A stretch of 64,000 bases of DNA, from NCBI GenBank assembly GCA_026417625.1, contig JAOACW010000001.1, positions 1 to 64,000 on the forward strand, written 5' to 3'. Below the pieces are notes generated by a model. That model did not search any database. It had not been told where the DNA came from and saw only the letters and a program-made list of their open reading frames with translations. Made by a program: the position numbers and the translations under genes. This DNA comes from Syntrophales bacterium (GTDB lineage Bacteria > Desulfobacterota > Syntrophia > Syntrophales > UBA8958). Below, in pieces: positions 1 through 64,000 of the stretch. How positions within the stretch are numbered: position 1 is the first letter of the stretch; every line of letters starts with the position of its first letter.

Positions 1-477
1 CTTTAGATGACCGGGACACACGATGAGAATCCTCTTTACAAGGTGACGAAGCTTCAATTCTTTGATGATGAGCCCCGCCATGATTGTCTTACCCGCACCG
101 GGATCATCAGCGATAAGAAAACGAATGCGAGGAAGACGCAATACATACCCATACACAGCCTCAATCTGATGAGGCAATGGATCCACCTTGGAAATATTCA
201 TGGCTAGCAAAGGATCGTACAGTGATGCGAAACGGTAGCGCAGGGTTTCCAGAGCGAGGAATACCTTTGCCGGTTCTTCCTTAAACAAACTTTCAGTCTG
301 CAGAATGGTCACCTTCTGAAACTCTTCGAGAGGGATGATCTGATCAATATGAGCCCGATTTTTCCCTGCAGTGACGCCTATGATGCGCACGTACTCATCC
401 AGACGTTCTATATACGTGATCTCAACGGGTTCCGGCCATTGGGGTCCCTTTATTATCGAACCGGGTTTCAAATCCAT
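1..477 (-). CDS. SNF2/DEAD-like helicase, N-terminal part (cut by window edge)
   Basis: The minus strand is open from an ATG at 477 to base 1 and gives 159 residues with no stop. Residues 123-131 read ADDPGAGKT, a Walker A of the SNF2 superfamily, followed by MAG-IIKEL and the strand ILIVCPG, the usual spacing to the next helicase motif. The upstream segment PLPHQIEAVYGY (about 100-111) is a Q-motif-like stretch. Such large ATPases (often about 1000 residues) remodel or translocate on DNA. I recall close N-terminal relatives beside DUF1156-type methyltransferases and DUF499 ATPases in presumed defence clusters, but those neighbours would lie outside this window. The ATG has a very close AGGAAA; an in-frame TTG at 489 with AGGG eight bases before it is an alternative start. 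A promoter and a terminator-like hairpin precede the gene. Confidence 0.85.
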   Translation of the reverse strand, partial: MDLKPGSIIKGPQWPEPVEITYIERLDEYVRIIGVTAGKNRAHIDQIIPLEEFQKVTILQTESLFKEEPAKVFLALETLRYRFASLYDPLLAMNISKVDPLPHQIEAVYGYVLRLPRIRFLIADDPGAGKTIMAGLIIKELKLRHLVKRILIVCPGHLK

Positions 478-509
478 TTTCCTGTCCAAAGACCATTCCC
501 TCAATAAAC

Positions 510-542
510 ACAAAACCCCGTTACTCGTTTAGAGAAACGGGG
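510..542 (-). terminator. Hairpin plus U-run in the helicase leader (possible attenuator)
   Basis: CCCCGTT at 516-522 and AACGGGG at 536-542 pair, and inner CTC/GAG extends the stem across one A-A mismatch, leaving a five-base loop. Read on the minus strand the stem is followed by TTTTGTGTTT. It lies between the candidate promoter and the helicase start, so it could act as a conditional terminator. The T-run is interrupted, so strength is uncertain. Confidence 0.4.
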
Positions 543-555
543 TCCCTGGCTCCAT
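529..555 (-). CDS. Possible leader peptide ORF (8 codons)
   Basis: The minus strand reads MEPGTPFL and stop, with an AAGGAG four bases before the ATG. Its last codons overlap the 5' arm of the hairpin at 510-542, so a ribosome on it would interfere with folding. This is an inference from position only; a chance ORF this short is quite possible. Confidence 0.25.
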   Translation of the reverse strand: MEPGTPFL

Positions 556-621
556 GATTCTCCTTCTTTGTTCGTCGTAAGGATCAAACAATAAAATGAC
601 CGACTGCAAATTTTTTAAAAT

Positions 622-650
622 TTTTTAATGTTACGATGTACAAGTGTCAA
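622..650 (-). promoter_or_regulatory. Candidate sigma-70 promoter for the helicase
   Basis: Perfect TTGACA at 650-645, a 17-base spacer and TAAAAA at 627-622, reading toward the helicase. The predicted leader is about 140 nt and contains the short ORF and hairpin. Confidence 0.45.
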
Positions 651-815
651 GATAAAAGAAGGGACTTACATGGTCTAACTCCTCCTGACCAAAGCCTAAT
701 TCAGGCGCACATGAAGCCCAATGTTCAACCTGATAAAACAAACGGTGTTTTCGTGCCCTTAGGATATAAGATCGGAAAAAGCGGGACTATAGCGGAACAG
801 GATGGAGAGACAATT

Positions 816-846
816 AAAAAGGGCTGTGATGGAAACCCACAACCCC
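816..846 (-). terminator. Rho-independent terminator after tRNA-Pro
   Basis: On the minus strand an eight-pair stem (GGGTTGTG with CACAGCCC, one G-U pair) is followed directly by TTTTT. It starts about ten bases after the tRNA 3' end and reads in the same direction. Confidence 0.75.
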
Positions 847-856
847 TTGATTTCAC

Positions 857-933
<77 letters not shown>

Positions 934-942
934 ACGCTCTAT

Positions 943-971
943 TTTTTACCACCAAGTGATACGTATGTCAA
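943..971 (-). promoter_or_regulatory. Candidate promoter for tRNA-Pro
   Basis: TTGACA at 971-966, a 17-base spacer and TAAAAA at 948-943 put the predicted start within a few bases of the tRNA 5' end at 933. Confidence 0.4.
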
Positions 972-1075
972 TACCCGCAAAAACTTATGCAAATTTCACT
1001 TGCGGTAGAAAGTAAAGCAATTTATATATGGAGCATTTGCAATTCCAGACCACACGGCGGTTTGTATTGAAGCAG

Positions 1076-1669
1076 ATGAACCACAGGTACTCGCTGAGCT
1101 TCATTATTCTTATCCTAACAACCTTTACCCACAACCATTCCGTCATGGCAGATATCTACCGGTACGTAGATCAAAACGGCGTTGTTCATCTAACTAACGT
1201 CCCTACTGATCCTCGAATTAAATACACCCTCGTATACAGGGAAAAAAGGGTTCTTTTCGGGATCAAATCCAAAGATTTGGCCAAGTATGACCACATAATC
1301 AACAAAACGGCGGAAAAGTACAACGTAGACCCGGCCTTAATAAAAGCCATCATCAAGGCAGAATCTAATTTCCAGCCCACGGCAATCTCTCCGAAAGGTG
1401 CCCGTGGGCTGATGCAACTCATGCCCACCACAGCCTCCAACTTCCAGGTCAACGATGTGTTTCACCCGGAGAGCAACATAGAAGGGGGAACAAGGTACCT
1501 CAGGTACCTGATAAAACTCTTTCGCGGAGATCTCACCCTCGCTTTGGCAGCTTATAACGCAGGAGAAAACGCCGTGATAAGACACAACGGTATCCCCCCT
1601 TACAGAGAAACCCAAGATTATGTTCGACGCGTCCTCAATTTTCACAGAACGTACCGTTTCGGGAAGTAA
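1076..1669 (+). CDS. Secreted lytic transglycosylase (DUF4124 plus SLT domain)
   Basis: Counting from the ATG at 1076, residues 1-25 form a signal peptide, 26-45 (DIYRYVDQNG...) match the start of a DUF4124 domain, and about 76-190 form an SLT goose-type lysozyme-like domain. KAESNF carries the likely catalytic Glu96, followed by MQLMP (113-117) and AAYNAGE (158-164), the usual SLT signatures. The enzyme should cleave peptidoglycan glycan strands in the periplasm, making anhydromuropeptides. An upstream in-frame ATG at 1028 would add 16 residues ahead of the signal peptide, so 1076 is preferred; neither start has a clear ribosome site. It is a single gene converging on the amidohydrolase. Confidence 0.88.
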   Translation: MNHRYSLSFIILILTTFTHNHSVMADIYRYVDQNGVVHLTNVPTDPRIKYTLVYREKRVLFGIKSKDLAKYDHIINKTAEKYNVDPALIKAIIKAESNFQPTAISPKGARGLMQLMPTTASNFQVNDVFHPESNIEGGTRYLRYLIKLFRGDLTLALAAYNAGENAVIRHNGIPPYRETQDYVRRVLNFHRTYRFGK

Positions 1670-1672
1670 AAT

Positions 1673-2545
1673 CTAAACCTTAAGTTCCATTACCCGCAGG
1701 GCATTCTCGTAGTAAACCTTCTTCAACACATCGGGCCTATACTCCCCTGCCTCCCAATCACTGAAGAGGCGGTCGTACATAAACCAGGGATGGTCAGAAC
1801 CAAACATGAAACGATCCTGAAGTCTCCCGTTAATTTCCCGATTTATCTCCGGTGGGAAGTAACGGGGTGACCATCCGTGAAGCTCATTAAACACATTCGC
1901 CTTGTGTATCATCACGGCGATCATCTCATTGTGAAACGGCCAAGCACAATGGGCAGCAATAATACGCAATTCTGGAAATAAGGCAGCAACCTGATCAACG
2001 TACGGAATGGGGTTTTCGTACTCGAGCAGAACACCGCCTCCTCCCGGTTTTCCTTGTCCCACAGCCGTCATACCCACGGATAGTTTCACAGTAGCCCTGT
2101 ACTCCACACAGACTTGATAAAGTGGCCAGTACAACTTGTCGTTTACCGGTATGCCCGTAAGAATTGCCCCTGTGTAAATGCCCAGCATGCCGACCTCATT
2201 GATACACCTCTCCAGCTCCCGGGCACCCTGATAACCCAATTGGGGATCAATATCCCCCCAACAACCGAGAATAACATCGGGATACTTCTCCCTGAGGTGT
2301 CCCATGTAGTTGTGCATTTCCCTGATAAGACCCATATCCCTTGTTTTTCTGGCCCATCCCATAGGGCTCATCATAATTGCTTTGACCTCTGCCTTTCTGA
2401 GACCCTCTATGAGTTTCTCTTCCTCCATAAAGACAGATTCCCTCTTAAAAACTTTACGGGCCATCTCCTCAATCTCGTCAGGATTGGGGAAAAACTTCCT
2501 TGCTTCCTTCGTAAATGTTTGTACCTGCAAATCGATCGCTTTCAT
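1673..2545 (-). CDS. Amidohydrolase-family (amidohydro_2) TIM-barrel protein with altered metal motif
   Basis: The 290-residue protein has the family's later motifs: AAHCAWPFHN near residue 195 and MFGSDHPW near 247, the segment that normally supplies the catalytic Asp. The N-terminal strand, usually ID-H-H, reads IDLQVQTF here, so both metal-binding histidines of the HxH pair are glutamines. Family members are hydrolases or decarboxylases, and the change suggests no metal, a different metal site, or a non-hydrolytic activity. Its ATG overlaps the sfsA stop by four bases, so it is translationally coupled and last in the guaA-orphan-sfsA run. Substrate unknown. Confidence 0.75.
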   Translation of the reverse strand: MKAIDLQVQTFTKEARKFFPNPDEIEEMARKVFKRESVFMEEEKLIEGLRKAEVKAIMMSPMGWARKTRDMGLIREMHNYMGHLREKYPDVILGCWGDIDPQLGYQGARELERCINEVGMLGIYTGAILTGIPVNDKLYWPLYQVCVEYRATVKLSVGMTAVGQGKPGGGGVLLEYENPIPYVDQVAALFPELRIIAAHCAWPFHNEMIAVMIHKANVFNELHGWSPRYFPPEINREINGRLQDRFMFGSDHPWFMYDRLFSDWEAGEYRPDVLKKVYYENALRVMELKV

Positions 2546-3744
2546 ACTCTAACACCCCGCAAATTTACGTTTTTCAAAAGTTCCACTAATCTACCCATGC
2601 GGTAGAACAGCAAAAGGTGGATAAACTCCCTATTGATCAAGGGATTTTCTGGGAAATAAAAAAGGTGACTGGAACATGAACAATCGGAGGACCCGAAGCC
2701 AGAAATAGCACTTGCAGCAATACTTCCCAAATTACGGGCAATTTCACATTCCAGGTCCGATTCCGTCCGCACCGGGAGAAGAGAAGAAATCCGCCCCACA
2801 AGTCTTAGATAATCGATGTGCCAGTGAACACGTCCACCTCCTCGGAGATGCCTCCTTAAACGTTGTGAAAGAAATCTCTTCGCAGACCCCACATAAACAT
2901 AGTAACCACGCTTCAATGCCAACCAGCCCAATGCACCCACTTCCACATTCGTATCTCTCTCCACCTTGATAACCACAAGATAGGCTCCACAGTCATGAAA
3001 TTCACTCTCCAGAACAGACCATGGAATTTCTGCTATCCCCACGTGAGATTCGAGGCTCATATCCTCACGCCAATTCAAGGTTAAAGCCCTGTAGAAGATC
3101 TTGTCCTTAAACTTCAGAAAAAGTTCGGCAAATGCCGGGTCAGTGTGATAATCAGGTAAAAAGAAACGGACATGAGGTGAATGAATCAGGAAAAGAACGC
3201 CACACGTATACCCCCAAGATACGTATCCTGCCAGTTCTTCTAGATGCCTTTGCCCCCTTAAGGTAACAGCGTCAGGGAACATCGCAACGGGAGGATCGAA
3301 CAAAGTACAAGACTTGACTTCCAAAAGAACCTCCCCGCGAGGGGATGAAAGTAGAAAATCAAACCTCCTTCTTCCAAACGTGTACTCCCGTGCCACAATT
3401 CTCGTATTTTCAAAATCGGGAATCATACCTCTCTGGATCAAAAAATGAGCAACATCATTCGTCTTTACCGTGTGCAGAAGAACATTAACGCCATTTCTCT
3501 TAACTGCTACAGCCACAAATCCTGTTTTCACATTTTGCGAAGCATTACTTACGAGCTTCAATTCGCTCCCGGGGATCAAAAGCTCGAGGAGGCGCCCAGG
3601 ATTTGGTAAATGTGCCCTAACAGTTTTCCCTTCCCACTCACATTCCACGAGAAACCGATTCAGTCGGCGCAAAAAACGGGCATTGAGGAGATCCTTGAAG
3701 AGAGGCTCTTGAAAAAGATCGATGCCTTCGCTGCTTATAACCAA
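2542..3744 (-). CDS. sfsA: SfsA-family nuclease fused to a DUF123 (GIY-YIG-like) domain
   Basis: Residues 1 to about 235 match SfsA: NPGRLLELLIPGSEL, HTVKTNDVAHFLI, RFDFLL and LLEVKSCTL, the PD-(D/E)xK-like set, then AMFPDAVTLRGQRHL. Residues about 250-370 match DUF123: KRGYYVYVGSA, RLRRHLR and HWHIDYL. SfsA was named from sugar-fermentation effects in E. coli and resembles a nuclease; DUF123 resembles the GIY-YIG fold. The combination suggests a nucleic-acid enzyme with two nuclease-like folds, but activity is not established. The start is a TTG at 3744, 13 bases after the stop of the upstream gene, with a poor ribosome site. Four-base overlap with the amidohydrolase gene. Confidence 0.85.
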   Translation of the reverse strand: MVISSEGIDLFQEPLFKDLLNARFLRRLNRFLVECEWEGKTVRAHLPNPGRLLELLIPGSELKLVSNASQNVKTGFVAVAVKRNGVNVLLHTVKTNDVAHFLIQRGMIPDFENTRIVAREYTFGRRRFDFLLSSPRGEVLLEVKSCTLFDPPVAMFPDAVTLRGQRHLEELAGYVSWGYTCGVLFLIHSPHVRFFLPDYHTDPAFAELFLKFKDKIFYRALTLNWREDMSLESHVGIAEIPWSVLESEFHDCGAYLVVIKVERDTNVEVGALGWLALKRGYYVYVGSAKRFLSQRLRRHLRGGGRVHWHIDYLRLVGRISSLLPVRTESDLECEIARNLGSIAASAISGFGSSDCSCSSHLFYFPENPLINREFIHLLLFYRMGRLVELLKNVNLRGVRV

Positions 3745-3757
3745 AAAATCAACCCAC

Positions 3758-4114
3758 TTACGGCTGGCGGAGGGTCTTATCCTTACCAGAGGGCAATGGC
3801 AAGAGACTCAAAAAAGACTTAAACACAAATTCCAGATGGGAAAATAGGGCCTTCTGCATCTCACCGACAAACCGATGATAGACATCCCCTTCCATGACAC
3901 CCACGAATTTCTCGTCTTTGAATTTTCCGTTCTGGAAACTCTTTTCCTCTATATTTATATGGGTTTTTCCGTCTCTGAGAGATACCTCTCTCTTACTGTA
4001 CCAGAAACTGATAAACGGATTGAAACTCAGAAAATTTGCCGGCGCAAAAAGGTCACCCTCTTCCATCCCAGCTGGAAAAACTTTTTTCTTTTCCACAGGT
4101 TCCCTCGTGGACAT
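3758..4114 (-). CDS. Uncharacterised 118-residue protein
   Basis: I do not recognise this family. The ATG at 4114 has a strong AAGGAGG five bases upstream, which supports expression. The protein has no signal peptide or clear membrane segment. The N-terminal half is charged, the middle carries aromatic residues (FLSFNPFISFWY), and the C-terminal part is an amphipathic stretch rich in Phe and Leu. It sits 65 bases after guaA and 13 bases before sfsA on the same strand, so it is probably cotranscribed with both. Function unknown. Confidence 0.6.
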   Translation of the reverse strand: MSTREPVEKKKVFPAGMEEGDLFAPANFLSFNPFISFWYSKREVSLRDGKTHINIEEKSFQNGKFKDEKFVGVMEGDVYHRFVGEMQKALFSHLEFVFKSFLSLLPLPSGKDKTLRQP

Positions 4115-4179
4115 AAAACCTCCTTGAATTCTATATCTTTACAACAAGTTTGAAAAATTTGCAAACCACCACAAATATT

Positions 4180-5709
4180 TCATTCCCACTCAATAGTACT
4201 CGGTGGTTTGGAACTCAGATCGTAAACCACCCTATTCACACCTGGAACTTCATTTATTATTCTGTTCGCAATACTCCCCAGCACCTCATAGGGTAATCTC
4301 GCCCAATCAGCAGTCATAGCATCTTCACTCGTCACTGCCCTGATGGCAATTATATTTTCATACGTTCGTCTATCACCCATAATTCCCACAGTTTTAACCG
4401 GAAGCAGCACCGCAAAGGATTGCCATAAGTTCCTGTACAATCCCGCCCTCTTTATCTCGTCCAAAAGTATTCTATCAGCCTTCCGGAGCACAGAAAGGCG
4501 CCTTTCCGTAACTTCCCCTATAATGCGAACGGCAAGACCAGGACCCGGAAACGGTTGGCGCCATATCATGTCCTCTGGTAAACCTAACTCCAAACCTAGC
4601 TGTCTAACTTCGTCTTTAAAGAGAAATCTAAGAGGCTCGATCAATCTGAGTTTCATCTTTTTGGGAAGTCCACCCACATTGTGATGAGACTTTATAACGG
4701 CACTGGGTCCCCCAAAGGCTGATCTTGACTCTATAACATCGGGATAAAGTGTACCCTGCGCGAGAAAGGCGATCCCCTTCACCTTTCTCGCCTCTTCCTC
4801 GAATATTTCCACGAACGTACTCCCAATTATCTTCCTCTTCCTTTCAGGGTCCTTAACTCCCCGGAGTCTTTTTAGAAAGACTCTACCCTTCTTTAGAAAA
4901 CGTACCTTTATGTGGAGATTCCGTTGATAAATCTCCCGTATTCTCTTCATTTCCCCTTCACGCATGAGACCATTATCGATAAACACAGGTATCAGTCTAT
5001 CACCAATGGCCCTGTGTATTATCACGGCAGCAACAGTCGAATCTACCCCACCACTGATACCCATGATAACCTTTCGATCTCCCACCTGTTCGCGTATATC
5101 CTTCACAGTTTGGTCAACAAATGATTTTAGCGACCATTCTCTACGGCAACCGCAAACAGAAAAAAGAAAATTCTCAATCATTTTTTTCCCATAAGCGGTA
5201 TGGGCCACCTCAGGATGGAACTGCAATCCATAGAGACGCCTTTTAACGTCCGCGGCAGCCGCTATCTCTGTATTCTCTGTGGATGCGGAAATCTCAAAAC
5301 CTTCTGGCAATTCTACAATCGTATCACCGTGACTCATCCAGCACTGACTTTCAGAAGGCACACCTTCGAATACACCAGCCCCATTTTTAACCCTGAGCAA
5401 GGCAAAACCATACTCTCGCTTCTTCGCTGGCACAACCTTACCCCCCAGTGAAGCAACCATGAACTGAAATCCGTAGCAGATACCCAAAACAGGTATTCCG
5501 AGTTCAAAAATCTTGGGATGAACACTCGGGCTTGAGTCTTCATAAACACTGGCCGGCCCACCAGAGAGTATAATGCCCTCCGGATTCGTCTCTTCTATCT
5601 TGCTGAGGGCAATATCAGGGGGCTCCACTGTGGAAAACACTCCCAATTCTCTCACTCTCCGCGCGATAAGTTGGTTGTACTGCGAACCGAAATCGACGAT
5701 GATAATCAA
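4180..5709 (-). CDS. guaA: GMP synthase (glutamine-hydrolysing)
   Basis: Converts XMP to GMP using ATP and glutamine, the last step of guanine nucleotide synthesis. The 509-residue length is typical. The class I glutamine amidotransferase domain has the nucleophile Cys78 in LGICYGFQ and FHPEVAHT near 168. The ATP pyrophosphatase domain has GISGGVDST near 219. The C-terminal dimerisation domain ends in STIEWE, the canonical GuaA tail. The start is TTG at 5709 with GGAGG seven bases upstream; no ATG is available. Likely first gene of a minus-strand operon, with a promoter overlapping the divergent promoter of the secreted-protein pair. Confidence 0.98.
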
Positions 5710-5754
5710 AGAAAAACCTCCAGTTTACCCTTTGTTACATTACCAGAATTTAGC

Positions 5755-5783
5755 TTTACAAAGTCTACTAAATAACATATGTA
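5755..5783 (+). promoter_or_regulatory. Candidate promoter for the FlgT/CsgG-like operon
   Basis: TTTACA at 5755-5760, a 17-base spacer and TATGTA at 5778-5783; predicted start near 5790, leaving a leader of about 24 bases to the ATG at 5814. It overlaps the opposing guaA promoter. Confidence 0.4.
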
Positions 5784-5790
5784 GAGTCAA
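5762..5790 (-). promoter_or_regulatory. Candidate guaA promoter
   Basis: TTGACT at 5790-5785, a 17-base spacer and TAGACT at 5767-5762 on the minus strand. The predicted leader to the TTG start is about 45 bases and contains the GGAGG site. Confidence 0.4.
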
Positions 5791-5813
5791 AATCATTTTT
5801 AGATGGTCTTTCC

Positions 5814-6962
5814 ATGAAGAATCGATTTATTTTATCTATCATATTGATCGCATTCTTTTTAACCCCCTCAACAGCATTACCCCAGCTCCAGTGCGTGGAT
5901 GCCAAAGGGGAAGCAACCATTAAAGACAATGATACTCCCTCCGCACGCTTAGAAGCAATTGCCCGGGCAAAATGGGACGCCATTGAGAAAACCGTTGGGG
6001 TAGACGTTAGTGCGGGAAGTTTTGTGTCGAACTTTACCCTTATTGAAGATGTGATGAAAACCCAGGTTGGGGGTGCTATTAAAAACTTCAGTGTAAAAGG
6101 GGAAAGTATCAAGGATGGAATTATAACGGTAAACATAACAGCCTGCGTTGAACCCAAAAAGGCAAAAGATGCAATTACCACTGACTTATCATTGAACAGT
6201 GGTGTTGCCGTTTTCATTCCCGCCAGAAAACCTTCTAAGGAAGGCATAAGTGATGAATACGAAGAAACTAACATTCTAACGGAATCCCTCATAGAAAAAC
6301 TCACAGAACAACATTACAGAGTTATCGATGTAGCACCCACTCATGCGGCGGATGCGAGAGAAATTGAGAATGCGGTGCGCACGGGGAGAACACTTTCAGT
6401 GCGCAGTCTCATGTACAAATTCCTGTCGAACATTTTAATTATCGGAAAGACGGACTATACCGTCTCCACAAAGAAGGGAGAAGACATAGGTTATGGACTT
6501 TCCATGCCTTTTAATAACGTCACAGTCCGCCTAACCTATAGAATTGTGGCCCGGAACAACAAAACGGGTAACACAGAAATTCTAACAGCAGGCACTGAGC
6601 AGGGAAAAGGTTTGCATGCCAACCTCGAAGATGCCGCTGCCATAGCTCTTAGGGATGTGGCCGAAAAGGTAACACCAAAAATCCTCGATAAAATTGCCTC
6701 TTACCTACAGGAGAATACCAAAAGGATCAGGGTTAAAGTTGAAGGTGTAAAGGACCTTGATACAAATATGGAAGTAAAATCATTACTCCAGAATGTCGTT
6801 TGGGTTTCGGAAGTGGAAGAAACAGCCATGGGAGAGTATATCGTATCATACCCTGAAAAAACTATTTACCTCGCGAACAGTTTACAGCAGCAGGGAGACT
6901 TTAGTGTAACCCACTTCACACCCTATGCCCTGACATTGAAATACAAAAAAGGGGGAAACTGA
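5814..6962 (+). CDS. Secreted FlgT-like protein
   Basis: A signal peptide occupies about residues 1-23. The following GEATIKDNDTPSARLEAIARA pattern (alternating strand, then a helix running through conserved Ala positions) is typical of the N-terminal domain of flagellar assembly protein T and related LPP20-like proteins. The middle part (about 115-290) is alpha/beta, and the C-terminal IRVKVEGV-DLDTNMEVKSLL segment is a second small domain. No flagellar gene is present in the window, so the flagellar role of FlgT should not be transferred. It is two bases upstream of the CsgG-like lipoprotein gene, implying joint expression and probably a shared periplasmic complex (inference). Confidence 0.62.
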   Translation: MKNRFILSIILIAFFLTPSTALPQLQCVDAKGEATIKDNDTPSARLEAIARAKWDAIEKTVGVDVSAGSFVSNFTLIEDVMKTQVGGAIKNFSVKGESIKDGIITVNITACVEPKKAKDAITTDLSLNSGVAVFIPARKPSKEGISDEYEETNILTESLIEKLTEQHYRVIDVAPTHAADAREIENAVRTGRTLSVRSLMYKFLSNILIIGKTDYTVSTKKGEDIGYGLSMPFNNVTVRLTYRIVARNNKTGNTEILTAGTEQGKGLHANLEDAAAIALRDVAEKVTPKILDKIASYLQENTKRIRVKVEGVKDLDTNMEVKSLLQNVVWVSEVEETAMGEYIVSYPEKTIYLANSLQQQGDFSVTHFTPYALTLKYKKGGN

Positions 6963-6964
6963 AC

Positions 6965-8152
6965 ATGAAGGAAAAAACTTTCGTTGGCATCCTTGCCCTT
7001 TTGTTTTTGGCAGGCTGTGCCACTGCACCGAAGGTGGATCTAACTACCTTTGTTACGGATCCCACACCTAAGGTGAATATTCCATCAATATGCAAACCCC
7101 TATATGATACACCTTTGCCTCTCGTAGCCGTGGTAAACTTTACCAATAACACCACCTTTGATTACGCTAGTGTGGTTCAAAGTCAAATGCAAGGAACAAG
7201 GGACAGAACCGCTGTCGGTGGTGCTGCTGTAGGTGTGGTACCCGGGGCAGCTGGTGTCGTTTGGGGGAAAAAGGAAAAGGAGAACTACCAGGCGAGTGCT
7301 GAAACCATATCCCGGCAAGTAAACGCCAAACTGTCAGAAAGCATCGAAGATGGGGTCATGGATGAGATTGTCAATATGGGTGGTGCCAAGGTGTTCACCC
7401 GTAAGGAAATGGAGAAGATATTCTCAGAACATAAATTTCAACAGTCAGGATTGGTGGATGATTCTACGATAATTCGCCTGGGAAAACTGAAAGGCGTAAA
7501 ATACATCATTACTGGCTCAGTCAATAACGTGGATATCAAATGGGTTACTCATGAATCCGCCCGACGTGGTCTTACGAAAGGAACGGGCAGTGTGGTGGTG
7601 GATCTTTTGGGCACAGCAGCTGCAGCTGCACTTGAAACCCAGGAAGGTTGGAACTTGGGCACTGAAATTACTGTAAGGATCCTCGATGTCGAAAGTGGTG
7701 AAGTGGTATTCTCCAAAAAGTTGGCAGGCAGGTACGTCATAGGGAAAACACCTACCCTTACTTTTGACGCCATCATCGGGGCCATAAAAAAGGCCGCGGG
7801 CAACAGCCTACAGAACGCCCGTCCAGAGCTTTCAAAGTACTTCCCCTTAAAGGGCTATATAACTTTGGTTAAAAGAAGCGCCGATGGGAAAGAAAAGGCA
7901 GTGAGGGTTAACATAGGCGAAAAGGCAGGACTGAAACCCGGACATGAGCTATACGTTTACAACTTCGAAGAAGTTGTAGACCCAATGTCAGGTAAAAAAG
8001 AATGCGACGTTCAGAGATTACCACTAGTCCTCCAGGTATCAGCCGATCAGTTGCAGCAGAATGCGGCATGGGCCCTCGTTAAGGCGGAAAAACCAGAACT
8101 ACTAAATCTTGTGAAAGTTGGACAGCTCGTAGAAAGAAAACCTATTCGCTAG
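6965..8152 (+). CDS. CsgG-like outer-membrane lipoprotein with FlgT-like C-terminus
   Basis: MKEKTFVGILALLFLAGC is a lipoprotein signal with the lipid Cys at residue 18; the next residues (Ala, Thr) favour outer-membrane sorting. The central region has the CsgG/TolB-N-like fold: LVAVVNFTNN, then a long helix with SRQVNAKLSESI, KVFTRKEMEKIF, LKGVKYIITGSV and EITVRILDVESGEVVF. A Gly/Ala/Val-rich hydrophobic stretch (about residues 80-100) may help form a membrane hairpin. The last 100 residues (YITLVKR, KAGLKPGHELYVY, WALVKAE) resemble the C-terminal domain of FlgT. CsgG itself is the curli secretion pore, but no curlin or CsgEF is nearby. Substrate unknown. Confidence 0.68.
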   Translation: MKEKTFVGILALLFLAGCATAPKVDLTTFVTDPTPKVNIPSICKPLYDTPLPLVAVVNFTNNTTFDYASVVQSQMQGTRDRTAVGGAAVGVVPGAAGVVWGKKEKENYQASAETISRQVNAKLSESIEDGVMDEIVNMGGAKVFTRKEMEKIFSEHKFQQSGLVDDSTIIRLGKLKGVKYIITGSVNNVDIKWVTHESARRGLTKGTGSVVVDLLGTAAAAALETQEGWNLGTEITVRILDVESGEVVFSKKLAGRYVIGKTPTLTFDAIIGAIKKAAGNSLQNARPELSKYFPLKGYITLVKRSADGKEKAVRVNIGEKAGLKPGHELYVYNFEEVVDPMSGKKECDVQRLPLVLQVSADQLQQNAAWALVKAEKPELLNLVKVGQLVERKPIR

Positions 8153-8170
8153 TCAAGAGTCTTTCGTCTA

Positions 8171-8695
8171 ATGCGGATTATCATAGACGGCTACAATATG
8201 ATCCGTCAGTCGATGGATCTTGCTCGTTACGAGCGATCCTCCCTCGAAGCGGGAAGAAAAGCCCTCATCAGACTTCTCAGCAACTACAGAACAGTACGTC
8301 CCCATAGGATAACCGTTGTATTTGACGGATGGGGAGGAGGAGAACCTGAGGAAATGAGAGATCTTCAGATGGGCATTGAAATAGTTTATTCCCCCTTGGG
8401 CAAAAAAGCGGATGATGTAATCAAACATCTTGTGACAAAATTGGGTGAAGAGGTTCTCGTTGTTACATCTGATAGGGAAATCGCCACATACGTGCAGAGA
8501 CACGGCAAATCAGCAATTAATTCCCATCAGTTCGAAGATATCATTAGACAGCGGATAAGTAGCCGGTCCTACATATCGTTTCCAACTACCGAGGTAGATA
8601 GAGAAGACAGGCCATTAAAGGCGAAGAAAAAAGGACCATCTCACCGACTCTCCAAGAAGGAAAAAGAGTTAAGAAAGTTACTGAACCAACTTTAA
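8171..8695 (+). CDS. NYN-domain RNase, YacP-like
   Basis: The 174-residue protein opens with IIIDGYNMIRQS, the NYN/PIN-like strand with acidic Asp5, and continues with VVFDGWGGGE, KADDVIKHLV and VVTSDREIATYV, the spaced acidic residues of the DUF901/YacP nuclease family (B. subtilis Rae1 is a ribosome-associated mRNA endonuclease). The basic C-terminus (KAKKKGPSHRLSKKEKEL) may bind RNA or ribosomes. It lies 18 bases after the CsgG-like gene and overlaps the 3' end of holA by 18 bases on the opposite strand. Target unknown. Confidence 0.82.
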   Translation: MRIIIDGYNMIRQSMDLARYERSSLEAGRKALIRLLSNYRTVRPHRITVVFDGWGGGEPEEMRDLQMGIEIVYSPLGKKADDVIKHLVTKLGEEVLVVTSDREIATYVQRHGKSAINSHQFEDIIRQRISSRSYISFPTTEVDREDRPLKAKKKGPSHRLSKKEKELRKLLNQL

Positions 8696-10069
8696 CTGCA
8701 AACGAGAAAAGGTCATCAGAAAGCGTTCTATTAGGAATCTTCCGTCTATCGCTGAGGTTTTTAGCTGTATATCAATGTCCATTAATCGTTCGAGAACTCC
8801 GAGTAGCTGGTACTTTGACAGTCGGGAAGCGTGCTTTAAAGAATTATAGATAGCAAAAGGGTGCTGTTTTAAAGGTTCGAAAGAACCTTCGCGTGAAAAA
8901 AAATCCTTTATCCGGGGGTAATAATTACCCTTAAATACCTCATAAGAAGTTCGGGCATCGAATCCTTCCAATACACCTGCGTCCAGAATTACGCGCGCAT
9001 AAAGTATTGAGCGGACTTCCCTTATTATACCCCCTAAAATCCTGAGAATCGCCTCTCCTCTATCAAGAAGAGCGTTTAATATTATGATGGCCCTTGTCTC
9101 CTGACCATTAAGAAGGGCGACAGTAAGATTATAAATGTGATCTTCCCTCGTTGTTGTAGGAATAGCGTCAAAATCAGCGGCAGTGATCCACTTCTTATCA
9201 CCCGTATATAAAATCAACTTCTCAACTTCACCCATAGCTATACCGGGATCAAAACCAGTCCGCTCCCCCAGAGCACGCCAGGCATCATCATCCATCGCTT
9301 TACCCTCTTTCCGTAGCAAACCCTCACATAAATTGCGAATAATACCCATTTTCTCGTTTTCCGACCTTCCCTTTGGAAAGGCGAGAACAACACCCAGTTC
9401 ACAAAAAGCGCGGTAAAGTTTGCTAGCTGAATCTACAGAGTCGGCCGACATAACCACAACGAGTGTATATGGCGAAACCTTCCTCAACAAATCTATAAAA
9501 ACTTCCATGTCGTTCCCATCATTGGATTCCCGTAAATCAACCTCATTGTACAGGGCAAGCACTTTCAATAGCCATTCCCTTTTCGTATCGTCAGACCAGT
9601 CTTTCAATTCAGACCACCAGCTCTCAGGTATAACCGTAAGACCCCTCTCCTTTAAGGCTTCTACGGTTATTCCTTTAGATGCAAGTAAACGGAGAAAAGA
9701 CCTGGCAGCCCTTAAGGGCTCTTCTTTCGAATCCTCAATGATACTTTTCACTACACTTCCCGGCGATACCCTTTCTCGGAATAAAGGTCCTGCCTTCTTT
9801 ATAATAACAACTTTCCGGCCGGAAATAAGGGAAGGCTGATACATCTCCGCCAATACCTGCGACATATCTAACTTTGAACCATCAAACTCAACAACATTTA
9901 AAACTCTGTCCTCAGGCATAACGAGCGATTCGGTTACTAACTTTAAAGCCCGCTGAATCAGAAATTCTTCCTCTCCCCAGAAGAGATAACAAGGCCTTAC
10001 CTTTCCAGCCTTGATTTCTCTCAGAACGTGATCGAGGTTTAAACTGCTCTGGGAAAAACGCTTGGTCAT
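8678..10069 (-). CDS. holA: DNA polymerase III subunit delta, with internal insertion
   Basis: Delta is the clamp-loader subunit that opens the beta clamp. CYLFWGEEEFLIQRAL at 27-42, EFDGSKLD near 61 and LISGRKVVIIKKAGPL (81-96) are the N-terminal AAA-like signatures, and TREDHIYNLTVALLNG (about 307) begins the C-terminal collar domain. The protein is 463 residues against about 340 usually. The extra length is a segment of about 95 residues (roughly 95-190) inserted just before the YTLVVVMSAD strand. The segment is in frame, contains a WWSELKDWSDDTK motif and looks helical. ATG at 10069, weak ribosome site; 11 bases after the LOG gene. Confidence 0.9.
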   Translation of the reverse strand: MTKRFSQSSLNLDHVLREIKAGKVRPCYLFWGEEEFLIQRALKLVTESLVMPEDRVLNVVEFDGSKLDMSQVLAEMYQPSLISGRKVVIIKKAGPLFRERVSPGSVVKSIIEDSKEEPLRAARSFLRLLASKGITVEALKERGLTVIPESWWSELKDWSDDTKREWLLKVLALYNEVDLRESNDGNDMEVFIDLLRKVSPYTLVVVMSADSVDSASKLYRAFCELGVVLAFPKGRSENEKMGIIRNLCEGLLRKEGKAMDDDAWRALGERTGFDPGIAMGEVEKLILYTGDKKWITAADFDAIPTTTREDHIYNLTVALLNGQETRAIIILNALLDRGEAILRILGGIIREVRSILYARVILDAGVLEGFDARTSYEVFKGNYYPRIKDFFSREGSFEPLKQHPFAIYNSLKHASRLSKYQLLGVLERLMDIDIQLKTSAIDGRFLIERFLMTFSRLQLKLVQ

Positions 10070-10080
10070 CCAGGAGAAAA

Positions 10081-10731
10081 TTAAACAATGACAAATTTCA
10101 TGATGTGATGAACCACGTCATCTGGTTCATCAAACACCTGAATCAGTTCCAAATCTTCGGCGTTTATTTTGCCTTCCATAAGAACCGTGTTTTTCAACCA
10201 CGAAAGAAGGCCATTCCAGTATTCTGAGCCCATGAGAATTACGGGAAAAGACTTTATTCTCTTTGTCTGTATAAGAGTTAGTGCTTCAAACAACTCATCC
10301 AGGGTACCAAAACCCCCAGGCATAATAACATACGCCACCGCATACTTCACGAACATCACCTTTCTTATGAAAAAATACTTGAAATCCAACTGGACGTTCG
10401 CATAGATGTTTGGCTTTTGCTCATAGGGCAAGCGAATATTCATACCCACAGACTTACCACCAGCAAGTGCGGCACCCTTATTAGCTGCCTCCATTATACC
10501 AGGACCGCCACCCGTAATTACACTAAATCCCTTTTCCGCCAATTTCCGGGCCAGCACTTCCGCCTTCTGATAGTACGGATCCTCCGGGCGAACCCGCGCC
10601 GATCCAAAAATTGTCACCGCTTTTCCAATAGAGGACAGGGTTTCTATACCCTCCACAAATTCCGCCATTATACGGAAGATGCGCCACGACTCCTCTATAC
10701 TTAACGCATCTATCAAAAACTGCTTTTCCAC
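10081..10731 (-). CDS. LOG-family nucleotide phosphoribohydrolase (TIGR00730)
   Basis: The 216-residue protein carries the two LOG signatures: GGGPGIMEAANKGA (Rossmann phosphate loop, about residues 78-91) and PGGFGTLDELFE (about 138-149). Family members release the base from cytokinin or purine nucleoside 5'-monophosphates and contribute to nucleotide salvage. The start is GTG at 10731; an in-frame stop lies 18 bases upstream, so the start cannot be far off, although the ribosome site is poor. Upstream of holA on the same strand. Confidence 0.9.
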   Translation of the reverse strand: MEKQFLIDALSIEESWRIFRIMAEFVEGIETLSSIGKAVTIFGSARVRPEDPYYQKAEVLARKLAEKGFSVITGGGPGIMEAANKGAALAGGKSVGMNIRLPYEQKPNIYANVQLDFKYFFIRKVMFVKYAVAYVIMPGGFGTLDELFEALTLIQTKRIKSFPVILMGSEYWNGLLSWLKNTVLMEGKINAEDLELIQVFDEPDDVVHHIMKFVIV

Positions 10732-10788
10732 TCTTGAGACTCTGCGTTATAGTAAGGTTACCCAAAGTAACGAAGAGATATTGCCTAT

Positions 10789-10980
10789 TTAGGAAGATTT
10801 ACGTCGCTGGATCTTAGCAAATCTCCTTCTTGCCTCTAGAGCTTTCCTCTTCCTCTTCACGGAGGGCTTTTCGTAGGCCCTACGAAGTTTCAGTTCTTTG
10901 AACAACCCATTTTTGGAAAGCTTGTTTTTAAGAATCTTTATGGCCTTCTCCAAATCGTTATCAACAACCTTAACTTCCAA
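10789..10980 (-). CDS. rpsU: Ribosomal protein bS21
   Basis: EVKVVDNDLEKAIKILKNKL followed by KRRAYEKP-like and a strongly basic KRKRKALEARRRF tail identifies bS21, a small-subunit protein that assists initiation. The start is taken as TTG at 10980, with a GGGTGG element about seven bases upstream, giving 63 residues close to the usual 58-71. A longer reading from the ATG at 11043 would place the start inside the terminator that follows hisC and add a non-family N-terminus, so it is rejected. Confidence 0.9.
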   Translation of the reverse strand: MEVKVVDNDLEKAIKILKNKLSKNGLFKELKLRRAYEKPSVKRKRKALEARRRFAKIQRRKSS

Positions 10981-11016
10981 AATTAACCCACCCTTTCTTT
11001 GCTTATTATCGAGTAT

Positions 11017-11066
11017 AAAAAAAGGGTAATACGGCACCTTCACACTTCGTACTGCCGTTTTTACCC
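11017..11066 (-). terminator. Rho-independent terminator after hisC
   Basis: On the minus strand GGGTAA-ACGGCA pairs with TGCCGTATTACCC (one small bulge) and is followed by TTTTTTT. It starts 27 bases after the hisC stop and separates the TPR-to-hisC unit from rpsU. Confidence 0.85.
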
Positions 11067-11093
11067 TCTTTGTTTCCTAAAAAATCACTCTCC

Positions 11094-12158
11094 TTACTCT
11101 TTTAAAGCTTCCTTTAGCGCTTTTATAAACTCCTCATTTTCTTCCGGTCTTCCCACAGTAACACGCATGCAATTGTTGAGAACACCGGGGGCACTTAGAT
11201 TTTTTATAAGTATGCCTTTACTTTGAAGGTAGCTGTATACATAATTCGCATCAAAATTGCAAGAAAAAAGAATAAAATTCGCATCGGAAGGTATAGGTCT
11301 AACGCCATCGATGTTTCTTAAGGCAGCCAGCAAAACTTCGCGATTTTTTACAACCTGTTGAACGATACCCCTGAAATATGATTCTTCTTCAAGGTATAAA
11401 GTAGCCACTGCTTGCGAGAGCACATTTACATTATAGGGTAAGCGAACCTTATCAAGCTGCTCTATCAATTCCTCTCGAGCAATAAGAAAACCCAGTCGTG
11501 CCGCTGCAAGTCCCAGTTTAGACAGGGACCTCAAAACTACAAGATTCCTGTACTTAGAGAGAAGTGGAACAAAGCTTTTACCAGAGAAAGGGTAGTACGC
11601 CTCATCAACAACTACCAAACCATCTGACTCTTCCAGTATCAATCTAATCTTTTCTTCGGAAAAGGAATTGCCTGTGGGATTATTGGGGTAACTCAGAAAG
11701 ATCACTGAGGGATGTTCTTTTCTAATACAGTTCAACATGCGATGTAAATCGAGGTCGTAATCTTCATTCAGAGGTACTTCCAACACACGATGACCGTTAT
11801 TTCTCGCAATAAGCTTGTACATTGAAAACGTAGGTACAGGTATGAGAGTGCTGACGTTAGCTGTTGCCGTAGCAGTACTAAGTATGTAGATCAATTCATC
11901 GGAACCATTCCCAATCATCACCTGTTCAGGTAGAACTCCGAAATGATCCGCGAAGGCTGAACGCAATGCGCAACTACCCGCCTCAGGGTACCTATTAAGG
12001 GAAATTTCTCTTAACTTCTCGAGTAGACGGGATTGGATCTCAACGGTTAACCCATAGGGGCATTCATTTGCATCAAGTTTTATTGGGAACACCCCAGCCT
12101 CTGTAGAATAACCCTTCTGTTCCCGTACTTCAGCTCTTATGATCTTCTCCACATCCAT
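11094..12158 (-). CDS. hisC: Histidinol-phosphate aminotransferase
   Basis: PLP-dependent class I/II aminotransferase that converts imidazole-acetol phosphate and glutamate to histidinol phosphate. Visible signatures include LDANECPYG near the N-terminus, GNGSDELI, SYPNNPTGN, VVDEAYYPFSG and RSLSKLGLAAARLGF with the PLP lysine. The 354-residue length is normal. Last gene of the TPR-aminopeptidase-gcvH-hisC run; a strong terminator follows. HisD is encoded elsewhere in the window, so the histidine genes are dispersed. Confidence 0.95.
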   Translation of the reverse strand: MDVEKIIRAEVREQKGYSTEAGVFPIKLDANECPYGLTVEIQSRLLEKLREISLNRYPEAGSCALRSAFADHFGVLPEQVMIGNGSDELIYILSTATATANVSTLIPVPTFSMYKLIARNNGHRVLEVPLNEDYDLDLHRMLNCIRKEHPSVIFLSYPNNPTGNSFSEEKIRLILEESDGLVVVDEAYYPFSGKSFVPLLSKYRNLVVLRSLSKLGLAAARLGFLIAREELIEQLDKVRLPYNVNVLSQAVATLYLEEESYFRGIVQQVVKNREVLLAALRNIDGVRPIPSDANFILFSCNFDANYVYSYLQSKGILIKNLSAPGVLNNCMRVTVGRPEENEEFIKALKEALKE

Positions 12159-12226
12159 TCGCCAACACTAACCTATAACAAATCGCTTATTCTCCGTAGA
12201 GGTCGAGAAAGCCTCAGTCTACCAGA

Positions 12227-12625
12227 TTAATCACCCTCAAGTTCGTTCACAATGTAATCGTGATACTCCTGAGCATCTAGGAGATCGTCCAGTTCGTCTG
12301 GATCTCTCATCTCCACAACAATCATCCAGCCCGTATCATAAGGGTCACTGCTCACGATACCCGCGTCCTCCAGAACATCCTCATTAACACTTACCACATC
12401 ACCAGTTAAAGGGCTAATCAACTCTAGGGACGCCTTGTGTGATTCTATCGTACCAAAGGGCTCATCCCTCTCCACCTCAGAATCCACCTCTGGTAATTCA
12501 ATTGAAATGATCTCTCCAAGTTTCTCCTGAGCGTAATCTGTAATGCCGATCGTTGCCAAATCTCCTTCTACACGTACCCAAATGTGTTCCCGACTGTAAA
12601 GCAAATCATCCGGATATGCCTTCAT
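12227..12625 (-). CDS. gcvH: Glycine cleavage system H protein
   Basis: The lipoyl carrier of glycine cleavage, shuttling the aminomethyl group between GcvP, GcvT and the dihydrolipoamide dehydrogenase. Lipoylation motif ESHKAS with Lys64, preceded by GITDYAQEKLGEII and followed by SPLTGDVVSVNEDV, matches the family; 132 residues is normal. Ribosome site GGGAAGGG lies close to the ATG. GcvT and GcvP are not in the window. In some anaerobes stand-alone GcvH proteins also serve as lipoate relays, which cannot be judged here. Confidence 0.96.
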   Translation of the reverse strand: MKAYPDDLLYSREHIWVRVEGDLATIGITDYAQEKLGEIISIELPEVDSEVERDEPFGTIESHKASLELISPLTGDVVSVNEDVLEDAGIVSSDPYDTGWMIVVEMRDPDELDDLLDAQEYHDYIVNELEGD

Positions 12626-12644
12626 AACCCTTCCCCTTTTATAT

Positions 12645-13742
12645 TTATCCTATTTTCTTTGAAGTTTTAGTCAGCACCTTTGCACCACCTTTTTCAACCA
12701 GCACAGTATCCTCTATACGCACACCCATCTTTTCTGGAATATAAACACCTGGCTCGATGGTCAATACCATGCCTTCTTCAAGCTCTCCTTCCGCATCGGC
12801 GGCAATTCTGGGAAACTCGTGAACATCCAGCCCCACACCATGACCCGTTCCATGGGTAAAGAATTCTCCATAGCCATACTGCTCAATCACACTTCGAACA
12901 ATCTTGTCAATTTCTTTGAATGGTACACCGGGTTTAACAGCCTCGATCCCTTTCAGTTGAGCTTCATAAACACAACTCCATACCCGTAGAGATTCTCCAC
13001 TGTACCCATCAATAAGAAATGTACGCGTTTCGTCGCAATTATAACCTCCAAACACTGCACCAAAATCTACAACAACTGTATCACCTCGAGAAAAGCACCG
13101 CTCACCAGGGCGAGCATGAGGACGTGATGCACTGGGCCCCGAGGCAACAATTACAGGGAAAGCCAAATCCTCAGCTCCAAGTAACTTCATCTGATATTCC
13201 AATTCTATAGAAAAAGTCCGTTCCTCCACACCTGGACGCATGAGGTCCCTCACCCTTTCAAAAGCACAAGAGGCAATCTCAGCCGCCTTTTCAATAAGAA
13301 CAATCTCCTCTTCATCTTTTAGTGCCCTGATTCTTAAGAGCTCTTTTCCCAGAGGTTCAAGGCGAACTTCAGAAAGACGTGCCTTCAGCAGCCCATAATT
13401 ATAACAACTCAGTGCTGTCGACTCAAACCCGAGTGATTCAATCCGCTCCTCCTTAATTAGACCAGAAATCCCGTCCATCTTGTCTCGGTATTCTACAACC
13501 TCTACTGAAGTTACCTGTCCTTTCGCCTGACTCGTGTACCTTCCATCTACCAGAAGAACCTCCCTTTTGACACCAAGAAAAAAAGCACCATCACTACCCG
13601 AAAACCCCGTTAAATAACGTATATTCTTCATATCGAAGAAGACAACACCCTCTACACGCCACTTTTCAAACCTATCTTTAAGTCTTTTTCTGCGTTCGTC
13701 GTATCTCAACTCTTCCGAAGCCTCTCTAAGTTGTTCAGCCAC
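12645..13742 (-). CDS. Xaa-Pro aminopeptidase/dipeptidase (M24B)
   Basis: Creatinase-type N-terminal domain (KNIRYLTGFSGSDGAF) followed by a pita-bread peptidase domain. All five dinuclear metal ligands are visible: Asp in VVVDFGAVF, Asp in NCDETRTF, His in GTGHGVGLDVHEFP, Glu in LTIEPGVYI and Glu in VRIEDTV. It should hydrolyse peptide bonds before proline in the cytoplasm. As given it begins with GTG at 13742 and overlaps the TPR gene by 37 bases. A TTG at 13709, in a TTGA overlap with the TPR stop, would match the usual family N-terminus (LRYDERRKRL) and may be the real start. Confidence 0.9.
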   Translation of the reverse strand: MAEQLREASEELRYDERRKRLKDRFEKWRVEGVVFFDMKNIRYLTGFSGSDGAFFLGVKREVLLVDGRYTSQAKGQVTSVEVVEYRDKMDGISGLIKEERIESLGFESTALSCYNYGLLKARLSEVRLEPLGKELLRIRALKDEEEIVLIEKAAEIASCAFERVRDLMRPGVEERTFSIELEYQMKLLGAEDLAFPVIVASGPSASRPHARPGERCFSRGDTVVVDFGAVFGGYNCDETRTFLIDGYSGESLRVWSCVYEAQLKGIEAVKPGVPFKEIDKIVRSVIEQYGYGEFFTHGTGHGVGLDVHEFPRIAADAEGELEEGMVLTIEPGVYIPEKMGVRIEDTVLVEKGGAKVLTKTSKKIG

Positions 13743-14371
13743 CGTTCTAATTCACTGATAACAAACAAACGTTTATCTTCCCCTATCCCCCGAGTATTTT
13801 CATTGCCTTCTACCTTATGTAAAAGACTAAGGGCACGCTCATTCTCAGGTTCCCTTTTGGCAATAACTCTCAGTATCTCCCTCGCAAGATTTACCATACC
13901 CTGTGAAAGGTAAAGCTCCGCCATCGTTATTGTATAAAAGTCATCCCCCGGTAAACTGTCAACCCCAACTTCCAATTCCCTATGACCACGCTCCTCCCAT
14001 ATATCCTTGGATAGATTCAACCACTCCTCAGAAAAGTACCGTGAAGGCAAAAGGGCAAGACCTCTTTGTAAACATTCCAAAGCCTCTTCTCTCCTCCCCA
14101 TCTTCAACATCCAGTGACCACGATCAAGGTAAAACCTCGCAAAACTCGCAAAGTGCTCCTTAACAAAACCATAGGTCTCCTCCGCTTCATCCCATCTATC
14201 CAGGGCCATAAGTGCCCTGCATTTAAAGATCAATGTTCCTACGTCTTCAGGAAAATCCTTCAGACGCTCCTCAGTCATTTTAAGGACCTCTTCAAACATA
14301 CGGGAAGCAATCAAATCCTCCAAGTGCTCGAAAAAAGAACACCCCCTTTTTTCTATTTTTTGATTTACCAT
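13706..14371 (-). CDS. TPR-repeat protein
   Basis: The 221-residue protein consists of helical tetratricopeptide-like repeats (for example ALMALDRWDEAEETY, YLDRGHWMLKMGRREEALECL and AELYLSQGMVNLAREIL). There is no signal peptide, so it is cytoplasmic. TPRs mediate protein-protein contacts; partner unknown. It is the first gene of the unit running through the aminopeptidase, gcvH and hisC, behind a TTGACA-type promoter. Confidence 0.8.
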   Translation of the reverse strand: MVNQKIEKRGCSFFEHLEDLIASRMFEEVLKMTEERLKDFPEDVGTLIFKCRALMALDRWDEAEETYGFVKEHFASFARFYLDRGHWMLKMGRREEALECLQRGLALLPSRYFSEEWLNLSKDIWEERGHRELEVGVDSLPGDDFYTITMAELYLSQGMVNLAREILRVIAKREPENERALSLLHKVEGNENTRGIGEDKRLFVISELERWLNNLERLRKS

Positions 14372-14410
14372 ACTGAAAACCTGAAGAAACTGTAAATTAC
14401 GGTAACGTGG

Positions 14411-14439
14411 ACGCTAACACAGCGGTATATCTATGTCAA
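14411..14439 (-). promoter_or_regulatory. Candidate promoter for the TPR-to-hisC operon
   Basis: Perfect TTGACA at 14439-14434, 17-base spacer, TAGCGT at 14416-14411 preceded by TG (extended -10). The -10 match is poor, but the downstream block CTGTGTTAGC recurs at another candidate promoter (49534-49562). Confidence 0.35.
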
Positions 14440-14508
14440 GATATAAGGATTTTGTCCCTTGCTTTTGCAACTCATAATAATTTACAATGAATATAATTTA
14501 GGTGCTCA

Positions 14509-14976
14509 ATGTTGACCAAAAGAGCTTTCTCCCTTGTAGAGCTCATAATAGTGATTGCCATAATGGGCATTATGGGAAGCATTGCCGCATATTCTTGGCA
14601 AAGATACGTTCATAACGCTAATCTGAAAACGGCCGCTAGAGACATTACAGCTGATATAGCAAATACACGTACCAAAGCTGTCTCAGAAAGACTAACTTAT
14701 AGGATTAAATTTAGTGTAGAGAACAACTACTACACAGTAGAAAAGGCAAACCAAGATGGTTCCTATACAAACATCGTTACAAAAACTCTCTCCATACATG
14801 GGAGAGGTTCGGGAATTACATTACAGAGAGTAAACTTCCCTGAGAATACCCTTTATTTTTATACCAGGGGAACTTGCAATCCTGGCTCTCTGAAAATAGT
14901 CAACAACCGCGGTTCAGAAGCCACAATAACAATTAACATAACGGGAAGAACATATGTTACCTTCTCCATGCAGTAA
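14509..14976 (+). CDS. Type IV minor pseudopilin, FimT/GspH-like
   Basis: The N-terminus MLTKRAFSLVELIIVIAIMG is a class III prepilin leader: a short basic leader, cleavage after Ala6 (Gly is usual, Ala tolerated), Phe at +1 and Glu at +5, then a hydrophobic helix. The 155-residue length and the NLKTAARDITADIANTRTKA segment match FimT/GspH, which helps prime pilus assembly and in some species binds DNA. First of five overlapping or adjacent pilus genes on this strand; AGGTG precedes the ATG. Confidence 0.88.
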   Translation: MLTKRAFSLVELIIVIAIMGIMGSIAAYSWQRYVHNANLKTAARDITADIANTRTKAVSERLTYRIKFSVENNYYTVEKANQDGSYTNIVTKTLSIHGRGSGITLQRVNFPENTLYFYTRGTCNPGSLKIVNNRGSEATITINITGRTYVTFSMQ

Positions 14977-15400
14977 AGAAAGAGGATTCAGTCTCGTGGA
15001 GGTTATCATAGCTATATTCTTAACCACCATAGCAGTACTTGCCGTTTTTTCGCTTGCTCCTACAGCATGGGTAACCTCCTCACGGTCAGACTATTTGGGT
15101 CGGGCATCGGGTATACTTTATCAAAAACTTCAGGAAGAAGAAGCGCGCATCATGAATCCATGCAAAAGTGTTTCTGAAGAAACACGAGGACCAGAAACCG
15201 TATATGCGAGTGGTCAGAGTACACCGCAGCCAGGAGATGCTGCTTTCCAGGTAACAACCACAGTGAAAAACGTTGCTACAAACACATGGCTTGTAACCGT
15301 GCGGATCACATGGTCGGGCAACAACAGAGGTATTCAGGAAAGCCTGATTGTAAACCGGCAGGAAACATTTAGATATCCCGATGGATGTACAAGTTCTTGA
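14954..15400 (+). CDS. pilV: Minor pilin PilV-like
   Basis: Prepilin signature ERGFSLVEVIIAIFL with Gly before the cleavage site and Glu at +5, followed by a globular domain of about 115 residues. The size, the TAWVTSSRSDYLGRAS... segment and the position between the FimT-like and PilW-like genes match PilV minor pilins. It overlaps fimT by 23 bases. Processed by PilD (not in the window) and expected to be part of the pilus tip initiation complex. Confidence 0.85.
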   Translation: MLPSPCSKERGFSLVEVIIAIFLTTIAVLAVFSLAPTAWVTSSRSDYLGRASGILYQKLQEEEARIMNPCKSVSEETRGPETVYASGQSTPQPGDAAFQVTTTVKNVATNTWLVTVRITWSGNNRGIQESLIVNRQETFRYPDGCTSS

Positions 15401-15414
15401 AAGGTTGTAATGTA

Positions 15415-16101
15415 ATGGACCAGCGAGGGGTCACCCTAGTTGAAATGCTAATAACAATTACGGTTGGTATCACATTAATTGCAGCTTTATATCTTTCGAT
15501 TAACGTGATTCAAAAACACACCACAGGAATCGAAAGAAAAGTAACAGCTCAAATGGATGTAAAACCACCATTAAACGTAATGGCAATTGAGATAAGCATG
15601 GCCTCTTTCAATCCCACTTTCACAACAGATATTTGGTTGAGCCCCACCACCTGTGCCATCTCTTCCAACCAGAGGTACAGAGGTATACAGGAAGCAACAG
15701 CCAACACAATAGCCGTAGAAATGGACGCCAACGAAAATGGCAGCATTGGCGACTCCAACGAAGTTATAAGGTATGAATATTTAATTCAAAATGAATACAT
15801 AACCCGATCAACCAACTGTGGTTCGCCTCAACCTTTTCTAGGTGATAATCCATCCAGTGGTCGTCCCCGGACGGTCCGGGTCATAAACAGAAGATTGGGT
15901 ATCCCCGTATTTCGCTACTTTGACGGAAACGGAATAGAAATTTTTCCCTCAGAGAGTGATCAATCTATGATACCGAACATAAGAAGAATACACATAACAT
16001 TGGCCGTAGAAACAGAAGAAATAGACCCTACAACAAACCGAAGAAAACAGTTAATCTATTCTACAAGTGTTCTCGTGAGGAACCATGCGATTAGTTATTG
16101 A
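15415..16101 (+). CDS. pilW: Minor pilin PilW-like
   Basis: Taking the ATG at 15415, the leader is MDQRG, with cleavage before VTLVEMLITITVGI (Glu at +5). An ATG at 15385 would add ten residues ahead of the leader and is less likely; AAAGG precedes 15415. The later NPTTNRR and LIYSTSVLVRN region is typical of PilW, which stabilises the minor-pilin tip. The 3' end overlaps pilX by 17 bases, so the set is translationally coupled. Confidence 0.85.
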   Translation: MDQRGVTLVEMLITITVGITLIAALYLSINVIQKHTTGIERKVTAQMDVKPPLNVMAIEISMASFNPTFTTDIWLSPTTCAISSNQRYRGIQEATANTIAVEMDANENGSIGDSNEVIRYEYLIQNEYITRSTNCGSPQPFLGDNPSSGRPRTVRVINRRLGIPVFRYFDGNGIEIFPSESDQSMIPNIRRIHITLAVETEEIDPTTNRRKQLIYSTSVLVRNHAISY

Positions 16102-16555
16102 AAAAGAAAAAGGAGTAGCTCTTCTAATGGCGATTATTGCCACTGTCATAATCATTGCATTGGTTATGCTCGTTTTTTACATATCTACCAGTGATCTAAG
16201 AACGAGCGCACAAACGGTAGGTGAAAAAAAGGCCATGAGTGCCGCTGAGGCGGGCATACATTTTCTCATTCAGAATTTTGAACCGGGCTCTCCCGAAACA
16301 GTAGCCGTCCAGAAAAGACCCGTGGATTCAAGCACCGATCCAGGATCAGTGTTTACCGTAACTACACCTGGAACCCCTTCATCTGGCCCAATGTTTCTTC
16401 CCCTTGCTGGATATTCAATTGGAGGTGGCCAATCATGGGGACAGAGGCGGTACGCTTCAAGTGTTATTGGAGAAAATACCCGGTATGAGACAAAGGTTGA
16501 GATTTCTGTGGGAATAGGTTACGGTCCTATAGAAATAACCACTATGTCGAGATGA
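16085..16555 (+). CDS. pilX: Minor pilin PilX-like
   Basis: Leader MRLVIEKEKG precedes the hydrophobic helix VALLMAIIATVIIIALVML, but the +5 Glu of classical pilins is replaced by Met, as is common in PilX-like (GspK-like) proteins. EKKAMSAAEAGIHFLI is the conserved PilX N-terminal helix. 156 residues; GAGG sits just before the ATG. It overlaps pilY1 by four bases and probably caps the pilus tip together with PilV, PilW and PilY1. Confidence 0.85.
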   Translation: MRLVIEKEKGVALLMAIIATVIIIALVMLVFYISTSDLRTSAQTVGEKKAMSAAEAGIHFLIQNFEPGSPETVAVQKRPVDSSTDPGSVFTVTTPGTPSSGPMFLPLAGYSIGGGQSWGQRRYASSVIGENTRYETKVEISVGIGYGPIEITTMSR

Positions 16556-19500
16556 TGATGAAACTTTATAAAAAAACATTTCTGCTTGGTGTTTTACTTC
16601 TGTTCTTGCTGAGTTCACACACAGCCGATGCTACTCAACCACCTGAAGGTGAGGAGGCACTTTTCACTACATCCATCGCTCCCGACGCTCTTATCGTATT
16701 GGACCTATCGGGTAGCATGAACTGGAACCCAAAAGGGGGAAACCAGATATATGGGTCTTCGAGTTGTTCTGCTGATACGGTTAACTGCACAGGATCAGGC
16801 TGTTCAGGTGGATTCTGCGGATCTCCCAAAACAAACTGCAACACCAATTGCAGCCGACTAGCCATAGCTAAAAGGGCTATTTTCAGTCTCCTCGATGACA
16901 ACAACGATGGAACCATAAACAGCGCGGATGAGACAAGCTTAAACGTGAGGGTGGGTTACATGAGATTTTACAACTGCTCGAGTGATGACACGAGCAGTAG
17001 TTATACAAGTGGTTGTATAACCCTGATCCGAGCCATAGGAACAAAGTACAGCCTGATATACTGTAGTAGCAACTCTAGCTGCAGTATAACGAGTGGCAGC
17101 AGTGCCAGTAATTGTGTAAACGGCGAATCCGCAAGTGGGGGTACACCCCTTGCATCTGCCCTAAGAAAGGCAAAGATCTACCTCAACGCTCATAAAGCTG
17201 GCGACTCTGCCAGGAATTGCAGAAAAAAATTTGTCATTCTTATTACAGATGGCGCTGATACCTATGCCTGTTCAGGCTCAGGCGATGAATGTCAGGATCA
17301 CATGTACAAGCGTCGCAGAGAGGTTGTAGCCAGAGCAAAGGAACTCGCTGATGAGGGGTATAAGGTGTTTGTCATAGGCTTCGGGGCTGATATGCCCGAC
17401 TATTTGGAAAACACATTGAACTGGATGGCCTATTACGGCGGAACTGATAATCCCAATCAAGCTAATTCGGGCAATACATCGGCCATCACTCCTGTAACAC
17501 CGGAAACGTGCTCCAGTGATCCATCCCCAATGGCAGCAACTTGTTACGATTCAAGTCGCCCAGAAGGATTTTCCAAATCCAATTTCCGGGCTGCCTCCAA
17601 CGATCCAGGTTACGCTGCACTCTCAGGCTACGCCTTTCTTGCCGCCGATGCCAATCAACTTGCTGAGGCTTTAAAAACAGCTATGACCATGATACGGCAA
17701 GCTAACTACGCCTTTTCACAGGCATCCGTTCAGTCCTCTCGCACAGCTGACGAAAACTACCTGTACGAAGGATCCTTTGAACCTGATGACAGCGATCCTT
17801 TCTGGAAAGGTCACCTAAGAAAATACCAGATCTTAAGTGATGGTTCAGTGGCGAGCTCTTACATGTACGACGGAGGAGAAGTTTTACAAATTAGAGAGTC
17901 CCGCAAGAGAAACATCTTCACTTTCAAAGGAGGAAATCTCATCCATTTCACACGTTGTATCCCGATTGTTAGTGATTGCACACAATCACCGTATTGCGAC
18001 GACTACGATAATACCCTCATGATGGCAACATGCGTGAACAACATTACTACTAATGACCTCGGTGTCACGGACGAAACAGAAAAAAACAACATAATTGGTT
18101 ACATCAGAGGCCATCCAACATACAATCCAGAAAAATCGGGAAGCAGTATAAATACGTGGAAGTTAGGTGATGTCTTCCGATCGTCACCCATTACCATCGG
18201 GACACCTTCTATTTACTACGAAGATATAAGGGATAAAAGCTCTCATTCTGTGACTTGTCAGGAAGGAGGTGACTGTTCCACCAGTACAGCAAGGACGGTG
18301 AACGCCTTCGGTTATCACCGTTGCACTCGTTGCCGATCCTCCGCAAACGGAAAACGGGTAATTGTTGCTGGTGCTAACGACGGTCAGTTACACGCCTTTA
18401 GAACCTCTGATATGACAGAAGTTTGGAGTTTTATTCCTCCCAATCTCCTTACCAAACTCAAAAACATGACGCACACGAACCATCCTACTTCAAAAACTCA
18501 TCAGTACTTTGTTGATGGACCAGTGACCGTCGCAGATGTCTGGTTGGGAAGTGGAACGGGTGAAACAAAAGATCCCAGTTCCTGGAAAACCATCTTGATA
18601 TTCGGACTAGGAAGAGGATCAACCAGTTACTCTTGGAGTTCATCTCCCCATTGTGACTCAGGAATAAGTGGTACATATTCCGAATCATATCCCCATTACT
18701 GTGGATACCATGCACTTGATGTGAGCAATTCTCTCGCCCCCCAATACATGTGGCATATAAAATTCGCAGATTCAACAACCAGAGCATCTCAGGCGCCATA
18801 CCTCGGTGATTCCTGGAGCAAAATGATGATTGGTCGAGTTGCCCTCAATGAAGGGGGTTCGGTGATCGAGAAGTGGGTGGGCTTTATTGGCGCGGGATAC
18901 AATGCAGGCGACTGTGCAGGTGGAAGAGGATGTGACCCAAGAGGGAAGGGATTTTTCGTCATTGACCTGAGGAATGGGCAAATCTTATGGAGTTATACCA
19001 GAGAAAACAACAGCTCCATGAATTACAGCATTGCCGCCACGCCTGCTATTGTGGACACAGACAACGATGGTTTCATAGATACGGTATACGTGGGTGATTT
19101 GGGAGGAAACATGTGGCGTTTCAAACTCTGTCGTCGGATAGATCTTCCGGATTGTGGTCTGCCTGGTTCTGGAGCGACAAAAATCTGGACAGGGGGCAAA
19201 TTCTTTGCTTCTGCTTCGGGACAAATAAGGCCCATATTTACAAGTGCCGCCGTTGCGAGGGATAGCGTAGGCAATATCTGGGTCTACTGGGGTACAGGTG
19301 ACAAAACTGACCCCACAGCCGCTAATGCCCAAGAGAGATTCTTCGGTGTTAAGGACGATCTTATTTCCACATTTACTTTTAGCGACCTTCAGAACTTAAC
19401 ATCTCCGACTCAAACCTATAATCCATCTTCAGGTAAGGTGGGATTCGCCCTAAACCTAGCAGGTAACGGGGAAAAGATGCTTGCTGATCCCACTGTTTTC

Positions 19501-19827
19501 GGTGGTGTTGTTTATTTCACCACTTATGTCCCTGCGGGCGGGGGAAATCCCTGTGAACAGGGTGGTGATGCTTATCTCTACGCTCTGAAATACACCACAG
19601 GAGGAGGTGCTCTATCCGGGGGCGAAAGACGCATGTGGGTAGGCACGGGGATAGCTTCTGCTCCTATCCTCTCACTGCCCCCTGGAAGTGGGGGAACTCC
19701 TGATCTCTACGTGACGACTAGTGGTGGCGGAGGAGTTTCTGCAAGCACAAAGCGTGTAAACATCACACCGCCTGGGGTGTCTTGCAGAACCAACCTCTTA
19801 TATTGGAAAGATAAACGCATTGAATAA
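16552..19827 (+). CDS. pilY1: PilY1-like pilus tip adhesin (vWA plus beta-propeller)
   Basis: The 1091-residue protein has a signal peptide (about 1-27), then a von Willebrand A domain with an intact MIDAS: DLSGS at 51-55, Thr198 in GGTPL and Asp233 in ITDGAD. A cysteine-rich loop with six Cys (72-100) directly follows the MIDAS strand, and DDNNDGTIN at 115-123 looks like an EF-hand-type calcium loop. The C-terminal half is a PilY1 propeller with VAGANDGQLHAFRTSD and a second calcium loop, DTDNDGFID, at 835-843. In known systems PilY1 binds calcium to control pilus extension and acts as adhesin or mechanosensor. Last gene of the minor-pilin operon, converging on pilQ nine bases away. Confidence 0.92.
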   Translation: MMMKLYKKTFLLGVLLLFLLSSHTADATQPPEGEEALFTTSIAPDALIVLDLSGSMNWNPKGGNQIYGSSSCSADTVNCTGSGCSGGFCGSPKTNCNTNCSRLAIAKRAIFSLLDDNNDGTINSADETSLNVRVGYMRFYNCSSDDTSSSYTSGCITLIRAIGTKYSLIYCSSNSSCSITSGSSASNCVNGESASGGTPLASALRKAKIYLNAHKAGDSARNCRKKFVILITDGADTYACSGSGDECQDHMYKRRREVVARAKELADEGYKVFVIGFGADMPDYLENTLNWMAYYGGTDNPNQANSGNTSAITPVTPETCSSDPSPMAATCYDSSRPEGFSKSNFRAASNDPGYAALSGYAFLAADANQLAEALKTAMTMIRQANYAFSQASVQSSRTADENYLYEGSFEPDDSDPFWKGHLRKYQILSDGSVASSYMYDGGEVLQIRESRKRNIFTFKGGNLIHFTRCIPIVSDCTQSPYCDDYDNTLMMATCVNNITTNDLGVTDETEKNNIIGYIRGHPTYNPEKSGSSINTWKLGDVFRSSPITIGTPSIYYEDIRDKSSHSVTCQEGGDCSTSTARTVNAFGYHRCTRCRSSANGKRVIVAGANDGQLHAFRTSDMTEVWSFIPPNLLTKLKNMTHTNHPTSKTHQYFVDGPVTVADVWLGSGTGETKDPSSWKTILIFGLGRGSTSYSWSSSPHCDSGISGTYSESYPHYCGYHALDVSNSLAPQYMWHIKFADSTTRASQAPYLGDSWSKMMIGRVALNEGGSVIEKWVGFIGAGYNAGDCAGGRGCDPRGKGFFVIDLRNGQILWSYTRENNSSMNYSIAATPAIVDTDNDGFIDTVYVGDLGGNMWRFKLCRRIDLPDCGLPGSGATKIWTGGKFFASASGQIRPIFTSAAVARDSVGNIWVYWGTGDKTDPTAANAQERFFGVKDDLISTFTFSDLQNLTSPTQTYNPSSGKVGFALNLAGNGEKMLADPTVFGGVVYFTTYVPAGGGNPCEQGGDAYLYALKYTTGGGALSGGERRMWVGTGIASAPILSLPPGSGGTPDLYVTTSGGGGVSASTKRVNITPPGVSCRTNLLYWKDKRIE

Positions 19828-19836
19828 AAAGGATCA

Positions 19837-21516
19837 CTAACCCTTTTGCCCAATCTGGAGTTCATCTTTAACTATCCGGGGAGTAACAAAGATGAGCATC
19901 TCTCTACGGGTCTTGGTCACACTTTCATCCTTAAAAAGCCAGCCAAGAACTGGTATCCTATGTAACCAGGGAACTCCATGGACACCTTTTGAATCTTCAG
20001 TTTTCATAATCCCACCGATCACCACGGTATCCCCATCCTTAACAGCAACCTTAGAATCCACTTTGTTTGTATAAATGGGCATGTTACCCGTACTAGGATC
20101 TTTCTCAGCCTTATTTGGTCGGTCATTTTTGGCCTGGATAGTCAAGAGAATCCTGTCACCTGGTATAATTGTCGGCAACACTTCCAACCGCAGAACAGCT
20201 GGGCGGTACGATGTCGTAGGAGGATTTGTGCTTGTACCGGGCGTTACAACAGGAACTTCCTCGCCTTGTTCTATAACCGCCTTCTCACCGTTGGTAGTGA
20301 GAACCCTTGGCGAGGAAATAACCTTACCCTCACCCGTTGTTTCAAGGGCTGAAATTCTGGCACTGAGGATTTTGTTGTGCCCACCTACAATAATACCTAA
20401 CGTGGGCGAAATTGCCGCCGTGACCGTGGGAAAATTAACCGCTAAATACTCACTACTAAGGGATAGTGCACCCGTTAGCTTATTTAAAGGAGCGGGCGCC
20501 GTCGAAACCAAGGGGATCCCCGTTCCACCAATAACCCTAACATCACCTGATGAGATCCCACCGCCCCAGTAAACACCCAGATCTCGGACAAAGGTATCAC
20601 TCACCTCCAGGATTTTGGCTTCTATCATGAGTTGCTTGGCCACACCTTTTTCAGCTTCCTCCTTTTTCCTCTTTTCGTTTAACGCTTCTTCTGCCTTTCT
20701 CCTGCTTTCTTCAGCTGCCTGCTTTTCCGATTCGATCTGCCGATGCCTGGCAAGAGTCATTACCGTTATTATGCCGGGCAGATCCTTTCTGACCAAACCG
20801 TTCGTCTCAATAATCGTATCTAACACCTGCTCCCATGATACATTTTTCATAGAAAGGGTAACGTTTCCTTTTACCTCTGGACTAACAACAATATTCTGTC
20901 CGCTGTGCTCTGCAATTAACCTTAAAGCTGCCCGAATGTCAGCATCCTGCAAATCAACACTCAACCTTCGTTCTTTGATCCCCTTCTTAATCTCCTGGTC
21001 TCTCTTTCCTTCGACCTTGGGTAGTGAAGGTTGAGTCTTCGCTATCTCATCACTTTTCTTGTTTTTAAGGCTTCCCACATTGAAATCTATCATTAGTTCT
21101 TTTTCTCTCTGCAATACGCTAAAAGGCACAGGTGCTTTCACCAGTATGTAAATCAGTGCGCGGGGTGAATCCTTAACCCCCTCTTCCTGGACGGAAACAA
21201 CCTTAACCACATTGTCAAGTATCCCCTCGCCCCACGTTTTCTTTTTCCCATCAGGTATAAGAACGTTGTCCAACTTGACAACAACCTCACCCTTAGCCTT
21301 CTGTTCGACCTGAACCCCACTCAAACGGGTTGCCTGAACGACAACTCTTTCCCGGCCATCCATTAGAGAGAGAGAAACATTCTCCAGCACACCAGGCTCA
21401 GCAATGGCCGCTGAGGATAAGGAAGCAGTCTGCTCAAGTACCGCGTTGGTTCCTCCCAAAAGAAAAACCACCACCACAAATGAATATATAAAATGACGGC
21501 GCAACTTAATCTTCAC
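19837..21516 (-). CDS. pilQ: Type IV pilus secretin
   Basis: Forms the outer-membrane ring through which the pilus exits. A signal peptide is followed by an AMIN-like domain (about 40-140), a secretin/TonB short N-terminal domain (SVDLQDADIRAALRLIAEH, about 185-240), a charged coiled-coil linker rich in Glu, Lys and Ala (about 262-292), and the secretin barrel (about 300-550) with VISSPRVLTTNGEKAVI and VPWLHRIPVLGWLFKDE. At 559 residues it is shorter than many PilQ proteins, with one AMIN domain. GTG start at 21516 overlaps the pilP stop (GTGA). Confidence 0.95.
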   Translation of the reverse strand: MKIKLRRHFIYSFVVVVFLLGGTNAVLEQTASLSSAAIAEPGVLENVSLSLMDGRERVVVQATRLSGVQVEQKAKGEVVVKLDNVLIPDGKKKTWGEGILDNVVKVVSVQEEGVKDSPRALIYILVKAPVPFSVLQREKELMIDFNVGSLKNKKSDEIAKTQPSLPKVEGKRDQEIKKGIKERRLSVDLQDADIRAALRLIAEHSGQNIVVSPEVKGNVTLSMKNVSWEQVLDTIIETNGLVRKDLPGIITVMTLARHRQIESEKQAAEESRRKAEEALNEKRKKEEAEKGVAKQLMIEAKILEVSDTFVRDLGVYWGGGISSGDVRVIGGTGIPLVSTAPAPLNKLTGALSLSSEYLAVNFPTVTAAISPTLGIIVGGHNKILSARISALETTGEGKVISSPRVLTTNGEKAVIEQGEEVPVVTPGTSTNPPTTSYRPAVLRLEVLPTIIPGDRILLTIQAKNDRPNKAEKDPSTGNMPIYTNKVDSKVAVKDGDTVVIGGIMKTEDSKGVHGVPWLHRIPVLGWLFKDESVTKTRREMLIFVTPRIVKDELQIGQKG

Positions 21517-22040
21517 GGTTCCACCTCTTCCTTCTTTAACTTAATGGTCACACGTTTGAATGTTGGTTTTCCCCTTTTCCTAATACCCGTGGACTCTTCC
21601 ACCACCACTCGGTCCTCTCTTATATCAACCACCCGTCCCCTGTTTGAACCTATCAGCATTCCTATAGAAAGTGGATAAAATTTACCTTCATTATCTTGCA
21701 CCACAGCCACTCTCTTCACATCATCCACTGCAACTCCCACGAGCCGATAATGGTTAAGGGGATACCTCAAAAGCGGGGATACTGGTTTCGACTTTAACCT
21801 AAGTTCCTGCCTCTTCCTTAGAGCTAATTCCTCATCTACAAAGGGCCTGAAAGGATCAGGCTTTCCCCGAGGATCGTAGTTAAAAACCAGAGGAGATCGC
21901 GAAACCTGAGTAACTGTACTTCCCCCCTTTCCAGGGACATCCACTGGCGACTGTCTCTCCCCAGCCGCGTAAAGAGGACTCACTCTTCCTGAAAGGCATG
22001 TAATAAAAAAAACAAGGACAAAAATTATATTTCTTCGCAC
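21513..22040 (-). CDS. pilP: Pilus assembly protein PilP
   Basis: Periplasmic adaptor linking PilNO to the secretin. A hydrophobic N-terminus contains Cys15, but FITC is a poor lipobox, so lipidation is uncertain. The Lys/Pro-rich linker is followed by the PilP fold: LNHYRLVGVAVDDVKRVAVVQDN and YPLSIGMLIGSNRGRV. 175 residues. The GTG start abuts the pilO stop, and the 3' end overlaps pilQ by four bases. Confidence 0.9.
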   Translation of the reverse strand: MRRNIIFVLVFFITCLSGRVSPLYAAGERQSPVDVPGKGGSTVTQVSRSPLVFNYDPRGKPDPFRPFVDEELALRKRQELRLKSKPVSPLLRYPLNHYRLVGVAVDDVKRVAVVQDNEGKFYPLSIGMLIGSNRGRVVDIREDRVVVEESTGIRKRGKPTFKRVTIKLKKEEVEP

Positions 22041-22760
22041 TTACCTTACTTTTCCTTCTGTCCCTTTTTTTTCCATAAACATGTATGTTTTAATGGTACA
22101 GGATGTATTAACAGTCTTCGTTTGCCCACCCCCTTTTACTCCTTCCACAATAACGTCCTCCACATTCATAATTCGGGGAAGGCTAGCAACTCTACCAAAA
22201 AACGAAACCGTATTGGGGAAAGTTCCGTTTACCGATACCTTAACAGGTATCTCCTCGTAGAATCGTTCCTGAGGTTTTTGCTTCTGATCCTGAGCCTTCG
22301 GCGGTGCTGATTTTTTCTCATCTTGCTGTTTCTCCTGTGCCCTTTGATCAGAAGGTTTTAGAGCACTCCTTACTTCTGTCCCTTTATCAGGTGGGGGCGG
22401 TGCTGGCCTTTGCGGTTCAAAAACTACAAACTCCAGACCAGTTTCTCGGCCTGCCATAGATACAGAGAGAAGAAGTCCGGGAATCTCTTTTTCGTCAGGT
22501 AACTTCACCAGAGCCTCGCGAAAGGCTGCCTTCAACGCTTCCACCTCTTTGAGGTACTTATCCCTCTGCTGAGCAATCCTTTCCTTTTCTTTTATAACCT
22601 TATCCAATTCTCCAAGTTTGGTTTTTAACTCTGCCCTTTTCTCAACCACAGGTTTTAGCAAAAACAACCAGTAAACAACAGCAACCAGCAAAATGAAAAC
22701 CACAAAAAAAAGTATTTTGACCCTGGGATTTAACTTCTTAAACTCATCAGCAAAACCCAT
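22041..22760 (-). CDS. pilO: Pilus assembly protein PilO
   Basis: Inner-membrane alignment-complex protein. One N-terminal transmembrane segment (about 14-32), a coiled coil (ELKTKLGELDKVIKEKERIA and following) and a ferredoxin-like periplasmic domain with EIPVKVSVNGTFPNTVSFFGRVASLPRIM split into the usual strands and helix. A Pro/Lys/Gln-rich insert (about 125-165) lengthens the linker, giving 239 residues. Five bases after pilN. Confidence 0.9.
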   Translation of the reverse strand: MGFADEFKKLNPRVKILFFVVFILLVAVVYWLFLLKPVVEKRAELKTKLGELDKVIKEKERIAQQRDKYLKEVEALKAAFREALVKLPDEKEIPGLLLSVSMAGRETGLEFVVFEPQRPAPPPPDKGTEVRSALKPSDQRAQEKQQDEKKSAPPKAQDQKQKPQERFYEEIPVKVSVNGTFPNTVSFFGRVASLPRIMNVEDVIVEGVKGGGQTKTVNTSCTIKTYMFMEKKGTEGKVR

Positions 22761-22765
22761 AAACT

Positions 22766-23314
22766 TTAAACCCCTTTACGCAATAAACAAGTAAGGGAGA
22801 ACTCCTGCAATTTCATACCCGAAACTTCCCTTTGTTTGGAAAACAAAAGTTCCACCGAAGAGATCAAAGCCGATGATTCAAGCCCCCTTATAAAACGAAC
22901 TAGTGTGAAAGTATCTCGGGCCACTCCACTGATATTTAACTGATTACCTTTTTGCTCCATCTTTTCCAACCACATGTCCCTAACTGGCACGCGTGAAGCT
23001 ACATCCGCGAAAAGCTGAACAGGGTAAAAACGGTTTTTTTCTAGTTCAGCAATAACTGCTAATTTCTTTTCAAGCACCTGCTTTTCTTTTTTGAAAGTAT
23101 CGATTTCACCCACAATTTTGTTTAGCTCTGCCAAGCGCTTCTCCTGATTCTTTACAGCCTTATCGAGAGCCATGTTTTCCCAATGAAAATAGACATAAAA
23201 GCCAGACAGAAATAGAACAAATAGAAAACCTAACCCTCCGTGAAGAATAAATGTGGGAGCCTTAACTTCTTTTTTCTTGATTTCTTTGTACGGAAGTAAA
23301 TTTATGCGGACCAT
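22766..23314 (-). CDS. pilN: Pilus assembly protein PilN
   Basis: MVRINLLPYKE at the N-terminus is the conserved cytoplasmic motif that docks into PilM. A transmembrane segment follows (about 26-46), then a coiled coil and a small ferredoxin-like domain (LNISGVARDTFTLVRFIRGL). 182 residues. It overlaps the 3' end of pilM by 13 bases, indicating coupled translation of the two binding partners. Confidence 0.93.
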   Translation of the reverse strand: MVRINLLPYKEIKKKEVKAPTFILHGGLGFLFVLFLSGFYVYFHWENMALDKAVKNQEKRLAELNKIVGEIDTFKKEKQVLEKKLAVIAELEKNRFYPVQLFADVASRVPVRDMWLEKMEQKGNQLNISGVARDTFTLVRFIRGLESSALISSVELLFSKQREVSGMKLQEFSLTCLLRKGV

Positions 23315-24498
23315 TTATCTCCTGGTCTCCTAAATGCAAGCCCAATGGCTACAGCCGCACAAGTCACGTTGCGCTGGACATATTCCTGAGTAATCACCCT
23401 ATCATTATACACCAGCTTGCGCAAAGGATTCACCAATTCTGTTTGGATTCGAAGTCTTTCCTCCAGGTACTCCGGTAGACGGGGAATCATAGCGCCACCA
23501 CCAGCGAGCAAGACACGTCTGATATCCTCTCCACCATGAAGGGAATGAAAATAATCTAGAGATCGCTCAATTTCAGAGCAAATTAGATCGGCATACGACA
23601 AAAGATTCTCCCTAACTGACTCATCATCCTTAAAACCGTCAATTTTGATACGTTCCGCTTCCTCGAAGGTAACACCGTACTCACGTTCTATGCTTTCCGT
23701 TATACTATTACCTCCTAAACTTATATCCCTGGTAAACATGGAGGTTGCGTTCTTCAAAATATTTATATTCGTAAAGCTTGCCCCTATATTCACTATGGCG
23801 ACAACCTCATCCTCATCGTAATCGTAATTTTTCTCATACATTGTCTCTAAAGCAAAAGTATCCACGTCAAGTACGACGGGTGTAAGTCCCGCAATACGGA
23901 TTGCTTCCAAATAAGCGTCCACAACCTCGTCCTTTGCAGCCACGATAATTACATCCGACAGGTTGGAATTATAGGGGTTTTCACCCAACACCTGGAAATC
24001 GAAATAAACCCCTTCCATAGACTCAAAGGGCAGATATTTTATTGACTCTTCCTTTATGATCTTTCGTAGTTCATCGTCCGTTAGATGAGGAAAGGAAACT
24101 TTTTTAATAATCACCGAACGGCCAGGAATAGCTGTAGACACTGTTTTCCTTCTACAACCTGAATCTCTGAAAAGTACCTTTATTTTTTCGGCAAGCTTTT
24201 CAATATCGGCAACAACACCATCAACGATGATGCCCCGTTCAATAGGTATCTGATAATACCGGTGGAGAACAATCCTCGATTTTCGCTCCGAAATCTCTGC
24301 CAATTTGACGGAACTGGACCCGATATCAAGCCCAACAGGTTCCTGTTTACCGAAGATCAGCTCACCAAAATCGAATAAAGAGCCTACCTTTTGCATAAAA
24401 CCCGACGTGGGCTTGCGAGACAATCTATCTTTCTCGGCAGCAGAAAGCTCTTTGGGGGAAGAACCCTTCTTCCTTCGTAATATATCCCAAAGTTTCAT
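23302..24498 (-). CDS. pilM: Pilus assembly ATPase-like protein PilM
   Basis: Actin/FtsA-like cytoplasmic protein that binds the PilN tail. PVGLDIGSSSVKLAEI is the phosphate-1 motif, NIGASFTNINIL the phosphate-2 motif and LLAGGGAMIPRLPEYL the adenosine motif. An N-terminal extension of about 50 residues, basic and serine-rich, precedes the fold (398 residues against about 350). First of pilMNOPQ, 13 bases after ftsB and so attached to the long upstream operon. Confidence 0.95.
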   Translation of the reverse strand: MKLWDILRRKKGSSPKELSAAEKDRLSRKPTSGFMQKVGSLFDFGELIFGKQEPVGLDIGSSSVKLAEISERKSRIVLHRYYQIPIERGIIVDGVVADIEKLAEKIKVLFRDSGCRRKTVSTAIPGRSVIIKKVSFPHLTDDELRKIIKEESIKYLPFESMEGVYFDFQVLGENPYNSNLSDVIIVAAKDEVVDAYLEAIRIAGLTPVVLDVDTFALETMYEKNYDYDEDEVVAIVNIGASFTNINILKNATSMFTRDISLGGNSITESIEREYGVTFEEAERIKIDGFKDDESVRENLLSYADLICSEIERSLDYFHSLHGGEDIRRVLLAGGGAMIPRLPEYLEERLRIQTELVNPLRKLVYNDRVITQEYVQRNVTCAAVAIGLAFRRPGDKWSA

Positions 24499-24511
24499 AA
24501 AAATATCTCAT

Positions 24512-24778
24512 TCAACGTAAAAATCGATAAACAACTTCTCCTTTCTTAACAAAACCCAGCTCATATCGCGCCACCATCTCAATAGTGGAGAGATCATCTC
24601 TTAAAAGTTCAACGTATCTCTGAAGTTCAACATTTTCCTTTCTAATTGTATCATTAGTCGTTTGAATCTCTTGGAGTTTTTTGTGCATCGCGTAATTGTC
24701 AATTAGTCCCCTTTCACCGAAAACGATAAAAAGAAGGATAACGATGATAATCAAAATCACATACCTGCCTATTTTCAT
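24512..24778 (-). CDS. ftsB: Cell division protein FtsB/DivIC family
   Basis: The 88-residue protein has one transmembrane helix (about 5-21) followed by a coiled coil (KKLQEIQTTNDTIRKENVEL) and the family tail MVARYELGFVKKGEVVYRF, where the Glu-Leu-Gly and Glu-Val-Val-Tyr positions are typical. FtsB joins FtsL and FtsQ at the septum. GGGGGG directly precedes the ATG. It is between the DUF39 gene and pilM on the same strand. Confidence 0.88.
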   Translation of the reverse strand: MKIGRYVILIIIVILLFIVFGERGLIDNYAMHKKLQEIQTTNDTIRKENVELQRYVELLRDDLSTIEMVARYELGFVKKGEVVYRFLR

Positions 24779-24847
24779 AACCCCCCCTTGACGGCAGGCA
24801 TAATTTGTTTCTTAGTAACACAATTTGAAACGTAGGTTAAACATTTT

Positions 24848-26029
24848 TTAGAGAAATTGTGGCCCTGGCAAAGTCATCTGAGGCTCACTTAGTAAGAACT
24901 TACCCTCTTCAATCCACTCTTTCAGAATCCATGTTATCTCTCTCGCCTTATAGTAGCTTGAAAGAGGTGTAGTGGGTACTTTTTTCCCATTAAGCACAAT
25001 TGTACCGCTACGCAGCTCCTTGTAATTTACCTCCCCAATGCTCCTCAGAGGACCACCCTTAGGATAATCCATGCCGTAATCATACACTTGGGTATAGATA
25101 TCCTCATCTTTAACCGCGGTAAAACGGGCCATCTCCTCATCCAAAATAGGAATCGGAATCCCAATGCCTACGTAAAGCGATACTCCGTAGCCAAGGATGC
25201 TTGCCCCAACGAGCCACTGGGGTGACATCTCTTTAAGGTTGCCGATAACTGCAATTGTCCCCGCTCCTTCACGAGGCACACCATTTTTTCCTCTTTTCAC
25301 GTTTGGGTTATGCTGTGTTCCAGACCAAACAACAAAACCCTGAGCCCCACCAAGAAAAATGCGCGTTCCAACACCAATGGTTCTGTAATAAGGATCGTTA
25401 AACAGAGGGCTCAGTTGTCCCGAAGTAGCGTAATTTGCGTTCCCCATCCTTGGTCTTAGCATACCCATGTATGTATAGATAGTCCGGTCGGAGAGATTCA
25501 CCGCACAACTGTAATTCTGATACGCATTACGGGGATTGAAGAGAATAGCATCTCTAAAATCAAACAACGTAAGATTACGTTCATGCTTTCTTGAGGGATA
25601 GCAGTCCGTTCCATACCCTTCTGCACGCAACCGAATGACGTTACCCGCAACTAAATCTTCTATTACATGTCCACCACCGTAGTTAAACTCACCAGGGTAA
25701 ACGCTATTTAGAGGATCCCCCTCAACTACTTCAGTGGCTCCTATGTAACAATCAACCGCGGCGAGTCCTGCGTAGGCAGGTACATCATTCAACCAAACCT
25801 TTGAAGCCTTAATCCTAGGTGATGTGTGACCAAAGTTCAGAAAAGCACCGGAAGAACACATTGGACTGAAAGTTCCCGTCGTCACCACATCCACTCTTCT
25901 TGCTGCCTCCACATCACCATGTCTCTCCACAATATCGATCATCTCCTCGGCAGTAACCACAACGGCCTTTCCCTGACGAATTTTTTCATTAATCTCAGCG
26001 TATGTCTTCTTTACCTTGTATTTTTTCAT
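24848..26029 (-). CDS. Homocysteine-biosynthesis (HcyBio/DUF39) protein
   Basis: The 393-residue protein is a single DUF39 (COG1900) domain. SPMCSSGAFLNFGH holds Cys58, and YGTDCYPS holds Cys143; archaeal homologues (Methanosarcina MA1821) need two cysteines at comparable places. Those proteins insert sulfide into aspartate semialdehyde to make homocysteine, with a separate NIL/ferredoxin partner. Here there is no CBS domain, no fused ferredoxin and no partner gene nearby. The neighbours are dut (four-base overlap) and ftsB, giving no metabolic hint. Family call is firm, exact function inferred. Confidence 0.88.
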   Translation of the reverse strand: MKKYKVKKTYAEINEKIRQGKAVVVTAEEMIDIVERHGDVEAARRVDVVTTGTFSPMCSSGAFLNFGHTSPRIKASKVWLNDVPAYAGLAAVDCYIGATEVVEGDPLNSVYPGEFNYGGGHVIEDLVAGNVIRLRAEGYGTDCYPSRKHERNLTLFDFRDAILFNPRNAYQNYSCAVNLSDRTIYTYMGMLRPRMGNANYATSGQLSPLFNDPYYRTIGVGTRIFLGGAQGFVVWSGTQHNPNVKRGKNGVPREGAGTIAVIGNLKEMSPQWLVGASILGYGVSLYVGIGIPIPILDEEMARFTAVKDEDIYTQVYDYGMDYPKGGPLRSIGEVNYKELRSGTIVLNGKKVPTTPLSSYYKAREITWILKEWIEEGKFLLSEPQMTLPGPQFL

Positions 26030-26484
26030 CTCCCATATCCCGTTGATCCGAATCCTCCTGACCCCCTATGGGAAGGTTCATGATCCCCATCCAGTTCCCA
26101 ATAGACGCGACATACCTTTTGAACCACCATCTGGGCTACGCGATCCCCCCTACGAACGATAAACGGTTCTCTTCCAAAATTTATGAGGATAACCTTTATT
26201 TCTCCCCGATAATCTGCATCCACGGTTCCAGGGGCATTCACCAAACCCACACCATACCGTAGAGCCAAACCGCTACGAGGTCTTATTTGAGCTTCGTAAC
26301 CATCAGGAAGGGCTACTGCGATTCCCGTCGGAATTTCTCTCCATTCCCCCGGAGGAATAACTGTATCAGCTTGTACGGCAGCACGAATATCCATGCCCGC
26401 CGCCTGAGGGGTCATGTACTGCGGAATATCCAAATCCTCACATCCGGGCAGTTTTCTGATGGGCACCTTAACAAATTCCTGCAT
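26026..26484 (-). CDS. dut: dUTP diphosphatase
   Basis: Hydrolyses dUTP to dUMP, keeping uracil out of DNA and supplying thymidylate synthesis. All five trimeric dUTPase motifs are visible: AAGMDIRAA, RPRSGLAL, GTVDADYRGEI, RGDRVAQMV and RGSGGFGSTG. The ATG at 26484 has GAGG six bases upstream; a TTG at 26502 overlapping the M16 stop would add six residues. Four-base overlap with the DUF39 gene downstream. Confidence 0.96.
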   Translation of the reverse strand: MQEFVKVPIRKLPGCEDLDIPQYMTPQAAGMDIRAAVQADTVIPPGEWREIPTGIAVALPDGYEAQIRPRSGLALRYGVGLVNAPGTVDADYRGEIKVILINFGREPFIVRRGDRVAQMVVQKVCRVYWELDGDHEPSHRGSGGFGSTGYGR

Positions 26485-26498
26485 AAATAACCTCAAAA

Positions 26499-27770
26499 TC
26501 AAACCTTATACATATGAAGAACAATATCCTTTTCAGAAATAGGACCTATAGCTGCAACCCCTATATTGCTTGGATTCATTATCTCTCTTGCTAAAGCCCG
26601 AATATCCTCCCCGCTCAGTGCGTCTATCCGCTCGAGCACTTCCTCCATAGGGATGTCTCTGCCAAAACATATCTCATTCTTTGCCAAACGTGTCATCCGG
26701 TTGTCTGTGCTCTCCATACTCAGAATGAAATTTCCCTTTACAAGCTCTTTGGCACTCTCAAGTTCCTTCTCCGTAATGCACTCTTCAGTTAATTTTGTAA
26801 GTTCCTCCATAATTAAATCGAGAATCATCGCTACCTCTTTCCTACCTGACCCCACATAAATGCCTAGAATTCCAGTATCCGTGTAAGGTACAAGATAGGA
26901 ATGGACAGCATATGCCAACCCTCTTTTTTCCCTTATCTCTTGAAATAGTCGGGAACTCATGCCACCACCAAGGACAGCATTCAGTATAAATCCAGCGAAC
27001 CGTTTCTCACTCACCAGTGACGGCGCCAGAGTTCCCACCATAAGATGAACCTGCTCAAGATCCTTCTCAATGACAGCTATTTGAGGTGATGCATGAGGTC
27101 TTGAACTTTCAACAGTTTCTCCAACAAAATCTTTATCTCCAAAAATAGGGCCAGCAATATCGACAAGCTGATGGTGATTCACCTTTCCCGCTGCAGAAAT
27201 AACCACATTTTTACCCCCATAACGGGTTTCAAAAAAAACTCTAAGTAGCGTTTGATTCAATTGTTCCACACTTTTATTTGTACCTAAAACTGGACGGCCT
27301 AAACTGTGACCATTCCAGAAGTTCATCTCCAGAAGTTCATGAACATAGTCGTCTGGAGAGTCTTCAAGCATCTTGATTTCTTGAAGAATCACGGATTTTT
27401 CCTTCTCAACCTCTTTCTCATCAAAAAGGGAATTTCTGAAAATATCACCCAGAAGATCAACAGCGAGATGCAAATGATAATCAGGAACTTTTATGTAAAG
27501 GGCTGTGAATTCCTTACTGGTAAAGGCATTCATCACACCGCCCACTGAATCAATAGTTGAGGCGATGTCTAATGCCGTTCTTTTTTTCGTTCCCTTAAAG
27601 AGCATATGCTCGACAAAATGAGCAATACCATGCTGCGACTCATCTTCATGGCGCGAGCCACAGGTAACCCAAATCCCAAAGGAGACAGATCTTACGTGGT
27701 TAATCTCCTCAGAAATAACTTTAGTGCCATTGTCCAGAACTGTTCTACTTATTCTTCCCATCAGCTCCAA
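26499..27770 (-). CDS. M16 zinc peptidase (mitochondrial processing peptidase-like)
   Basis: HFVEHMLFKGT contains the inverted zinc motif HxxEH, with the distal Glu expected in the EKEKSVILQEIKML segment. The second half has the SSRLFQEIREKRGLAYAV signature. 423 residues, no signal peptide. In many bacteria this family follows pnp; its substrate is usually unknown. The TTG at 27770 has AAGGA at good spacing and overlaps pnp by 26 bases; ATG at 27761 is the alternative. Confidence 0.92.
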   Translation of the reverse strand: MELMGRISRTVLDNGTKVISEEINHVRSVSFGIWVTCGSRHEDESQHGIAHFVEHMLFKGTKKRTALDIASTIDSVGGVMNAFTSKEFTALYIKVPDYHLHLAVDLLGDIFRNSLFDEKEVEKEKSVILQEIKMLEDSPDDYVHELLEMNFWNGHSLGRPVLGTNKSVEQLNQTLLRVFFETRYGGKNVVISAAGKVNHHQLVDIAGPIFGDKDFVGETVESSRPHASPQIAVIEKDLEQVHLMVGTLAPSLVSEKRFAGFILNAVLGGGMSSRLFQEIREKRGLAYAVHSYLVPYTDTGILGIYVGSGRKEVAMILDLIMEELTKLTEECITEKELESAKELVKGNFILSMESTDNRMTRLAKNEICFGRDIPMEEVLERIDALSGEDIRALAREIMNPSNIGVAAIGPISEKDIVLHMYKV

Positions 27771-29868
27771 GCGCTTCCTTTCGACTCAAACGTATCTTCC
27801 CCTGTTTGTCGATATCCACAACTTTAACCATGATCTCATCTCCCTCTTTAAGCACATCCGTCACCTTACTCACCCTGTGCTTGGACAGTTGGGATATGTG
27901 AACGAGTCCTTCTGTACCTGGCAGTATTTCTACAAATGCCCCAAAATCAACAACTCTTTTTACTACACCTTTGTAAATCTTACCAACCTCCGCCTCTTCA
28001 GTTAACCACCTAACCATTGCTACTGCCCTTGCTGCCGCTTCTGCATCCGTGGAAGCAATCTTCACTGTACCGTCGTCCTCAATATCAATAGTCACTCCCG
28101 TCTCATTAATAATCTGCCGGATATTTTTACCGCCTGCTCCTATTACATCACGGATCTTCTCAGGTTTCACCTTTATAGTGGTAATCCGCGGCGCATACAC
28201 GGAAATATTAGGTCTGGGTTTGCTGATTATCTGCTGGAGACGATCGATTATGCTCATTCGACCATCCCTCGCCTTGTCTAGAGACATTTTCAAAATCTCG
28301 GAAGTAAGTCCCTCGATCTTAATGTCCATCTGCATGGCGGTGATACCCTTCTTTGTACCACATACTTTAAAATCCATATCCCCGGCATGGTCCTCATCAC
28401 CCAAAATATCAGAAAGTATAACCACCTCATCCCCTTCTTTCAGAAGTCCCATAGCAATTCCTGCCACCATATCTTTAATGGGTACACCTCCATCCATCAG
28501 GGAAAGAGTTCCCCCACAAACAGTAGCCATAGATGATGAACCATTTGAAGACAAAATCTCCGACACAATGCGAATAGTGTAAGGAAACTCCTCTTGAGAC
28601 GGCAAAATGGGCAGAAGAGCCCTACGAGCCAAATTTCCGTGGCCTATTTCCCTTCTACTTGGTCCTCGAAGCGGACGTGTCTCTCCAACGCAGTAGGGTG
28701 GAAAATTGTAATGAAGTATGAAGGTCCGCATCTCCTCCCCAGTTATGAAATCTATCCGTTGTTCATCCGTAGATGTACCAAGTGTTAAAGTTACCATCGC
28801 TTGAGTCTCCCCCCGACTGAACAATGCCGACCCATGAGCCCTTGGCAAAAGCCCTACCTCAGCACTTAAGGGTCGCAAATCGTTAGGTCCTCTCCCATCT
28901 ATCCTCCTTTTTTCTTTTAAGATCATACTCCTGAGAACATTCCTTTCCAGTTCATCCAAAGCTGCAGTAACTGCCATCCGCAGCTTATGGTCATCACCCG
29001 CGATTTTTTGAACAGTAGATGTGCGTACTTCCTCAAGAGCAGCACGTCTCTCAAGCTTCCTAGGAAAGGAATATGCCTCCTTTATTCTGGCAAGGGCTTC
29101 CCCACGGACCACATCCATGACCCAATCTTCAATCTCTATCTTCTGGAATGTCCGTTTAGGTTTACCCTCCTGTTGCCTCATTCTCTCCTGCAATTCTAAT
29201 ATGGGTCGTAAGCTTTCCAAACCTATCTCAATAGCCCTGACTATATCGTCCTCCTGTGCTTCCTTTGCCTCACCTTCCACCATTACCAAGTTCACATCAC
29301 TCCTCCCCTCCCCTTCTCTTGATACTTTTTTACCCGAAAGGAAAAGATTGATACTACTTGCATCTTGCTCCTCAAGGGAGGGATTGCATACAAATCTCCC
29401 ATCCACGCGCACAACTCTTACGCCTGCCACAGGTCCGTTGAAAGGTATATCAGAAATTTCCAGTGCCGCAGAGGCTCCTAACATTGCCGCCACAGCGGGA
29501 TCATTCTCATTATCAGCCGAAAGAACAGTAGCTATCAACTGTGTTTCAAAATTATACCCCTTTGGTATAAGGGGGCGAATAGAACGATCGATAAGACGTG
29601 AGGTAAGTATCTCTCTTTCATTGGGTCGACCTTCCCTCTTAAAGAAACCTCCGGGAATTTTTCCCGCAGCAAAAGTCATCTCCAGATAATCAACAGTAAG
29701 GGGCAAAAAGTCGACCCCTTCTTTAGCAACTTTTGACGAAACTACAGTTACCAAAACAACAGTATCACCATAGGTAACAAGTACAGCCCCGTCAGCTTGA
29801 GCTGCAACATAAGAGGTCTTCAATGATATAGGCCTACCGCCAAAATCACAGGTATACACGTTACTCAT
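27745..29868 (-). CDS. pnp: Polyribonucleotide nucleotidyltransferase (PNPase)
   Basis: Phosphorolytic 3'-5' exoribonuclease of RNA turnover. Two RNase PH domains are present (GGFFKREGRPNE and the second with GRGPNDLRPL), then KH (IRDVIGAGGKNIRQII) and S1 (GKIYKGVVKRVVDFGAFVEI) RNA-binding domains. 707 residues, full length. Classical rpsO-pnp pairing, 28 bases apart. Antisense ORFs of up to 222 codons on the plus strand here are shadows of its codon use. Confidence 0.98.
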   Translation of the reverse strand: MSNVYTCDFGGRPISLKTSYVAAQADGAVLVTYGDTVVLVTVVSSKVAKEGVDFLPLTVDYLEMTFAAGKIPGGFFKREGRPNEREILTSRLIDRSIRPLIPKGYNFETQLIATVLSADNENDPAVAAMLGASAALEISDIPFNGPVAGVRVVRVDGRFVCNPSLEEQDASSINLFLSGKKVSREGEGRSDVNLVMVEGEAKEAQEDDIVRAIEIGLESLRPILELQERMRQQEGKPKRTFQKIEIEDWVMDVVRGEALARIKEAYSFPRKLERRAALEEVRTSTVQKIAGDDHKLRMAVTAALDELERNVLRSMILKEKRRIDGRGPNDLRPLSAEVGLLPRAHGSALFSRGETQAMVTLTLGTSTDEQRIDFITGEEMRTFILHYNFPPYCVGETRPLRGPSRREIGHGNLARRALLPILPSQEEFPYTIRIVSEILSSNGSSSMATVCGGTLSLMDGGVPIKDMVAGIAMGLLKEGDEVVILSDILGDEDHAGDMDFKVCGTKKGITAMQMDIKIEGLTSEILKMSLDKARDGRMSIIDRLQQIISKPRPNISVYAPRITTIKVKPEKIRDVIGAGGKNIRQIINETGVTIDIEDDGTVKIASTDAEAAARAVAMVRWLTEEAEVGKIYKGVVKRVVDFGAFVEILPGTEGLVHISQLSKHRVSKVTDVLKEGDEIMVKVVDIDKQGKIRLSRKEALGADGKNK

Positions 29869-29896
29869 CGATACCTTTACCTCACCAATTTCGATA

Positions 29897-30163
29897 CTAT
29901 TTTCTTAATCCCAAACGGGAAATCAACGATCTGTACCGTTCGATATCCTTCCTCCTTAAATAATCCAAAAGACGCCTCCTCTGACCAACAAGTTTCAAAA
30001 GCCCACGCCGTGAATGATGATCTTTCTTATGTGCCTTGAAATGTTCGGTAAGATAATCAATCCTAGCACTCAACAACGCTATTTGTACCTCAGGCGATCC
30101 TGTGTCTTTTTCGTGAAGCTGAAAATTGGCGATAATCTCTTTTCTCTTCTCTTGACTCAGCAC
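29897..30163 (-). CDS. rpsO: Ribosomal protein uS15
   Basis: [40 protein letters not shown] and [13 protein letters not shown] are the uS15 signatures; 88 residues. It binds 16S rRNA early in 30S assembly. Start is GTG at 30163 with AGGAGG about five bases upstream. It lies between truB and pnp, the widely conserved order. Confidence 0.98.
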
Positions 30164-30207
30164 CTTTTCCTCCTGTTTCTTTCAAAATATGTGATAATAA
30201 AAATTGT

Positions 30208-31119
30208 TCAACTGTCGTGAAACACTCGTAATATCTTAAAGTAACCCCCTCCGAGTGGCTGCCTCTCACCCTGAGGAAGAATGTACCGGACAACCGCCAC
30301 TAATTTGTTACTATAATTTATAAATTTTAACACATCTCCCGCTTTTATGAAAGAAATATCACAATAGCACAATTTGTCAAAAGGCAGTTCAACACCGTTT
30401 CTCACCACCCACACATCTTCCTCGCCAAGTTTCACCGATCTTAAATGGTACAAAGCATCAGAAAGGGACACCACATTCTCAACTAAAGCATTCCGATCAT
30501 CCGGGGGGACAGCCATGGAATCTATAAAATTCCCGCTACGTAATCTTCTGAGGTTGTATAGACAACCTCCACATCCCAGAGCACGACCTATGTCAAAACT
30601 TAAAGTACGAAGGTATGTTCCTGATGAGCACGTCACTGTTATTGTTACATACGGTAAATTTACCTCATCTAGTTTGATTTCTTTAATCGTTACCCAACGA
30701 GGAGGCACCTCCACTCTGATACCCCGCCTCGCCCATCTGTAAAGAGCTTTTCCCCTGAACTTAACTGCAGAAAATGCTGGTGGTTTTTGCTGAACCCTAC
30801 CCACAAAACGCATCAAAACATCCAGAATTTCCTCCTCCGAAACATGAGGGTTTTTCCGCTCCAATACTTTACCTTCAATATCCCAGCTATCCGTTTCTAC
30901 ACCAAGGAGGACCGTTGCTCTGTAAACCTTCTCCTGATCCATAAGAAAAGGAGTCAATTTTGTCCCCTCGTTCAGACCAACCACAAGAACACCCGTCGCC
31001 AGAGGATCCAATGTTCCCATATGACCCGCCTTTTTCACACCGAGAATTCTCCTCACAAGCTGAACGGTGTCATGGGACGTTTTCCCCTCTGGTTTGTCAA
31101 CGACAACTACACCATTCAT
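30208..31119 (-). CDS. truB: tRNA pseudouridine-55 synthase
   Basis: Makes pseudouridine 55 in the T-loop of tRNAs. Catalytic Asp38 is in GHMGTLDPLATGVLVV; KRPPAFSAVKF-type (here QQKPPAFSAVKFRG) and CSSGTYLRTL are the other family motifs. 303 residues, including a short C-terminal PUA-like part. The ATG shares one base with the stop of the DHH gene (TAATG), so translation is coupled. Confidence 0.97.
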   Translation of the reverse strand: MNGVVVVDKPEGKTSHDTVQLVRRILGVKKAGHMGTLDPLATGVLVVGLNEGTKLTPFLMDQEKVYRATVLLGVETDSWDIEGKVLERKNPHVSEEEILDVLMRFVGRVQQKPPAFSAVKFRGKALYRWARRGIRVEVPPRWVTIKEIKLDEVNLPYVTITVTCSSGTYLRTLSFDIGRALGCGGCLYNLRRLRSGNFIDSMAVPPDDRNALVENVVSLSDALYHLRSVKLGEEDVWVVRNGVELPFDKLCYCDISFIKAGDVLKFINYSNKLVAVVRYILPQGERQPLGGGYFKILRVFHDS

Positions 31120-32084
31120 TACTGTGTAATGATACCTGTTAGGTGTTTTAGGAGTTCCCCTCGAACATATTCATAGGATCCCACTATCCTGCACGCTGCA
31201 GCATTCAAATGTCCTCCCCCACCGAATATCCGGGCCACACTTTCAACATCATACATGTCTTTCGAACGCAAACTTACTTTAAACTCATTTACGGATAACT
31301 CTGTGAAGAGCACCGAGACTACAACACTATCTACAGTTCTCGGGAGATCCACAAAACCCTCTGTAAGTTCAGGTAAAGCTCCCGTTTCTTCAAAATCCTT
31401 TTGTCTCACCAACATCATTCCTACTTTTCCATTCAGGGCAAACTCAAGTGTCTGAACCACCTTAGCCAATAAAAGTAGTTTCTCCAAGGGATGACTCTCA
31501 TAAACACGCTGTGCTATAAATTGAGGGTTAGCTCCCTTTTCAACTAAGAAACTCACCGCTTTAAAAACTTCACTTGTGGTATTTCCGTAGCGAAATCCTC
31601 CTGTATCTGTCAGAATCGCTGTATAAATATTTGTGGCAATCTCTTCAGTAACAGTACCACCCATCCCCATGATAAGTTTCAAAATTAACTCTCCTGTTGA
31701 ACTCGCTGAAGGATCCACCCATGAAATTTGACAGAAACCACCGTTGGACACATGGTGATCGATGTTTACAATAGTGATATCATTTCCTATTTTTTTCGCT
31801 AATCGACCCACTCTTCTGAGATCACCACAGTCGAGGACAAACAAAACATCAAACCCATCCACACCTTCAATCTCATTTACGATCACTTCCGAGCCAGGAA
31901 GAAATCGATAATTAGCCGGGGTGGGATCCTCATTGAAAACAACTACCTGCTTGCCCTTTCGTTTAAGAAAATGGTAAAGGGCTAGCTCCGAACCCAAAGC
32001 ATCACCATCAAGTCTTACATGGGAAGTAATAAGAAATCTGGTACCTTGGTGAATACACTCAGCTATCTTCTGAATCATGACCAC
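31119..32084 (-). CDS. DHH-family phosphoesterase, NrnA-like
   Basis: Bifunctional oligoribonuclease/pAp phosphatase-like enzyme. Motifs: LDGDALGSELAL (DHH motif I), VLDCGD (motif II), NIDHHVSNG (motif III, the DHH) and FGGGGHLNAAAC (DHHA1). These degrade nanoRNAs and 3'-phosphoadenosine 5'-phosphate. As given it starts with GTG at 32084 inside the 3' end of rbfA; ATG at 32078 is an alternative. Its place between rbfA and truB is conserved. Confidence 0.93.
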   Translation of the reverse strand: MVMIQKIAECIHQGTRFLITSHVRLDGDALGSELALYHFLKRKGKQVVVFNEDPTPANYRFLPGSEVIVNEIEGVDGFDVLFVLDCGDLRRVGRLAKKIGNDITIVNIDHHVSNGGFCQISWVDPSASSTGELILKLIMGMGGTVTEEIATNIYTAILTDTGGFRYGNTTSEVFKAVSFLVEKGANPQFIAQRVYESHPLEKLLLLAKVVQTLEFALNGKVGMMLVRQKDFEETGALPELTEGFVDLPRTVDSVVVSVLFTELSVNEFKVSLRSKDMYDVESVARIFGGGGHLNAAACRIVGSYEYVRGELLKHLTGIITQ

Positions 32085-32436
32085 TTTTGTGGATCTCTCT
32101 TATGAGATACTCAATCCGGCTCCCACAGATAAACGATTTGTCTACTTCAAAAATGAGTTCAGGCACATATCTTAACTGCAAACGTTTTCCCAGCTGCCTC
32201 CTCAAAAAACCTGTGGCTCTTCTCATTGCTTCCTGAGTTTCCGGGCGGCATACATCCTGACCTAGTTCAACATAGAACACCCTCGCATGACGGAGATCAC
32301 TGCTCACCTTGGCCCCGGTAATGGTGACCATCGCTACTCGTGGATCTCCCACTTCACGTTGTAGTATTTCCGATAGCTCTTCGCATATGCGATCCGCTAC
32401 ACGCTCTGCTCTTCTAAAAGTACCCAATAACAACAC
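32059..32436 (-). CDS. rbfA: Ribosome-binding factor A
   Basis: Small KH-like protein for 16S 5'-end maturation. ERVADRICEELSEILQREV, DLRHARVFYVELG and LRYVPELIFEVDKS match the family; 125 residues. Start is uncertain: GTG at 32436 is the longest reading, while TTG at 32427 has GGGGGTG at better spacing. Twelve bases after the DUF503 gene. Confidence 0.95.
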   Translation of the reverse strand: MLLLGTFRRAERVADRICEELSEILQREVGDPRVAMVTITGAKVSSDLRHARVFYVELGQDVCRPETQEAMRRATGFLRRQLGKRLQLRYVPELIFEVDKSFICGSRIEYLIREIHKSGHDSEDS

Positions 32437-32448
32437 CCCCTACAAATT

Positions 32449-32799
32449 TTAATCACCATAGGGTGGCTCATATTTATCCAACACTTCCACCGAAGGTAAA
32501 TCCACTTTCTTGGAAATGTTCATTATCTCCAAATCTGAAAATAAAATCTCCGCTAAATCCATCGATTCAATGAATCTGAGTACATGATCTGCCTTTGCAT
32601 CAACTAACCGCCTATCATTTCCCACAAGAGAAAACCCAATCTGCGCCCTTCCCCACATATCTTGATCGCCTATTTCGGCAATGGAAATATTGAATTCGTT
32701 TTGCGTTCTTTTAAGTATTTTCTTTAAAATTGCTCTCTTCTCCTTAAGAGACCTTGCCTGAGTAATTCTCAGGACTATAATCCCGGTGCCCACAACCAT
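32449..32799 (-). CDS. DUF503 (YlxP-like) protein
   Basis: TQARSLKEKRAILKKILKR and the ISIAEIGDQDMWGRAQIGF segment identify DUF503, a small ferredoxin-like fold protein usually encoded between infB and rbfA. Function not settled; a role in ribosome or RNA maturation is inferred from synteny. The ATG at 32799 has GGAGG nine bases upstream and is preferred to a TTG nine bases earlier. 116 residues. Confidence 0.9.
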   Translation of the reverse strand: MVVGTGIIVLRITQARSLKEKRAILKKILKRTQNEFNISIAEIGDQDMWGRAQIGFSLVGNDRRLVDAKADHVLRFIESMDLAEILFSDLEIMNISKKVDLPSVEVLDKYEPPYGD

Positions 32800-32834
32800 T
32801 GGGACCAACCTCCAAATCCTTCACAAATAAATCC

Positions 32835-35546
32835 TCAAAGCTTGCGTTCTACCCGTTCCTTCGTGTAAACCTCTATTATGTCACCCACTTTGAGATCCTG
32901 AAAATTCTCAATACTGACCCCACATTCAAAACCTGCCAATACCTCCCGAACATCATCCTTCAACCTCTTCAAAGAACCAATACGTCCATCGTAAATGACC
33001 ACCCCATCCCTTATTAAACGCACATTTGCGCTTCGCACAATCTTCCCCTCAGAAACATAACATCCAGCTACGGTACCTACCTTTGAAATACGAAAAAGCT
33101 GACGGACCTCAGCCCTACCCAGAACCACATCCTGATAGATTGGTTCAAGTAAACCTTCCATCGCTGCCTTAACGTCAGAAATTAGGTTATAGATTACATC
33201 GTACAGCTTTATCTCCACACCCTCCTGCTCCGCCAATTCCATTACCCTACTGTCTGGCCGCACATTAAAACCGATGATTATGGCATTGGCTGCGGATGCT
33301 AGCATAACATCCGTTTCCGTAACTGTCCCTGTGGAACTGTGGATGATCTTTATCTTCACATCAGAGGTACTCAATCTGTTCAAAGCCTCTGTAATAGCCT
33401 CAACGGAACCCTGAACATCACCCTTAACGATAACATTGAAATCTTTTACCCCTTCTTTTATCTTCTGATAGAGTTGCTCCAGAGTTATCTTTGAAGTGGC
33501 ATACAACTCCTTTTCCCTTTCCTTACGCATCCAGTATTCCGCAATCTGCTTGGCCTTCTTATCATCCTCAACACAGAGAAACTCCGCACCAACGGGAGGC
33601 ACACGAGAAAAACCAATAACCTCCACCGGCATTGAAGGGCCTGCCTCTTTTACTCTCCTGCCCTGATCGTTTATCATAGCCCTGACACGACCGTATTCTG
33701 TTTTACAAACGAAATTGTCTCCTTCCCTCAACGTGCCTTCCTGAATGAGCACAGTCGCAACAGGTCCGCGTCCTTTATCCAGCTTGGACTCTATTACAAC
33801 ACCCCGGGCAGAGCGGTCAGGATCGGCTTTCAGCTCCATTATATCGGCCTGTAGGAGAATCAATTCCAGTAGCTCCTCGATGTTGACACGGTATTTCGCT
33901 GAAACTTCGCAATAGATCGTATCACCACCCCACTCCTCAGGCACAAGATTATACTCCGTCAATGCCTGTTTAATCTTCTCCGGATTGGCATTCGGTTTGT
34001 CAATCTTGTTTATTGCCACAATTATAGGGACACCTGCGGCCTTCGCATGATTGATAGCCTCTACCGTTTGTTCCATTACTCCATCATCTGCTGCAACAAC
34101 AAGTACAACTATATCGGTGACCTGGGCACCTCGGGCTCTCATGGCCGTGAATGCCTCATGCCCAGGGGTATCGAGAAATACAATTTCTCTGTCTTTCACC
34201 TTAACGTGATAGGCACCAATAGCCTGTGTAATTCCTCCCGCTTCACCTTCAATGACATTTGTCTGTCTGATTGCATCAAGTAGCGAGGTCTTACCATGGT
34301 CTACATGGCCCATTATGGTCACCACAGGTGCTCTTGGTTTTAGATTTCTAGGCTCTGTATCCCTCTGGAGCAACGTTTCTTCCAGTTCGGATTCAGCGGA
34401 TTCCACCTGGTAACCAAATTCAGAGGCTATAAGAGAAGCAGTATCGAAATCCACCACCTGGTTTATCGTTATCATCAGTCCGAGATTCATCAGCTTCCCT
34501 ATTACCTCACTGGCTTTAACACCCATTTTCTTTGCAAGATCGCCGACAGTTATTGTCTCACCCATCTTAAAACGTCGCTTAATGGGTTTGGGAACGGTAA
34601 TCAACGGTTTTTGGACTTTTGTAATCTCTTTTTTAGCTTCCTTCCATTTTATAGGCCTTTCCTCATAATCCACCAAATCTTCGAAGCGTTCCCTACGGTC
34701 AAAAACCTTCTTTACCAATAACTTTTTCTTCGGCGGCGGTTCAGATATTATTATCTCTATTGGCTTTTTTCCTTTCTTTTTCTCCTTTTCCAACTCCACC
34801 TTTGGGAGTTTTTTCTCTGCTACTGAAGATCCCTCCTTAACCAGCTTCAAACCTGCTACTCTATCTTCCTTCACGGGAGATGTTATTTCTTCAACTTCTT
34901 CTGCTTCCTTTAACTTAACGGGCTTCTCCTCAATTTCTGTTTCTTGAATAACTGCCGCTGAAATTTGTTCCGATTCTTCTTCTCCGATAACAAAATCCTT
35001 CGCACTAACCTCTGTGAGCTGTTCCTCTGGAGAAAGCGAGACAAAACTCTCCTCGTTCACTATATGCACTGGCACTTCGGGAACCGCAGATTCTTCATGC
35101 TTTGTAGATTCCGGTGGCGTAACCTTTCTCAATGAAGGCTCTACTTGTTTCTGAGGTTCTACATGCTTTAGTGCTTCCAAAACCTCCTCTTGTTCTTCCT
35201 TCACGGCTACGCGGACCTGCTGTATTGACTCTTTTTTAGGAGCAGCCACCACCTCCATCTTTTCTTCTCTCTTTTCTTCTCCAGTAAACGATACAGGTTG
35301 CTCTCGGACTTCCTCAACTGCCGCTTTAACGAACCTTCTTCTTATCACAGTAGATTTTATACGCTCTTCCACAACCTCACCTGGTCCACCTTTTGCGAAC
35401 TCCCGTTTAATCCTTTCCACCTCACTATCCTCAAGGGTACTGGAGTGTGACCTCACAATCATCCCCAGTTTCTCCATCCGAGCGATGAGTTCCTTACTAT
35501 CTATTCCCAGTTCTTTTGCCAGTTCGTAAACTCTTTTTCTGGACAT
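32835..35546 (-). CDS. infB: Translation initiation factor IF-2
   Basis: GTPase that recruits initiator tRNA and joins subunits. IF2_N helices at the N-terminus ([19 protein letters not shown]) and again near 340, a low-complexity Glu/Lys/Val-rich linker (about 60-310), then the G domain with [27 protein letters not shown] and [10 protein letters not shown], and C-terminal domains. 903 residues, usual for this group. ATG preceded by GAGGAG; 31 bases after nusA. Confidence 0.98.
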
Positions 35547-35577
35547 ATTCTAAACTCCTCGTCCCCACGGACACGGT

Positions 35578-36849
35578 TTAGGTGATCCGCTCCTTGACCT
35601 TTTTTGAACCTTGCTGTCCCTCAATTATTTTCCACGCTCCTTCTATCCATCTTCCAGCTCTTTCCTCATCAACTCCTGTAATCGAAGTTAACATATCAAT
35701 GTCAGATGTTGCAACCATAGCCACGCTTTTCACACCTGCTTCAATGAGACATTCTGCCATTTCTTCGTCCATTTCGGGGATCTTCAACAAAGCCGTCATA
35801 CTATCTTCCTTTTCTCCTGCCATGGATTCGCTTTTCACATCTATCTTCCAACCCGTAAGCTTGACAGCTAGACGGACATTCTGTCCATTTTTTCCTATAG
35901 CAAGAGAAAGCTGATCATCGGGAACTATAACCTCCATTGCCTTACTCTCATTATCTATCAATACTCTACTCACTCTAGCAGGAGAGAGAGCGGCACACAC
36001 GTATTTTGCAGGATCAATACTGTAAGGCACTATATCTATCTTCTCACCCCGAAGTTCCTGCACAATATTTTGAACGCGTGTCCCCCTCATTCCAACACAG
36101 GCACCCACAGGATCTACATCCTTATCCTTACTCCTTACTGCCACTTTGGCCCTTCTTCCAGGTTCTCTAGCTACGCTTACAATTTCTATCAGACCCTCCG
36201 CTATCTCAGGTACCTCAAGTTCAAAAAGGGCTTTCAGGAAACCGGGGTGCGTTCGGGAAAGTAGAATTTGAGGACCTTTTGCCGTCTTATCCTTAACGTC
36301 AAATACATATGCCCTTATTCTTTCGCCTCTTCTATACGTTTCCCGATAAATCTGCTCCGACACAGGAATTACCCCTTCGGCCCTACCGATGTTCACCACT
36401 ATATTCCCTCCCTCAAATCGCTGCACGAAACCACTAACCAGGGTACCCTTCCTATCCTTAAACTCCTCGTAAATGCTCTCCTTCTCTGCATCTTTCACTT
36501 TCTGAATGATTATCTGCTTAGCCACCTGCGCGGCGATCCTCCCAAATGTTCCCGCATCCAACTTTATACCAAGGCTGTCTCCTGGCATAGCTCCTTCGTC
36601 AAGTGTTCGAGCTTCTTCCAGTGAAATCTGGCGATCAGGATCCGTTACCTTCTCCTCCACCGTTTTAAAGAGAAAAACTTCTATCTCACCTAACTCCTCA
36701 TTGTAATGAGCCTCTACGTCCGCCTTTGGTCCTAGTTTCTGCTTGGCTGCTTTAACCATAGCAACTTCAAGAGCCTCAATAATAACGGATTTTTCCAAAC
36801 CACGATCCTTACTCATCTGGTCAATCAAACGCTTTAACTCGGGAAACAT
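35578..36849 (-). CDS. nusA: Transcription factor NusA
   Basis: Binds RNA polymerase and modulates pausing, termination and antitermination. N-terminal NusA domain (residues 1-120), S1 domain (about 130-200), KH1 (DPVGACVGMRGTRVQNIVQEL) and KH2 (LSLAIGKNGQNVRLAVKLTG), then a C-terminal helix-hairpin-helix region ending about 60 residues later. 423 residues: shorter than E. coli NusA because only one C-terminal acidic-type repeat is present. GGGGAGG precedes the ATG. Confidence 0.98.
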   Translation of the reverse strand: MFPELKRLIDQMSKDRGLEKSVIIEALEVAMVKAAKQKLGPKADVEAHYNEELGEIEVFLFKTVEEKVTDPDRQISLEEARTLDEGAMPGDSLGIKLDAGTFGRIAAQVAKQIIIQKVKDAEKESIYEEFKDRKGTLVSGFVQRFEGGNIVVNIGRAEGVIPVSEQIYRETYRRGERIRAYVFDVKDKTAKGPQILLSRTHPGFLKALFELEVPEIAEGLIEIVSVAREPGRRAKVAVRSKDKDVDPVGACVGMRGTRVQNIVQELRGEKIDIVPYSIDPAKYVCAALSPARVSRVLIDNESKAMEVIVPDDQLSLAIGKNGQNVRLAVKLTGWKIDVKSESMAGEKEDSMTALLKIPEMDEEMAECLIEAGVKSVAMVATSDIDMLTSITGVDEERAGRWIEGAWKIIEGQQGSKKVKERIT

Positions 36850-36885
36850 TCACAATCCTCCCCTGCTTACATCCTTATTCTAAAA

Positions 36886-37356
36886 TCAAACCACTACTTC
36901 CAAATGGGCCTTTACGACTAACGACCTAGGTATACGATACGCGCGATCCTTAACCTGTACCAGTAGAATCTTCCCCTCAGGTTCATCAAGATACGCCACA
37001 AGTTCCCCGTGAAAATTTCTTATTCCCTCTACTGGAACATGAGTCTGCACGTGAACTCTTTGTCCTTGATAACGGACAAAATCCTTATCGCGCACAAGAG
37101 GTCTGTTAACCCCTGGAGAAGAAACCTCCAAGATGTACGATCCAGGGGGTATATCGTGCACATCGAGGATATCTCCCACAAGATCACTTATCCTGGCACA
37201 ATCATCAACACTCACAGAACCGTTTTCTTTATCAAGATAAAGTCGCACAAGCCAGCGGGATTTCATCCTCAAACATTCAACCTGAATTATCTCCATCCCC
37301 TGGGCTTCTACAACGGGTTCAATAATCTCCTGTATTTTCACACTGTAGTTATCCAT
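36886..37356 (-). CDS. rimP: Ribosome maturation factor RimP
   Basis: Needed for 30S maturation. The ATG at 37356 with AAGGAG nine bases upstream gives 156 residues starting MDNYSVKIQEIIEPVVEAQG, the normal RimP N-terminus; VSSPGVNRPLVRDKDFVRY is the family hallmark. A longer reading to 37491 would run through the terminator hairpin and is rejected. First gene of the rimP-nusA-infB operon; a promoter-like sequence and an intrinsic-terminator hairpin precede it. Confidence 0.96.
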   Translation of the reverse strand: MDNYSVKIQEIIEPVVEAQGMEIIQVECLRMKSRWLVRLYLDKENGSVSVDDCARISDLVGDILDVHDIPPGSYILEVSSPGVNRPLVRDKDFVRYQGQRVHVQTHVPVEGIRNFHGELVAYLDEPEGKILLVQVKDRAYRIPRSLVVKAHLEVVV

Positions 37357-37372
37357 TAACACCACTCCTTTG

Positions 37373-37400
37373 AAAAAAAAAGTGGGCTTTGCCCACTTCC
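37373..37400 (-). terminator. Intrinsic terminator between tRNA-Gly and rimP
   Basis: On the minus strand AGTGGGC-AAA-GCCCACT, a seven-pair stem with a three-base loop, is followed by nine or more T. It may end the tRNA-Gly transcript, or act as an attenuator for the rimP operon because a promoter-like element lies between it and the tRNA. RimP starts 17 bases after it. Confidence 0.85.
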
Positions 37401-37430
37401 ACGAAAAATTAACTTCCGAAAATTTTTTAT

Positions 37431-37459
37431 ATGTTACCACACAAAAAATGCTAACGCAA
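37431..37459 (-). promoter_or_regulatory. Candidate promoter for the rimP-nusA-infB operon
   Basis: TTGCGT at 37459-37454, 17-base spacer, TAACAT at 37436-37431 with a TGG just before it (extended -10). The start would be near 37424, upstream of the terminator hairpin. Confidence 0.35.
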
Positions 37460-37494
37460 GCAAAAAAGCGGGAAACAATCCAATGAAACATTTA

Positions 37495-37566
37495 AGCGGG
37501 CGATGGGAATCGAACCCACGACGTCCAGCTTGGGAAGCTGGCATTCTTCCGCTGAATTACGCCCGC
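37495..37566 (-). tRNA. tRNA-Gly, anticodon CCC
   Basis: The minus strand folds as a cloverleaf: acceptor GCGGGCG/CGCCCGC, D-stem ATTC/GAAT, anticodon stem CCAGC/GCTGG around TTCCCAA, T-arm GTGGG-TTCGATT-CCCAT. Anticodon CCC reads GGG. The discriminator is T and no CCA is encoded, unlike the tRNA-Pro here. It is 30 bases downstream of hisD on the same strand, so it may be cotranscribed with that gene. Confidence 0.97.
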
Positions 37567-37596
37567 ACTTTCAAACCGGATATTAACCAATCCCTC

Positions 37597-38895
37597 TCAT
37601 TTGTCAAGGTTTTTCCCACAAAGTCTCACCTTAGCAGCCCCTGCATGACCACTCAAACCTTCAATTTTCGCAAATCTCTCCGCTTTCGGTCCGTACATAC
37701 GAAAAGCGTTTTCCGAAAAGGAAAGAACACTTATACGTTTGACAAAATCGTAAACTCCGAGTGGTGAAGAAAAACGAGCACTACCTGCCGTTGGTAAAAT
37801 GTGATTCGGACCGGCCAGATAATCCCCCAAAACTTCGGGCGTCCACGAACCTAGAAACACAGCCCCGGCACTTCTCACACAAGAAAGCAATTCCTCGGGA
37901 TGGTCCACAAGTAACTCAAGATGCTCTGGTGCGAAATCGTTAGCAAGTGCCATTGCTTCAGTTAGATCCCTAGTAACTATCAATGCCCCGTACCTCTCTA
38001 GGGATCGTCGCGCCACATCACATTTCAAACTTTCCAGCTGTCTTTTTACCTCCTTCAACACATCCATCGCATATGCTTCAGAAGGGGTTAGCAGAACAGC
38101 ACATGCCCTTTCGTCATGTTCCGCCTGTGCAATAAGATCAGCAGCGGCATAAGACGGTGGTGATGTACCGTCTCCAATGATCAAAACCTCACTAGGCCCA
38201 GCAATAGAATCGATGTCTACAGCCCCAAAGACCACCTTTTTTGCCGCCGCTACATATACATTTCCCGGACCTACAATCTTGTCAACCCTTGGGATCGACT
38301 CCGTACCGAAAGCCATAGCAGCAACAGCCTGAGCACCACCTACCTTGAAGAACGCATCCACCTCCACAAGCAGAGCGGCATAAGCTACATAAGGATCAAC
38401 CTCTTCCCCACGCACAGGTGAACATACGATTATTTCATTCACACCCGCTACACGTGCAGGTATTGCCGCCATTAGGAGTGTCGATGGGTAAGACGCAAGC
38501 CCCCCGGGTACATAAATCCCTACCCTGTTAAGGGGAACAATTCTCTGACCTAAAAGGATTCCATCATCTTCGTAAACCCAGTTTTTCTCAACCTGATGGC
38601 AGTGATACTTTCTTATCCTACTTGCTGCCAGCTCCAAAATCTCTCTGTCTTCCGTTGACAGCCGGGACGCCAAGTAGTTGAGTTCCTCCTTGGAGCAAAG
38701 AACACTACGGGAATCAATATAGTGCCCCTCGAACCTCAAGGTGTAATCAAATAGCGCAGCATCACCTTTGACCGCCACCTCCCTTACGATTTCTTCAACC
38801 TGGGACAAAACATCACCGAAGATTATATCGCGTCTTTCCACTAAAGCCCTGAAGAAAACCCCGAAGTCCGAACTATCAGTTTTTATAAGTTTCAC
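37597..38895 (-). CDS. hisD: Histidinol dehydrogenase
   Basis: Zinc enzyme that oxidises histidinol to histidine in two NAD-dependent steps. [59 protein letters not shown] and [13 protein letters not shown] are the family signatures. 432 residues. GTG start at 38895 with AAGGA upstream, three bases after murA. Confidence 0.97.
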
Positions 38896-38898
38896 GAT

Positions 38899-40149
38899 CT
38901 ATTCCTTGACCCGCTCGATATTTGCTCCGAGCGAACGAAATTTTATCTCAAGTGCCTCATAGCCCCTATCAAGATGATAAATTCGAGAAACTGTGGTAGT
39001 CCCTTCCGCAGCTAGCCCTGCAAGGACCAAACACGCGGAAGCCCTCAGATCTGTCGCCATAACTGGTGCCCCTTTCAATCGATTGACTCCTCGAACAATC
39101 GCATTGTTACCTTGGATTACTATGTCAGCTCCCATTCTCATCAGCTCACATACGTGCATAAAACGGTTCTCAAAGACCGTCTCCGTTATCACACTCAAAC
39201 CGGAACCCACACACATGAGCGCCATAAACTGTGCCTGCAGATCAGTGGGAAAGCCAGGGTAAGGTAACGTTTTTATGTCAACACTGTATATGTCTCCACC
39301 CACTGCCCGTACCGTTTTATCCCATACCTCGATCTTCACTCCGGCATCCCGAAGCTTTGCAAATAGGGCAGAATGGTGACTTGGCTCACAATCCCTTATA
39401 ACTATATCACCACGAGTTATACCGGCTGCAATCATAAACGTTCCCGCTTCGATACGATCCGGAATCACTTCTCCTTCAACGGGATGAAGGGAACGCACTC
39501 CATCAATCCTTATAACATCTGTACCCTCACCAAAGATCCTCGCACCCATACCTTTGAGAATTTGGGCGAGATTTACTACCTCTGGTTCCTTTGCAGCATT
39601 TTTTATTATAGTTGTACCATCCGCAAGGCAAGCAGCCATCATGATATTCTCCGTCCCCGTCACCGTCGGTATATCAAAGTAAATATTAGCACCTTTTAAA
39701 CGACTAGCCTTAGCCTCCACATACCCATCATTGAGGGAAACTTCCGCCCCCATCTCCTGAAGGGCCTTTATATGTAAATTCACAGGTCTCGCACCTATAG
39801 CGCACCCTCCCGGAAGGGAAACCCTTGCCTCCCCCATTCGAGCAACTAGGGGACCTAGTACCAGTATAGATGCCCGCATGGTACGCACAAGATCGTAAGA
39901 AGCTTCCACAGAAATAATATCTTCACTATTCACTCTGAGCGTCCCACCACAATCTTCAAATTTCACTCCCAAAGTGGAGAGGAGTTTTTTAATGGTACGT
40001 ATATCCCCAAGGTCAGGTATCCGGTGAAAAATATGCCAACCTTGCGCTAGCAAAGAGGAAACTACTATGGGTAACGCTGCATTCTTTGCGCCACTGTTGT
40101 AAACTTCCCCTTTAAGTGGGGTACCTCCGTGTATAACAATCTTCTCCAT
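38899..40149 (-). CDS. murA: UDP-N-acetylglucosamine 1-carboxyvinyltransferase
   Basis: First committed step of peptidoglycan synthesis. [16 protein letters not shown] at the N-terminus, and Cys116 in [15 protein letters not shown], the residue that fosfomycin alkylates; its presence predicts sensitivity at the target level. [17 protein letters not shown] and HLDRGYE occur near the C-terminus. 416 residues. GGAAGG precedes the ATG; two bases after prmC. Confidence 0.97.
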
Positions 40150-40151
40150 AA

Positions 40152-41012
40152 CTACCTTCCCTTTCTTGCAATAATCACCCTGTCGAATCCACTATAGTCC
40201 TTTCTTATCTCAATATCGGTGTAGTTTTCCACTATTAACATCTCCCGTATTCGATCTCCCTGGTCATAATTGATTTCCATCAAAACCCATCCCCCCTCCT
40301 TAAGACACAAGTTAGCCTCCTTTACAATCCTCCTATAATAAAACAAACCATCCGTCCCACCCTTGAAGGCTATCGGCGGTTCATACACCGTAATGCTAGG
40401 AGACAGATTATCATATACCTCATCGGGAATGTAAGGGGGATTGGAAACCAAAATATCGAAAAGCTTGCGAAAAGGCTGTGTCAAATCTCCCACTACGAAG
40501 TAAACTTTGCTGGAGAGACCAAGTTCTCGAGCGTTATCATTTGCAACGTGAATTGCCTCTTGCGATATATCCACACCGTATACACGAACAGGGGCATCTT
40601 TCAATTCCCAAGCTATAGCCAGAGCTATAGCCCCACTTCCCGTGCCAATGTCGAGTATGCGTAGAAATCCATTCCAACTTCCCGAAACAACACGCAATAC
40701 TTCACCGACCAGATGTTCCGTCTCCGGCCGGGGAATCATTACATGCCTGTTAACTCGTAGGTTCAAAGTCCAGAACTCCTTCCTCCCCACAATATAGGCG
40801 ACAGGTTCCCAAGCGAGACGCCTCTCTAAAAGACTTTTGTATATATTCCACTGCTCCTCTGGAAGCACATCCCCAATGTGAGAGTAAAGGTAGGTTCTGT
40901 CTTTGTTTATCACGTGGGAGAGAAGAACTTCAGCATCCAGGCGGGGTGAAGGAATCCCATTGCCTTGAAGCAATATGGTTCCTTTTCTTAGCGCCTCCCG
41001 GAAGGTAACCAT
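40152..41012 (-). CDS. prmC: Peptide chain release factor N5-glutamine methyltransferase
   Basis: Methylates the Gln of the GGQ motif in release factors. [16 protein letters not shown] is the AdoMet site and VSNPPYIPD the catalytic NPPY motif; 286 residues with the helical N-terminal domain ([13 protein letters not shown]). It directly follows its substrate gene prfA, the classic arrangement. Confidence 0.97.
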
Positions 41013-41050
41013 GAATGTTTCCGGTCACAAGTGGAGCAAAACACATACCC

Positions 41051-42121
41051 TCATGCTGCCGCAGACCGTAACGCCTCGGCCTGAAAATGTGTGATGAGGG
41101 CATCAATCATAGGTTGAATCTCTCCGTCCAAAAAAGATTCAAGGTTGTAAAGTGTAAGTCCTATACGGTGATCGGTTACTCTCCCCTGGGGAAAATTATA
41201 AGTCCTTATCCTCTCGCTTCTATCCCCACTTCCAATCTGACTTCTCCTAGCCTGGGAGATCTCTTCCTGCTGCTTCTTTACCATTCTATCGAGAAGTCGC
41301 GCTCTCAACACCTTCATTGCCTTAGCCTTATTTTTGAGCTGTGACTTCTCATCCTGGCATGTCACAACTATCCCCGTCGGTATGTGAGTAATCCTCACTG
41401 CAGAATCCGTCGTATTAACACTCTGACCACCGTGACCGCTGGAGTGGAATACATCTATCCTTAAATCGTCCGGATCTATTGTAATCTCTATTTCCTCAGC
41501 CTCAGGGAGTATTGCAACCGTTACTGTGGAGGTATGTATCCTGCCTTGGGTCTCCGTAATAGGTATCCTCTGCACCCGATGGACCCCACTTTCGTACTTA
41601 AGTCGACTGTACGCCCCTCTACCTTCAATAGATGCTATTATTTCTTTGAAACCACCCAATCCACCAGAAGGAGAACTGCTTATAACCTCTACCCTCCAGC
41701 CAACAGACTCTGCATAACGGGCATACATCCGGAAAAGATCACCTGCAAAAAGCGCTGCTTCCTCCCCTCCAGTACCCGCCCTTATTTCCAGAATCACGTT
41801 TTTCTCGTCGTTGGGATCCTTAGGCAAAAGAAGCAGTTTCAAACGCTCTTCCAACTCAGAAAGACGGAACTTAAGGAGGGGGAGTTCTTCTTTGACAATC
41901 TCTTTTAATTCCGGGTCATTTTCTCTAAGAATCCTCTGGTACTCTCCAATTTGATTCGTTACCCCAACGTACTCTCTCCAGGTGCTAACTAGATCGGTAA
42001 GATCCGCATGTTCCTTTGCGTACTTTTGATACAGTGAAGGCTTGGCGATCACCTCAGGATCACTGAGCAGTGTCTCAAGCTTTAAATAGTAAACTTCGAT
42101 TTCCCGCAACTTCTCAAACAT
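41051..42121 (-). CDS. prfA: Peptide chain release factor 1
   Basis: Reads UAA and UAG stops. [17 protein letters not shown] holds the GGQ peptidyl-hydrolase motif; [16 protein letters not shown] contains the region where RF1 has its PxT anticodon (PIT here is shortly before the expected site). 356 residues from ATG at 42121, which has GGAAAG nine bases upstream; a TTG at 42142 would add seven. Between rpmE and prmC. Confidence 0.97.
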
Positions 42122-42153
42122 AGAAACAGACTTTCCGTTCAATTAAAATTACC

Positions 42154-42363
42154 TCAATCATTCTGAGTCTGTCCGTATTTTTTCCTGAAACGCTCCACTC
42201 TTCCAGCTGTATCCACAATCTTCTGTTTTCCCGTCATGAAGGGGTGGCACCGCGAGCATATCTCTACCTTTATATCCTTTTTTGTGGATCGTGTTTCAAT
42301 TACATTTCCACAAACACACGTTATTGTTGTCTTTTCGTACTTGGGATGAATATCTTTTTTCAT
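42154..42363 (-). CDS. rpmE: Ribosomal protein bL31 (zinc type)
   Basis: The 69-residue protein has CVCG near residue 16 and CSRCHPF near 37, the zinc-binding cysteines of the C-plus form, then [17 protein letters not shown]. Ribosome site CGGAGG upstream of the ATG. Retention of all cysteines implies this is the zinc-replete paralogue. Confidence 0.96.
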
Positions 42364-42407
42364 GACCCTAAAATCCTCCGTATAATATTCTGACAGTTAG
42401 ACTTGCC

Positions 42408-42436
42408 TTGATATTTTATACGAAAACAGTTTGCAA
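42408..42436 (-). promoter_or_regulatory. Candidate promoter for rpmE-prfA
   Basis: TTGCAA at 42436-42431, 17-base spacer, TATCAA at 42413-42408, in the 93-base gap between rho and rpmE. Confidence 0.3.
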
Positions 42437-42456
42437 GGAAAAATTTATATGAAGTT

Positions 42457-43821
42457 CTATTGATTCATGGAGTCTAAAAATTTTTGGTTCGTTTCCGTCT
42501 TACGGATCTTCTCGATTATAAACTCCATCGCCTCTATGGGGTTCATCTCCTGTAACAACCTCCGGAGAATCCAAATACGATTCAGATTCTGCTTCGGAAT
42601 AAGGAGCTCTTCCTTCCTAGTTCCTGACCTTATCAGATCAAAAGCAGGGAATATACGCCTATCAGCAATACGTCTATCAAGGTGAAGCTCCATATTACCC
42701 GTACCCTTGAATTCCTCAAAGATAACCTCATCCATTCTGCTACCGGTGTCAATAAGAGCTGTGGCAATTATTGTAAGGGAACCTCCATTCTCTATATTAC
42801 GGGCAGCACCAAAGAATCGTTTCGGTTTGTGAAGCGCATTGGAATCAACCCCACCAGAAAGAACCTTACCGCTCGGAGGAACCACCGCATTGTAAGCTCT
42901 AGCCAAACGGGTAATGCTATCCAGAAGGATAACCACATCTCTCTTATGCTCCACAAGCCTCTTTGCCTTTTCAATAACCATTTCCGCTACCTGGACGTGC
43001 CGTGTCGCCGGCTCGTCAAACGTGGAAGAAATTACCTCCCCTTTTACACTACGCTGCATATCCGTCACTTCTTCCGGCCTCTCATCTATAAGGAGCACAA
43101 TGAGTACGATCTCTGGATGATTGATAGAAATACTTTGGGCAATCTCTTGTAAGAGCATGGTCTTACCCGCACGTGGTGGGGAAACGATGAGTGCACGCTG
43201 TCCCTTCCCGATAGGAGTGAAAAGATCCATAATCCTTGTAGATATATTTTCTGGATTGGCCTCAAGATTTATCCTCTCCATCGGATATAGAGGAGTGAGA
43301 TTATCGAAGAGAATCTTATCCCGCGCCACCTCCGGTGGCTCAAAATTCACCGTGTCTACCTTTAGAAGAGCAAAATACTTCTCCCCTTCCTTCGGTGGTC
43401 TTACCTCTCCGGAGATAGTGTCACCCGTACGTAAGTTGAAGCGTCTTATCTGAGATGGAGAAACGTAAATATCATCAGGACTCGGAAGATAATTGTAATC
43501 TACAGCTCTCAAAAAACCAAAACCATCAGGCAGAATTTCCAACACCCCCGTGGCTGAAATTACACCGTTTTTCTCTGCCTGCGCCTGAAGAATGGAAAAT
43601 ATCAAGTCCTGACGACGCATACCACTGGCATTTGGGACATTTAGATCCCTTGCAAGATTTGCCAGTTCACTTATGGGCAACCTCTTTATGTCCTCGATGT
43701 TTATATGGAGTTTCTCTTTAGGCTGAGGTGCCGCAATAGCCGCCTCTGATTGCGGTTGTACCTGTGTTGTTTCTGCTACCGGAGGAGCAGCAACCGCTGC
43801 TTCAACATTCTTCTTTCTCAT
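42457..43821 (-). CDS. rho: Transcription termination factor Rho
   Basis: Hexameric RNA helicase. After an Ala/Gln/Pro-rich tail of about 35 residues come the N-terminal helical domain ([10 protein letters not shown]), the RNA-binding OB domain ([22 protein letters not shown]) and the ATPase with [15 protein letters not shown] (Walker A), [11 protein letters not shown] (Walker B region) and [14 protein letters not shown]. 454 residues. A strong promoter lies upstream, giving a leader of about 95 nt. Confidence 0.98.
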
Positions 43822-43923
43822 GACTATAACTCAAATCGTTTAAGTTTCGGGATTATGCCTGGATAGTTTCACTTTGATTTGAACTGCCAAAAGGGAGGAA
43901 AACCGCCTTTTGAAGTCGCGATT

Positions 43924-43952
43924 TATATAAAACATCAAACCTCTCCTGTCAA
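43924..43952 (-). promoter_or_regulatory. Promoter for rho
   Basis: Perfect TTGACA at 43952-43947, 17-base spacer, TATATA at 43929-43924. The -35 box overlaps the stop codon region of the upstream gene. The leader contains a seven-pair inverted repeat (CAAAAGG/CCTTTTG, about 43889-43913) that might fold, but no T-run follows. Confidence 0.65.
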
Positions 43953-44767
43953 GTGTTTTTTAACAATATAAAGCTTGTTTGACGTCCAGTGCGCGCTCCG
44001 TCCCGCCGATAAGAAAAAAAATGATCACTATTACAAAACGTACAAATTTTTATCGCATCGATGTTACACTCGAGAACTCCTTTCGCGATGAGCTGTACTC
44101 TATTGACACCTTGAAGGTCAACATACCAGTGTCCCGGGCGGAATGACGGCACTATATACTCCTCCTTCAACCATGGAAGAAGTTTTTCGTGCACATAACC
44201 ATCGATCTCATAACAGCACAACCCAATGGAAGGTCCCATCGTTACAATAACATTTGCCGGATCTGTTCCAAAATGGTTTCTCATCACATCCACAACTTTC
44301 CCAGAAATGTTCAGCGCTGTCCCTCGCCAGCCTGCATGTACAACGGCTATCACTCTCTCTACTGAATCTACGAAAAGTAGGGGAATACAATCAGCGGTAT
44401 CGACACACAGGGCTACCCCTCCGCATCGTGTAACGATGGCATCACCTTCAAGTTCATGGTTATCTTTCATTTTACTATCCCAAATGATAATACCATCGCC
44501 GTGCACCTGCACAGGTTTTAAAAACTGTTCCCTCCTTAATCCAAATGCTTCGGCAATTGCAGACCAGTTTCCTACAACAAATTTTTCATTATCACACGTT
44601 CTAGTACTTGAATTTAAGAAATCTTCGGGACCAACATTCATTTCAGCACCACGCCCACAAAAAGCGTGCTCCACGAAACCCAATGTTAAAATCCTCAAAG
44701 AACGGATGAAGAATCCGCCCCCTCTAATTATTACCTCCCAGTTTACACCATTCCCATCAAGACACAT
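43949..44767 (-). CDS. pgeF: Multicopper-type purine nucleoside phosphorylase family (YfiH/PgeF)
   Basis: AVVHAGWRGTALNISG and VTMGPSIGLCCYEI carry the His and Cys metal ligands of the DUF152 family, and CVDTADCIPLLF the third region. Members act on purine nucleosides, and E. coli PgeF (YfiH) corrects peptidoglycan editing errors. 272 residues. It overlaps rluD by 11 bases, the widely conserved rluD-yfiH pairing. Confidence 0.93.
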   Translation of the reverse strand: MCLDGNGVNWEVIIRGGGFFIRSLRILTLGFVEHAFCGRGAEMNVGPEDFLNSSTRTCDNEKFVVGNWSAIAEAFGLRREQFLKPVQVHGDGIIIWDSKMKDNHELEGDAIVTRCGGVALCVDTADCIPLLFVDSVERVIAVVHAGWRGTALNISGKVVDVMRNHFGTDPANVIVTMGPSIGLCCYEIDGYVHEKLLPWLKEEYIVPSFRPGHWYVDLQGVNRVQLIAKGVLECNIDAIKICTFCNSDHFFSYRRDGARTGRQTSFILLKNT

Positions 44768-45746
44768 CGCTTAAAGAATCCTTTTTCATCCTTAAGAAAA
44801 CCAATAAGTCTCCCATATCATCAGGTAACGGTGCTACAAAATCCATTGTGTGTTTACTAATAGGGTGCACAATAGAAATCATGGAAGCGTGAAGGGCCTG
44901 TCTCTTCATCTTAAGTAAATGTTCCTGTGTAACCCTATCTCCATAAAAAACAACCTTCCTCCTACTACCGTATACCTGATCACCTACAATAGGATGACCT
45001 ATAGCTTTCAGATGCACTCTAATCTGATGTGTTCTTCCAGTCAGGGTCTCCACGCTAAGCAGCGTACAACACCCAAATCTCTCAATCACTTTCCACCTTG
45101 TAATCGCCTCCTTGCCATGACTAATTCTTACGGACATGAACCTCCTTTTCACAGGATGCCTACCGATGGGAAGATCAACAAGACCTTCGTCTTTCTCCAT
45201 GTCTCCGTATACTAGGGCGTAGTAAACCTTTTTAACTCGCCTGTCCCTGAACTGTTTCGCCAGACCTTCATGGGCTTCATCGGTCTTAGCTACAACAAGC
45301 ACCCCTGATGTATCCTTGTCCAGCCTATGGACTATACCTGGTCTGAGGACACCTCCAATACCCGAAAGATCCCGGCAATGATAAAGCAACGCATTCACCA
45401 AGGTGCCGCTCGAATTTCCTGCTCCGGGATGAACAACCATTCCCGGAGGCTTATTTACCACCATCATGTAAGGATCTTCATAAAGGATCTTAATGGGAAT
45501 GTTCTCGGGCACTAATTCGCACGGCCGAACTTCCAGCGGCATTACAAAAACCGCCTCTCCCGCTTTCAGACGCCTCGAAGGTTTCACAACTCTCCCATCT
45601 ATTGAAACTTTACCCTCTCTGATAGCCCTGATAATAGCTGCGCGGGACAACGTTTTTGCCTTACGACTGAGGAAAATATCCACCCTAGTTCCCGCATCAC
45701 AATCCGTGACTGTAAAGACTTTACCTTCTCCTGGCGTCAAATTCAT
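44757..45746 (-). CDS. rluD: 23S rRNA pseudouridine synthase, RluD-like
   Basis: N-terminal S4 RNA-binding domain (RVDIFLSRKAKTLSRAAIIR) and an RluA-type catalytic domain with Asp143 in HRLDKDTSGVLVVAK. GRTHQIRVHLKAIGHPIVGD is the conserved second motif. 329 residues. RluD modifies helix 69 of 23S rRNA. Overlaps the radical SAM gene by four bases and pgeF by 11. Confidence 0.95.
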   Translation of the reverse strand: MNLTPGEGKVFTVTDCDAGTRVDIFLSRKAKTLSRAAIIRAIREGKVSIDGRVVKPSRRLKAGEAVFVMPLEVRPCELVPENIPIKILYEDPYMMVVNKPPGMVVHPGAGNSSGTLVNALLYHCRDLSGIGGVLRPGIVHRLDKDTSGVLVVAKTDEAHEGLAKQFRDRRVKKVYYALVYGDMEKDEGLVDLPIGRHPVKRRFMSVRISHGKEAITRWKVIERFGCCTLLSVETLTGRTHQIRVHLKAIGHPIVGDQVYGSRRKVVFYGDRVTQEHLLKMKRQALHASMISIVHPISKHTMDFVAPLPDDMGDLLVFLRMKKDSLSDVS

Positions 45747-46987
45747 CTCTGTCTCCGACAGAAATCGCGGAAGTTGTTCACCGCTGTGAAAAATTCCCTC
45801 ATTAAAACGACCCAGATGTAACGACCCCTTTCTGTAAGCACAATAGCTCCATTTTTAAATCTTATACATCCCGCAAGAGCAAAAGCTACTAACTCCCACA
45901 AAAGATTGAACCAGGGAAAACTCCCGTATTTTTCAACAAAAAATCCAATTGGTACAGACGTACTAAACAGTCTCATGAGGAAATCATAACGCACCCTATC
46001 CCTGATGCCAAAAACACGTCTGGCAAAAATCGGCAAGCGATTTTCTTCGACTATACTTATGTAGAGTGGAATGTTAAAGTTATTGGCGTAACACACACCC
46101 TCCAGGTATCCGATAGAACCACTACCAACTCCAGCATACTCATCGTAATCCACAATATACTCGTCCACCATCGATGACCCCTTCGTAAAACACCAAGCGG
46201 TCGAAAATGTGTAACGATCCAAAAGGATCCCTGTGATCCTTTTGTAAAACGACTCCTCCTTATCGTAGCGCACCCTACCCCAAGCTCTCTCCACCTGCTC
46301 TTTTGTGGAATCACTAACCATCAGAGGATAATACGTAATCTGATCCAAACCTAGAGAAAGAAGAACATTTAAGTCATTATTGAGCATTTCCGTTGTCTGT
46401 GAAGGAAAATTAAACATCATATCTGCGTTGATAGTGGGAAAGCTACCAACTACACTCCCAACCCTGTGGGCTATTTCAGCACCACTTCCGTAATTATCAA
46501 AACGGCCCATTTCCCTTAATAGTTTGTCATTAAAACTCTGGACACCCACAGACAAACGATCCACACCGGCTTCTTTAAGAATCTTTATGTGGCGATCATT
46601 TAAATGATTGGGGTTGGTCTCTACAGAAACCTCCCGTATCGGGAAAAAACGCCTAACAACCGACAGTGTCTCTGCGAGTTCCTCCACCATAATAGTAGGA
46701 GTACCACCACCCACATACACACCGTGGAACAGGTACCCTCTTTCCCTATATAAACTTATCTCCTTCCTGAGAGCTGAAAAGTATAGCCGGCACAGTTCCC
46801 GGTTAAAAGGAACTCTATGAAAAGAACAGTAAGGACAGAGGCTTTCACAAAAGGGTACATGAATATAAATCAAACGCTTTCTTGCCGTACTTGCATCTGG
46901 AAGGACACCACACTCTTCATTGAAACGCAGGGCCCTCTTAAAAATCCTCTTGGCCTCAAAAGTTACTAGGCTATTCAACAGTGACAT
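45743..46987 (-). CDS. Radical SAM protein, HemW/HemN-like
   Basis: IHVPFCESLCPYCSF supplies the three cluster cysteines (47, 51, 54 from the ATG at 46987), followed by YVGGGTPT, VSVETNPNHLN, RLSVGVQSFND and the HemN-like helical C-terminus. HemN makes protoporphyrinogen anaerobically, while HemW is a haem chaperone. The sequence is more divergent than typical HemW (long FTKGSSMVDEYIVDYDEY segment), so the exact role is open. A TTG directly before the ATG is ignored. No ribosome site is seen, and a -10-like TATTCT lies six bases upstream. Confidence 0.82.
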   Translation of the reverse strand: MSLLNSLVTFEAKRIFKRALRFNEECGVLPDASTARKRLIYIHVPFCESLCPYCSFHRVPFNRELCRLYFSALRKEISLYRERGYLFHGVYVGGGTPTIMVEELAETLSVVRRFFPIREVSVETNPNHLNDRHIKILKEAGVDRLSVGVQSFNDKLLREMGRFDNYGSGAEIAHRVGSVVGSFPTINADMMFNFPSQTTEMLNNDLNVLLSLGLDQITYYPLMVSDSTKEQVERAWGRVRYDKEESFYKRITGILLDRYTFSTAWCFTKGSSMVDEYIVDYDEYAGVGSGSIGYLEGVCYANNFNIPLYISIVEENRLPIFARRVFGIRDRVRYDFLMRLFSTSVPIGFFVEKYGSFPWFNLLWELVAFALAGCIRFKNGAIVLTERGRYIWVVLMREFFTAVNNFRDFCRRQR

Positions 46988-47046
46988 CAATTTAGAATAT
47001 CAGATTAAATATCAATGAACAAGATTCTTCAATCCTCGTATTTATC

Positions 47047-47075
47047 TTGAAAGGTAGCAATGCGTATGATAAAAA
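47047..47075 (+). promoter_or_regulatory. Candidate promoter for def
   Basis: TTGAAA at 47047-47052, 17-base spacer, TAAAAA at 47070-47075. The predicted start falls within about three bases of the def ATG at 47085, and no ribosome site is visible. Confidence 0.35.
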
Positions 47076-47084
47076 GTTTATACT

Positions 47085-47690
47085 ATGAAGAACGTGCGGA
47101 TATACACACTTTGGGGTGATAATGGACTTAATAAAGAAGACACTAGGATCCTTCGGCTAAAATGTGAAGAAGTCCCTATCCCACTTGATAAAGAAACAAA
47201 AGAAGACATAAGGATCCTTAGAGAATACTTTCTCAACCGCGCAGATGCCGCTGGCTTAGCAGCCCCTCAAATCGGCATTCCAAAAAGAATCATTATATTT
47301 CGTAATCGTGGTTTCCACAAAAATGGAACCGATGATGGAACCTGGACGAAAAGGGACGTTGATATTCTTGTAAATCCCCGAATAACCCAAACGAGAGGCG
47401 AACCTGTAGTGCTATCGGAGGGATGCCTTTCATGCCCAGGTGTAAAAATCGAAATTGCCCGTTTTCCGGAAATAAAGATTCGGGCCTTCGATATGTTCGG
47501 TCAGAAGATAAACCGGAGATATTTTGACTATATAGCACGGATCGTCCAGCATGAGATAGACCATCTCGACGGGAAACTAATAGTTGATTATCTCGATGAT
47601 TTTACCGCGCCTATACAGAAAAGAGAACTTGCAACCGACGGGGAAGCACATAAATACAAAAGCAAACTGTCTAACACTACCCATCCCTGA
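47085..47690 (+). CDS. def: Peptide deformylase
   Basis: Removes formyl groups from nascent proteins. All three motifs are present: GLAAPQIG (57-64), EGCLSCPG (112-119, metal Cys) and QHEIDH (155-160, metal His pair and catalytic Glu). The 201 residues include an N-terminal extension and a polar tail. Divergent from the radical SAM gene; the ATG lacks a ribosome site and is almost at the predicted transcript start. Confidence 0.95.
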   Translation: MKNVRIYTLWGDNGLNKEDTRILRLKCEEVPIPLDKETKEDIRILREYFLNRADAAGLAAPQIGIPKRIIIFRNRGFHKNGTDDGTWTKRDVDILVNPRITQTRGEPVVLSEGCLSCPGVKIEIARFPEIKIRAFDMFGQKINRRYFDYIARIVQHEIDHLDGKLIVDYLDDFTAPIQKRELATDGEAHKYKSKLSNTTHP

Positions 47691-47765
47691 GACTGTAGAG
47701 AAACTTCTTCCTTCTCGCCTTCAAACCAACGGCGCACTTTAAACGCATAACGTTTGGAGAAAAAA

Positions 47766-48803
47766 ATGAACAGCATAGAGTTAGAGACCTGGAGCGAACT
47801 TTACAAACAGGCCGTAATCTTCAGGGATGCCCGTCCGTGGAGCTGGATGACCGATACCGAACCATTTGGTGTTGGGGACCCCTATTCTGGAGAAATAGGC
47901 TACTGTTACATACTCGGTCGTTTGGGTGAAGTCCACGCATTGGTCGTCGCTATGGGCACAGAGGGCCTTTTAGGCTTCTTGATGGTTAAGCATGCCGAAA
48001 CCAATCACATTGAGGACTATCTATTCCGACAGAAGTGCCTTATAGCCTCTTTTGAAAATAGAGATCAGCTGTTAGAAGAGGATCTCAAAATCATCAAACA
48101 ACTAGGTCTAAAATTCCGTGGCAAAAGAGCGTGGCCAATGTTCCGCAATTACAAACCCGGTTATTACCCATGGTTTCTCGAAGAGAGTGACGTAAGGTTC
48201 TTAACCGTGGCCCTGGAACAATCGTTGAATGTGGCACTCCGTTACAAAAAAGATAGAAACCTTCTTCGAACAAGTGCTGTTGATCTTTTTTTCGTCCGGA
48301 AACCTAGAAAAATCAACGACACCTTTATATGGGAAGACTCCTACCAGACACCCCGCCCCTTAAGGTCCTTTTTGCCAGAGAATCTGCCCTTTGATGAGTC
48401 CTCCATTGCCTCACTACTGTTGAAAAAAGGGACACGTGGAAGTGGTGCGTGGGAATTGGACATGTTTCATTACCCCCAAGCGATGCAGGAAAAGGGGAAA
48501 AGACCTTTTTTTCCTTTTGTTATCGCGGTTCTAGAACACGATTCAGGACAGGCCCTGTTTGTGGATATGATTCCGGTAGAAAGATTCGTAGAAAGGAGCA
48601 GGGAAATCTTGGTGGAGTTTCTCGAGAATTGCCCTATCTTACCGGAATCTATCTACGTAAGGACAAACATGGTACTCGAAGTTATAAGACCCATCACTCA
48701 TCCTCTAGGCATCAGAGTGATACTTATCGAAGATCTCTACTACATGAATATGTTTAGACGGGGTTTATATAAATCGGTAAAGGAGGAAAACGAGAACTTA
48801 TAG
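47766..48803 (+). CDS. DUF7309/DUF6930-like protein
   Basis: The N-terminal half (WSELYKQAVIFRDARPWSWM, then EPFGVGDPYSGEIGYCYILG and EVHALVVAMGTEG) matches my memory of DUF7309, and the C-terminal half (ELDMFHYPQAM, FFPFVIAVLEHDSGQALF) DUF6930, two domains usually found together. No enzymatic motif is evident. No signal peptide or transmembrane segment. The ATG at 47766 has GGAG six bases upstream. Function unknown; it converges on the transporter gene with a two-base gap. Confidence 0.7.
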   Translation: MNSIELETWSELYKQAVIFRDARPWSWMTDTEPFGVGDPYSGEIGYCYILGRLGEVHALVVAMGTEGLLGFLMVKHAETNHIEDYLFRQKCLIASFENRDQLLEEDLKIIKQLGLKFRGKRAWPMFRNYKPGYYPWFLEESDVRFLTVALEQSLNVALRYKKDRNLLRTSAVDLFFVRKPRKINDTFIWEDSYQTPRPLRSFLPENLPFDESSIASLLLKKGTRGSGAWELDMFHYPQAMQEKGKRPFFPFVIAVLEHDSGQALFVDMIPVERFVERSREILVEFLENCPILPESIYVRTNMVLEVIRPITHPLGIRVILIEDLYYMNMFRRGLYKSVKEENENL

Positions 48804-48805
48804 CG

Positions 48806-49522
48806 TCATCTAATCTTGAAAGGGTTGAAATCAGTTCCATAGTCATAGAAATCCATATTCTCCGCTGACTTCAGAAATGCAACGATAACATACGTACAAG
48901 GAGTCATTACAACCTCCACTCCTACCTTAAAAATGTAATTAGTCAGGGTCAAGGTTACCCACAGCGACTCCGGAAAAACACCAAATAACGTAGCCACAGA
49001 AACAAATACGAGAGTATCTATACCTTCACCCACCAGAGTGCTACCTATGGTTCGTGACCACAACCACCGCCCCTTCGTCACAATTTTCATCTTCGCCAGT
49101 ACATACGCATTGGAAAACTCCCCTGACCAGTACCCTAGCACACTGGCCAATACAATACCTCCAGAAATCATACCAGAAAGAACAGCTTCATAAGCCGCCT
49201 GTCCAGCAGTTTTCTCCCATAAAGCTTCACCTGGCATAAGCTTGACAGCAAAGAAGAACAAACTTGAGAAAACGAGACAAATAAAACCTATCCAAATAAC
49301 ACGCCGCGAACGGTGGTAACCATAAACTTCCGTCAATATGTCTCCAAATATGTAACTCACTGGAAACAGAATGGTCCCAGCGTCGAAGGCAAGGGGGATA
49401 CCTGCTACACTTATCCCCCAGTCTATAATCTTAGCAGACGAGAGGACGTTGCTCACCAAAAGAACAGTAACAAAAAAAGCTACTATAATATCATAATACT
49501 TCAGCGATCCCTCTTTAGTCAT
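48806..49522 (-). CDS. Queuosine precursor transporter (YhhQ/VUT family)
   Basis: Membrane protein of about six helices with the family segment FDAGTILFPVSYIFGDILTEVYGY. Homologues import 7-cyano-7-deazaguanine or 7-aminomethyl-7-deazaguanine for queuosine. The ATG at 49522 has AGGA eight bases upstream. A longer reading from 49555 would start inside the candidate promoter. No preQ1 riboswitch was recognised upstream. Confidence 0.85.
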   Translation of the reverse strand: MTKEGSLKYYDIIVAFFVTVLLVSNVLSSAKIIDWGISVAGIPLAFDAGTILFPVSYIFGDILTEVYGYHRSRRVIWIGFICLVFSSLFFFAVKLMPGEALWEKTAGQAAYEAVLSGMISGGIVLASVLGYWSGEFSNAYVLAKMKIVTKGRWLWSRTIGSTLVGEGIDTLVFVSVATLFGVFPESLWVTLTLTNYIFKVGVEVVMTPCTYVIVAFLKSAENMDFYDYGTDFNPFKIR

Positions 49523-49533
49523 ACCGTGCATCC

Positions 49534-49562
49534 TGCTAACACAGAAAAAACCCATATGTCAA
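49534..49562 (-). promoter_or_regulatory. Candidate promoter for the YhhQ-like gene
   Basis: Perfect TTGACA at 49562-49557 and, 17 bases on, TTAGCA at 49539-49534, a poor -10. The block CTGTGTTAGC is shared with the promoter candidate at 14411-14439. Confidence 0.3.
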
Positions 49563-49767
49563 TAAAGGAGGAAGTACTTTTTGGAGAATTATTCCTCATC
49601 ACATGGGAATTAATTCCCGATTTTTTAAAAACGAAACAAACACAACTCTTGAACAGTGCTATGTTTCCTTATAACTTCACAACGTGTACAAAGTGGATGT
49701 AAAATCATACATGGCACATAAATTGCGAAATACACAAACGAAAATTTCAGAAAAAAATATTGTCAAG

Positions 49768-50166
49768 ATGAAACGGATCATTCACAGCTTGATAACCTTT
49801 GTTTTTATATTTTCGCCTTGCATTACTACAGCGCAGGATCATACATCCGGGGTACCCTCTCCTTTAAAGTCTCCCCTTCCGAAGCAGACAGTGAAAAAAC
49901 AACCGCCTCGGGAAACACGCATGAGGGCAAGTGGAACGGTTTTAGAACTCACGTCCGACAGTATTACTATCCAACGGACTATTACTTCGGAAACCATGGT
50001 TTTCAATCTTGAAAAACCACTATACGGGATAAACGTAGGTGAAAAAGTGACGATCAGTTACATTAAAGTTGGGGAAAAAAACATTGCCAAAAAGGTAAGC
50101 AGAATTAGAGAACATGTTAAATTTCCCCAGTATCCCACAAAACAGTCAAGCAATACGATGAAATAA
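49768..50166 (+). CDS. Small secreted protein, unknown
   Basis: From the ATG at 49768 the protein has 132 residues with a signal peptide (MKRIIHSLITFVFIFSPCIT then TAQ), a Pro/Lys-rich linker, and a small beta domain (ASGTVLELTSDSITIQRTI, VGEKVTISYIKVGEKN) resembling DUF5666/OB-type domains. An ATG at 49684 would add 28 residues before the signal. No ribosome site is obvious. It lies 18 bases before the sensor kinase and could be a periplasmic partner for it (inference). Confidence 0.6.
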   Translation: MKRIIHSLITFVFIFSPCITTAQDHTSGVPSPLKSPLPKQTVKKQPPRETRMRASGTVLELTSDSITIQRTITSETMVFNLEKPLYGINVGEKVTISYIKVGEKNIAKKVSRIREHVKFPQYPTKQSSNTMK

Positions 50167-50184
50167 ATATCTTCAAACATACAT

Positions 50185-51687
50185 ATGAGCGTACGGACAC
50201 GCCTACTCAGTGTTACCCTTATAGGATTAATCACCTCAATTGCCATTTGGGGATGGATGCAAATAAAAGTGCTCGATGAACTTTTGATCCAGCATCATCA
50301 ATTGAGATTAGAGGAAATTGCTGACTCTGTTAATAACTTTTACGAACATTTCCCCACACGTAAGGGTCTTTCTGCCCTTGATCTAACTTTAAAGGAGCAA
50401 ATCCAGTTGGATGAACGTCTCGCCAGGATAGATGTCCTTACAAAACATAGGGGGGGCATAGAATACGTCGCCGGTGCGGGACGTGTTGCTTACGACTGGC
50501 CGGAAGAAACAATTGTAAGTGTAGTGGAAAAAATGAAACCTCAGTTCTTCAAGATAGATACAGAAGCAGGAGCAGCGTTGGGGATTCTTTCCCCCACCTT
50601 ATCTCCCAAAGACAACAGTATCCATATAGTGGGTGTGGTGTCCTTCTCACAATGGAGAAAGGACCTGCTGGCCCAAACACGTAAATACCTCATCATAAGT
50701 AGCTCAATTCTCCTACTGGTCGTTGTAACGCTTATTATACTTACCTTCGATTGGTTGATAGGCAAGCCTTTGAAAAGCATAATCAACGTTATCGACGAAT
50801 TTCAGAAAGGAAATTACAACCCCCGCATAGACTCTTTGAGAAAAGATGAAATAGGTCTTGTGGCGGAACATTTTAATATTATGGCTGAGGAGATCAATCG
50901 CGTTATTTCCAGAAACGAAGAACTGACAAAACACTTACGTAACAGAGTCCAGGAAGAAACCTTCAAGGTAGCCCAACTTCAGCAAGAGGTAAGTCAACTT
51001 CAACAGCTGGCAGCCATGGGACACCTCGTCGCCAACCTAACCCACGACATAGGTACCCCTATTCATTCCATTAGAGGTTTCGCTCAACTCCTGTTGGAGA
51101 AGGGGGAATGGTCTCCTGACGTTAAAAGAAAATTGGAACTCATAGAGCAGCAGGCAGAAAGAATCCACCTTACAGTTCAGAACATAAAAAAAATGACCCG
51201 CGTTCCTGAACCTCATTTTGAAACAACGACGGTTGAAAATCTACTGCACGATACCCTCCCACTAGTGGAACCTCATATCCAAAAAGCGGGTATAAAACTC
51301 ACAGTTAATTTCGAAGAGGGCATGCCTCCACTCCTTCTGGATAGATACCGTATCCAGACGGCAATACTTAATCTCATTCAGAATGCTGTGGAGGCCCTAA
51401 AAACGGGGGGAGAGATTAAAATATCCGCTCAGAAAGATGAATACCAAAAAGCTGTTGTATTCAAAGTCCAGGACAACGGTCCGGGTATAGAACCTCACCT
51501 ACTGGAGAAAGTCAGCGAACCTTTTTTCAGTACACACAAGGACGAAGGCGTTCGAGGGTTAGGACTTGCCATAGTCAATGACATTATGAAATCACACGGT
51601 GGTAAAATGCACATCCAAAGCAAACCTGGGGAAGGTACTGAGGTTTCTCTAATACTTCCAATTGCTGACTCTCAAAAACTCACTTGA
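50185..51687 (+). CDS. Membrane sensor histidine kinase
   Basis: Two transmembrane helices (about 6-27 and 168-189) bracket a periplasmic sensor region of about 140 residues. Then come a HAMP domain (about 190-245), a coiled coil, and a HisKA domain with phospho-acceptor His287 in NLTHDIGTPIHSIRGF. The HATPase domain shows NLIQNAVEAL, DNGPGIEP and GLGLAIVND. 500 residues. No ribosome site precedes the ATG. It ends three bases from the end of the NtrC-type regulator on the other strand, its probable partner. Confidence 0.92.
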   Translation: MSVRTRLLSVTLIGLITSIAIWGWMQIKVLDELLIQHHQLRLEEIADSVNNFYEHFPTRKGLSALDLTLKEQIQLDERLARIDVLTKHRGGIEYVAGAGRVAYDWPEETIVSVVEKMKPQFFKIDTEAGAALGILSPTLSPKDNSIHIVGVVSFSQWRKDLLAQTRKYLIISSSILLLVVVTLIILTFDWLIGKPLKSIINVIDEFQKGNYNPRIDSLRKDEIGLVAEHFNIMAEEINRVISRNEELTKHLRNRVQEETFKVAQLQQEVSQLQQLAAMGHLVANLTHDIGTPIHSIRGFAQLLLEKGEWSPDVKRKLELIEQQAERIHLTVQNIKKMTRVPEPHFETTTVENLLHDTLPLVEPHIQKAGIKLTVNFEEGMPPLLLDRYRIQTAILNLIQNAVEALKTGGEIKISAQKDEYQKAVVFKVQDNGPGIEPHLLEKVSEPFFSTHKDEGVRGLGLAIVNDIMKSHGGKMHIQSKPGEGTEVSLILPIADSQKLT

Positions 51688-51690
51688 TCA

Positions 51691-53037
51691 TCAAATATTT
51701 ACTTCATCTTTACTCAAGGCGTAACGGTTTATCTTCGTTCGGAGGGTTTTACGATCAATACCAAGGTATTGGGCTGTTTTGGAAAGATTCCAAGACATTG
51801 CCCGCAATGCGCTCAAAATTCTCTCTCGTTCTGCTTCCTCTAACGGCATTAAAAAAGAACGCTTCTCATCTGATGTTTTCTCTCTCCTGCGGAATCTTTC
51901 GGGGAGATGCTCAGGCAGAATAACGTTGAATGGCGAAAGGAGTAACGTCTGCCTTAACACATTCTGCAGCTCCCTTACATTACCCGGCCAATCATAGTTC
52001 ATAAACAATTCCATCACTTCATCAGAGATACGAACCGAAGGATAACCAAACTTTTTCAACAATGACTCTACAATCTGGGGAATATCATCCTTATGTTCTC
52101 TCAGCGGAGGGATATGTAATCGTATGACAAATCTATAGAGCAAATCGGCACGGAAATTCCCTTTCTTCACCTCCTCATCGATGTTTCGATTCGCCGCAGC
52201 AACTACCCTGACGGCAACACGACGAACCTGGTGTCCCCCTAAACGCCTTACCTCTCCGTTCTGCATGAAACGCAACAGTTTGCCCTGAAGTCCCGGGGAC
52301 ATCTCCGTAATCTCATCAAGGAATATTGTTCCTCCTTGCGCCGACTCCAACAAACCCTGATGGGTAGCATTAGCCCCCGTAAAAGCACCCCTCTCATAAC
52401 CGAACAGTTCCGACTCGAGTAGTGTTTCCGGAATAGCTCCACAGTGCACCACTACAAAAGGTTTATCTCGTCTGAAACTGAGTTTATGCAATGAACGAGC
52501 TGCCAATTCTTTTCCCGTTCCACTCTCACCTTCTATTAGTACACTCGCATCCGAATCAGCAACGCGGGCTAATCGCTTATAAAATTCAACCATCGTTGAG
52601 GAAGAACCAATAAACTGGTTATCCTCACCCTCCTCTTGATGATATCTCTCCTTCTGTCTTCTCAGATCACGAACATCGAGAACCTTCTTTACAAGTTTTC
52701 TGATCGCCTCAGGAGAAAAGGGTTTGCTTATATAATCCCACGCTCCATGACGGAGGGCTTCCATAGTTGTCTCCAGTGAACCATACGCTGTTATAAGTAC
52801 CACCGGCAAAAAAGGCCATTTCTCCCTGACCCTCTTTAAAAACTGTAAACCATCAAGCCCGGGCATTCTGATATCCGATAGAATCAAATCAAATTGGCCT
52901 AGATTTTCCTGCAATGCCTCCTGTGCAGAAGTTAATGAGTGAACGTGATATCCCTCTTTGACGAGCACTTCCTGGAGAAATTCACAGGCCACAGCGTCAT
53001 CATCTATAACGAGAATACGAGTCTTGTCTACCCCCAT
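51691..53037 (-). CDS. Sigma-54-dependent response regulator (NtrC family)
   Basis: Receiver domain with acidic pair DDD at 12-14 and phospho-acceptor Asp55 (LILSDIRMPG). AAA+ domain with GESGTGKELAARSLH (Walker A) and GYERGAFTGAN, the GAFTGA loop that contacts sigma-54. A Fis-type helix-turn-helix (LSKTAQYLGIDRKTLRTKI) ends the protein. 448 residues. It follows aat on the same strand and faces the sensor kinase tail to tail. Target genes unknown. Confidence 0.95.
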   Translation of the reverse strand: MGVDKTRILVIDDDAVACEFLQEVLVKEGYHVHSLTSAQEALQENLGQFDLILSDIRMPGLDGLQFLKRVREKWPFLPVVLITAYGSLETTMEALRHGAWDYISKPFSPEAIRKLVKKVLDVRDLRRQKERYHQEEGEDNQFIGSSSTMVEFYKRLARVADSDASVLIEGESGTGKELAARSLHKLSFRRDKPFVVVHCGAIPETLLESELFGYERGAFTGANATHQGLLESAQGGTIFLDEITEMSPGLQGKLLRFMQNGEVRRLGGHQVRRVAVRVVAAANRNIDEEVKKGNFRADLLYRFVIRLHIPPLREHKDDIPQIVESLLKKFGYPSVRISDEVMELFMNYDWPGNVRELQNVLRQTLLLSPFNVILPEHLPERFRRREKTSDEKRSFLMPLEEAERERILSALRAMSWNLSKTAQYLGIDRKTLRTKINRYALSKDEVNI

Positions 53038-53041
53038 AGTC

Positions 53042-53713
53042 TCAACCCCATAGAAAAGATCTTGAATCTACACAACGCCTCAAGATCTCCAAAAAATCTT
53101 TTCGGGCTATAAACCGTGCTCCCATGCGCCGCATATGGTCCGTATATACCTGACAGTCTATTATAGCGAAATTTTGCTCCTCCAATCTCTTCACCAATGC
53201 ATAAAGTGCGGTCTTCGATGCATTACTTTTCTCACTAAACATAGACTCACCGAAAAAACACCGCCCAAGTGCAACCCCATAAAGTCCACCCACTAGAAGC
53301 CCCTCGTGCCACACCTCCACAGAATGGGCAACACCTAATTCATGCAACCGGCAGTATGCAGATACCATTTCTTCGCTTATCCATGTTCCTTCTCCCTTTC
53401 TCCTACGAACATCTCTGCACATCTCTATAACAGATCGAAAATCCCGGTCAAAGGTTACAGTAAAAAACCCTTTCTTCAAAAACTGCCTCATGCTGCGGGA
53501 TAACCTAAACTCACGTGGGAACAGCACAAATCGAGGATCGGGCGACCACCACAAAATGGGATCTCCCTCACCATACCATGGAAATATGCCCATACGGTAA
53601 GCTGCTATGAGTCTTTCAGTCGATAGATCACCGCCCACTGCAAGCAAACCATTACTTTCAGCAAAAATGGGGTTGGGGAATATTGGCTCGTTACCGAGAA
53701 CAAAAACGGGCAT
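53042..53713 (-). CDS. aat: Leucyl/phenylalanyl-tRNA--protein transferase
   Basis: Adds Leu or Phe to proteins with N-terminal Arg or Lys, making them ClpS/ClpA substrates. Signatures: FPNPIFAESNGLLAVGGDLS, FPWYGEGDPILWWSPDPR and GLLVGGLYGVALGRCFFGESMF split across strands. From ATG at 53713 it has 223 residues; a TTG at 53725 would add four. It is directly downstream of clpA on the same strand. Confidence 0.96.
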   Translation of the reverse strand: MPVFVLGNEPIFPNPIFAESNGLLAVGGDLSTERLIAAYRMGIFPWYGEGDPILWWSPDPRFVLFPREFRLSRSMRQFLKKGFFTVTFDRDFRSVIEMCRDVRRRKGEGTWISEEMVSAYCRLHELGVAHSVEVWHEGLLVGGLYGVALGRCFFGESMFSEKSNASKTALYALVKRLEEQNFAIIDCQVYTDHMRRMGARFIARKDFLEILRRCVDSRSFLWG

Positions 53714-53726
53714 CTTTGAAATCAAA

Positions 53727-55967
53727 TTATGAAAGAACTGTAAGCTTTATATCGCCGTCTTCCACGTACACTTTTACCACGCCACCGTTCACCAATCTAC
53801 CGAAAAGCACCTCATTCACGAAGAAATTCTTTATCTTATCCTGTATTAACCTAGCAACATAGCGAGCGCCAAACTCCACAGAGTAACCGTTCTCGCCCAA
53901 CCAGGCAACGGCCTCTTCAGTAACCTCCAAAGTAACTCCCTTTTCCTCGAGGCGTCTCTGAAATTCTTTTATCTCCTTCAAAACTATATCGCGAACAGCC
54001 TCTTTTGTAAGGTGATTAAATGTTACCACAGCATCCAGCCTATTACGAAACTCAGGGGAAAAGATCTTTTTTATCGCGTCCGTAACTGCCTCCCTGTTTA
54101 TTTTCCTATCCCCAAAACCAATTTCACTCTTCCCAATGTTGCGAGCACCAGCATTCGAGGTCATTATAAGTATGACGTTTCGGAAATCAGCTTTTCTGCC
54201 GTTGTTATCCGTTAATGTGGCGTAGTCCATTATCTGGAGCAACGTGTTGTAAATATCCGGATGGGCCTTTTCTATCTCATCAAGAAGAAGAACTGAGTGT
54301 GGTTTTTTTCTTATAGCCTCTGTTAGAAGACCACCCTCTTCAAATCCCACGTACCCCGGTGGTGCTCCCACAAGACGAGAAACAGAGTGCTTTTCCTGAT
54401 ACTCTGACATATCAAAGCGGTGGAACGCTATACCCATTATCGCAGCGAGCTGTCTCGCCAGCTCTGTTTTACCCACACCAGTAGGTCCTGCAAAAAGCAA
54501 GGATGCAACAGGTTTGTTGGGATCTCCAAAACCTGCTCGAGATCTCCTTATTGCCTGAACCACAACCTCAATCGCTTCATCCTGACCGAAAATCCTCGAT
54601 TTTAGCTCACACTCCAGATTTCTAAGGCGAACACTCTCCGATGCAGAAACCGACTTCTCAGGTATACGCGCCATGCGAGCAACGGTACGCTCTATATCCT
54701 CCACCGTAACCGTTATAATCTCATGCGCATCATTACCGTACATTCTGCACCGTGCCCCTGCTTCATCGAGAACATCTATGGCCTTATCGGGAAGGTATCT
54801 ATCATTGATGTGTCTGTGCGCCAGCTCAGCTGCCGCCCTTATGGATTGATCAGTATAGAAAACCCTGTGGAATGACTCGTACCGTTCCTTAATCCCTTTC
54901 AAAATTTCATACGTCTCCTCCACAGTAGGCTCTGCCACATCTATAGGCTGGAAACGCCTTGACAAAGCTCGATCTTTATCGAAAAACTTTCTGTACTCAT
55001 CGTAGGTTGTTGTCCCTATACACCTGATCTTGCCAGAGGTTAGGACAGGTTTCAGTATGTTTGCAGCGTCAAGGGAACCTCCAGAAGCGGAACCAGCTCC
55101 CACCACGGTGTGTATCTCATCAATAAAGAGTATAACATTTCTCATCCTCTGGAGTTCAGCGATTACTTTTTTCAGACGCTCCTCAAAGTCCCCCCTGAAT
55201 CTGGTCCCTGCCAAAAGAGCACCCATATCTAAAGCGTATATCCTAGCACCCAAGAGCGGAGGGGGCACTTTCCCCATCGCTATGAGTTGGGCCAACCCTT
55301 CAGTTATGGCTGTTTTACCAACTCCGGCCTCTCCAACATGAACGGGATTGTTCTTATAACGACGACAGAGCACCTGAATCGTTCTTTCAATAACATCCTC
55401 TCTACCAATAAGAGGATCTAGTTCTCCAGCTCTAGCTTTCTCTACCAGCTCGGTGGCATACGCAGAAAGTATTTTGGATTCTCTGTAATACTGCTGTTCC
55501 CTCTTTTCCCTCTCGAGAGTTTGCGGTTTCTCCCTTGGTGGGGCAGTAATACCATGAGATATGTAATTCAGTAGATCAAGCCGGGTAATACCTTCTCGCT
55601 GGAGGAAAAAAGCGGCATAAGATTCCCTTTCATCGTATATGGATATGATAATATCACCGATATCCAATTCATCCTTTTGGGCATTAGTTGTGTGCCAAAC
55701 GGCTCTTTCGATAACATTCTGGAAGCTGGCGCTTTGGATAGGTTCCGTGTTTCTCTTTGCCTTTGGAACCTTGGTAGCGAAAAACTCCTCAAGCCTGTTC
55801 TGCAGATTTTTTACATCCCCTCCGCAAGCCCTGATGATCTCACTCGACGAGTCAAAGAAAAGGATAGCAAAGAGTATATGCTCCGGGGTTAGATACTCAT
55901 GCCCCCGCAACTTGGCTTCAGCATAAGCAGCTCGAAATATATTATCAAGTTCACTGCTAATCCTCAT
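53727..55967 (-). CDS. clpA: ATP-dependent Clp protease ATP-binding subunit ClpA
   Basis: Hexameric unfoldase that feeds ClpP. N-domain (YLTPEHILFAILFFDSS), first AAA+ with VGEAGVGKTAITEGL and IDEIHTVVGAGSASGG, second AAA+ with FAGPTGVGKTELARQL, LLDEIEKAHPD and NRLDAVVTFNHL. 746 residues, as in E. coli. ClpP is not in the window. It is 19 bases after clpS and one base before the aat region. Confidence 0.97.
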   Translation of the reverse strand: MRISSELDNIFRAAYAEAKLRGHEYLTPEHILFAILFFDSSSEIIRACGGDVKNLQNRLEEFFATKVPKAKRNTEPIQSASFQNVIERAVWHTTNAQKDELDIGDIIISIYDERESYAAFFLQREGITRLDLLNYISHGITAPPREKPQTLEREKREQQYYRESKILSAYATELVEKARAGELDPLIGREDVIERTIQVLCRRYKNNPVHVGEAGVGKTAITEGLAQLIAMGKVPPPLLGARIYALDMGALLAGTRFRGDFEERLKKVIAELQRMRNVILFIDEIHTVVGAGSASGGSLDAANILKPVLTSGKIRCIGTTTYDEYRKFFDKDRALSRRFQPIDVAEPTVEETYEILKGIKERYESFHRVFYTDQSIRAAAELAHRHINDRYLPDKAIDVLDEAGARCRMYGNDAHEIITVTVEDIERTVARMARIPEKSVSASESVRLRNLECELKSRIFGQDEAIEVVVQAIRRSRAGFGDPNKPVASLLFAGPTGVGKTELARQLAAIMGIAFHRFDMSEYQEKHSVSRLVGAPPGYVGFEEGGLLTEAIRKKPHSVLLLDEIEKAHPDIYNTLLQIMDYATLTDNNGRKADFRNVILIMTSNAGARNIGKSEIGFGDRKINREAVTDAIKKIFSPEFRNRLDAVVTFNHLTKEAVRDIVLKEIKEFQRRLEEKGVTLEVTEEAVAWLGENGYSVEFGARYVARLIQDKIKNFFVNEVLFGRLVNGGVVKVYVEDGDIKLTVLS

Positions 55968-55986
55968 AATTCATCCCCACACAGTA

Positions 55987-56307
55987 CTACACCCGTTCGA
56001 GACTACAACGCAAGGGAAACCCACGCCTTCTTGCCATGGTATGAACCTGGTTAACCTTTGTAACAGCTATATCATAAACATATATACCACACTCACCGGT
56101 ACCACGTCTATGAACCTCTAACATGATCTTAGTGGCCTCTGCAGCAGATTTAGAAAACACTTTCATTAATACCTCCACCACAAAATCCATTGTGGTATAG
56201 TGATCATTATGAAGGATAACTCGATATAAACTGGGCTCTCCAACCTCTGTTTCCTCTTCAACCTTCTTATCAAGGTCAACAAAACCTTCGTGATCCATCC
56301 CTGGCAT
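55987..56307 (-). CDS. clpS: ClpS adaptor
   Basis: Recognises N-degrons and hands them to ClpA. LYRVILHNDHYTTMDFVVEVL and TKIMLEVHRRGTGECGIYVYDIA are the family signatures, including the Asn and Asp residues of the N-degron pocket. The ATG at 56307 has GGAGG six bases upstream, giving 106 residues; a longer reading to 56403 lacks a ribosome site. Confidence 0.96.
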   Translation of the reverse strand: MPGMDHEGFVDLDKKVEEETEVGEPSLYRVILHNDHYTTMDFVVEVLMKVFSKSAAEATKIMLEVHRRGTGECGIYVYDIAVTKVNQVHTMARRRGFPLRCSLERV

Positions 56308-56335
56308 ATTATACCTCCAGATAGATCGTAGAAAT

Positions 56336-56363
56336 ATTTTATTTAAAGAATAAATATTTGCAA
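56336..56363 (-). promoter_or_regulatory. Candidate promoter for clpS-clpA-aat
   Basis: TTGCAA at 56363-56358, 16-base spacer, TAAAAT at 56341-56336; start near 56329, leaving a 22-nt leader with the GGAGG site. Confidence 0.4.
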
Positions 56364-56453
56364 GTATTTCGTTATCGACCTTAAGGGGTAGATACTTAAG
56401 CAATTGCGCGAACTCAACAACTGTGTTAAAAATTTTAAAAAGGAGGATAATAA

Positions 56454-57038
56454 ATGAACGTAGTATGTATTCTCGGAAGTCCCCGGCCTAAAGGTAACAG
56501 CACTCTACTTGCCAAGAGTTTCTGCAATGCTGCGAGAAACAAAGGTGCCAGAGTAAAGATCTTCCAATTAAATAAGCTTAACTTTCGTGGTTGTCAGGCC
56601 TGCATGGCTTGTAAAACTAAATCAGAACACTGCATACAGAAGGACGACCTAGAAAAGGTGCTGAAAGCCGTGGAAGGTTGTGATGTTCTCGTTCTTGCTT
56701 CTCCTATATATTACGGTGATGTTTCCAGCCAGCTAAAGGCTTTTATCGACAGGACCTACTCTTTTCTTAAGAGTGATTATACAACAAACCCTGAACCCAG
56801 TCGTCTTTCACCAGGTAAAAAACTCGTTTTCATTCTCACCCAGGGTCAACCAGACAAGACACAGTTTGCCGATGTGTTCCCCCGCTACGAATCCTTTTTC
56901 AAGTGGTACGGTTTTACCGAAAGCGAGCTAATCCGTGTTTGCGGTGTAATGGAACCAGCAGAGGTGGAGAAACACGAAGAAGCCATTAAGATAACGGTGG
57001 AAACAGCAGAAAAAATCTGCAACAGAGGAAACCGATGA
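56454..57038 (+). CDS. Flavodoxin-fold NAD(P)H-dependent FMN reductase with Cys motif
   Basis: GSPRPKGNSTLLA (8-20) is the FMN phosphate loop; SPIYYGDVSSQLKAFIDRTY is the second flavin-contact region. Four cysteines (47, 50, 53, 60) in GCQACMACKTKSEHC resemble iron-sulfur flavoproteins, common in anaerobes for oxygen or quinone reduction. 194 residues. Strong GGAGG upstream; first of a four-gene plus-strand unit, overlapping yjbQ by four bases. Confidence 0.9.
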   Translation: MNVVCILGSPRPKGNSTLLAKSFCNAARNKGARVKIFQLNKLNFRGCQACMACKTKSEHCIQKDDLEKVLKAVEGCDVLVLASPIYYGDVSSQLKAFIDRTYSFLKSDYTTNPEPSRLSPGKKLVFILTQGQPDKTQFADVFPRYESFFKWYGFTESELIRVCGVMEPAEVEKHEEAIKITVETAEKICNRGNR

Positions 57039-57454
57039 ATATCAAAAACTTTACCCTTAACTACAAAACAACCGCCGCTGTTGATGTGCTAGATATTACA
57101 AAGGATGTAGCATCCTGTCTGAGCAAAGCGGAAATAAAGAAAGGGCATGTGATAGTTTTTGTGCCCGGTTCAACAGCTGCCATAACCACCATTGAATACG
57201 AATCGGGTGTTATTAAAGACCTCATAGACGCCATTGAACGCATGGCCCCGAGGGATATTTCTTACCGTCATGACGCACGTTGGGGAGATGGAAACGGATA
57301 TGCTCACGTACGTGCTGCGCTACTAGGACCATCGGTAAACATTCCTGTTGATGGGGGACGTATGCTTCTCGGAACATGGCAGCAGATAGTCCTTGTTGAC
57401 TCTGATAACCGACCCCGGACAAGACAGGTTATTGTGCAGGTCTGTGGGATTTGA
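57035..57454 (+). CDS. yjbQ: YjbQ (UPF0047) family protein
   Basis: 139-residue single-domain protein with VFVPGSTAAITTIEYE, RHDARWGDGNGYAHVRAALLG and LGTWQQIVLVDSDNRPR, the UPF0047 pattern with conserved His and Asp. E. coli YjbQ has weak thiamine-phosphate synthase activity, but the physiological role is unsettled. The ATG overlaps the stop of the flavoprotein gene. Confidence 0.93.
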   Translation: MNIKNFTLNYKTTAAVDVLDITKDVASCLSKAEIKKGHVIVFVPGSTAAITTIEYESGVIKDLIDAIERMAPRDISYRHDARWGDGNGYAHVRAALLGPSVNIPVDGGRMLLGTWQQIVLVDSDNRPRTRQVIVQVCGI

Positions 57455-57465
57455 AAGGAAAGATA

Positions 57466-58005
57466 ATGAAAAAATTAGTGCTTCTCATAATACTTGTTGC
57501 TTCCATTATCCCTATCCCAAGTTATGGTCAAACGGCAATAGAGGCCATTAAGGCCCTCAAAAAGCTGGAAGGTCGGGTTGCAATTGGTCTAAACTACAAA
57601 GAGTACGCCCTGGCCCTCGCAGACGCCAAGGTTGATGTGGAACTGTACTTGGAAACCACGTCGGCGAAAAGCAATCCAAAGCTCGTGGATCAGCTCAAAA
57701 AAATTGTTGATCATTACGAGAATGCACGAAAGATATGGTTCATAAAGACACTAAAAACAGAGGATTTTGGCACAGCTTTCGGCCACCTCCTCTCACTCCA
57801 GAATGGTCCAGAAGGAACGTTGGGACGGCAACTCCTCAATCTTTACCCAGAGGCGAATCGCTCCGTTGAGAAAGGCGGTGCTCTAACCATGGGGGCCTTT
57901 GGCAGTAAGGGATCAAACGAGATCCTCGTGGATAACCTCATAAACATCATCTGGAAAAGAGCCTCAGAGGATCTGCAACATGTTGTAGAAATGGTTGTTC
58001 ATTAA
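57466..58005 (+). CDS. Secreted helical protein, unknown
   Basis: ATG at 57466 with AAAGGAAAG upstream gives 179 residues. A signal peptide (about 1-21, ending SYG-Q) precedes an all-alpha body (AIKALKKLEGRVAIGLNYKEYALALADAK). I do not recognise a named family. Translational overlap with yjbQ is only seen if a TTG at 57451 were used. Probably cotranscribed with the flavoprotein and yjbQ. Function unknown. Confidence 0.7.
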   Translation: MKKLVLLIILVASIIPIPSYGQTAIEAIKALKKLEGRVAIGLNYKEYALALADAKVDVELYLETTSAKSNPKLVDQLKKIVDHYENARKIWFIKTLKTEDFGTAFGHLLSLQNGPEGTLGRQLLNLYPEANRSVEKGGALTMGAFGSKGSNEILVDNLINIIWKRASEDLQHVVEMVVH

Positions 58006-58014
58006 CGATGAGTT

Positions 58015-58314
58015 ATGTGTAACATAGTGAAACTGAGATCTCTCCTCAGCGAGATAGAAAACTTAAAACACGAAAACTATTTAAGCCCCACTTTTAAAGA
58101 ATGGCACCACAGATGTGAGAATTGCATCCTCGAACTTTTTGGACCAAACTCCACACATTTGGAACATTTCCGAGCAATCCTGTTTACTCCCCTATTTTTG
58201 AGCTGTTGCAGTGGAGACAGCCAGTTTGACGAGGCGTTTCATAATGGACTGGAAGAGGCCCGCAGACTTATCCTTCTCTGCCTGAAGGATAGTGAGACTT
58301 CATGCCTCGGATGA
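58015..58314 (+). CDS. Small helical protein, unknown
   Basis: 99 residues, cytoplasmic, helical and Cys-containing. The segment SPTFKEWHHRCENCILELFG reminds me of short helical modules seen in front of nucleotide-binding/TIR-like domains in other bacteria, but here it stands alone. Nine bases after the secreted helical gene; no strong ribosome site; 3' end overlaps the next minus-strand gene by 15 bases. Moderate confidence that it is a real gene. Confidence 0.5.
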   Translation: MCNIVKLRSLLSEIENLKHENYLSPTFKEWHHRCENCILELFGPNSTHLEHFRAILFTPLFLSCCSGDSQFDEAFHNGLEEARRLILLCLKDSETSCLG

Positions 58315-59313
58315 GAAACTTCTTGTGGCCTCCTCGATTAGCAAATGCTCAGACCCCTTGTACTTTGGTGAAAAATGAAAGGGAACTATCCTTTTTGCAC
58401 CGGCAAGTCGAGCGATCTCGCCCGCCTGATGAGCCGTTAAATGATACGTGGCCTGAGCTCTGTGAACATCTTCCTGAAGAAAAGTGGTTTCAATAAAAAG
58501 TACATCTGCATCTTTTGCGAGATGCACTATCCTTTCCACGTTCTCTTTCGAAAAGAGTACATCAGTTACATAAGCTACTCTTCTTCCAGGGGTAATCTTT
58601 ACAGCCTTTGATCTTAACTCTCCCAGTGGTACAAAAATTTCCTTTACCTCATCTTTCTCCTTCCACCACGCCCTGATTAAAAGATCATCAGGCGAGTCCC
58701 TGAAAATGTGTTCCTTTAACGTGTTAAGCCACGGTCCCACGGAAAAACCCATATCTTGAATGACGTTTTTCTTTATGTTTACGTGTTTCTTCTCCTCAAA
58801 ACAAAAGGCAAGAGAGGGTATCTTATGGTCAAGAAAAGCACAATGTACGCTGAACAGATCCTCATCTATGAGTATTCCCGACGTGTATCTCTTTGACTCC
58901 CCTTCACGCCGAAACTTAGTCTTACATTCAAAATGGCCCTCCTCCACTAAACCATCAGGATGGACCTCTACCACTTTCAGAACAAAGTTATTCTCATACT
59001 CCTCAACAAGGTTCCAGGAATACGCACCCAACCGGTTCTCTACCTGTTTCAAAAAACCAGATGGACCAAACAAGATTATATTTCGGTCTCTTCCTAAACA
59101 AATGCGCACAAGATGATCAAATCCAATGAAATGGTCCATGTGAGTATGTGATACGAAAACAGCGTCAATTTTCAAAACCTTCCGAGCAGGTAGATTGTGG
59201 ATGTCACCAAGATCAAAAAGAAACGCCCTCCTCTGGTGTTTAAACTCCAGATACATAGCTGGGTCACCAAACGGATCATTTACGAGGAAAGCGTTGAACA
59301 ATCCTCCCCCCAT
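58300..59313 (-). CDS. RNase Z-like metallo-beta-lactamase fold protein
   Basis: SHTHMDHFIGFDHL (55-68) supplies the HxHxDH zinc motif; VAYVTDVLF and LFIETTFL give the acidic ligand region, and TAHQAGEIARLAGAKRIVPFHFSPKY the C-terminal HSP-like motif. tRNase Z enzymes remove tRNA 3' trailers, but the unusual middle (ESKRYTSGILIDEDLFSVHC) suggests a distant relative. 337 residues. It overlaps the HAD gene by 34 bases. No ribosome site is apparent. Confidence 0.82.
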   Translation of the reverse strand: MGGGLFNAFLVNDPFGDPAMYLEFKHQRRAFLFDLGDIHNLPARKVLKIDAVFVSHTHMDHFIGFDHLVRICLGRDRNIILFGPSGFLKQVENRLGAYSWNLVEEYENNFVLKVVEVHPDGLVEEGHFECKTKFRREGESKRYTSGILIDEDLFSVHCAFLDHKIPSLAFCFEEKKHVNIKKNVIQDMGFSVGPWLNTLKEHIFRDSPDDLLIRAWWKEKDEVKEIFVPLGELRSKAVKITPGRRVAYVTDVLFSKENVERIVHLAKDADVLFIETTFLQEDVHRAQATYHLTAHQAGEIARLAGAKRIVPFHFSPKYKGSEHLLIEEATRSFSSEA

Positions 59314-60128
59314 AGTAAATCTGCTATAGAATGAGACACTTCCGCAATTTTGGACTTGAACTTAAACAAATCCTCCTCGCTCCTTACAACTTCAACATTG
59401 AAGAAAAACTCAAAAACAGGAGCAGTAAAAACCTCACTGATGCACTTCAACACTGTTTCATAGTATTTTCCATTATATTCGGCAATACTTGTTTGCACGG
59501 GCTCATGAGATCTAAAATCGTCAATAACCAAAATCCGTTCCAGTTCCCAACATGGTAAAAGAGCTCTGCATGTTCTCCAGTACCTGACATCCATTTTCTG
59601 AAATCCTATATCGGCGGAATTTGCAACCACAAACCTACACCCTAAGTCCTCCTGCCACTTACCCAAAGGGACACATCTTATATTTGCCCTCTGAAAATGT
59701 TGCACGATCAATTCAGTAGCCTCAGCGTAATGATCGGTGGCCACAATTGTAAAGATCGATTCATCTTCATTCAACTTTCGAAGCAACGGATACCACTCTT
59801 CTTCGATGGTTAAGCTCTCCATATAACCTCTAACAAAACGTTCCACAGCGCTACGGACCCTTTCTTCACTTACATCTACCGGTTCTTCAGCACAAAGAGA
59901 AAGCACCTGTGCAACCATACTTGTCTCGTAACCGATACCGGATGTCACTGCCTCATGCCATGTTGGAACAACGATTTTATCCCAGAAGATAACATCATTA
60001 CTCACACCAAATTCCGTTAAGCCTGCGCGTTTGAGTTCTTCATTCAACCGCGCTGAATGAGAAAAAAGCACTGCCTTAACACTCAGCGTGCCCGAAAAGT
60101 CAAAAATAACAAGGGTACGAATATTCAT
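59280..60128 (-). CDS. HAD-superfamily-like protein
   Basis: FDFSGTLS at residues 9-16 matches HAD motif I with nucleophile Asp10, but the usual second Asp is Ser12, as seen in some phosphonatase-type or ATPase members rather than typical phosphatases. VIDDFRSHE near 205 is a motif IV candidate. The cap region is all-helical. 282 residues. Substrate unknown. Coupled by overlap to the downstream RNase Z-like gene; its promoter sits a few bases from the ATG. Confidence 0.7.
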   Translation of the reverse strand: MNIRTLVIFDFSGTLSVKAVLFSHSARLNEELKRAGLTEFGVSNDVIFWDKIVVPTWHEAVTSGIGYETSMVAQVLSLCAEEPVDVSEERVRSAVERFVRGYMESLTIEEEWYPLLRKLNEDESIFTIVATDHYAEATELIVQHFQRANIRCVPLGKWQEDLGCRFVVANSADIGFQKMDVRYWRTCRALLPCWELERILVIDDFRSHEPVQTSIAEYNGKYYETVLKCISEVFTAPVFEFFFNVEVVRSEEDLFKFKSKIAEVSHSIADLLWGEDCSTLSS

Positions 60129-60136
60129 TAAAAAAA

Positions 60137-60164
60137 ATTATGATAAAAACCCTATTCCTATCAA
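60137..60164 (-). promoter_or_regulatory. Candidate promoter for the HAD-like gene
   Basis: TTGATA at 60164-60159, 16-base spacer, CATAAT at 60142-60137; the ATG is eight bases further on, so the mRNA would be nearly leaderless. Confidence 0.4.
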
Positions 60165-60187
60165 GGCGTTTTTTCAGGCAAAATATT

Positions 60188-60218
60188 TTGACAGAAATCA
60201 ATCGACCTGGTTTATACT
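60188..60218 (+). promoter_or_regulatory. Candidate promoter for the DUF5658-like gene
   Basis: Perfect TTGACA at 60188-60193; TTTATA lies 17 bases on and TATACT (60213-60218) 19 bases on. The predicted start is at or next to the ATG at 60226. Confidence 0.45.
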
Positions 60219-60225
60219 GGCAGCT

Positions 60226-60567
60226 ATGGAAAACAAATCGGACACTCTAATCATATGCATCATTTCTTTCATCTTACTAAACATAGCAGATCTCATTACG
60301 ACCATTAGAGCAACGAAACACGGAGCCCGCGAAGCCAATCCCGTGGTTCGATACCTCTTAAAACACCGCCTTTTTACATTAACAAAACTCACCGTAACGA
60401 TCATCATCACTTTCGTTCTATTCAGTCTTCCAGAAAATTGTGCCTTGATCATAGCCTTCATTTGCTGCTCGCTTTACCTGTTTGCTTTGATAAATAATGT
60501 GCATGTCCTAAGGATTTTGAAAACAAAAAAGGGAGAGATGTACAGCGATGAAAAGCAAAATCTTTAA
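60226..60567 (+). CDS. Small membrane protein, DUF5658-like
   Basis: From ATG at 60226, 113 residues with three or four transmembrane helices (LIICIISFILLNIADLITTI; LFTLTKLTVTIIITFVLFSL; ALIIAFICCSLYLFALI). The pattern of an Asp in helix 1 followed by GAREANPVVRYLL and a Lys in the next helix is typical of DUF5658. Function unknown. An upstream in-frame ATG at 60088 would overlap the divergent gene and is rejected. Overlaps the hydrolase gene by 20 bases. Confidence 0.72.
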   Translation: MENKSDTLIICIISFILLNIADLITTIRATKHGAREANPVVRYLLKHRLFTLTKLTVTIIITFVLFSLPENCALIIAFICCSLYLFALINNVHVLRILKTKKGEMYSDEKQNL

Positions 60568-61234
60568 ATTATCCATTGGAAAAGGCGGATATGTCTCTGC
60601 CCATCTTCTGGCACCAAACAATATAGAAGCCCGTAATGGTTTAGTTCTTGCGCACGGGTTGGGAAACAACCTTAACCACCCTCTTCTGGAATCGTTCGCA
60701 ACGGGACTTACAAAAAAAGGCATGATAACCTTGCGTTTTAACTTTCCTTACAGGGAGAGGGGCAAGGATCTACCAGATCCCCAAGAAACTCTTGTAGAAA
60801 CGTTGTGCCTCGCTTTTGAGTGGTTGAAAGATGAAACACGTTTAGAAACTGAGAATATCTTTCTGGCAGGAAAGTCACTGGGTGGAAGGATCGCCTCACT
60901 TGCCGTGGCGGAGAAACTCATAGTTCCTGCGGGAATTATTTTCCTGGGATACCCACTACACCCACCAATAGTAAAATTCCCCCTTCGAAGCTCTCACCTT
61001 CACACTATAGAAACTCCTATGCTCTTCTTCGCCGGAACCCGGGATTCTCTCTGCGACCTGAAACTACTGGAAAGTGAGCTAAAGAAAATTAAAGCCCCCT
61101 GGAAGCTAGAAATAATCGAAGGTGGAGACCATTCATTCATTCCTCCTGCAGAAGACAAACGTACCGAGCTAGAAATATACCAGGAAATAATCTCCAGAGC
61201 ATGGAGTTGGATCGAATCACTTAAAAAATTATAG
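60548..61234 (+). CDS. Alpha/beta hydrolase, KANL3/Tex30-like
   Basis: VLAHGLGNNLNHPLLES is the oxyanion region, LAGKSLGGRIASL holds nucleophile Ser110, FFAGTRDSLCDL the acid (about Asp170) and EGGDHSF the His (about 195). 228 residues, compact cytoplasmic enzyme of the dienelactone-hydrolase-like group (COG3571). Substrate unknown. Translationally coupled to the DUF5658-like gene, convergent with glnA. Confidence 0.85.
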   Translation: MKSKIFKLSIGKGGYVSAHLLAPNNIEARNGLVLAHGLGNNLNHPLLESFATGLTKKGMITLRFNFPYRERGKDLPDPQETLVETLCLAFEWLKDETRLETENIFLAGKSLGGRIASLAVAEKLIVPAGIIFLGYPLHPPIVKFPLRSSHLHTIETPMLFFAGTRDSLCDLKLLESELKKIKAPWKLEIIEGGDHSFIPPAEDKRTELEIYQEIISRAWSWIESLKKL

Positions 61235-62560
61235 CATGGGAAGATAACGCTCTATCTCGAACTGACTCACATGTGTGCGGAACCGATCCCACTCAACCCG
61301 CTTATTCTCTATAAATTTCTCGAAGATGTGGTTACCCAAGGTTTCCCGTACAAGTGCGCTCTTTTCACAGAGGGTTATCGCCTGATTTAAACTGCCGGGC
61401 AAAGACACAATGCCTGCTCTTTCTCTCGCCTTCTCATTCATTTCATAAAGGTCTTCTTCGATAGGGGGTGGTAACTCGTAGTTGTCCTCAATACCTTTCA
61501 TACCCGCAGCCAACATGACGGCAAATGCCAAGTAGGGGTTGCACGCGGGATCAGGTGAGCGAAACTCGATACGTGTAGCCTTTTCCTTCCCAGGTTTGTA
61601 CATGGGTACCCGGATCATAGCTGATCTATTACGTCTTGCCCAGGAAACATAAACAGGAGCTTCATAGCCCGGCACAAGACGCTTGTATGAATTCACCCAC
61701 TGATTGCAGATGGCAGTAATCTCCGGTGCATGGACGAGGAGTCCGGCTATGTATTTCTTCGCAATGCTTGAAAGATGGTATTCATCTCTTTCATCGAAAA
61801 AAGCATTCCGGTTACCCTGGAAAAGGGACTGATGGGTATGCATACCACTGCCATTGTAACCGTAAAGCGGTTTGGGCATAAATGTAGCATAAACACCATT
61901 CTGACGTGCTACCTCTTTCACCGTAACCCTGTAGGTCATCACTTTGTCTGCCATAGCCAGTGCCTCGTCGTATCGGAGATCAATCTCGTGCTGGCTCGGC
62001 GCTACCTCGTGATGAGAGTATTCCACGGCAATACCCATTTCCTGAAGAGCAAAAATGGTCTGTCTCCTAAGGTCCGTAGCCCGGTCCAAAGGTATCCCAT
62101 CAAAGTATCCCGCTGTATCAAGAGGTTGAGGTGTTTTCTCGTCTGTAAAGTAAAAGTACTCAAGCTCCGGACCAACGTAAAACGTAAACCCTTTTTCCGA
62201 GACCTTTTTCAGTATCCTTTTCAAACAATACCGAGGGTCTCCCTCATAAGGAGTGCCGTCGGGATTCAAAATATCACAGAACATGCGTGCAACTGGTCTA
62301 TCAGCGGGTCTCCAAGGTAAAAATTGAAAGGTAGTGGGATCTGGTTTGGCTATCATATCACTTTCCTCGATCCGGCAGAAACCTTCGATAGAAGATCCAT
62401 CAAATCCCATGCCCTCCTCTAAACCCACCTCAAGTTCCGAGGGTGTTATACTGAAGACCTTAAGCATCCCCAGTATATCTGTAAACCAGAATTGAATAAA
62501 ACTCACATTTCTCTCTTTCACAATCCGTAAAACATCATCTTTTGTTCTACAAAGTACCAT
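61229..62560 (-). CDS. glnA: Glutamine synthetase type I (alpha-like)
   Basis: Ligates ammonia to glutamate. FTDILGMLKVFSITPSEL, FDGSSIEGFCRIEESDM, GPELEYFYF, GYNGSGMHTHQSLF, RLVPGYEAPVYVSWARRNRS and RIEFRSPDPACNPYLAFAVM (each shortened here) cover both domains. 443 residues. It lacks the extra loop of GSI-beta, and the adenylylation-site region reads DLYEMNEK, so control by adenylylation is unlikely. AAAGG precedes the ATG; 36 bases after the hexokinase gene on the same strand. Confidence 0.96.
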   Translation of the reverse strand: MVLCRTKDDVLRIVKERNVSFIQFWFTDILGMLKVFSITPSELEVGLEEGMGFDGSSIEGFCRIEESDMIAKPDPTTFQFLPWRPADRPVARMFCDILNPDGTPYEGDPRYCLKRILKKVSEKGFTFYVGPELEYFYFTDEKTPQPLDTAGYFDGIPLDRATDLRRQTIFALQEMGIAVEYSHHEVAPSQHEIDLRYDEALAMADKVMTYRVTVKEVARQNGVYATFMPKPLYGYNGSGMHTHQSLFQGNRNAFFDERDEYHLSSIAKKYIAGLLVHAPEITAICNQWVNSYKRLVPGYEAPVYVSWARRNRSAMIRVPMYKPGKEKATRIEFRSPDPACNPYLAFAVMLAAGMKGIEDNYELPPPIEEDLYEMNEKARERAGIVSLPGSLNQAITLCEKSALVRETLGNHIFEKFIENKRVEWDRFRTHVSQFEIERYLPML

Positions 62561-62596
62561 GTCTACAACCTTTCTTCTTTTTAAGATACTCCCAAT

Positions 62597-63919
62597 TTAC
62601 ATTGACCTTGCACCGTTTGCAAGTGCATATGAAGCTGAAACGGCAGACCCTATCGCAGATCCATTCTTAACAACGAAAAAACTAACATTAGACGCATATT
62701 CTCCTAGAATCTCTCTTAATGCCCTCTTCACCATCCGTCGGTACAACTGGTTCTGAGTAAAAAGAGCACCATCAACAGCCACTTTGTGCGAACACTTAAA
62801 ACAAGGATCCATCCATTTCACCACCGCAACTATCGCAGCGCTGATCAATCTTGCGGAACGTTCCAGCAAAAAACGGGCTATCCTCCTAACAAGATTGAGC
62901 TCCTCCTTCTTCAAATCTTCCCATCCTAGTAAAACAAGAATATCCCTATCTTCTCTGAGTAAGAGATGCAAAAATTCCGACCTTATTAAATGGGATAGTT
63001 CTAAACTCTCTTTGCGAACGGACAGCACACCATTTTCTTTGAGATACTTCAAAACTAAACGCATAACTTCTCCCAAATACTTTCCCGATGTCATTTTTTC
63101 AAACTGCTGCTCACCAGAATTGGGGGACATCTTATCCAATACCTCATCAAACATATTTCTATACAGACGATTAAAACTACCCCATTCCATATTTATGACC
63201 ACTTCGGACCTCCCTCCTGTTGATGAGTAAATCCGCGACCAATTCTCGAAATAAGAGGCGTTAGTACCTGTACCAAGAATTACTCCCATATCACAGTAGG
63301 GATCCCTATACGCCCCTGCAACAAGGGTAGCCACCGTATCATTCATCAATGAGGCCACTCGGATAAAACCCATACCCCTGCGCTGGAGTGCTTCATTTAA
63401 AAGCACCGAAACATCTTTACCTAAAACATTCCTAACATTAAATCCCTTTGTCCACCTGATGAGTCTTCCGGAACTAAGGGATGTATGTTCCAAAGGAAAG
63501 GAAAAGGTAAAAGCCATAGGATAAAACCCCCCTTGACAAGAAACTCCCCTCAAGAAAGACTCCACGCATACGGCGAGATAGTTGAAAAATTCTTCACAAT
63601 CCCCATTCATTACATGGGAAGGAACAGCATAAGATTTCATGCCCGTGACCCTGGAATGCCTTCCTCCTTGCAAACTTACCTTCAGCACTTTAATTAATGT
63701 CCCTCCAATGTCCAACACAAGATAATCGCCAACTTCAGAGCCTGTAGGACGTCTGGCGTAGGTAGGTAACATTGAGAGTGAGCTTCCACAGCCTTTCAAA
63801 CCCAGTTCCATTTCTTGATGAAAAGACAAAATCATCTCATCTATCTGCTCCAACGATAGAGAGAAAAGTTCTCTCATCTCAGAAACATACGGCCCCAGAC
63901 GACCTTTAACTCCATCCAT
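62597..63919 (-). CDS. Eukaryotic-type hexokinase family protein
   Basis: SMLPTYARRPTGSE leads into LVLDIGGTLIKVLKV (phosphate-1, Asp70), then FTFSFPLEHT, RLIRWTKGF, and MNDTVATLVAGAY with the catalytic Asp194, and MGVILGTGTNASY (phosphate-2). This is the order and wording of the hexokinase_1/hexokinase_2 family of yeast and animals, not of bacterial glucokinases. 440 residues, one functional unit. It would phosphorylate hexoses with ATP. AAGG lies six bases before the ATG. Upstream of glnA; bases 63920-64000 hold only its leader. Confidence 0.9.
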   Translation of the reverse strand: MDGVKGRLGPYVSEMRELFSLSLEQIDEMILSFHQEMELGLKGCGSSLSMLPTYARRPTGSEVGDYLVLDIGGTLIKVLKVSLQGGRHSRVTGMKSYAVPSHVMNGDCEEFFNYLAVCVESFLRGVSCQGGFYPMAFTFSFPLEHTSLSSGRLIRWTKGFNVRNVLGKDVSVLLNEALQRRGMGFIRVASLMNDTVATLVAGAYRDPYCDMGVILGTGTNASYFENWSRIYSSTGGRSEVVINMEWGSFNRLYRNMFDEVLDKMSPNSGEQQFEKMTSGKYLGEVMRLVLKYLKENGVLSVRKESLELSHLIRSEFLHLLLREDRDILVLLGWEDLKKEELNLVRRIARFLLERSARLISAAIVAVVKWMDPCFKCSHKVAVDGALFTQNQLYRRMVKRALREILGEYASNVSFFVVKNGSAIGSAVSASYALANGARSM

Positions 63920-64000
63920 AAACGGCCTTTTTATTTTCTATTTCAGCAACCGAAGTTTTTTACCAAACTATCATATTGTTCACTACCTGGCATCTTAAAT

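Follow-up and report, generated by a model that had tools for sequence, protein, structure and literature searches.

Two adjacent genes, P1 and P2, lie on the forward strand of the window, the whole 64-kb stretch of Syntrophales DNA analysed here. P1 ends with a TGA stop at 6960–6962, and after a gap of two bases the ATG of P2 follows at 6965. A YacP-like NYN gene starts 18 nt past P2 and is perhaps co-transcribed with the pair, and it does not recur beside P1 in the survey of 80 loci described below. The features of the locus, all on the plus strand, are as follows.

5814–6962, +: P1 gene, open reading frame of 382 aa; FlgT_N-like domain, CsgG/TolB-N-like middle domain and C-terminal alpha/beta domain
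5895–6143, +: FlgT_N-like domain of P1 (residues 28–110), by profile match
6192–6713, +: middle domain of P1 (residues 127–300), predicted fold of the FlgT_M/CsgG/LptE/PqiC/TolB-N type, from the AF2 model and VIA-align ranges
6720–6944, +: predicted C-terminal alpha/beta domain of P1 (residues 303–377), from DSSP of the model
6965–8152, +: P2 gene, open reading frame of 395 aa; predicted outer-membrane lipoprotein (LAGC followed by A) with a CsgG/FlgT_M domain and a FlgT_C-like domain
7205–7267, +: Gly/Ala-rich conserved loop of P2 (residues 81–101), between the first strand and a long helix, with low model confidence
7307–7738, +: CsgG match of P2 (PF03783; residues 115–258, profile positions 28–153 of 210)
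7583–7639, +: hydrophobic Ala-rich segment of P2 (residues 207–225), modelled as helical with confidence of about 57–73
7898–8092, +: FlgT_C-like beta domain of P2 (residues 312–376), by profile match and fold comparison
8171–8695, +: YacP-like NYN gene (PF05991, 107.6 bits)

A consensus scan for promoters and terminators returned about as many sites as in shuffled sequence, and an Rfam scan of the window found two tRNAs only. The source genome (1.79 Mb, 97.8% complete) holds three matches to the CsgG domain, of which one is in the window and the other two are on contig C3, where an operon encodes a P1 paralogue (27% identity; FlgT_N 45.7 bits) together with a TPR and CsgG protein, an fn3 and CsgG protein, and a GNA1162-like protein with a beta-helix. 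A literature search, with subscription journals mostly outside its coverage, found no earlier description of the P1–P2 pair among the papers listed.

Domains and predicted folds of P1 and P2

P1 begins with a signal peptide, recognised by eye, and has no lipobox. Its FlgT_N-like domain scores 26.4 bits (E 9.9e-6) against PF16548, narrowly missing the curated cut-off of 28.8, and the profile matches 12 of the 13 members of a P1 alignment (A3, window included) at E 0.1, the best at 5.2e-10. Two cysteines, Cys27 and Cys111, flank this domain and are each retained in 46 of 51 rows. P1 also aligns over residues 28–377 of its 382 with the LipL46 model NF033164 (E 1.3e-10; 40.5 bits, the model's cut-off being 400), which matches 47 of the 51 members of a broader P1 alignment (A5, window included) at E 0.001; the P1 family is a distant full-length relative of leptospiral LipL46. 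Among PDB sequences, a P1 profile of 51 rows reached 9hmf (‘Lipoprotein, putative’; E 3.3e-4), which we take to be Campylobacter FlgP, and did not reach FlgT at E 1.

P2 carries the lipobox LAGC, whose cysteine (Cys18) is retained in all 21 rows of the P2 alignment (A6, window included) and whose pattern is retained in 20 of them; by the +2 rule, the residue after it predicts sorting to the outer membrane. Its score against CsgG (PF03783) is 34.3 bits, above the cut-off of 20.8, whereas the score against FlgT_C (PF16538) is 19.1 bits, below the cut-off of 27, and that against LpoB (PF13036) is borderline at 22.2 bits, with a cut-off of 22.3. Across A6, at E 0.01, CsgG and LpoB each match 21 of 21 members and FlgT_C matches 8. 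Searches of PDB sequences with the P2 protein or its 21-row profile gave no believable match, and the profile did not reach FlgT at E 1. The initial annotation had read the locus as a secreted protein of FlgT_N type followed two bases later by a lipoprotein combining a CsgG domain with a FlgT_C-like end, and the profile search that it proposed bears this out, with the CsgG match of P2 above its Pfam cut-off and the FlgT matches on the two proteins somewhat below theirs.

Single-chain AF2 models (mean pLDDT 79.9 for P1, from 51 rows, and 77 for P2, from 21 rows) were compared with the PDB. For both models, the first two Foldseek ranks were taken by 3w1e (FlgT) and 8z5n (LPHT ring), the matching chain of which is presumably FlgT; P2 matched 8z5n at E 1.4e-13 and 3w1e at E 5.3e-13, and P1 matched 3w1e at E 3.1e-10. 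VIA placed residues 26–352 of P1 on FlgT 1–289, covering its N and M domains, and residues 45–393 of P2 on FlgT 92–354, covering M and C. Superposition of the whole chains on FlgT is loose (TM-scores of 0.20–0.30, rmsd of 11–13 Å), and the VIA Z-scores to FlgT (10.9 for P1, 10.6 for P2) are level with those to PelC, CsgG, CT253 and others, so the FlgT domain order is firmer than the packing. As modelled, P1 thus corresponds to FlgT N and M plus an extra C-terminal domain, and P2 to a lipobox followed by M and C. Taken singly, the CsgG-type domains of both proteins resemble PelC and CsgG with best Z-scores of 9.6–11.6: the P2 domain scores highest with PelC (11.6; 123 residues, rmsd 2.8), followed by CsgG (10.8), LpoB (10.3) and GNA1162 (9.5), and the P1 middle domain matches CT253, DUF330, LptE, CsgG, PelC and PqiC at Z 8.7–11.0.

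The LpoB score just short of its cut-off, the LpoB match in every row of A6 and the fold similarity to LpoB could mean that P2 activates peptidoglycan synthases in the manner of LpoB, with P1 as its cofactor. However, the same fold occurs at similar Z in PelC, CsgG, FlgT, GNA1162, PqiC and TolB, and LpoB is not known to have a FlgT_C domain or a FlgT_N partner. We consider this role very improbable and, as P2 stays below the cut-off of the LpoB model, do not class it as LpoB.

In CsgG, each subunit contributes two hairpins to the barrel. At the site of the second hairpin, the stretch of P2 from the strand to the next helix has a constant length throughout A6 (21 rows counting that of the window, two of them identical), with 15 residues as against 31 in the protein that takes the place of P2 at another locus, L109 (counted by eye from the sequences), and in the P2 model the strand runs straight into the helix, with no hairpin. 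Given this fixed short spacing and the direct passage into the helix in the model, there is no room for a second CsgG hairpin in P2. Residues 207–225 of P2 stand where CsgG has its first membrane hairpin, and the model shows low-confidence helices there, in a hydrophobic stretch of variable length; residues 81–101 occupy what we take to be the position of the CsgG constriction loop.

These features bear on whether P2 is a CsgG-like outer-membrane export channel for an unspecified cargo, with P1 as its periplasmic adaptor. The CsgG match in every row of A6, the conservation of the Gly/Ala-rich loop and the presence of a hydrophobic segment, which perhaps enters the membrane, are consistent with a channel, as is the more pore-like appearance of some proteins standing in for P2. 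The one at L109, for example, matches CsgG over profile positions 6–202 of 210, scores 34.7 bits with FlgT_C and aligns with solved CsgG at residues 62–176, through the first membrane hairpin; its fuller match suggests that some of these stand-ins may be real pores, whereas P2 probably is not. Against a channel, the P2 match covers the CsgG profile no further than position 153 of 210, the space for the second hairpin is missing throughout A6, the first-hairpin site is modelled as helical, if at low confidence, and a genome-wide search of the source genome found no CsgF. A CsgG-type pore is therefore unlikely for P2, and we think it quite unlikely that the pair forms an export channel. The whole P2 chain is closer to FlgT (M and C) than to CsgG by Foldseek, and of the ‘channel or assembly platform’ put forward in the initial annotation, the channel fits neither this likeness nor the truncated match and missing hairpin space, leaving the platform as the better half of the proposal.

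Occurrence of the pair and of flagellar genes

We followed the pair through 155 genomes of the order Syntrophales, a 297-genome sample of the phylum and 11 genomes of the family. The P1 query matched all 11 family genomes, including the source genome, with nine matches at 66–68% identity (one of them, in G005, split into two pieces, the smaller at 56%) and a weak, paralogue-like match only in G004; P1 relatives overall share 36–68% identity with P1 of the window. A P1 orthologue scoring above 330 bits was found in 11 of 297 genomes of the phylum sample, where four additional matches at 58–70 bits were excluded as paralogues. In the order, at E 1e-40, P1 occurs in 57 of 155 genomes and P2 in 24, all of which also carry P1, on the same contig in 24 of 24. 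The P1 and P2 profile matches are 14–20 nt apart in 19 of these genomes and 67–1162 nt apart in the other five, and P2 is absent from 33 of the 57 P1 genomes.

The resemblance to FlgT raises the possibility that P1 and P2 add a ring to the flagellar motor, the accessory role that FlgT has in Vibrio. Besides FlgT being the best Foldseek match of both proteins, the source genome has flagellar genes, namely FlhA, FlgI and a flagellar cluster on contig C7 (its other genes named by eye), and flgI is present in 15 of the 24 P2 genomes of the order versus 46 of the other 131 (p 0.021, before tree correction). This association weakens to p 0.06 when restricted to P1 genomes, and for P1 itself FlgI is found in 26 of 57 genomes versus 35 of the 98 genomes without P1 (Fisher p 0.24). 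A quick P1 tree covering 55 of the 57 genomes requires 18 changes of flgI and 5 of P2, and the two do not go together: in nine independent pairs differing in flgI, P2 on average differed the same way in 0.7, the opposite way in 1.1 and not at all in 7.2, so that this tree-corrected test, which has little power for a weak link, shows no P2–flgI link. In addition, flgI is absent from 31 of the 57 P1 genomes, 22 of those 31 being at least 95% complete, and from 9 of the 24 P2 genomes, and in the phylum sample FlgI is present in 5 of the 11 genomes with P1 and missing in 6.

The neighbourhood survey that the initial annotation had called for, comprising 80 P1 loci, revealed no flagellar gene recognised by eye among the recurrent neighbours. 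The pair is not tied to flagella; we reject a flagellar function on genome distribution, namely the carriers without flgI and the tree-corrected test, and the chance that P1 and P2 build a motor ring seems to us very slim indeed. The initial annotation had stated that flagellar and curli genes are lacking, which holds for the 64-kb window and fails for flagellar genes in the genome as a whole; its view that an outer-membrane lipoprotein and a secreted partner act outside flagella stands, and for curli it stands as far as the CsgF search goes. P1–P2 is thus a real, conserved, FlgT-like two-gene envelope module that is independent of flagella.

Partners and neighbours of P1

A scan of named genomes yielded 94 stretches with P1, and the survey uses the 80 best of them, which come from Syntrophales, Smithellaceae, Geobacter relatives, Thermodesulfovibrionales and other Nitrospirota; because the scan was built on two conserved peptide patterns, it misses distant relatives. 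A co-oriented CsgG-like gene, counted if its start lies no more than 250 nt ahead of the P1 end or 900 nt beyond it, accompanies P1 at 56 of the 80 loci, being of P2 type (above 140 bits) at 23 and weaker at 33. There is no CsgG-like gene just downstream of P1 at 22 loci, including four (L047, L051, L067 and L121) with less than 800 nt remaining, and a contig end interrupts two more. When fragments and second copies are included, the 77 CsgG-like neighbours divide into separate subfamilies, with 25 TPR proteins, 23 of P2 type, 17 mixed short proteins and small rest groups. In a 73-row P1 tree, the well-supported branches require the P2 label to change at least 9 times, the TPR label at least 8 and the short label at least 7; losses are among these changes, and some contigs are short. 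The CsgG-type partner of P1 has been exchanged or lost repeatedly, which suggests that P1 needs, or tolerates, different partners of this type. Two long frames were set aside as candidate fusions or extensions: a 951-aa P1 at L106, where an open frame enters P1 from upstream and gives no Pfam match at E 0.01, and a CsgG and TPR frame at L040 and L096, which crosses a masked stretch (seen in L040).

Up to about 5 kb away from P1, the 80 loci contain genes for an SLH/TPR lipoprotein (26), an LPP20-like protein (25), a TIGR04219-like barrel (13) and MlaE (6), these families having been tested on examples, with LPP20 matches below the Pfam cut-off. The pair could accordingly belong to an outer-membrane lipid-homeostasis machine, together with an Mla/MCE transporter, the barrel and the SLH lipoprotein as a peptidoglycan tether. 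At L123 and L124, genes for SLH/TPR, LPP20-like, P1, barrel, barrel and MlaE follow in this order on one strand, and the P1 middle domain also matches PqiC and LptE. Among the loci of cultured relatives, that of Geomesophilobacter sediminis (L113) has SLH/TPR and LPP20-like genes after the pair, and Geomonas sp. Red32 (L116) is another carrier. The same barrel family precedes mlaE by at most 1.5 kb in 26 of the 63 loci fetched from the order, and in the source genome a barrel scoring 42.7, below the cut-off of 105, precedes ddl and the series mlaE, F, D, C, A (read by eye). However, mla genes are near P1 at just 6 of 80 loci from two or three lineages, namely three same-strand loci of one clade (L122–L124) and three divergent ones (L087, L089 and L091), and P1 lies within about 6 kb in none of the 63 barrel loci. 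Moreover, the barrels beside mla in the order best match another reference barrel than those beside P1, and the pair in the window stands apart from the barrel and mla genes of its genome, whose SLH/TPR gene is at C3:11378-12538. We treat the link of P1–P2 to lipid transport as a lead, and membership in such a machine as possible but rather unlikely. Separately, an MlaE-looking gene adjoins P1 at L041 (by eye; counted nowhere), and in Syntrophales P1 is often found downstream of rnpA, yidC, jag and mnmE (names by eye).

A wider proposal would join these observations: P1, its exchangeable CsgG-type ring partner, a TIGR04219-type barrel, an LPP20-like protein and an SLH/TPR lipoprotein might make up an undescribed machine that links the outer membrane to peptidoglycan in the service of MCE/Mla-type lipid transport; FlgT would then have arisen when both halves of such a module fused, and LipL46 would be its descendant in spirochaetes. 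As a joint claim, we hold this to be unlikely.

The explanation that we favour, at about even chances, is that P1 and P2 work together as a single unit, a two-chain FlgT-like ring protein that probably co-assembles as a ring or collar platform at the outer membrane. P1, soluble in the periplasm, would supply the N and M domains of FlgT, and P2 the lipid anchor, an M domain of CsgG type and the FlgT C domain. Using the M-domain fold, which makes rings in PelC, CsgG and FlgT, the two would contact each other and probably assemble into a ring or collar at the inner face of the outer membrane, and this ring could be a platform for holding or aligning a further complex of the envelope. The repeated neighbours, namely the outer-membrane barrel, the SLH/TPR protein, the LPP20-like protein and the Mla/MCE lipid pathway, hint at possible clients. 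As many carriers are without flagellar genes, the envelope ring that the pair probably builds would have a non-flagellar job.

Comparison with known systems

FlgT of Vibrio (3w1e, 8z5n) is the top Foldseek match, acts outside the cytoplasm like P1 and P2, and has all three of its domains represented in the pair. Whereas FlgT is a single chain with N, M and C, here N and M lie in P1 and M and C in P2, so that M occurs twice; in further contrast to FlgT, P2 is predicted to be lipidated, P1 has an extra C-terminal domain, the FlgT_N and FlgT_C scores of the window proteins fall below the Pfam cut-offs (26.4 of 28.8 and 19.1 of 27 bits), and the P-ring gene is missing in some carrier genomes. FlgT and the H-ring have been described for sodium-driven, and one dual-ion, gammaproteobacterial motors (PMC6375700). 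We do not file the pair as FlgT because it is neither a single chain nor linked to flagella. The conserved occurrence of FlgT domains as a pair in bacteria without a P-ring suggests a possible origin of such ring parts.

With the CsgG curli pore, P2 shares a score above the Pfam cut-off and an outer-membrane lipoprotein signal, and it differs in having no space for the second membrane hairpin, in its added FlgT_C-like domain and in the absence of a detected CsgF gene from the genome; the lack of the second hairpin is why we do not file P2 as a CsgG pore. PelC, the outer-membrane collar of the Pel exporter, is a lipoprotein ring without the barrel hairpins of CsgG. It gives the highest VIA Z-score for the CsgG-type domain of P2, a likeness in fold only, and is a single domain whereas P2 has two.

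P1 shares an LPP20/FlgP-type domain with Campylobacter FlgP and with HP1454 and HP1456 (Lpp20) of Helicobacter pylori, as judged from its match to 9hmf. According to a study of the H. pylori proteins, HP1454 is secreted and has three domains, HP1454 and HP1456 interact with FlgP and FapH, and HP1456 is not required for motility (PMC11756786); the paper does not mention CsgG. That HP1456 is dispensable for motility agrees with the idea that domains of this kind are not bound to flagella.

The likeness of P1 to LipL46 of Leptospira (NF033164) extends over nearly the full length, but the score is far below the cut-off of that model and P1 has no lipobox; as the cut-off is not reached, we do not file P1 as LipL46. 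LipL46 has been studied as a surface and host-binding protein of Leptospira (PMC9779477). P1–P2 draws attention to a family of envelope rings, with no function assigned to it that we could find, and gives LipL46 a structural relative and a testable prediction, namely that LipL46 has a ring partner of CsgG type.

Conserved cysteines and a split gene

The CsgG/FlgT_C-like lipoprotein P2 (window 6965-8149) carries two additional cysteines, at positions 43 and 347, that are kept in 21/21 aligned rows, and in its secreted FlgT_N-type neighbour P1 both Cys27 and Cys111 are present in 46 of the 51 rows. As judged from the alignments, the kept cysteines of P2 and P1 could possibly form disulfides. In the G005 MAG, from the same family, P1 is found in two pieces (L013/L015, contig C248), one of which contains stops, representing either a degraded gene or an assembly error.

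Related loci in the same genome

Besides the window pair, another FlgT_N/CsgG operon lies on contig C3 of the same genome, and by eye its P1 paralogue has relatives in further family members (stretches L014, L018 and L023).

L030 4172-13401 (C3): P1 paralogue; proteins of TPR+CsgG and fn3+CsgG type; GNA1162-like protein that also has a beta-helix region
L129 8364-9566 (C3): stand-alone SLH/TPR lipoprotein gene
L130 4407-9999 (C5): TIGR04219-like barrel gene, then a second ddl, then a mla series

The stand-alone gene is flanked by valS-like and miaA-like genes, and its product shares 41% identity with the SLH/TPR lipoprotein adjoining P1 in stretch L099. Within the order, a barrel of the TIGR04219-like family lies ahead of mlaE in 26 of the 63 barrel loci retrieved.

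Fusions of CsgG proteins to a FlgT_C-like domain

L109 6176-7147: CsgG protein with a fused FlgT_C-like domain; relatives in L108, L111, L104 and L112

In the L109 protein, the only one of these tested, the FlgT_C-like domain scored above the Pfam cut-off. These proteins, near whose genes we recognised no curli genes by eye in any of the five stretches, are candidates for true pores.
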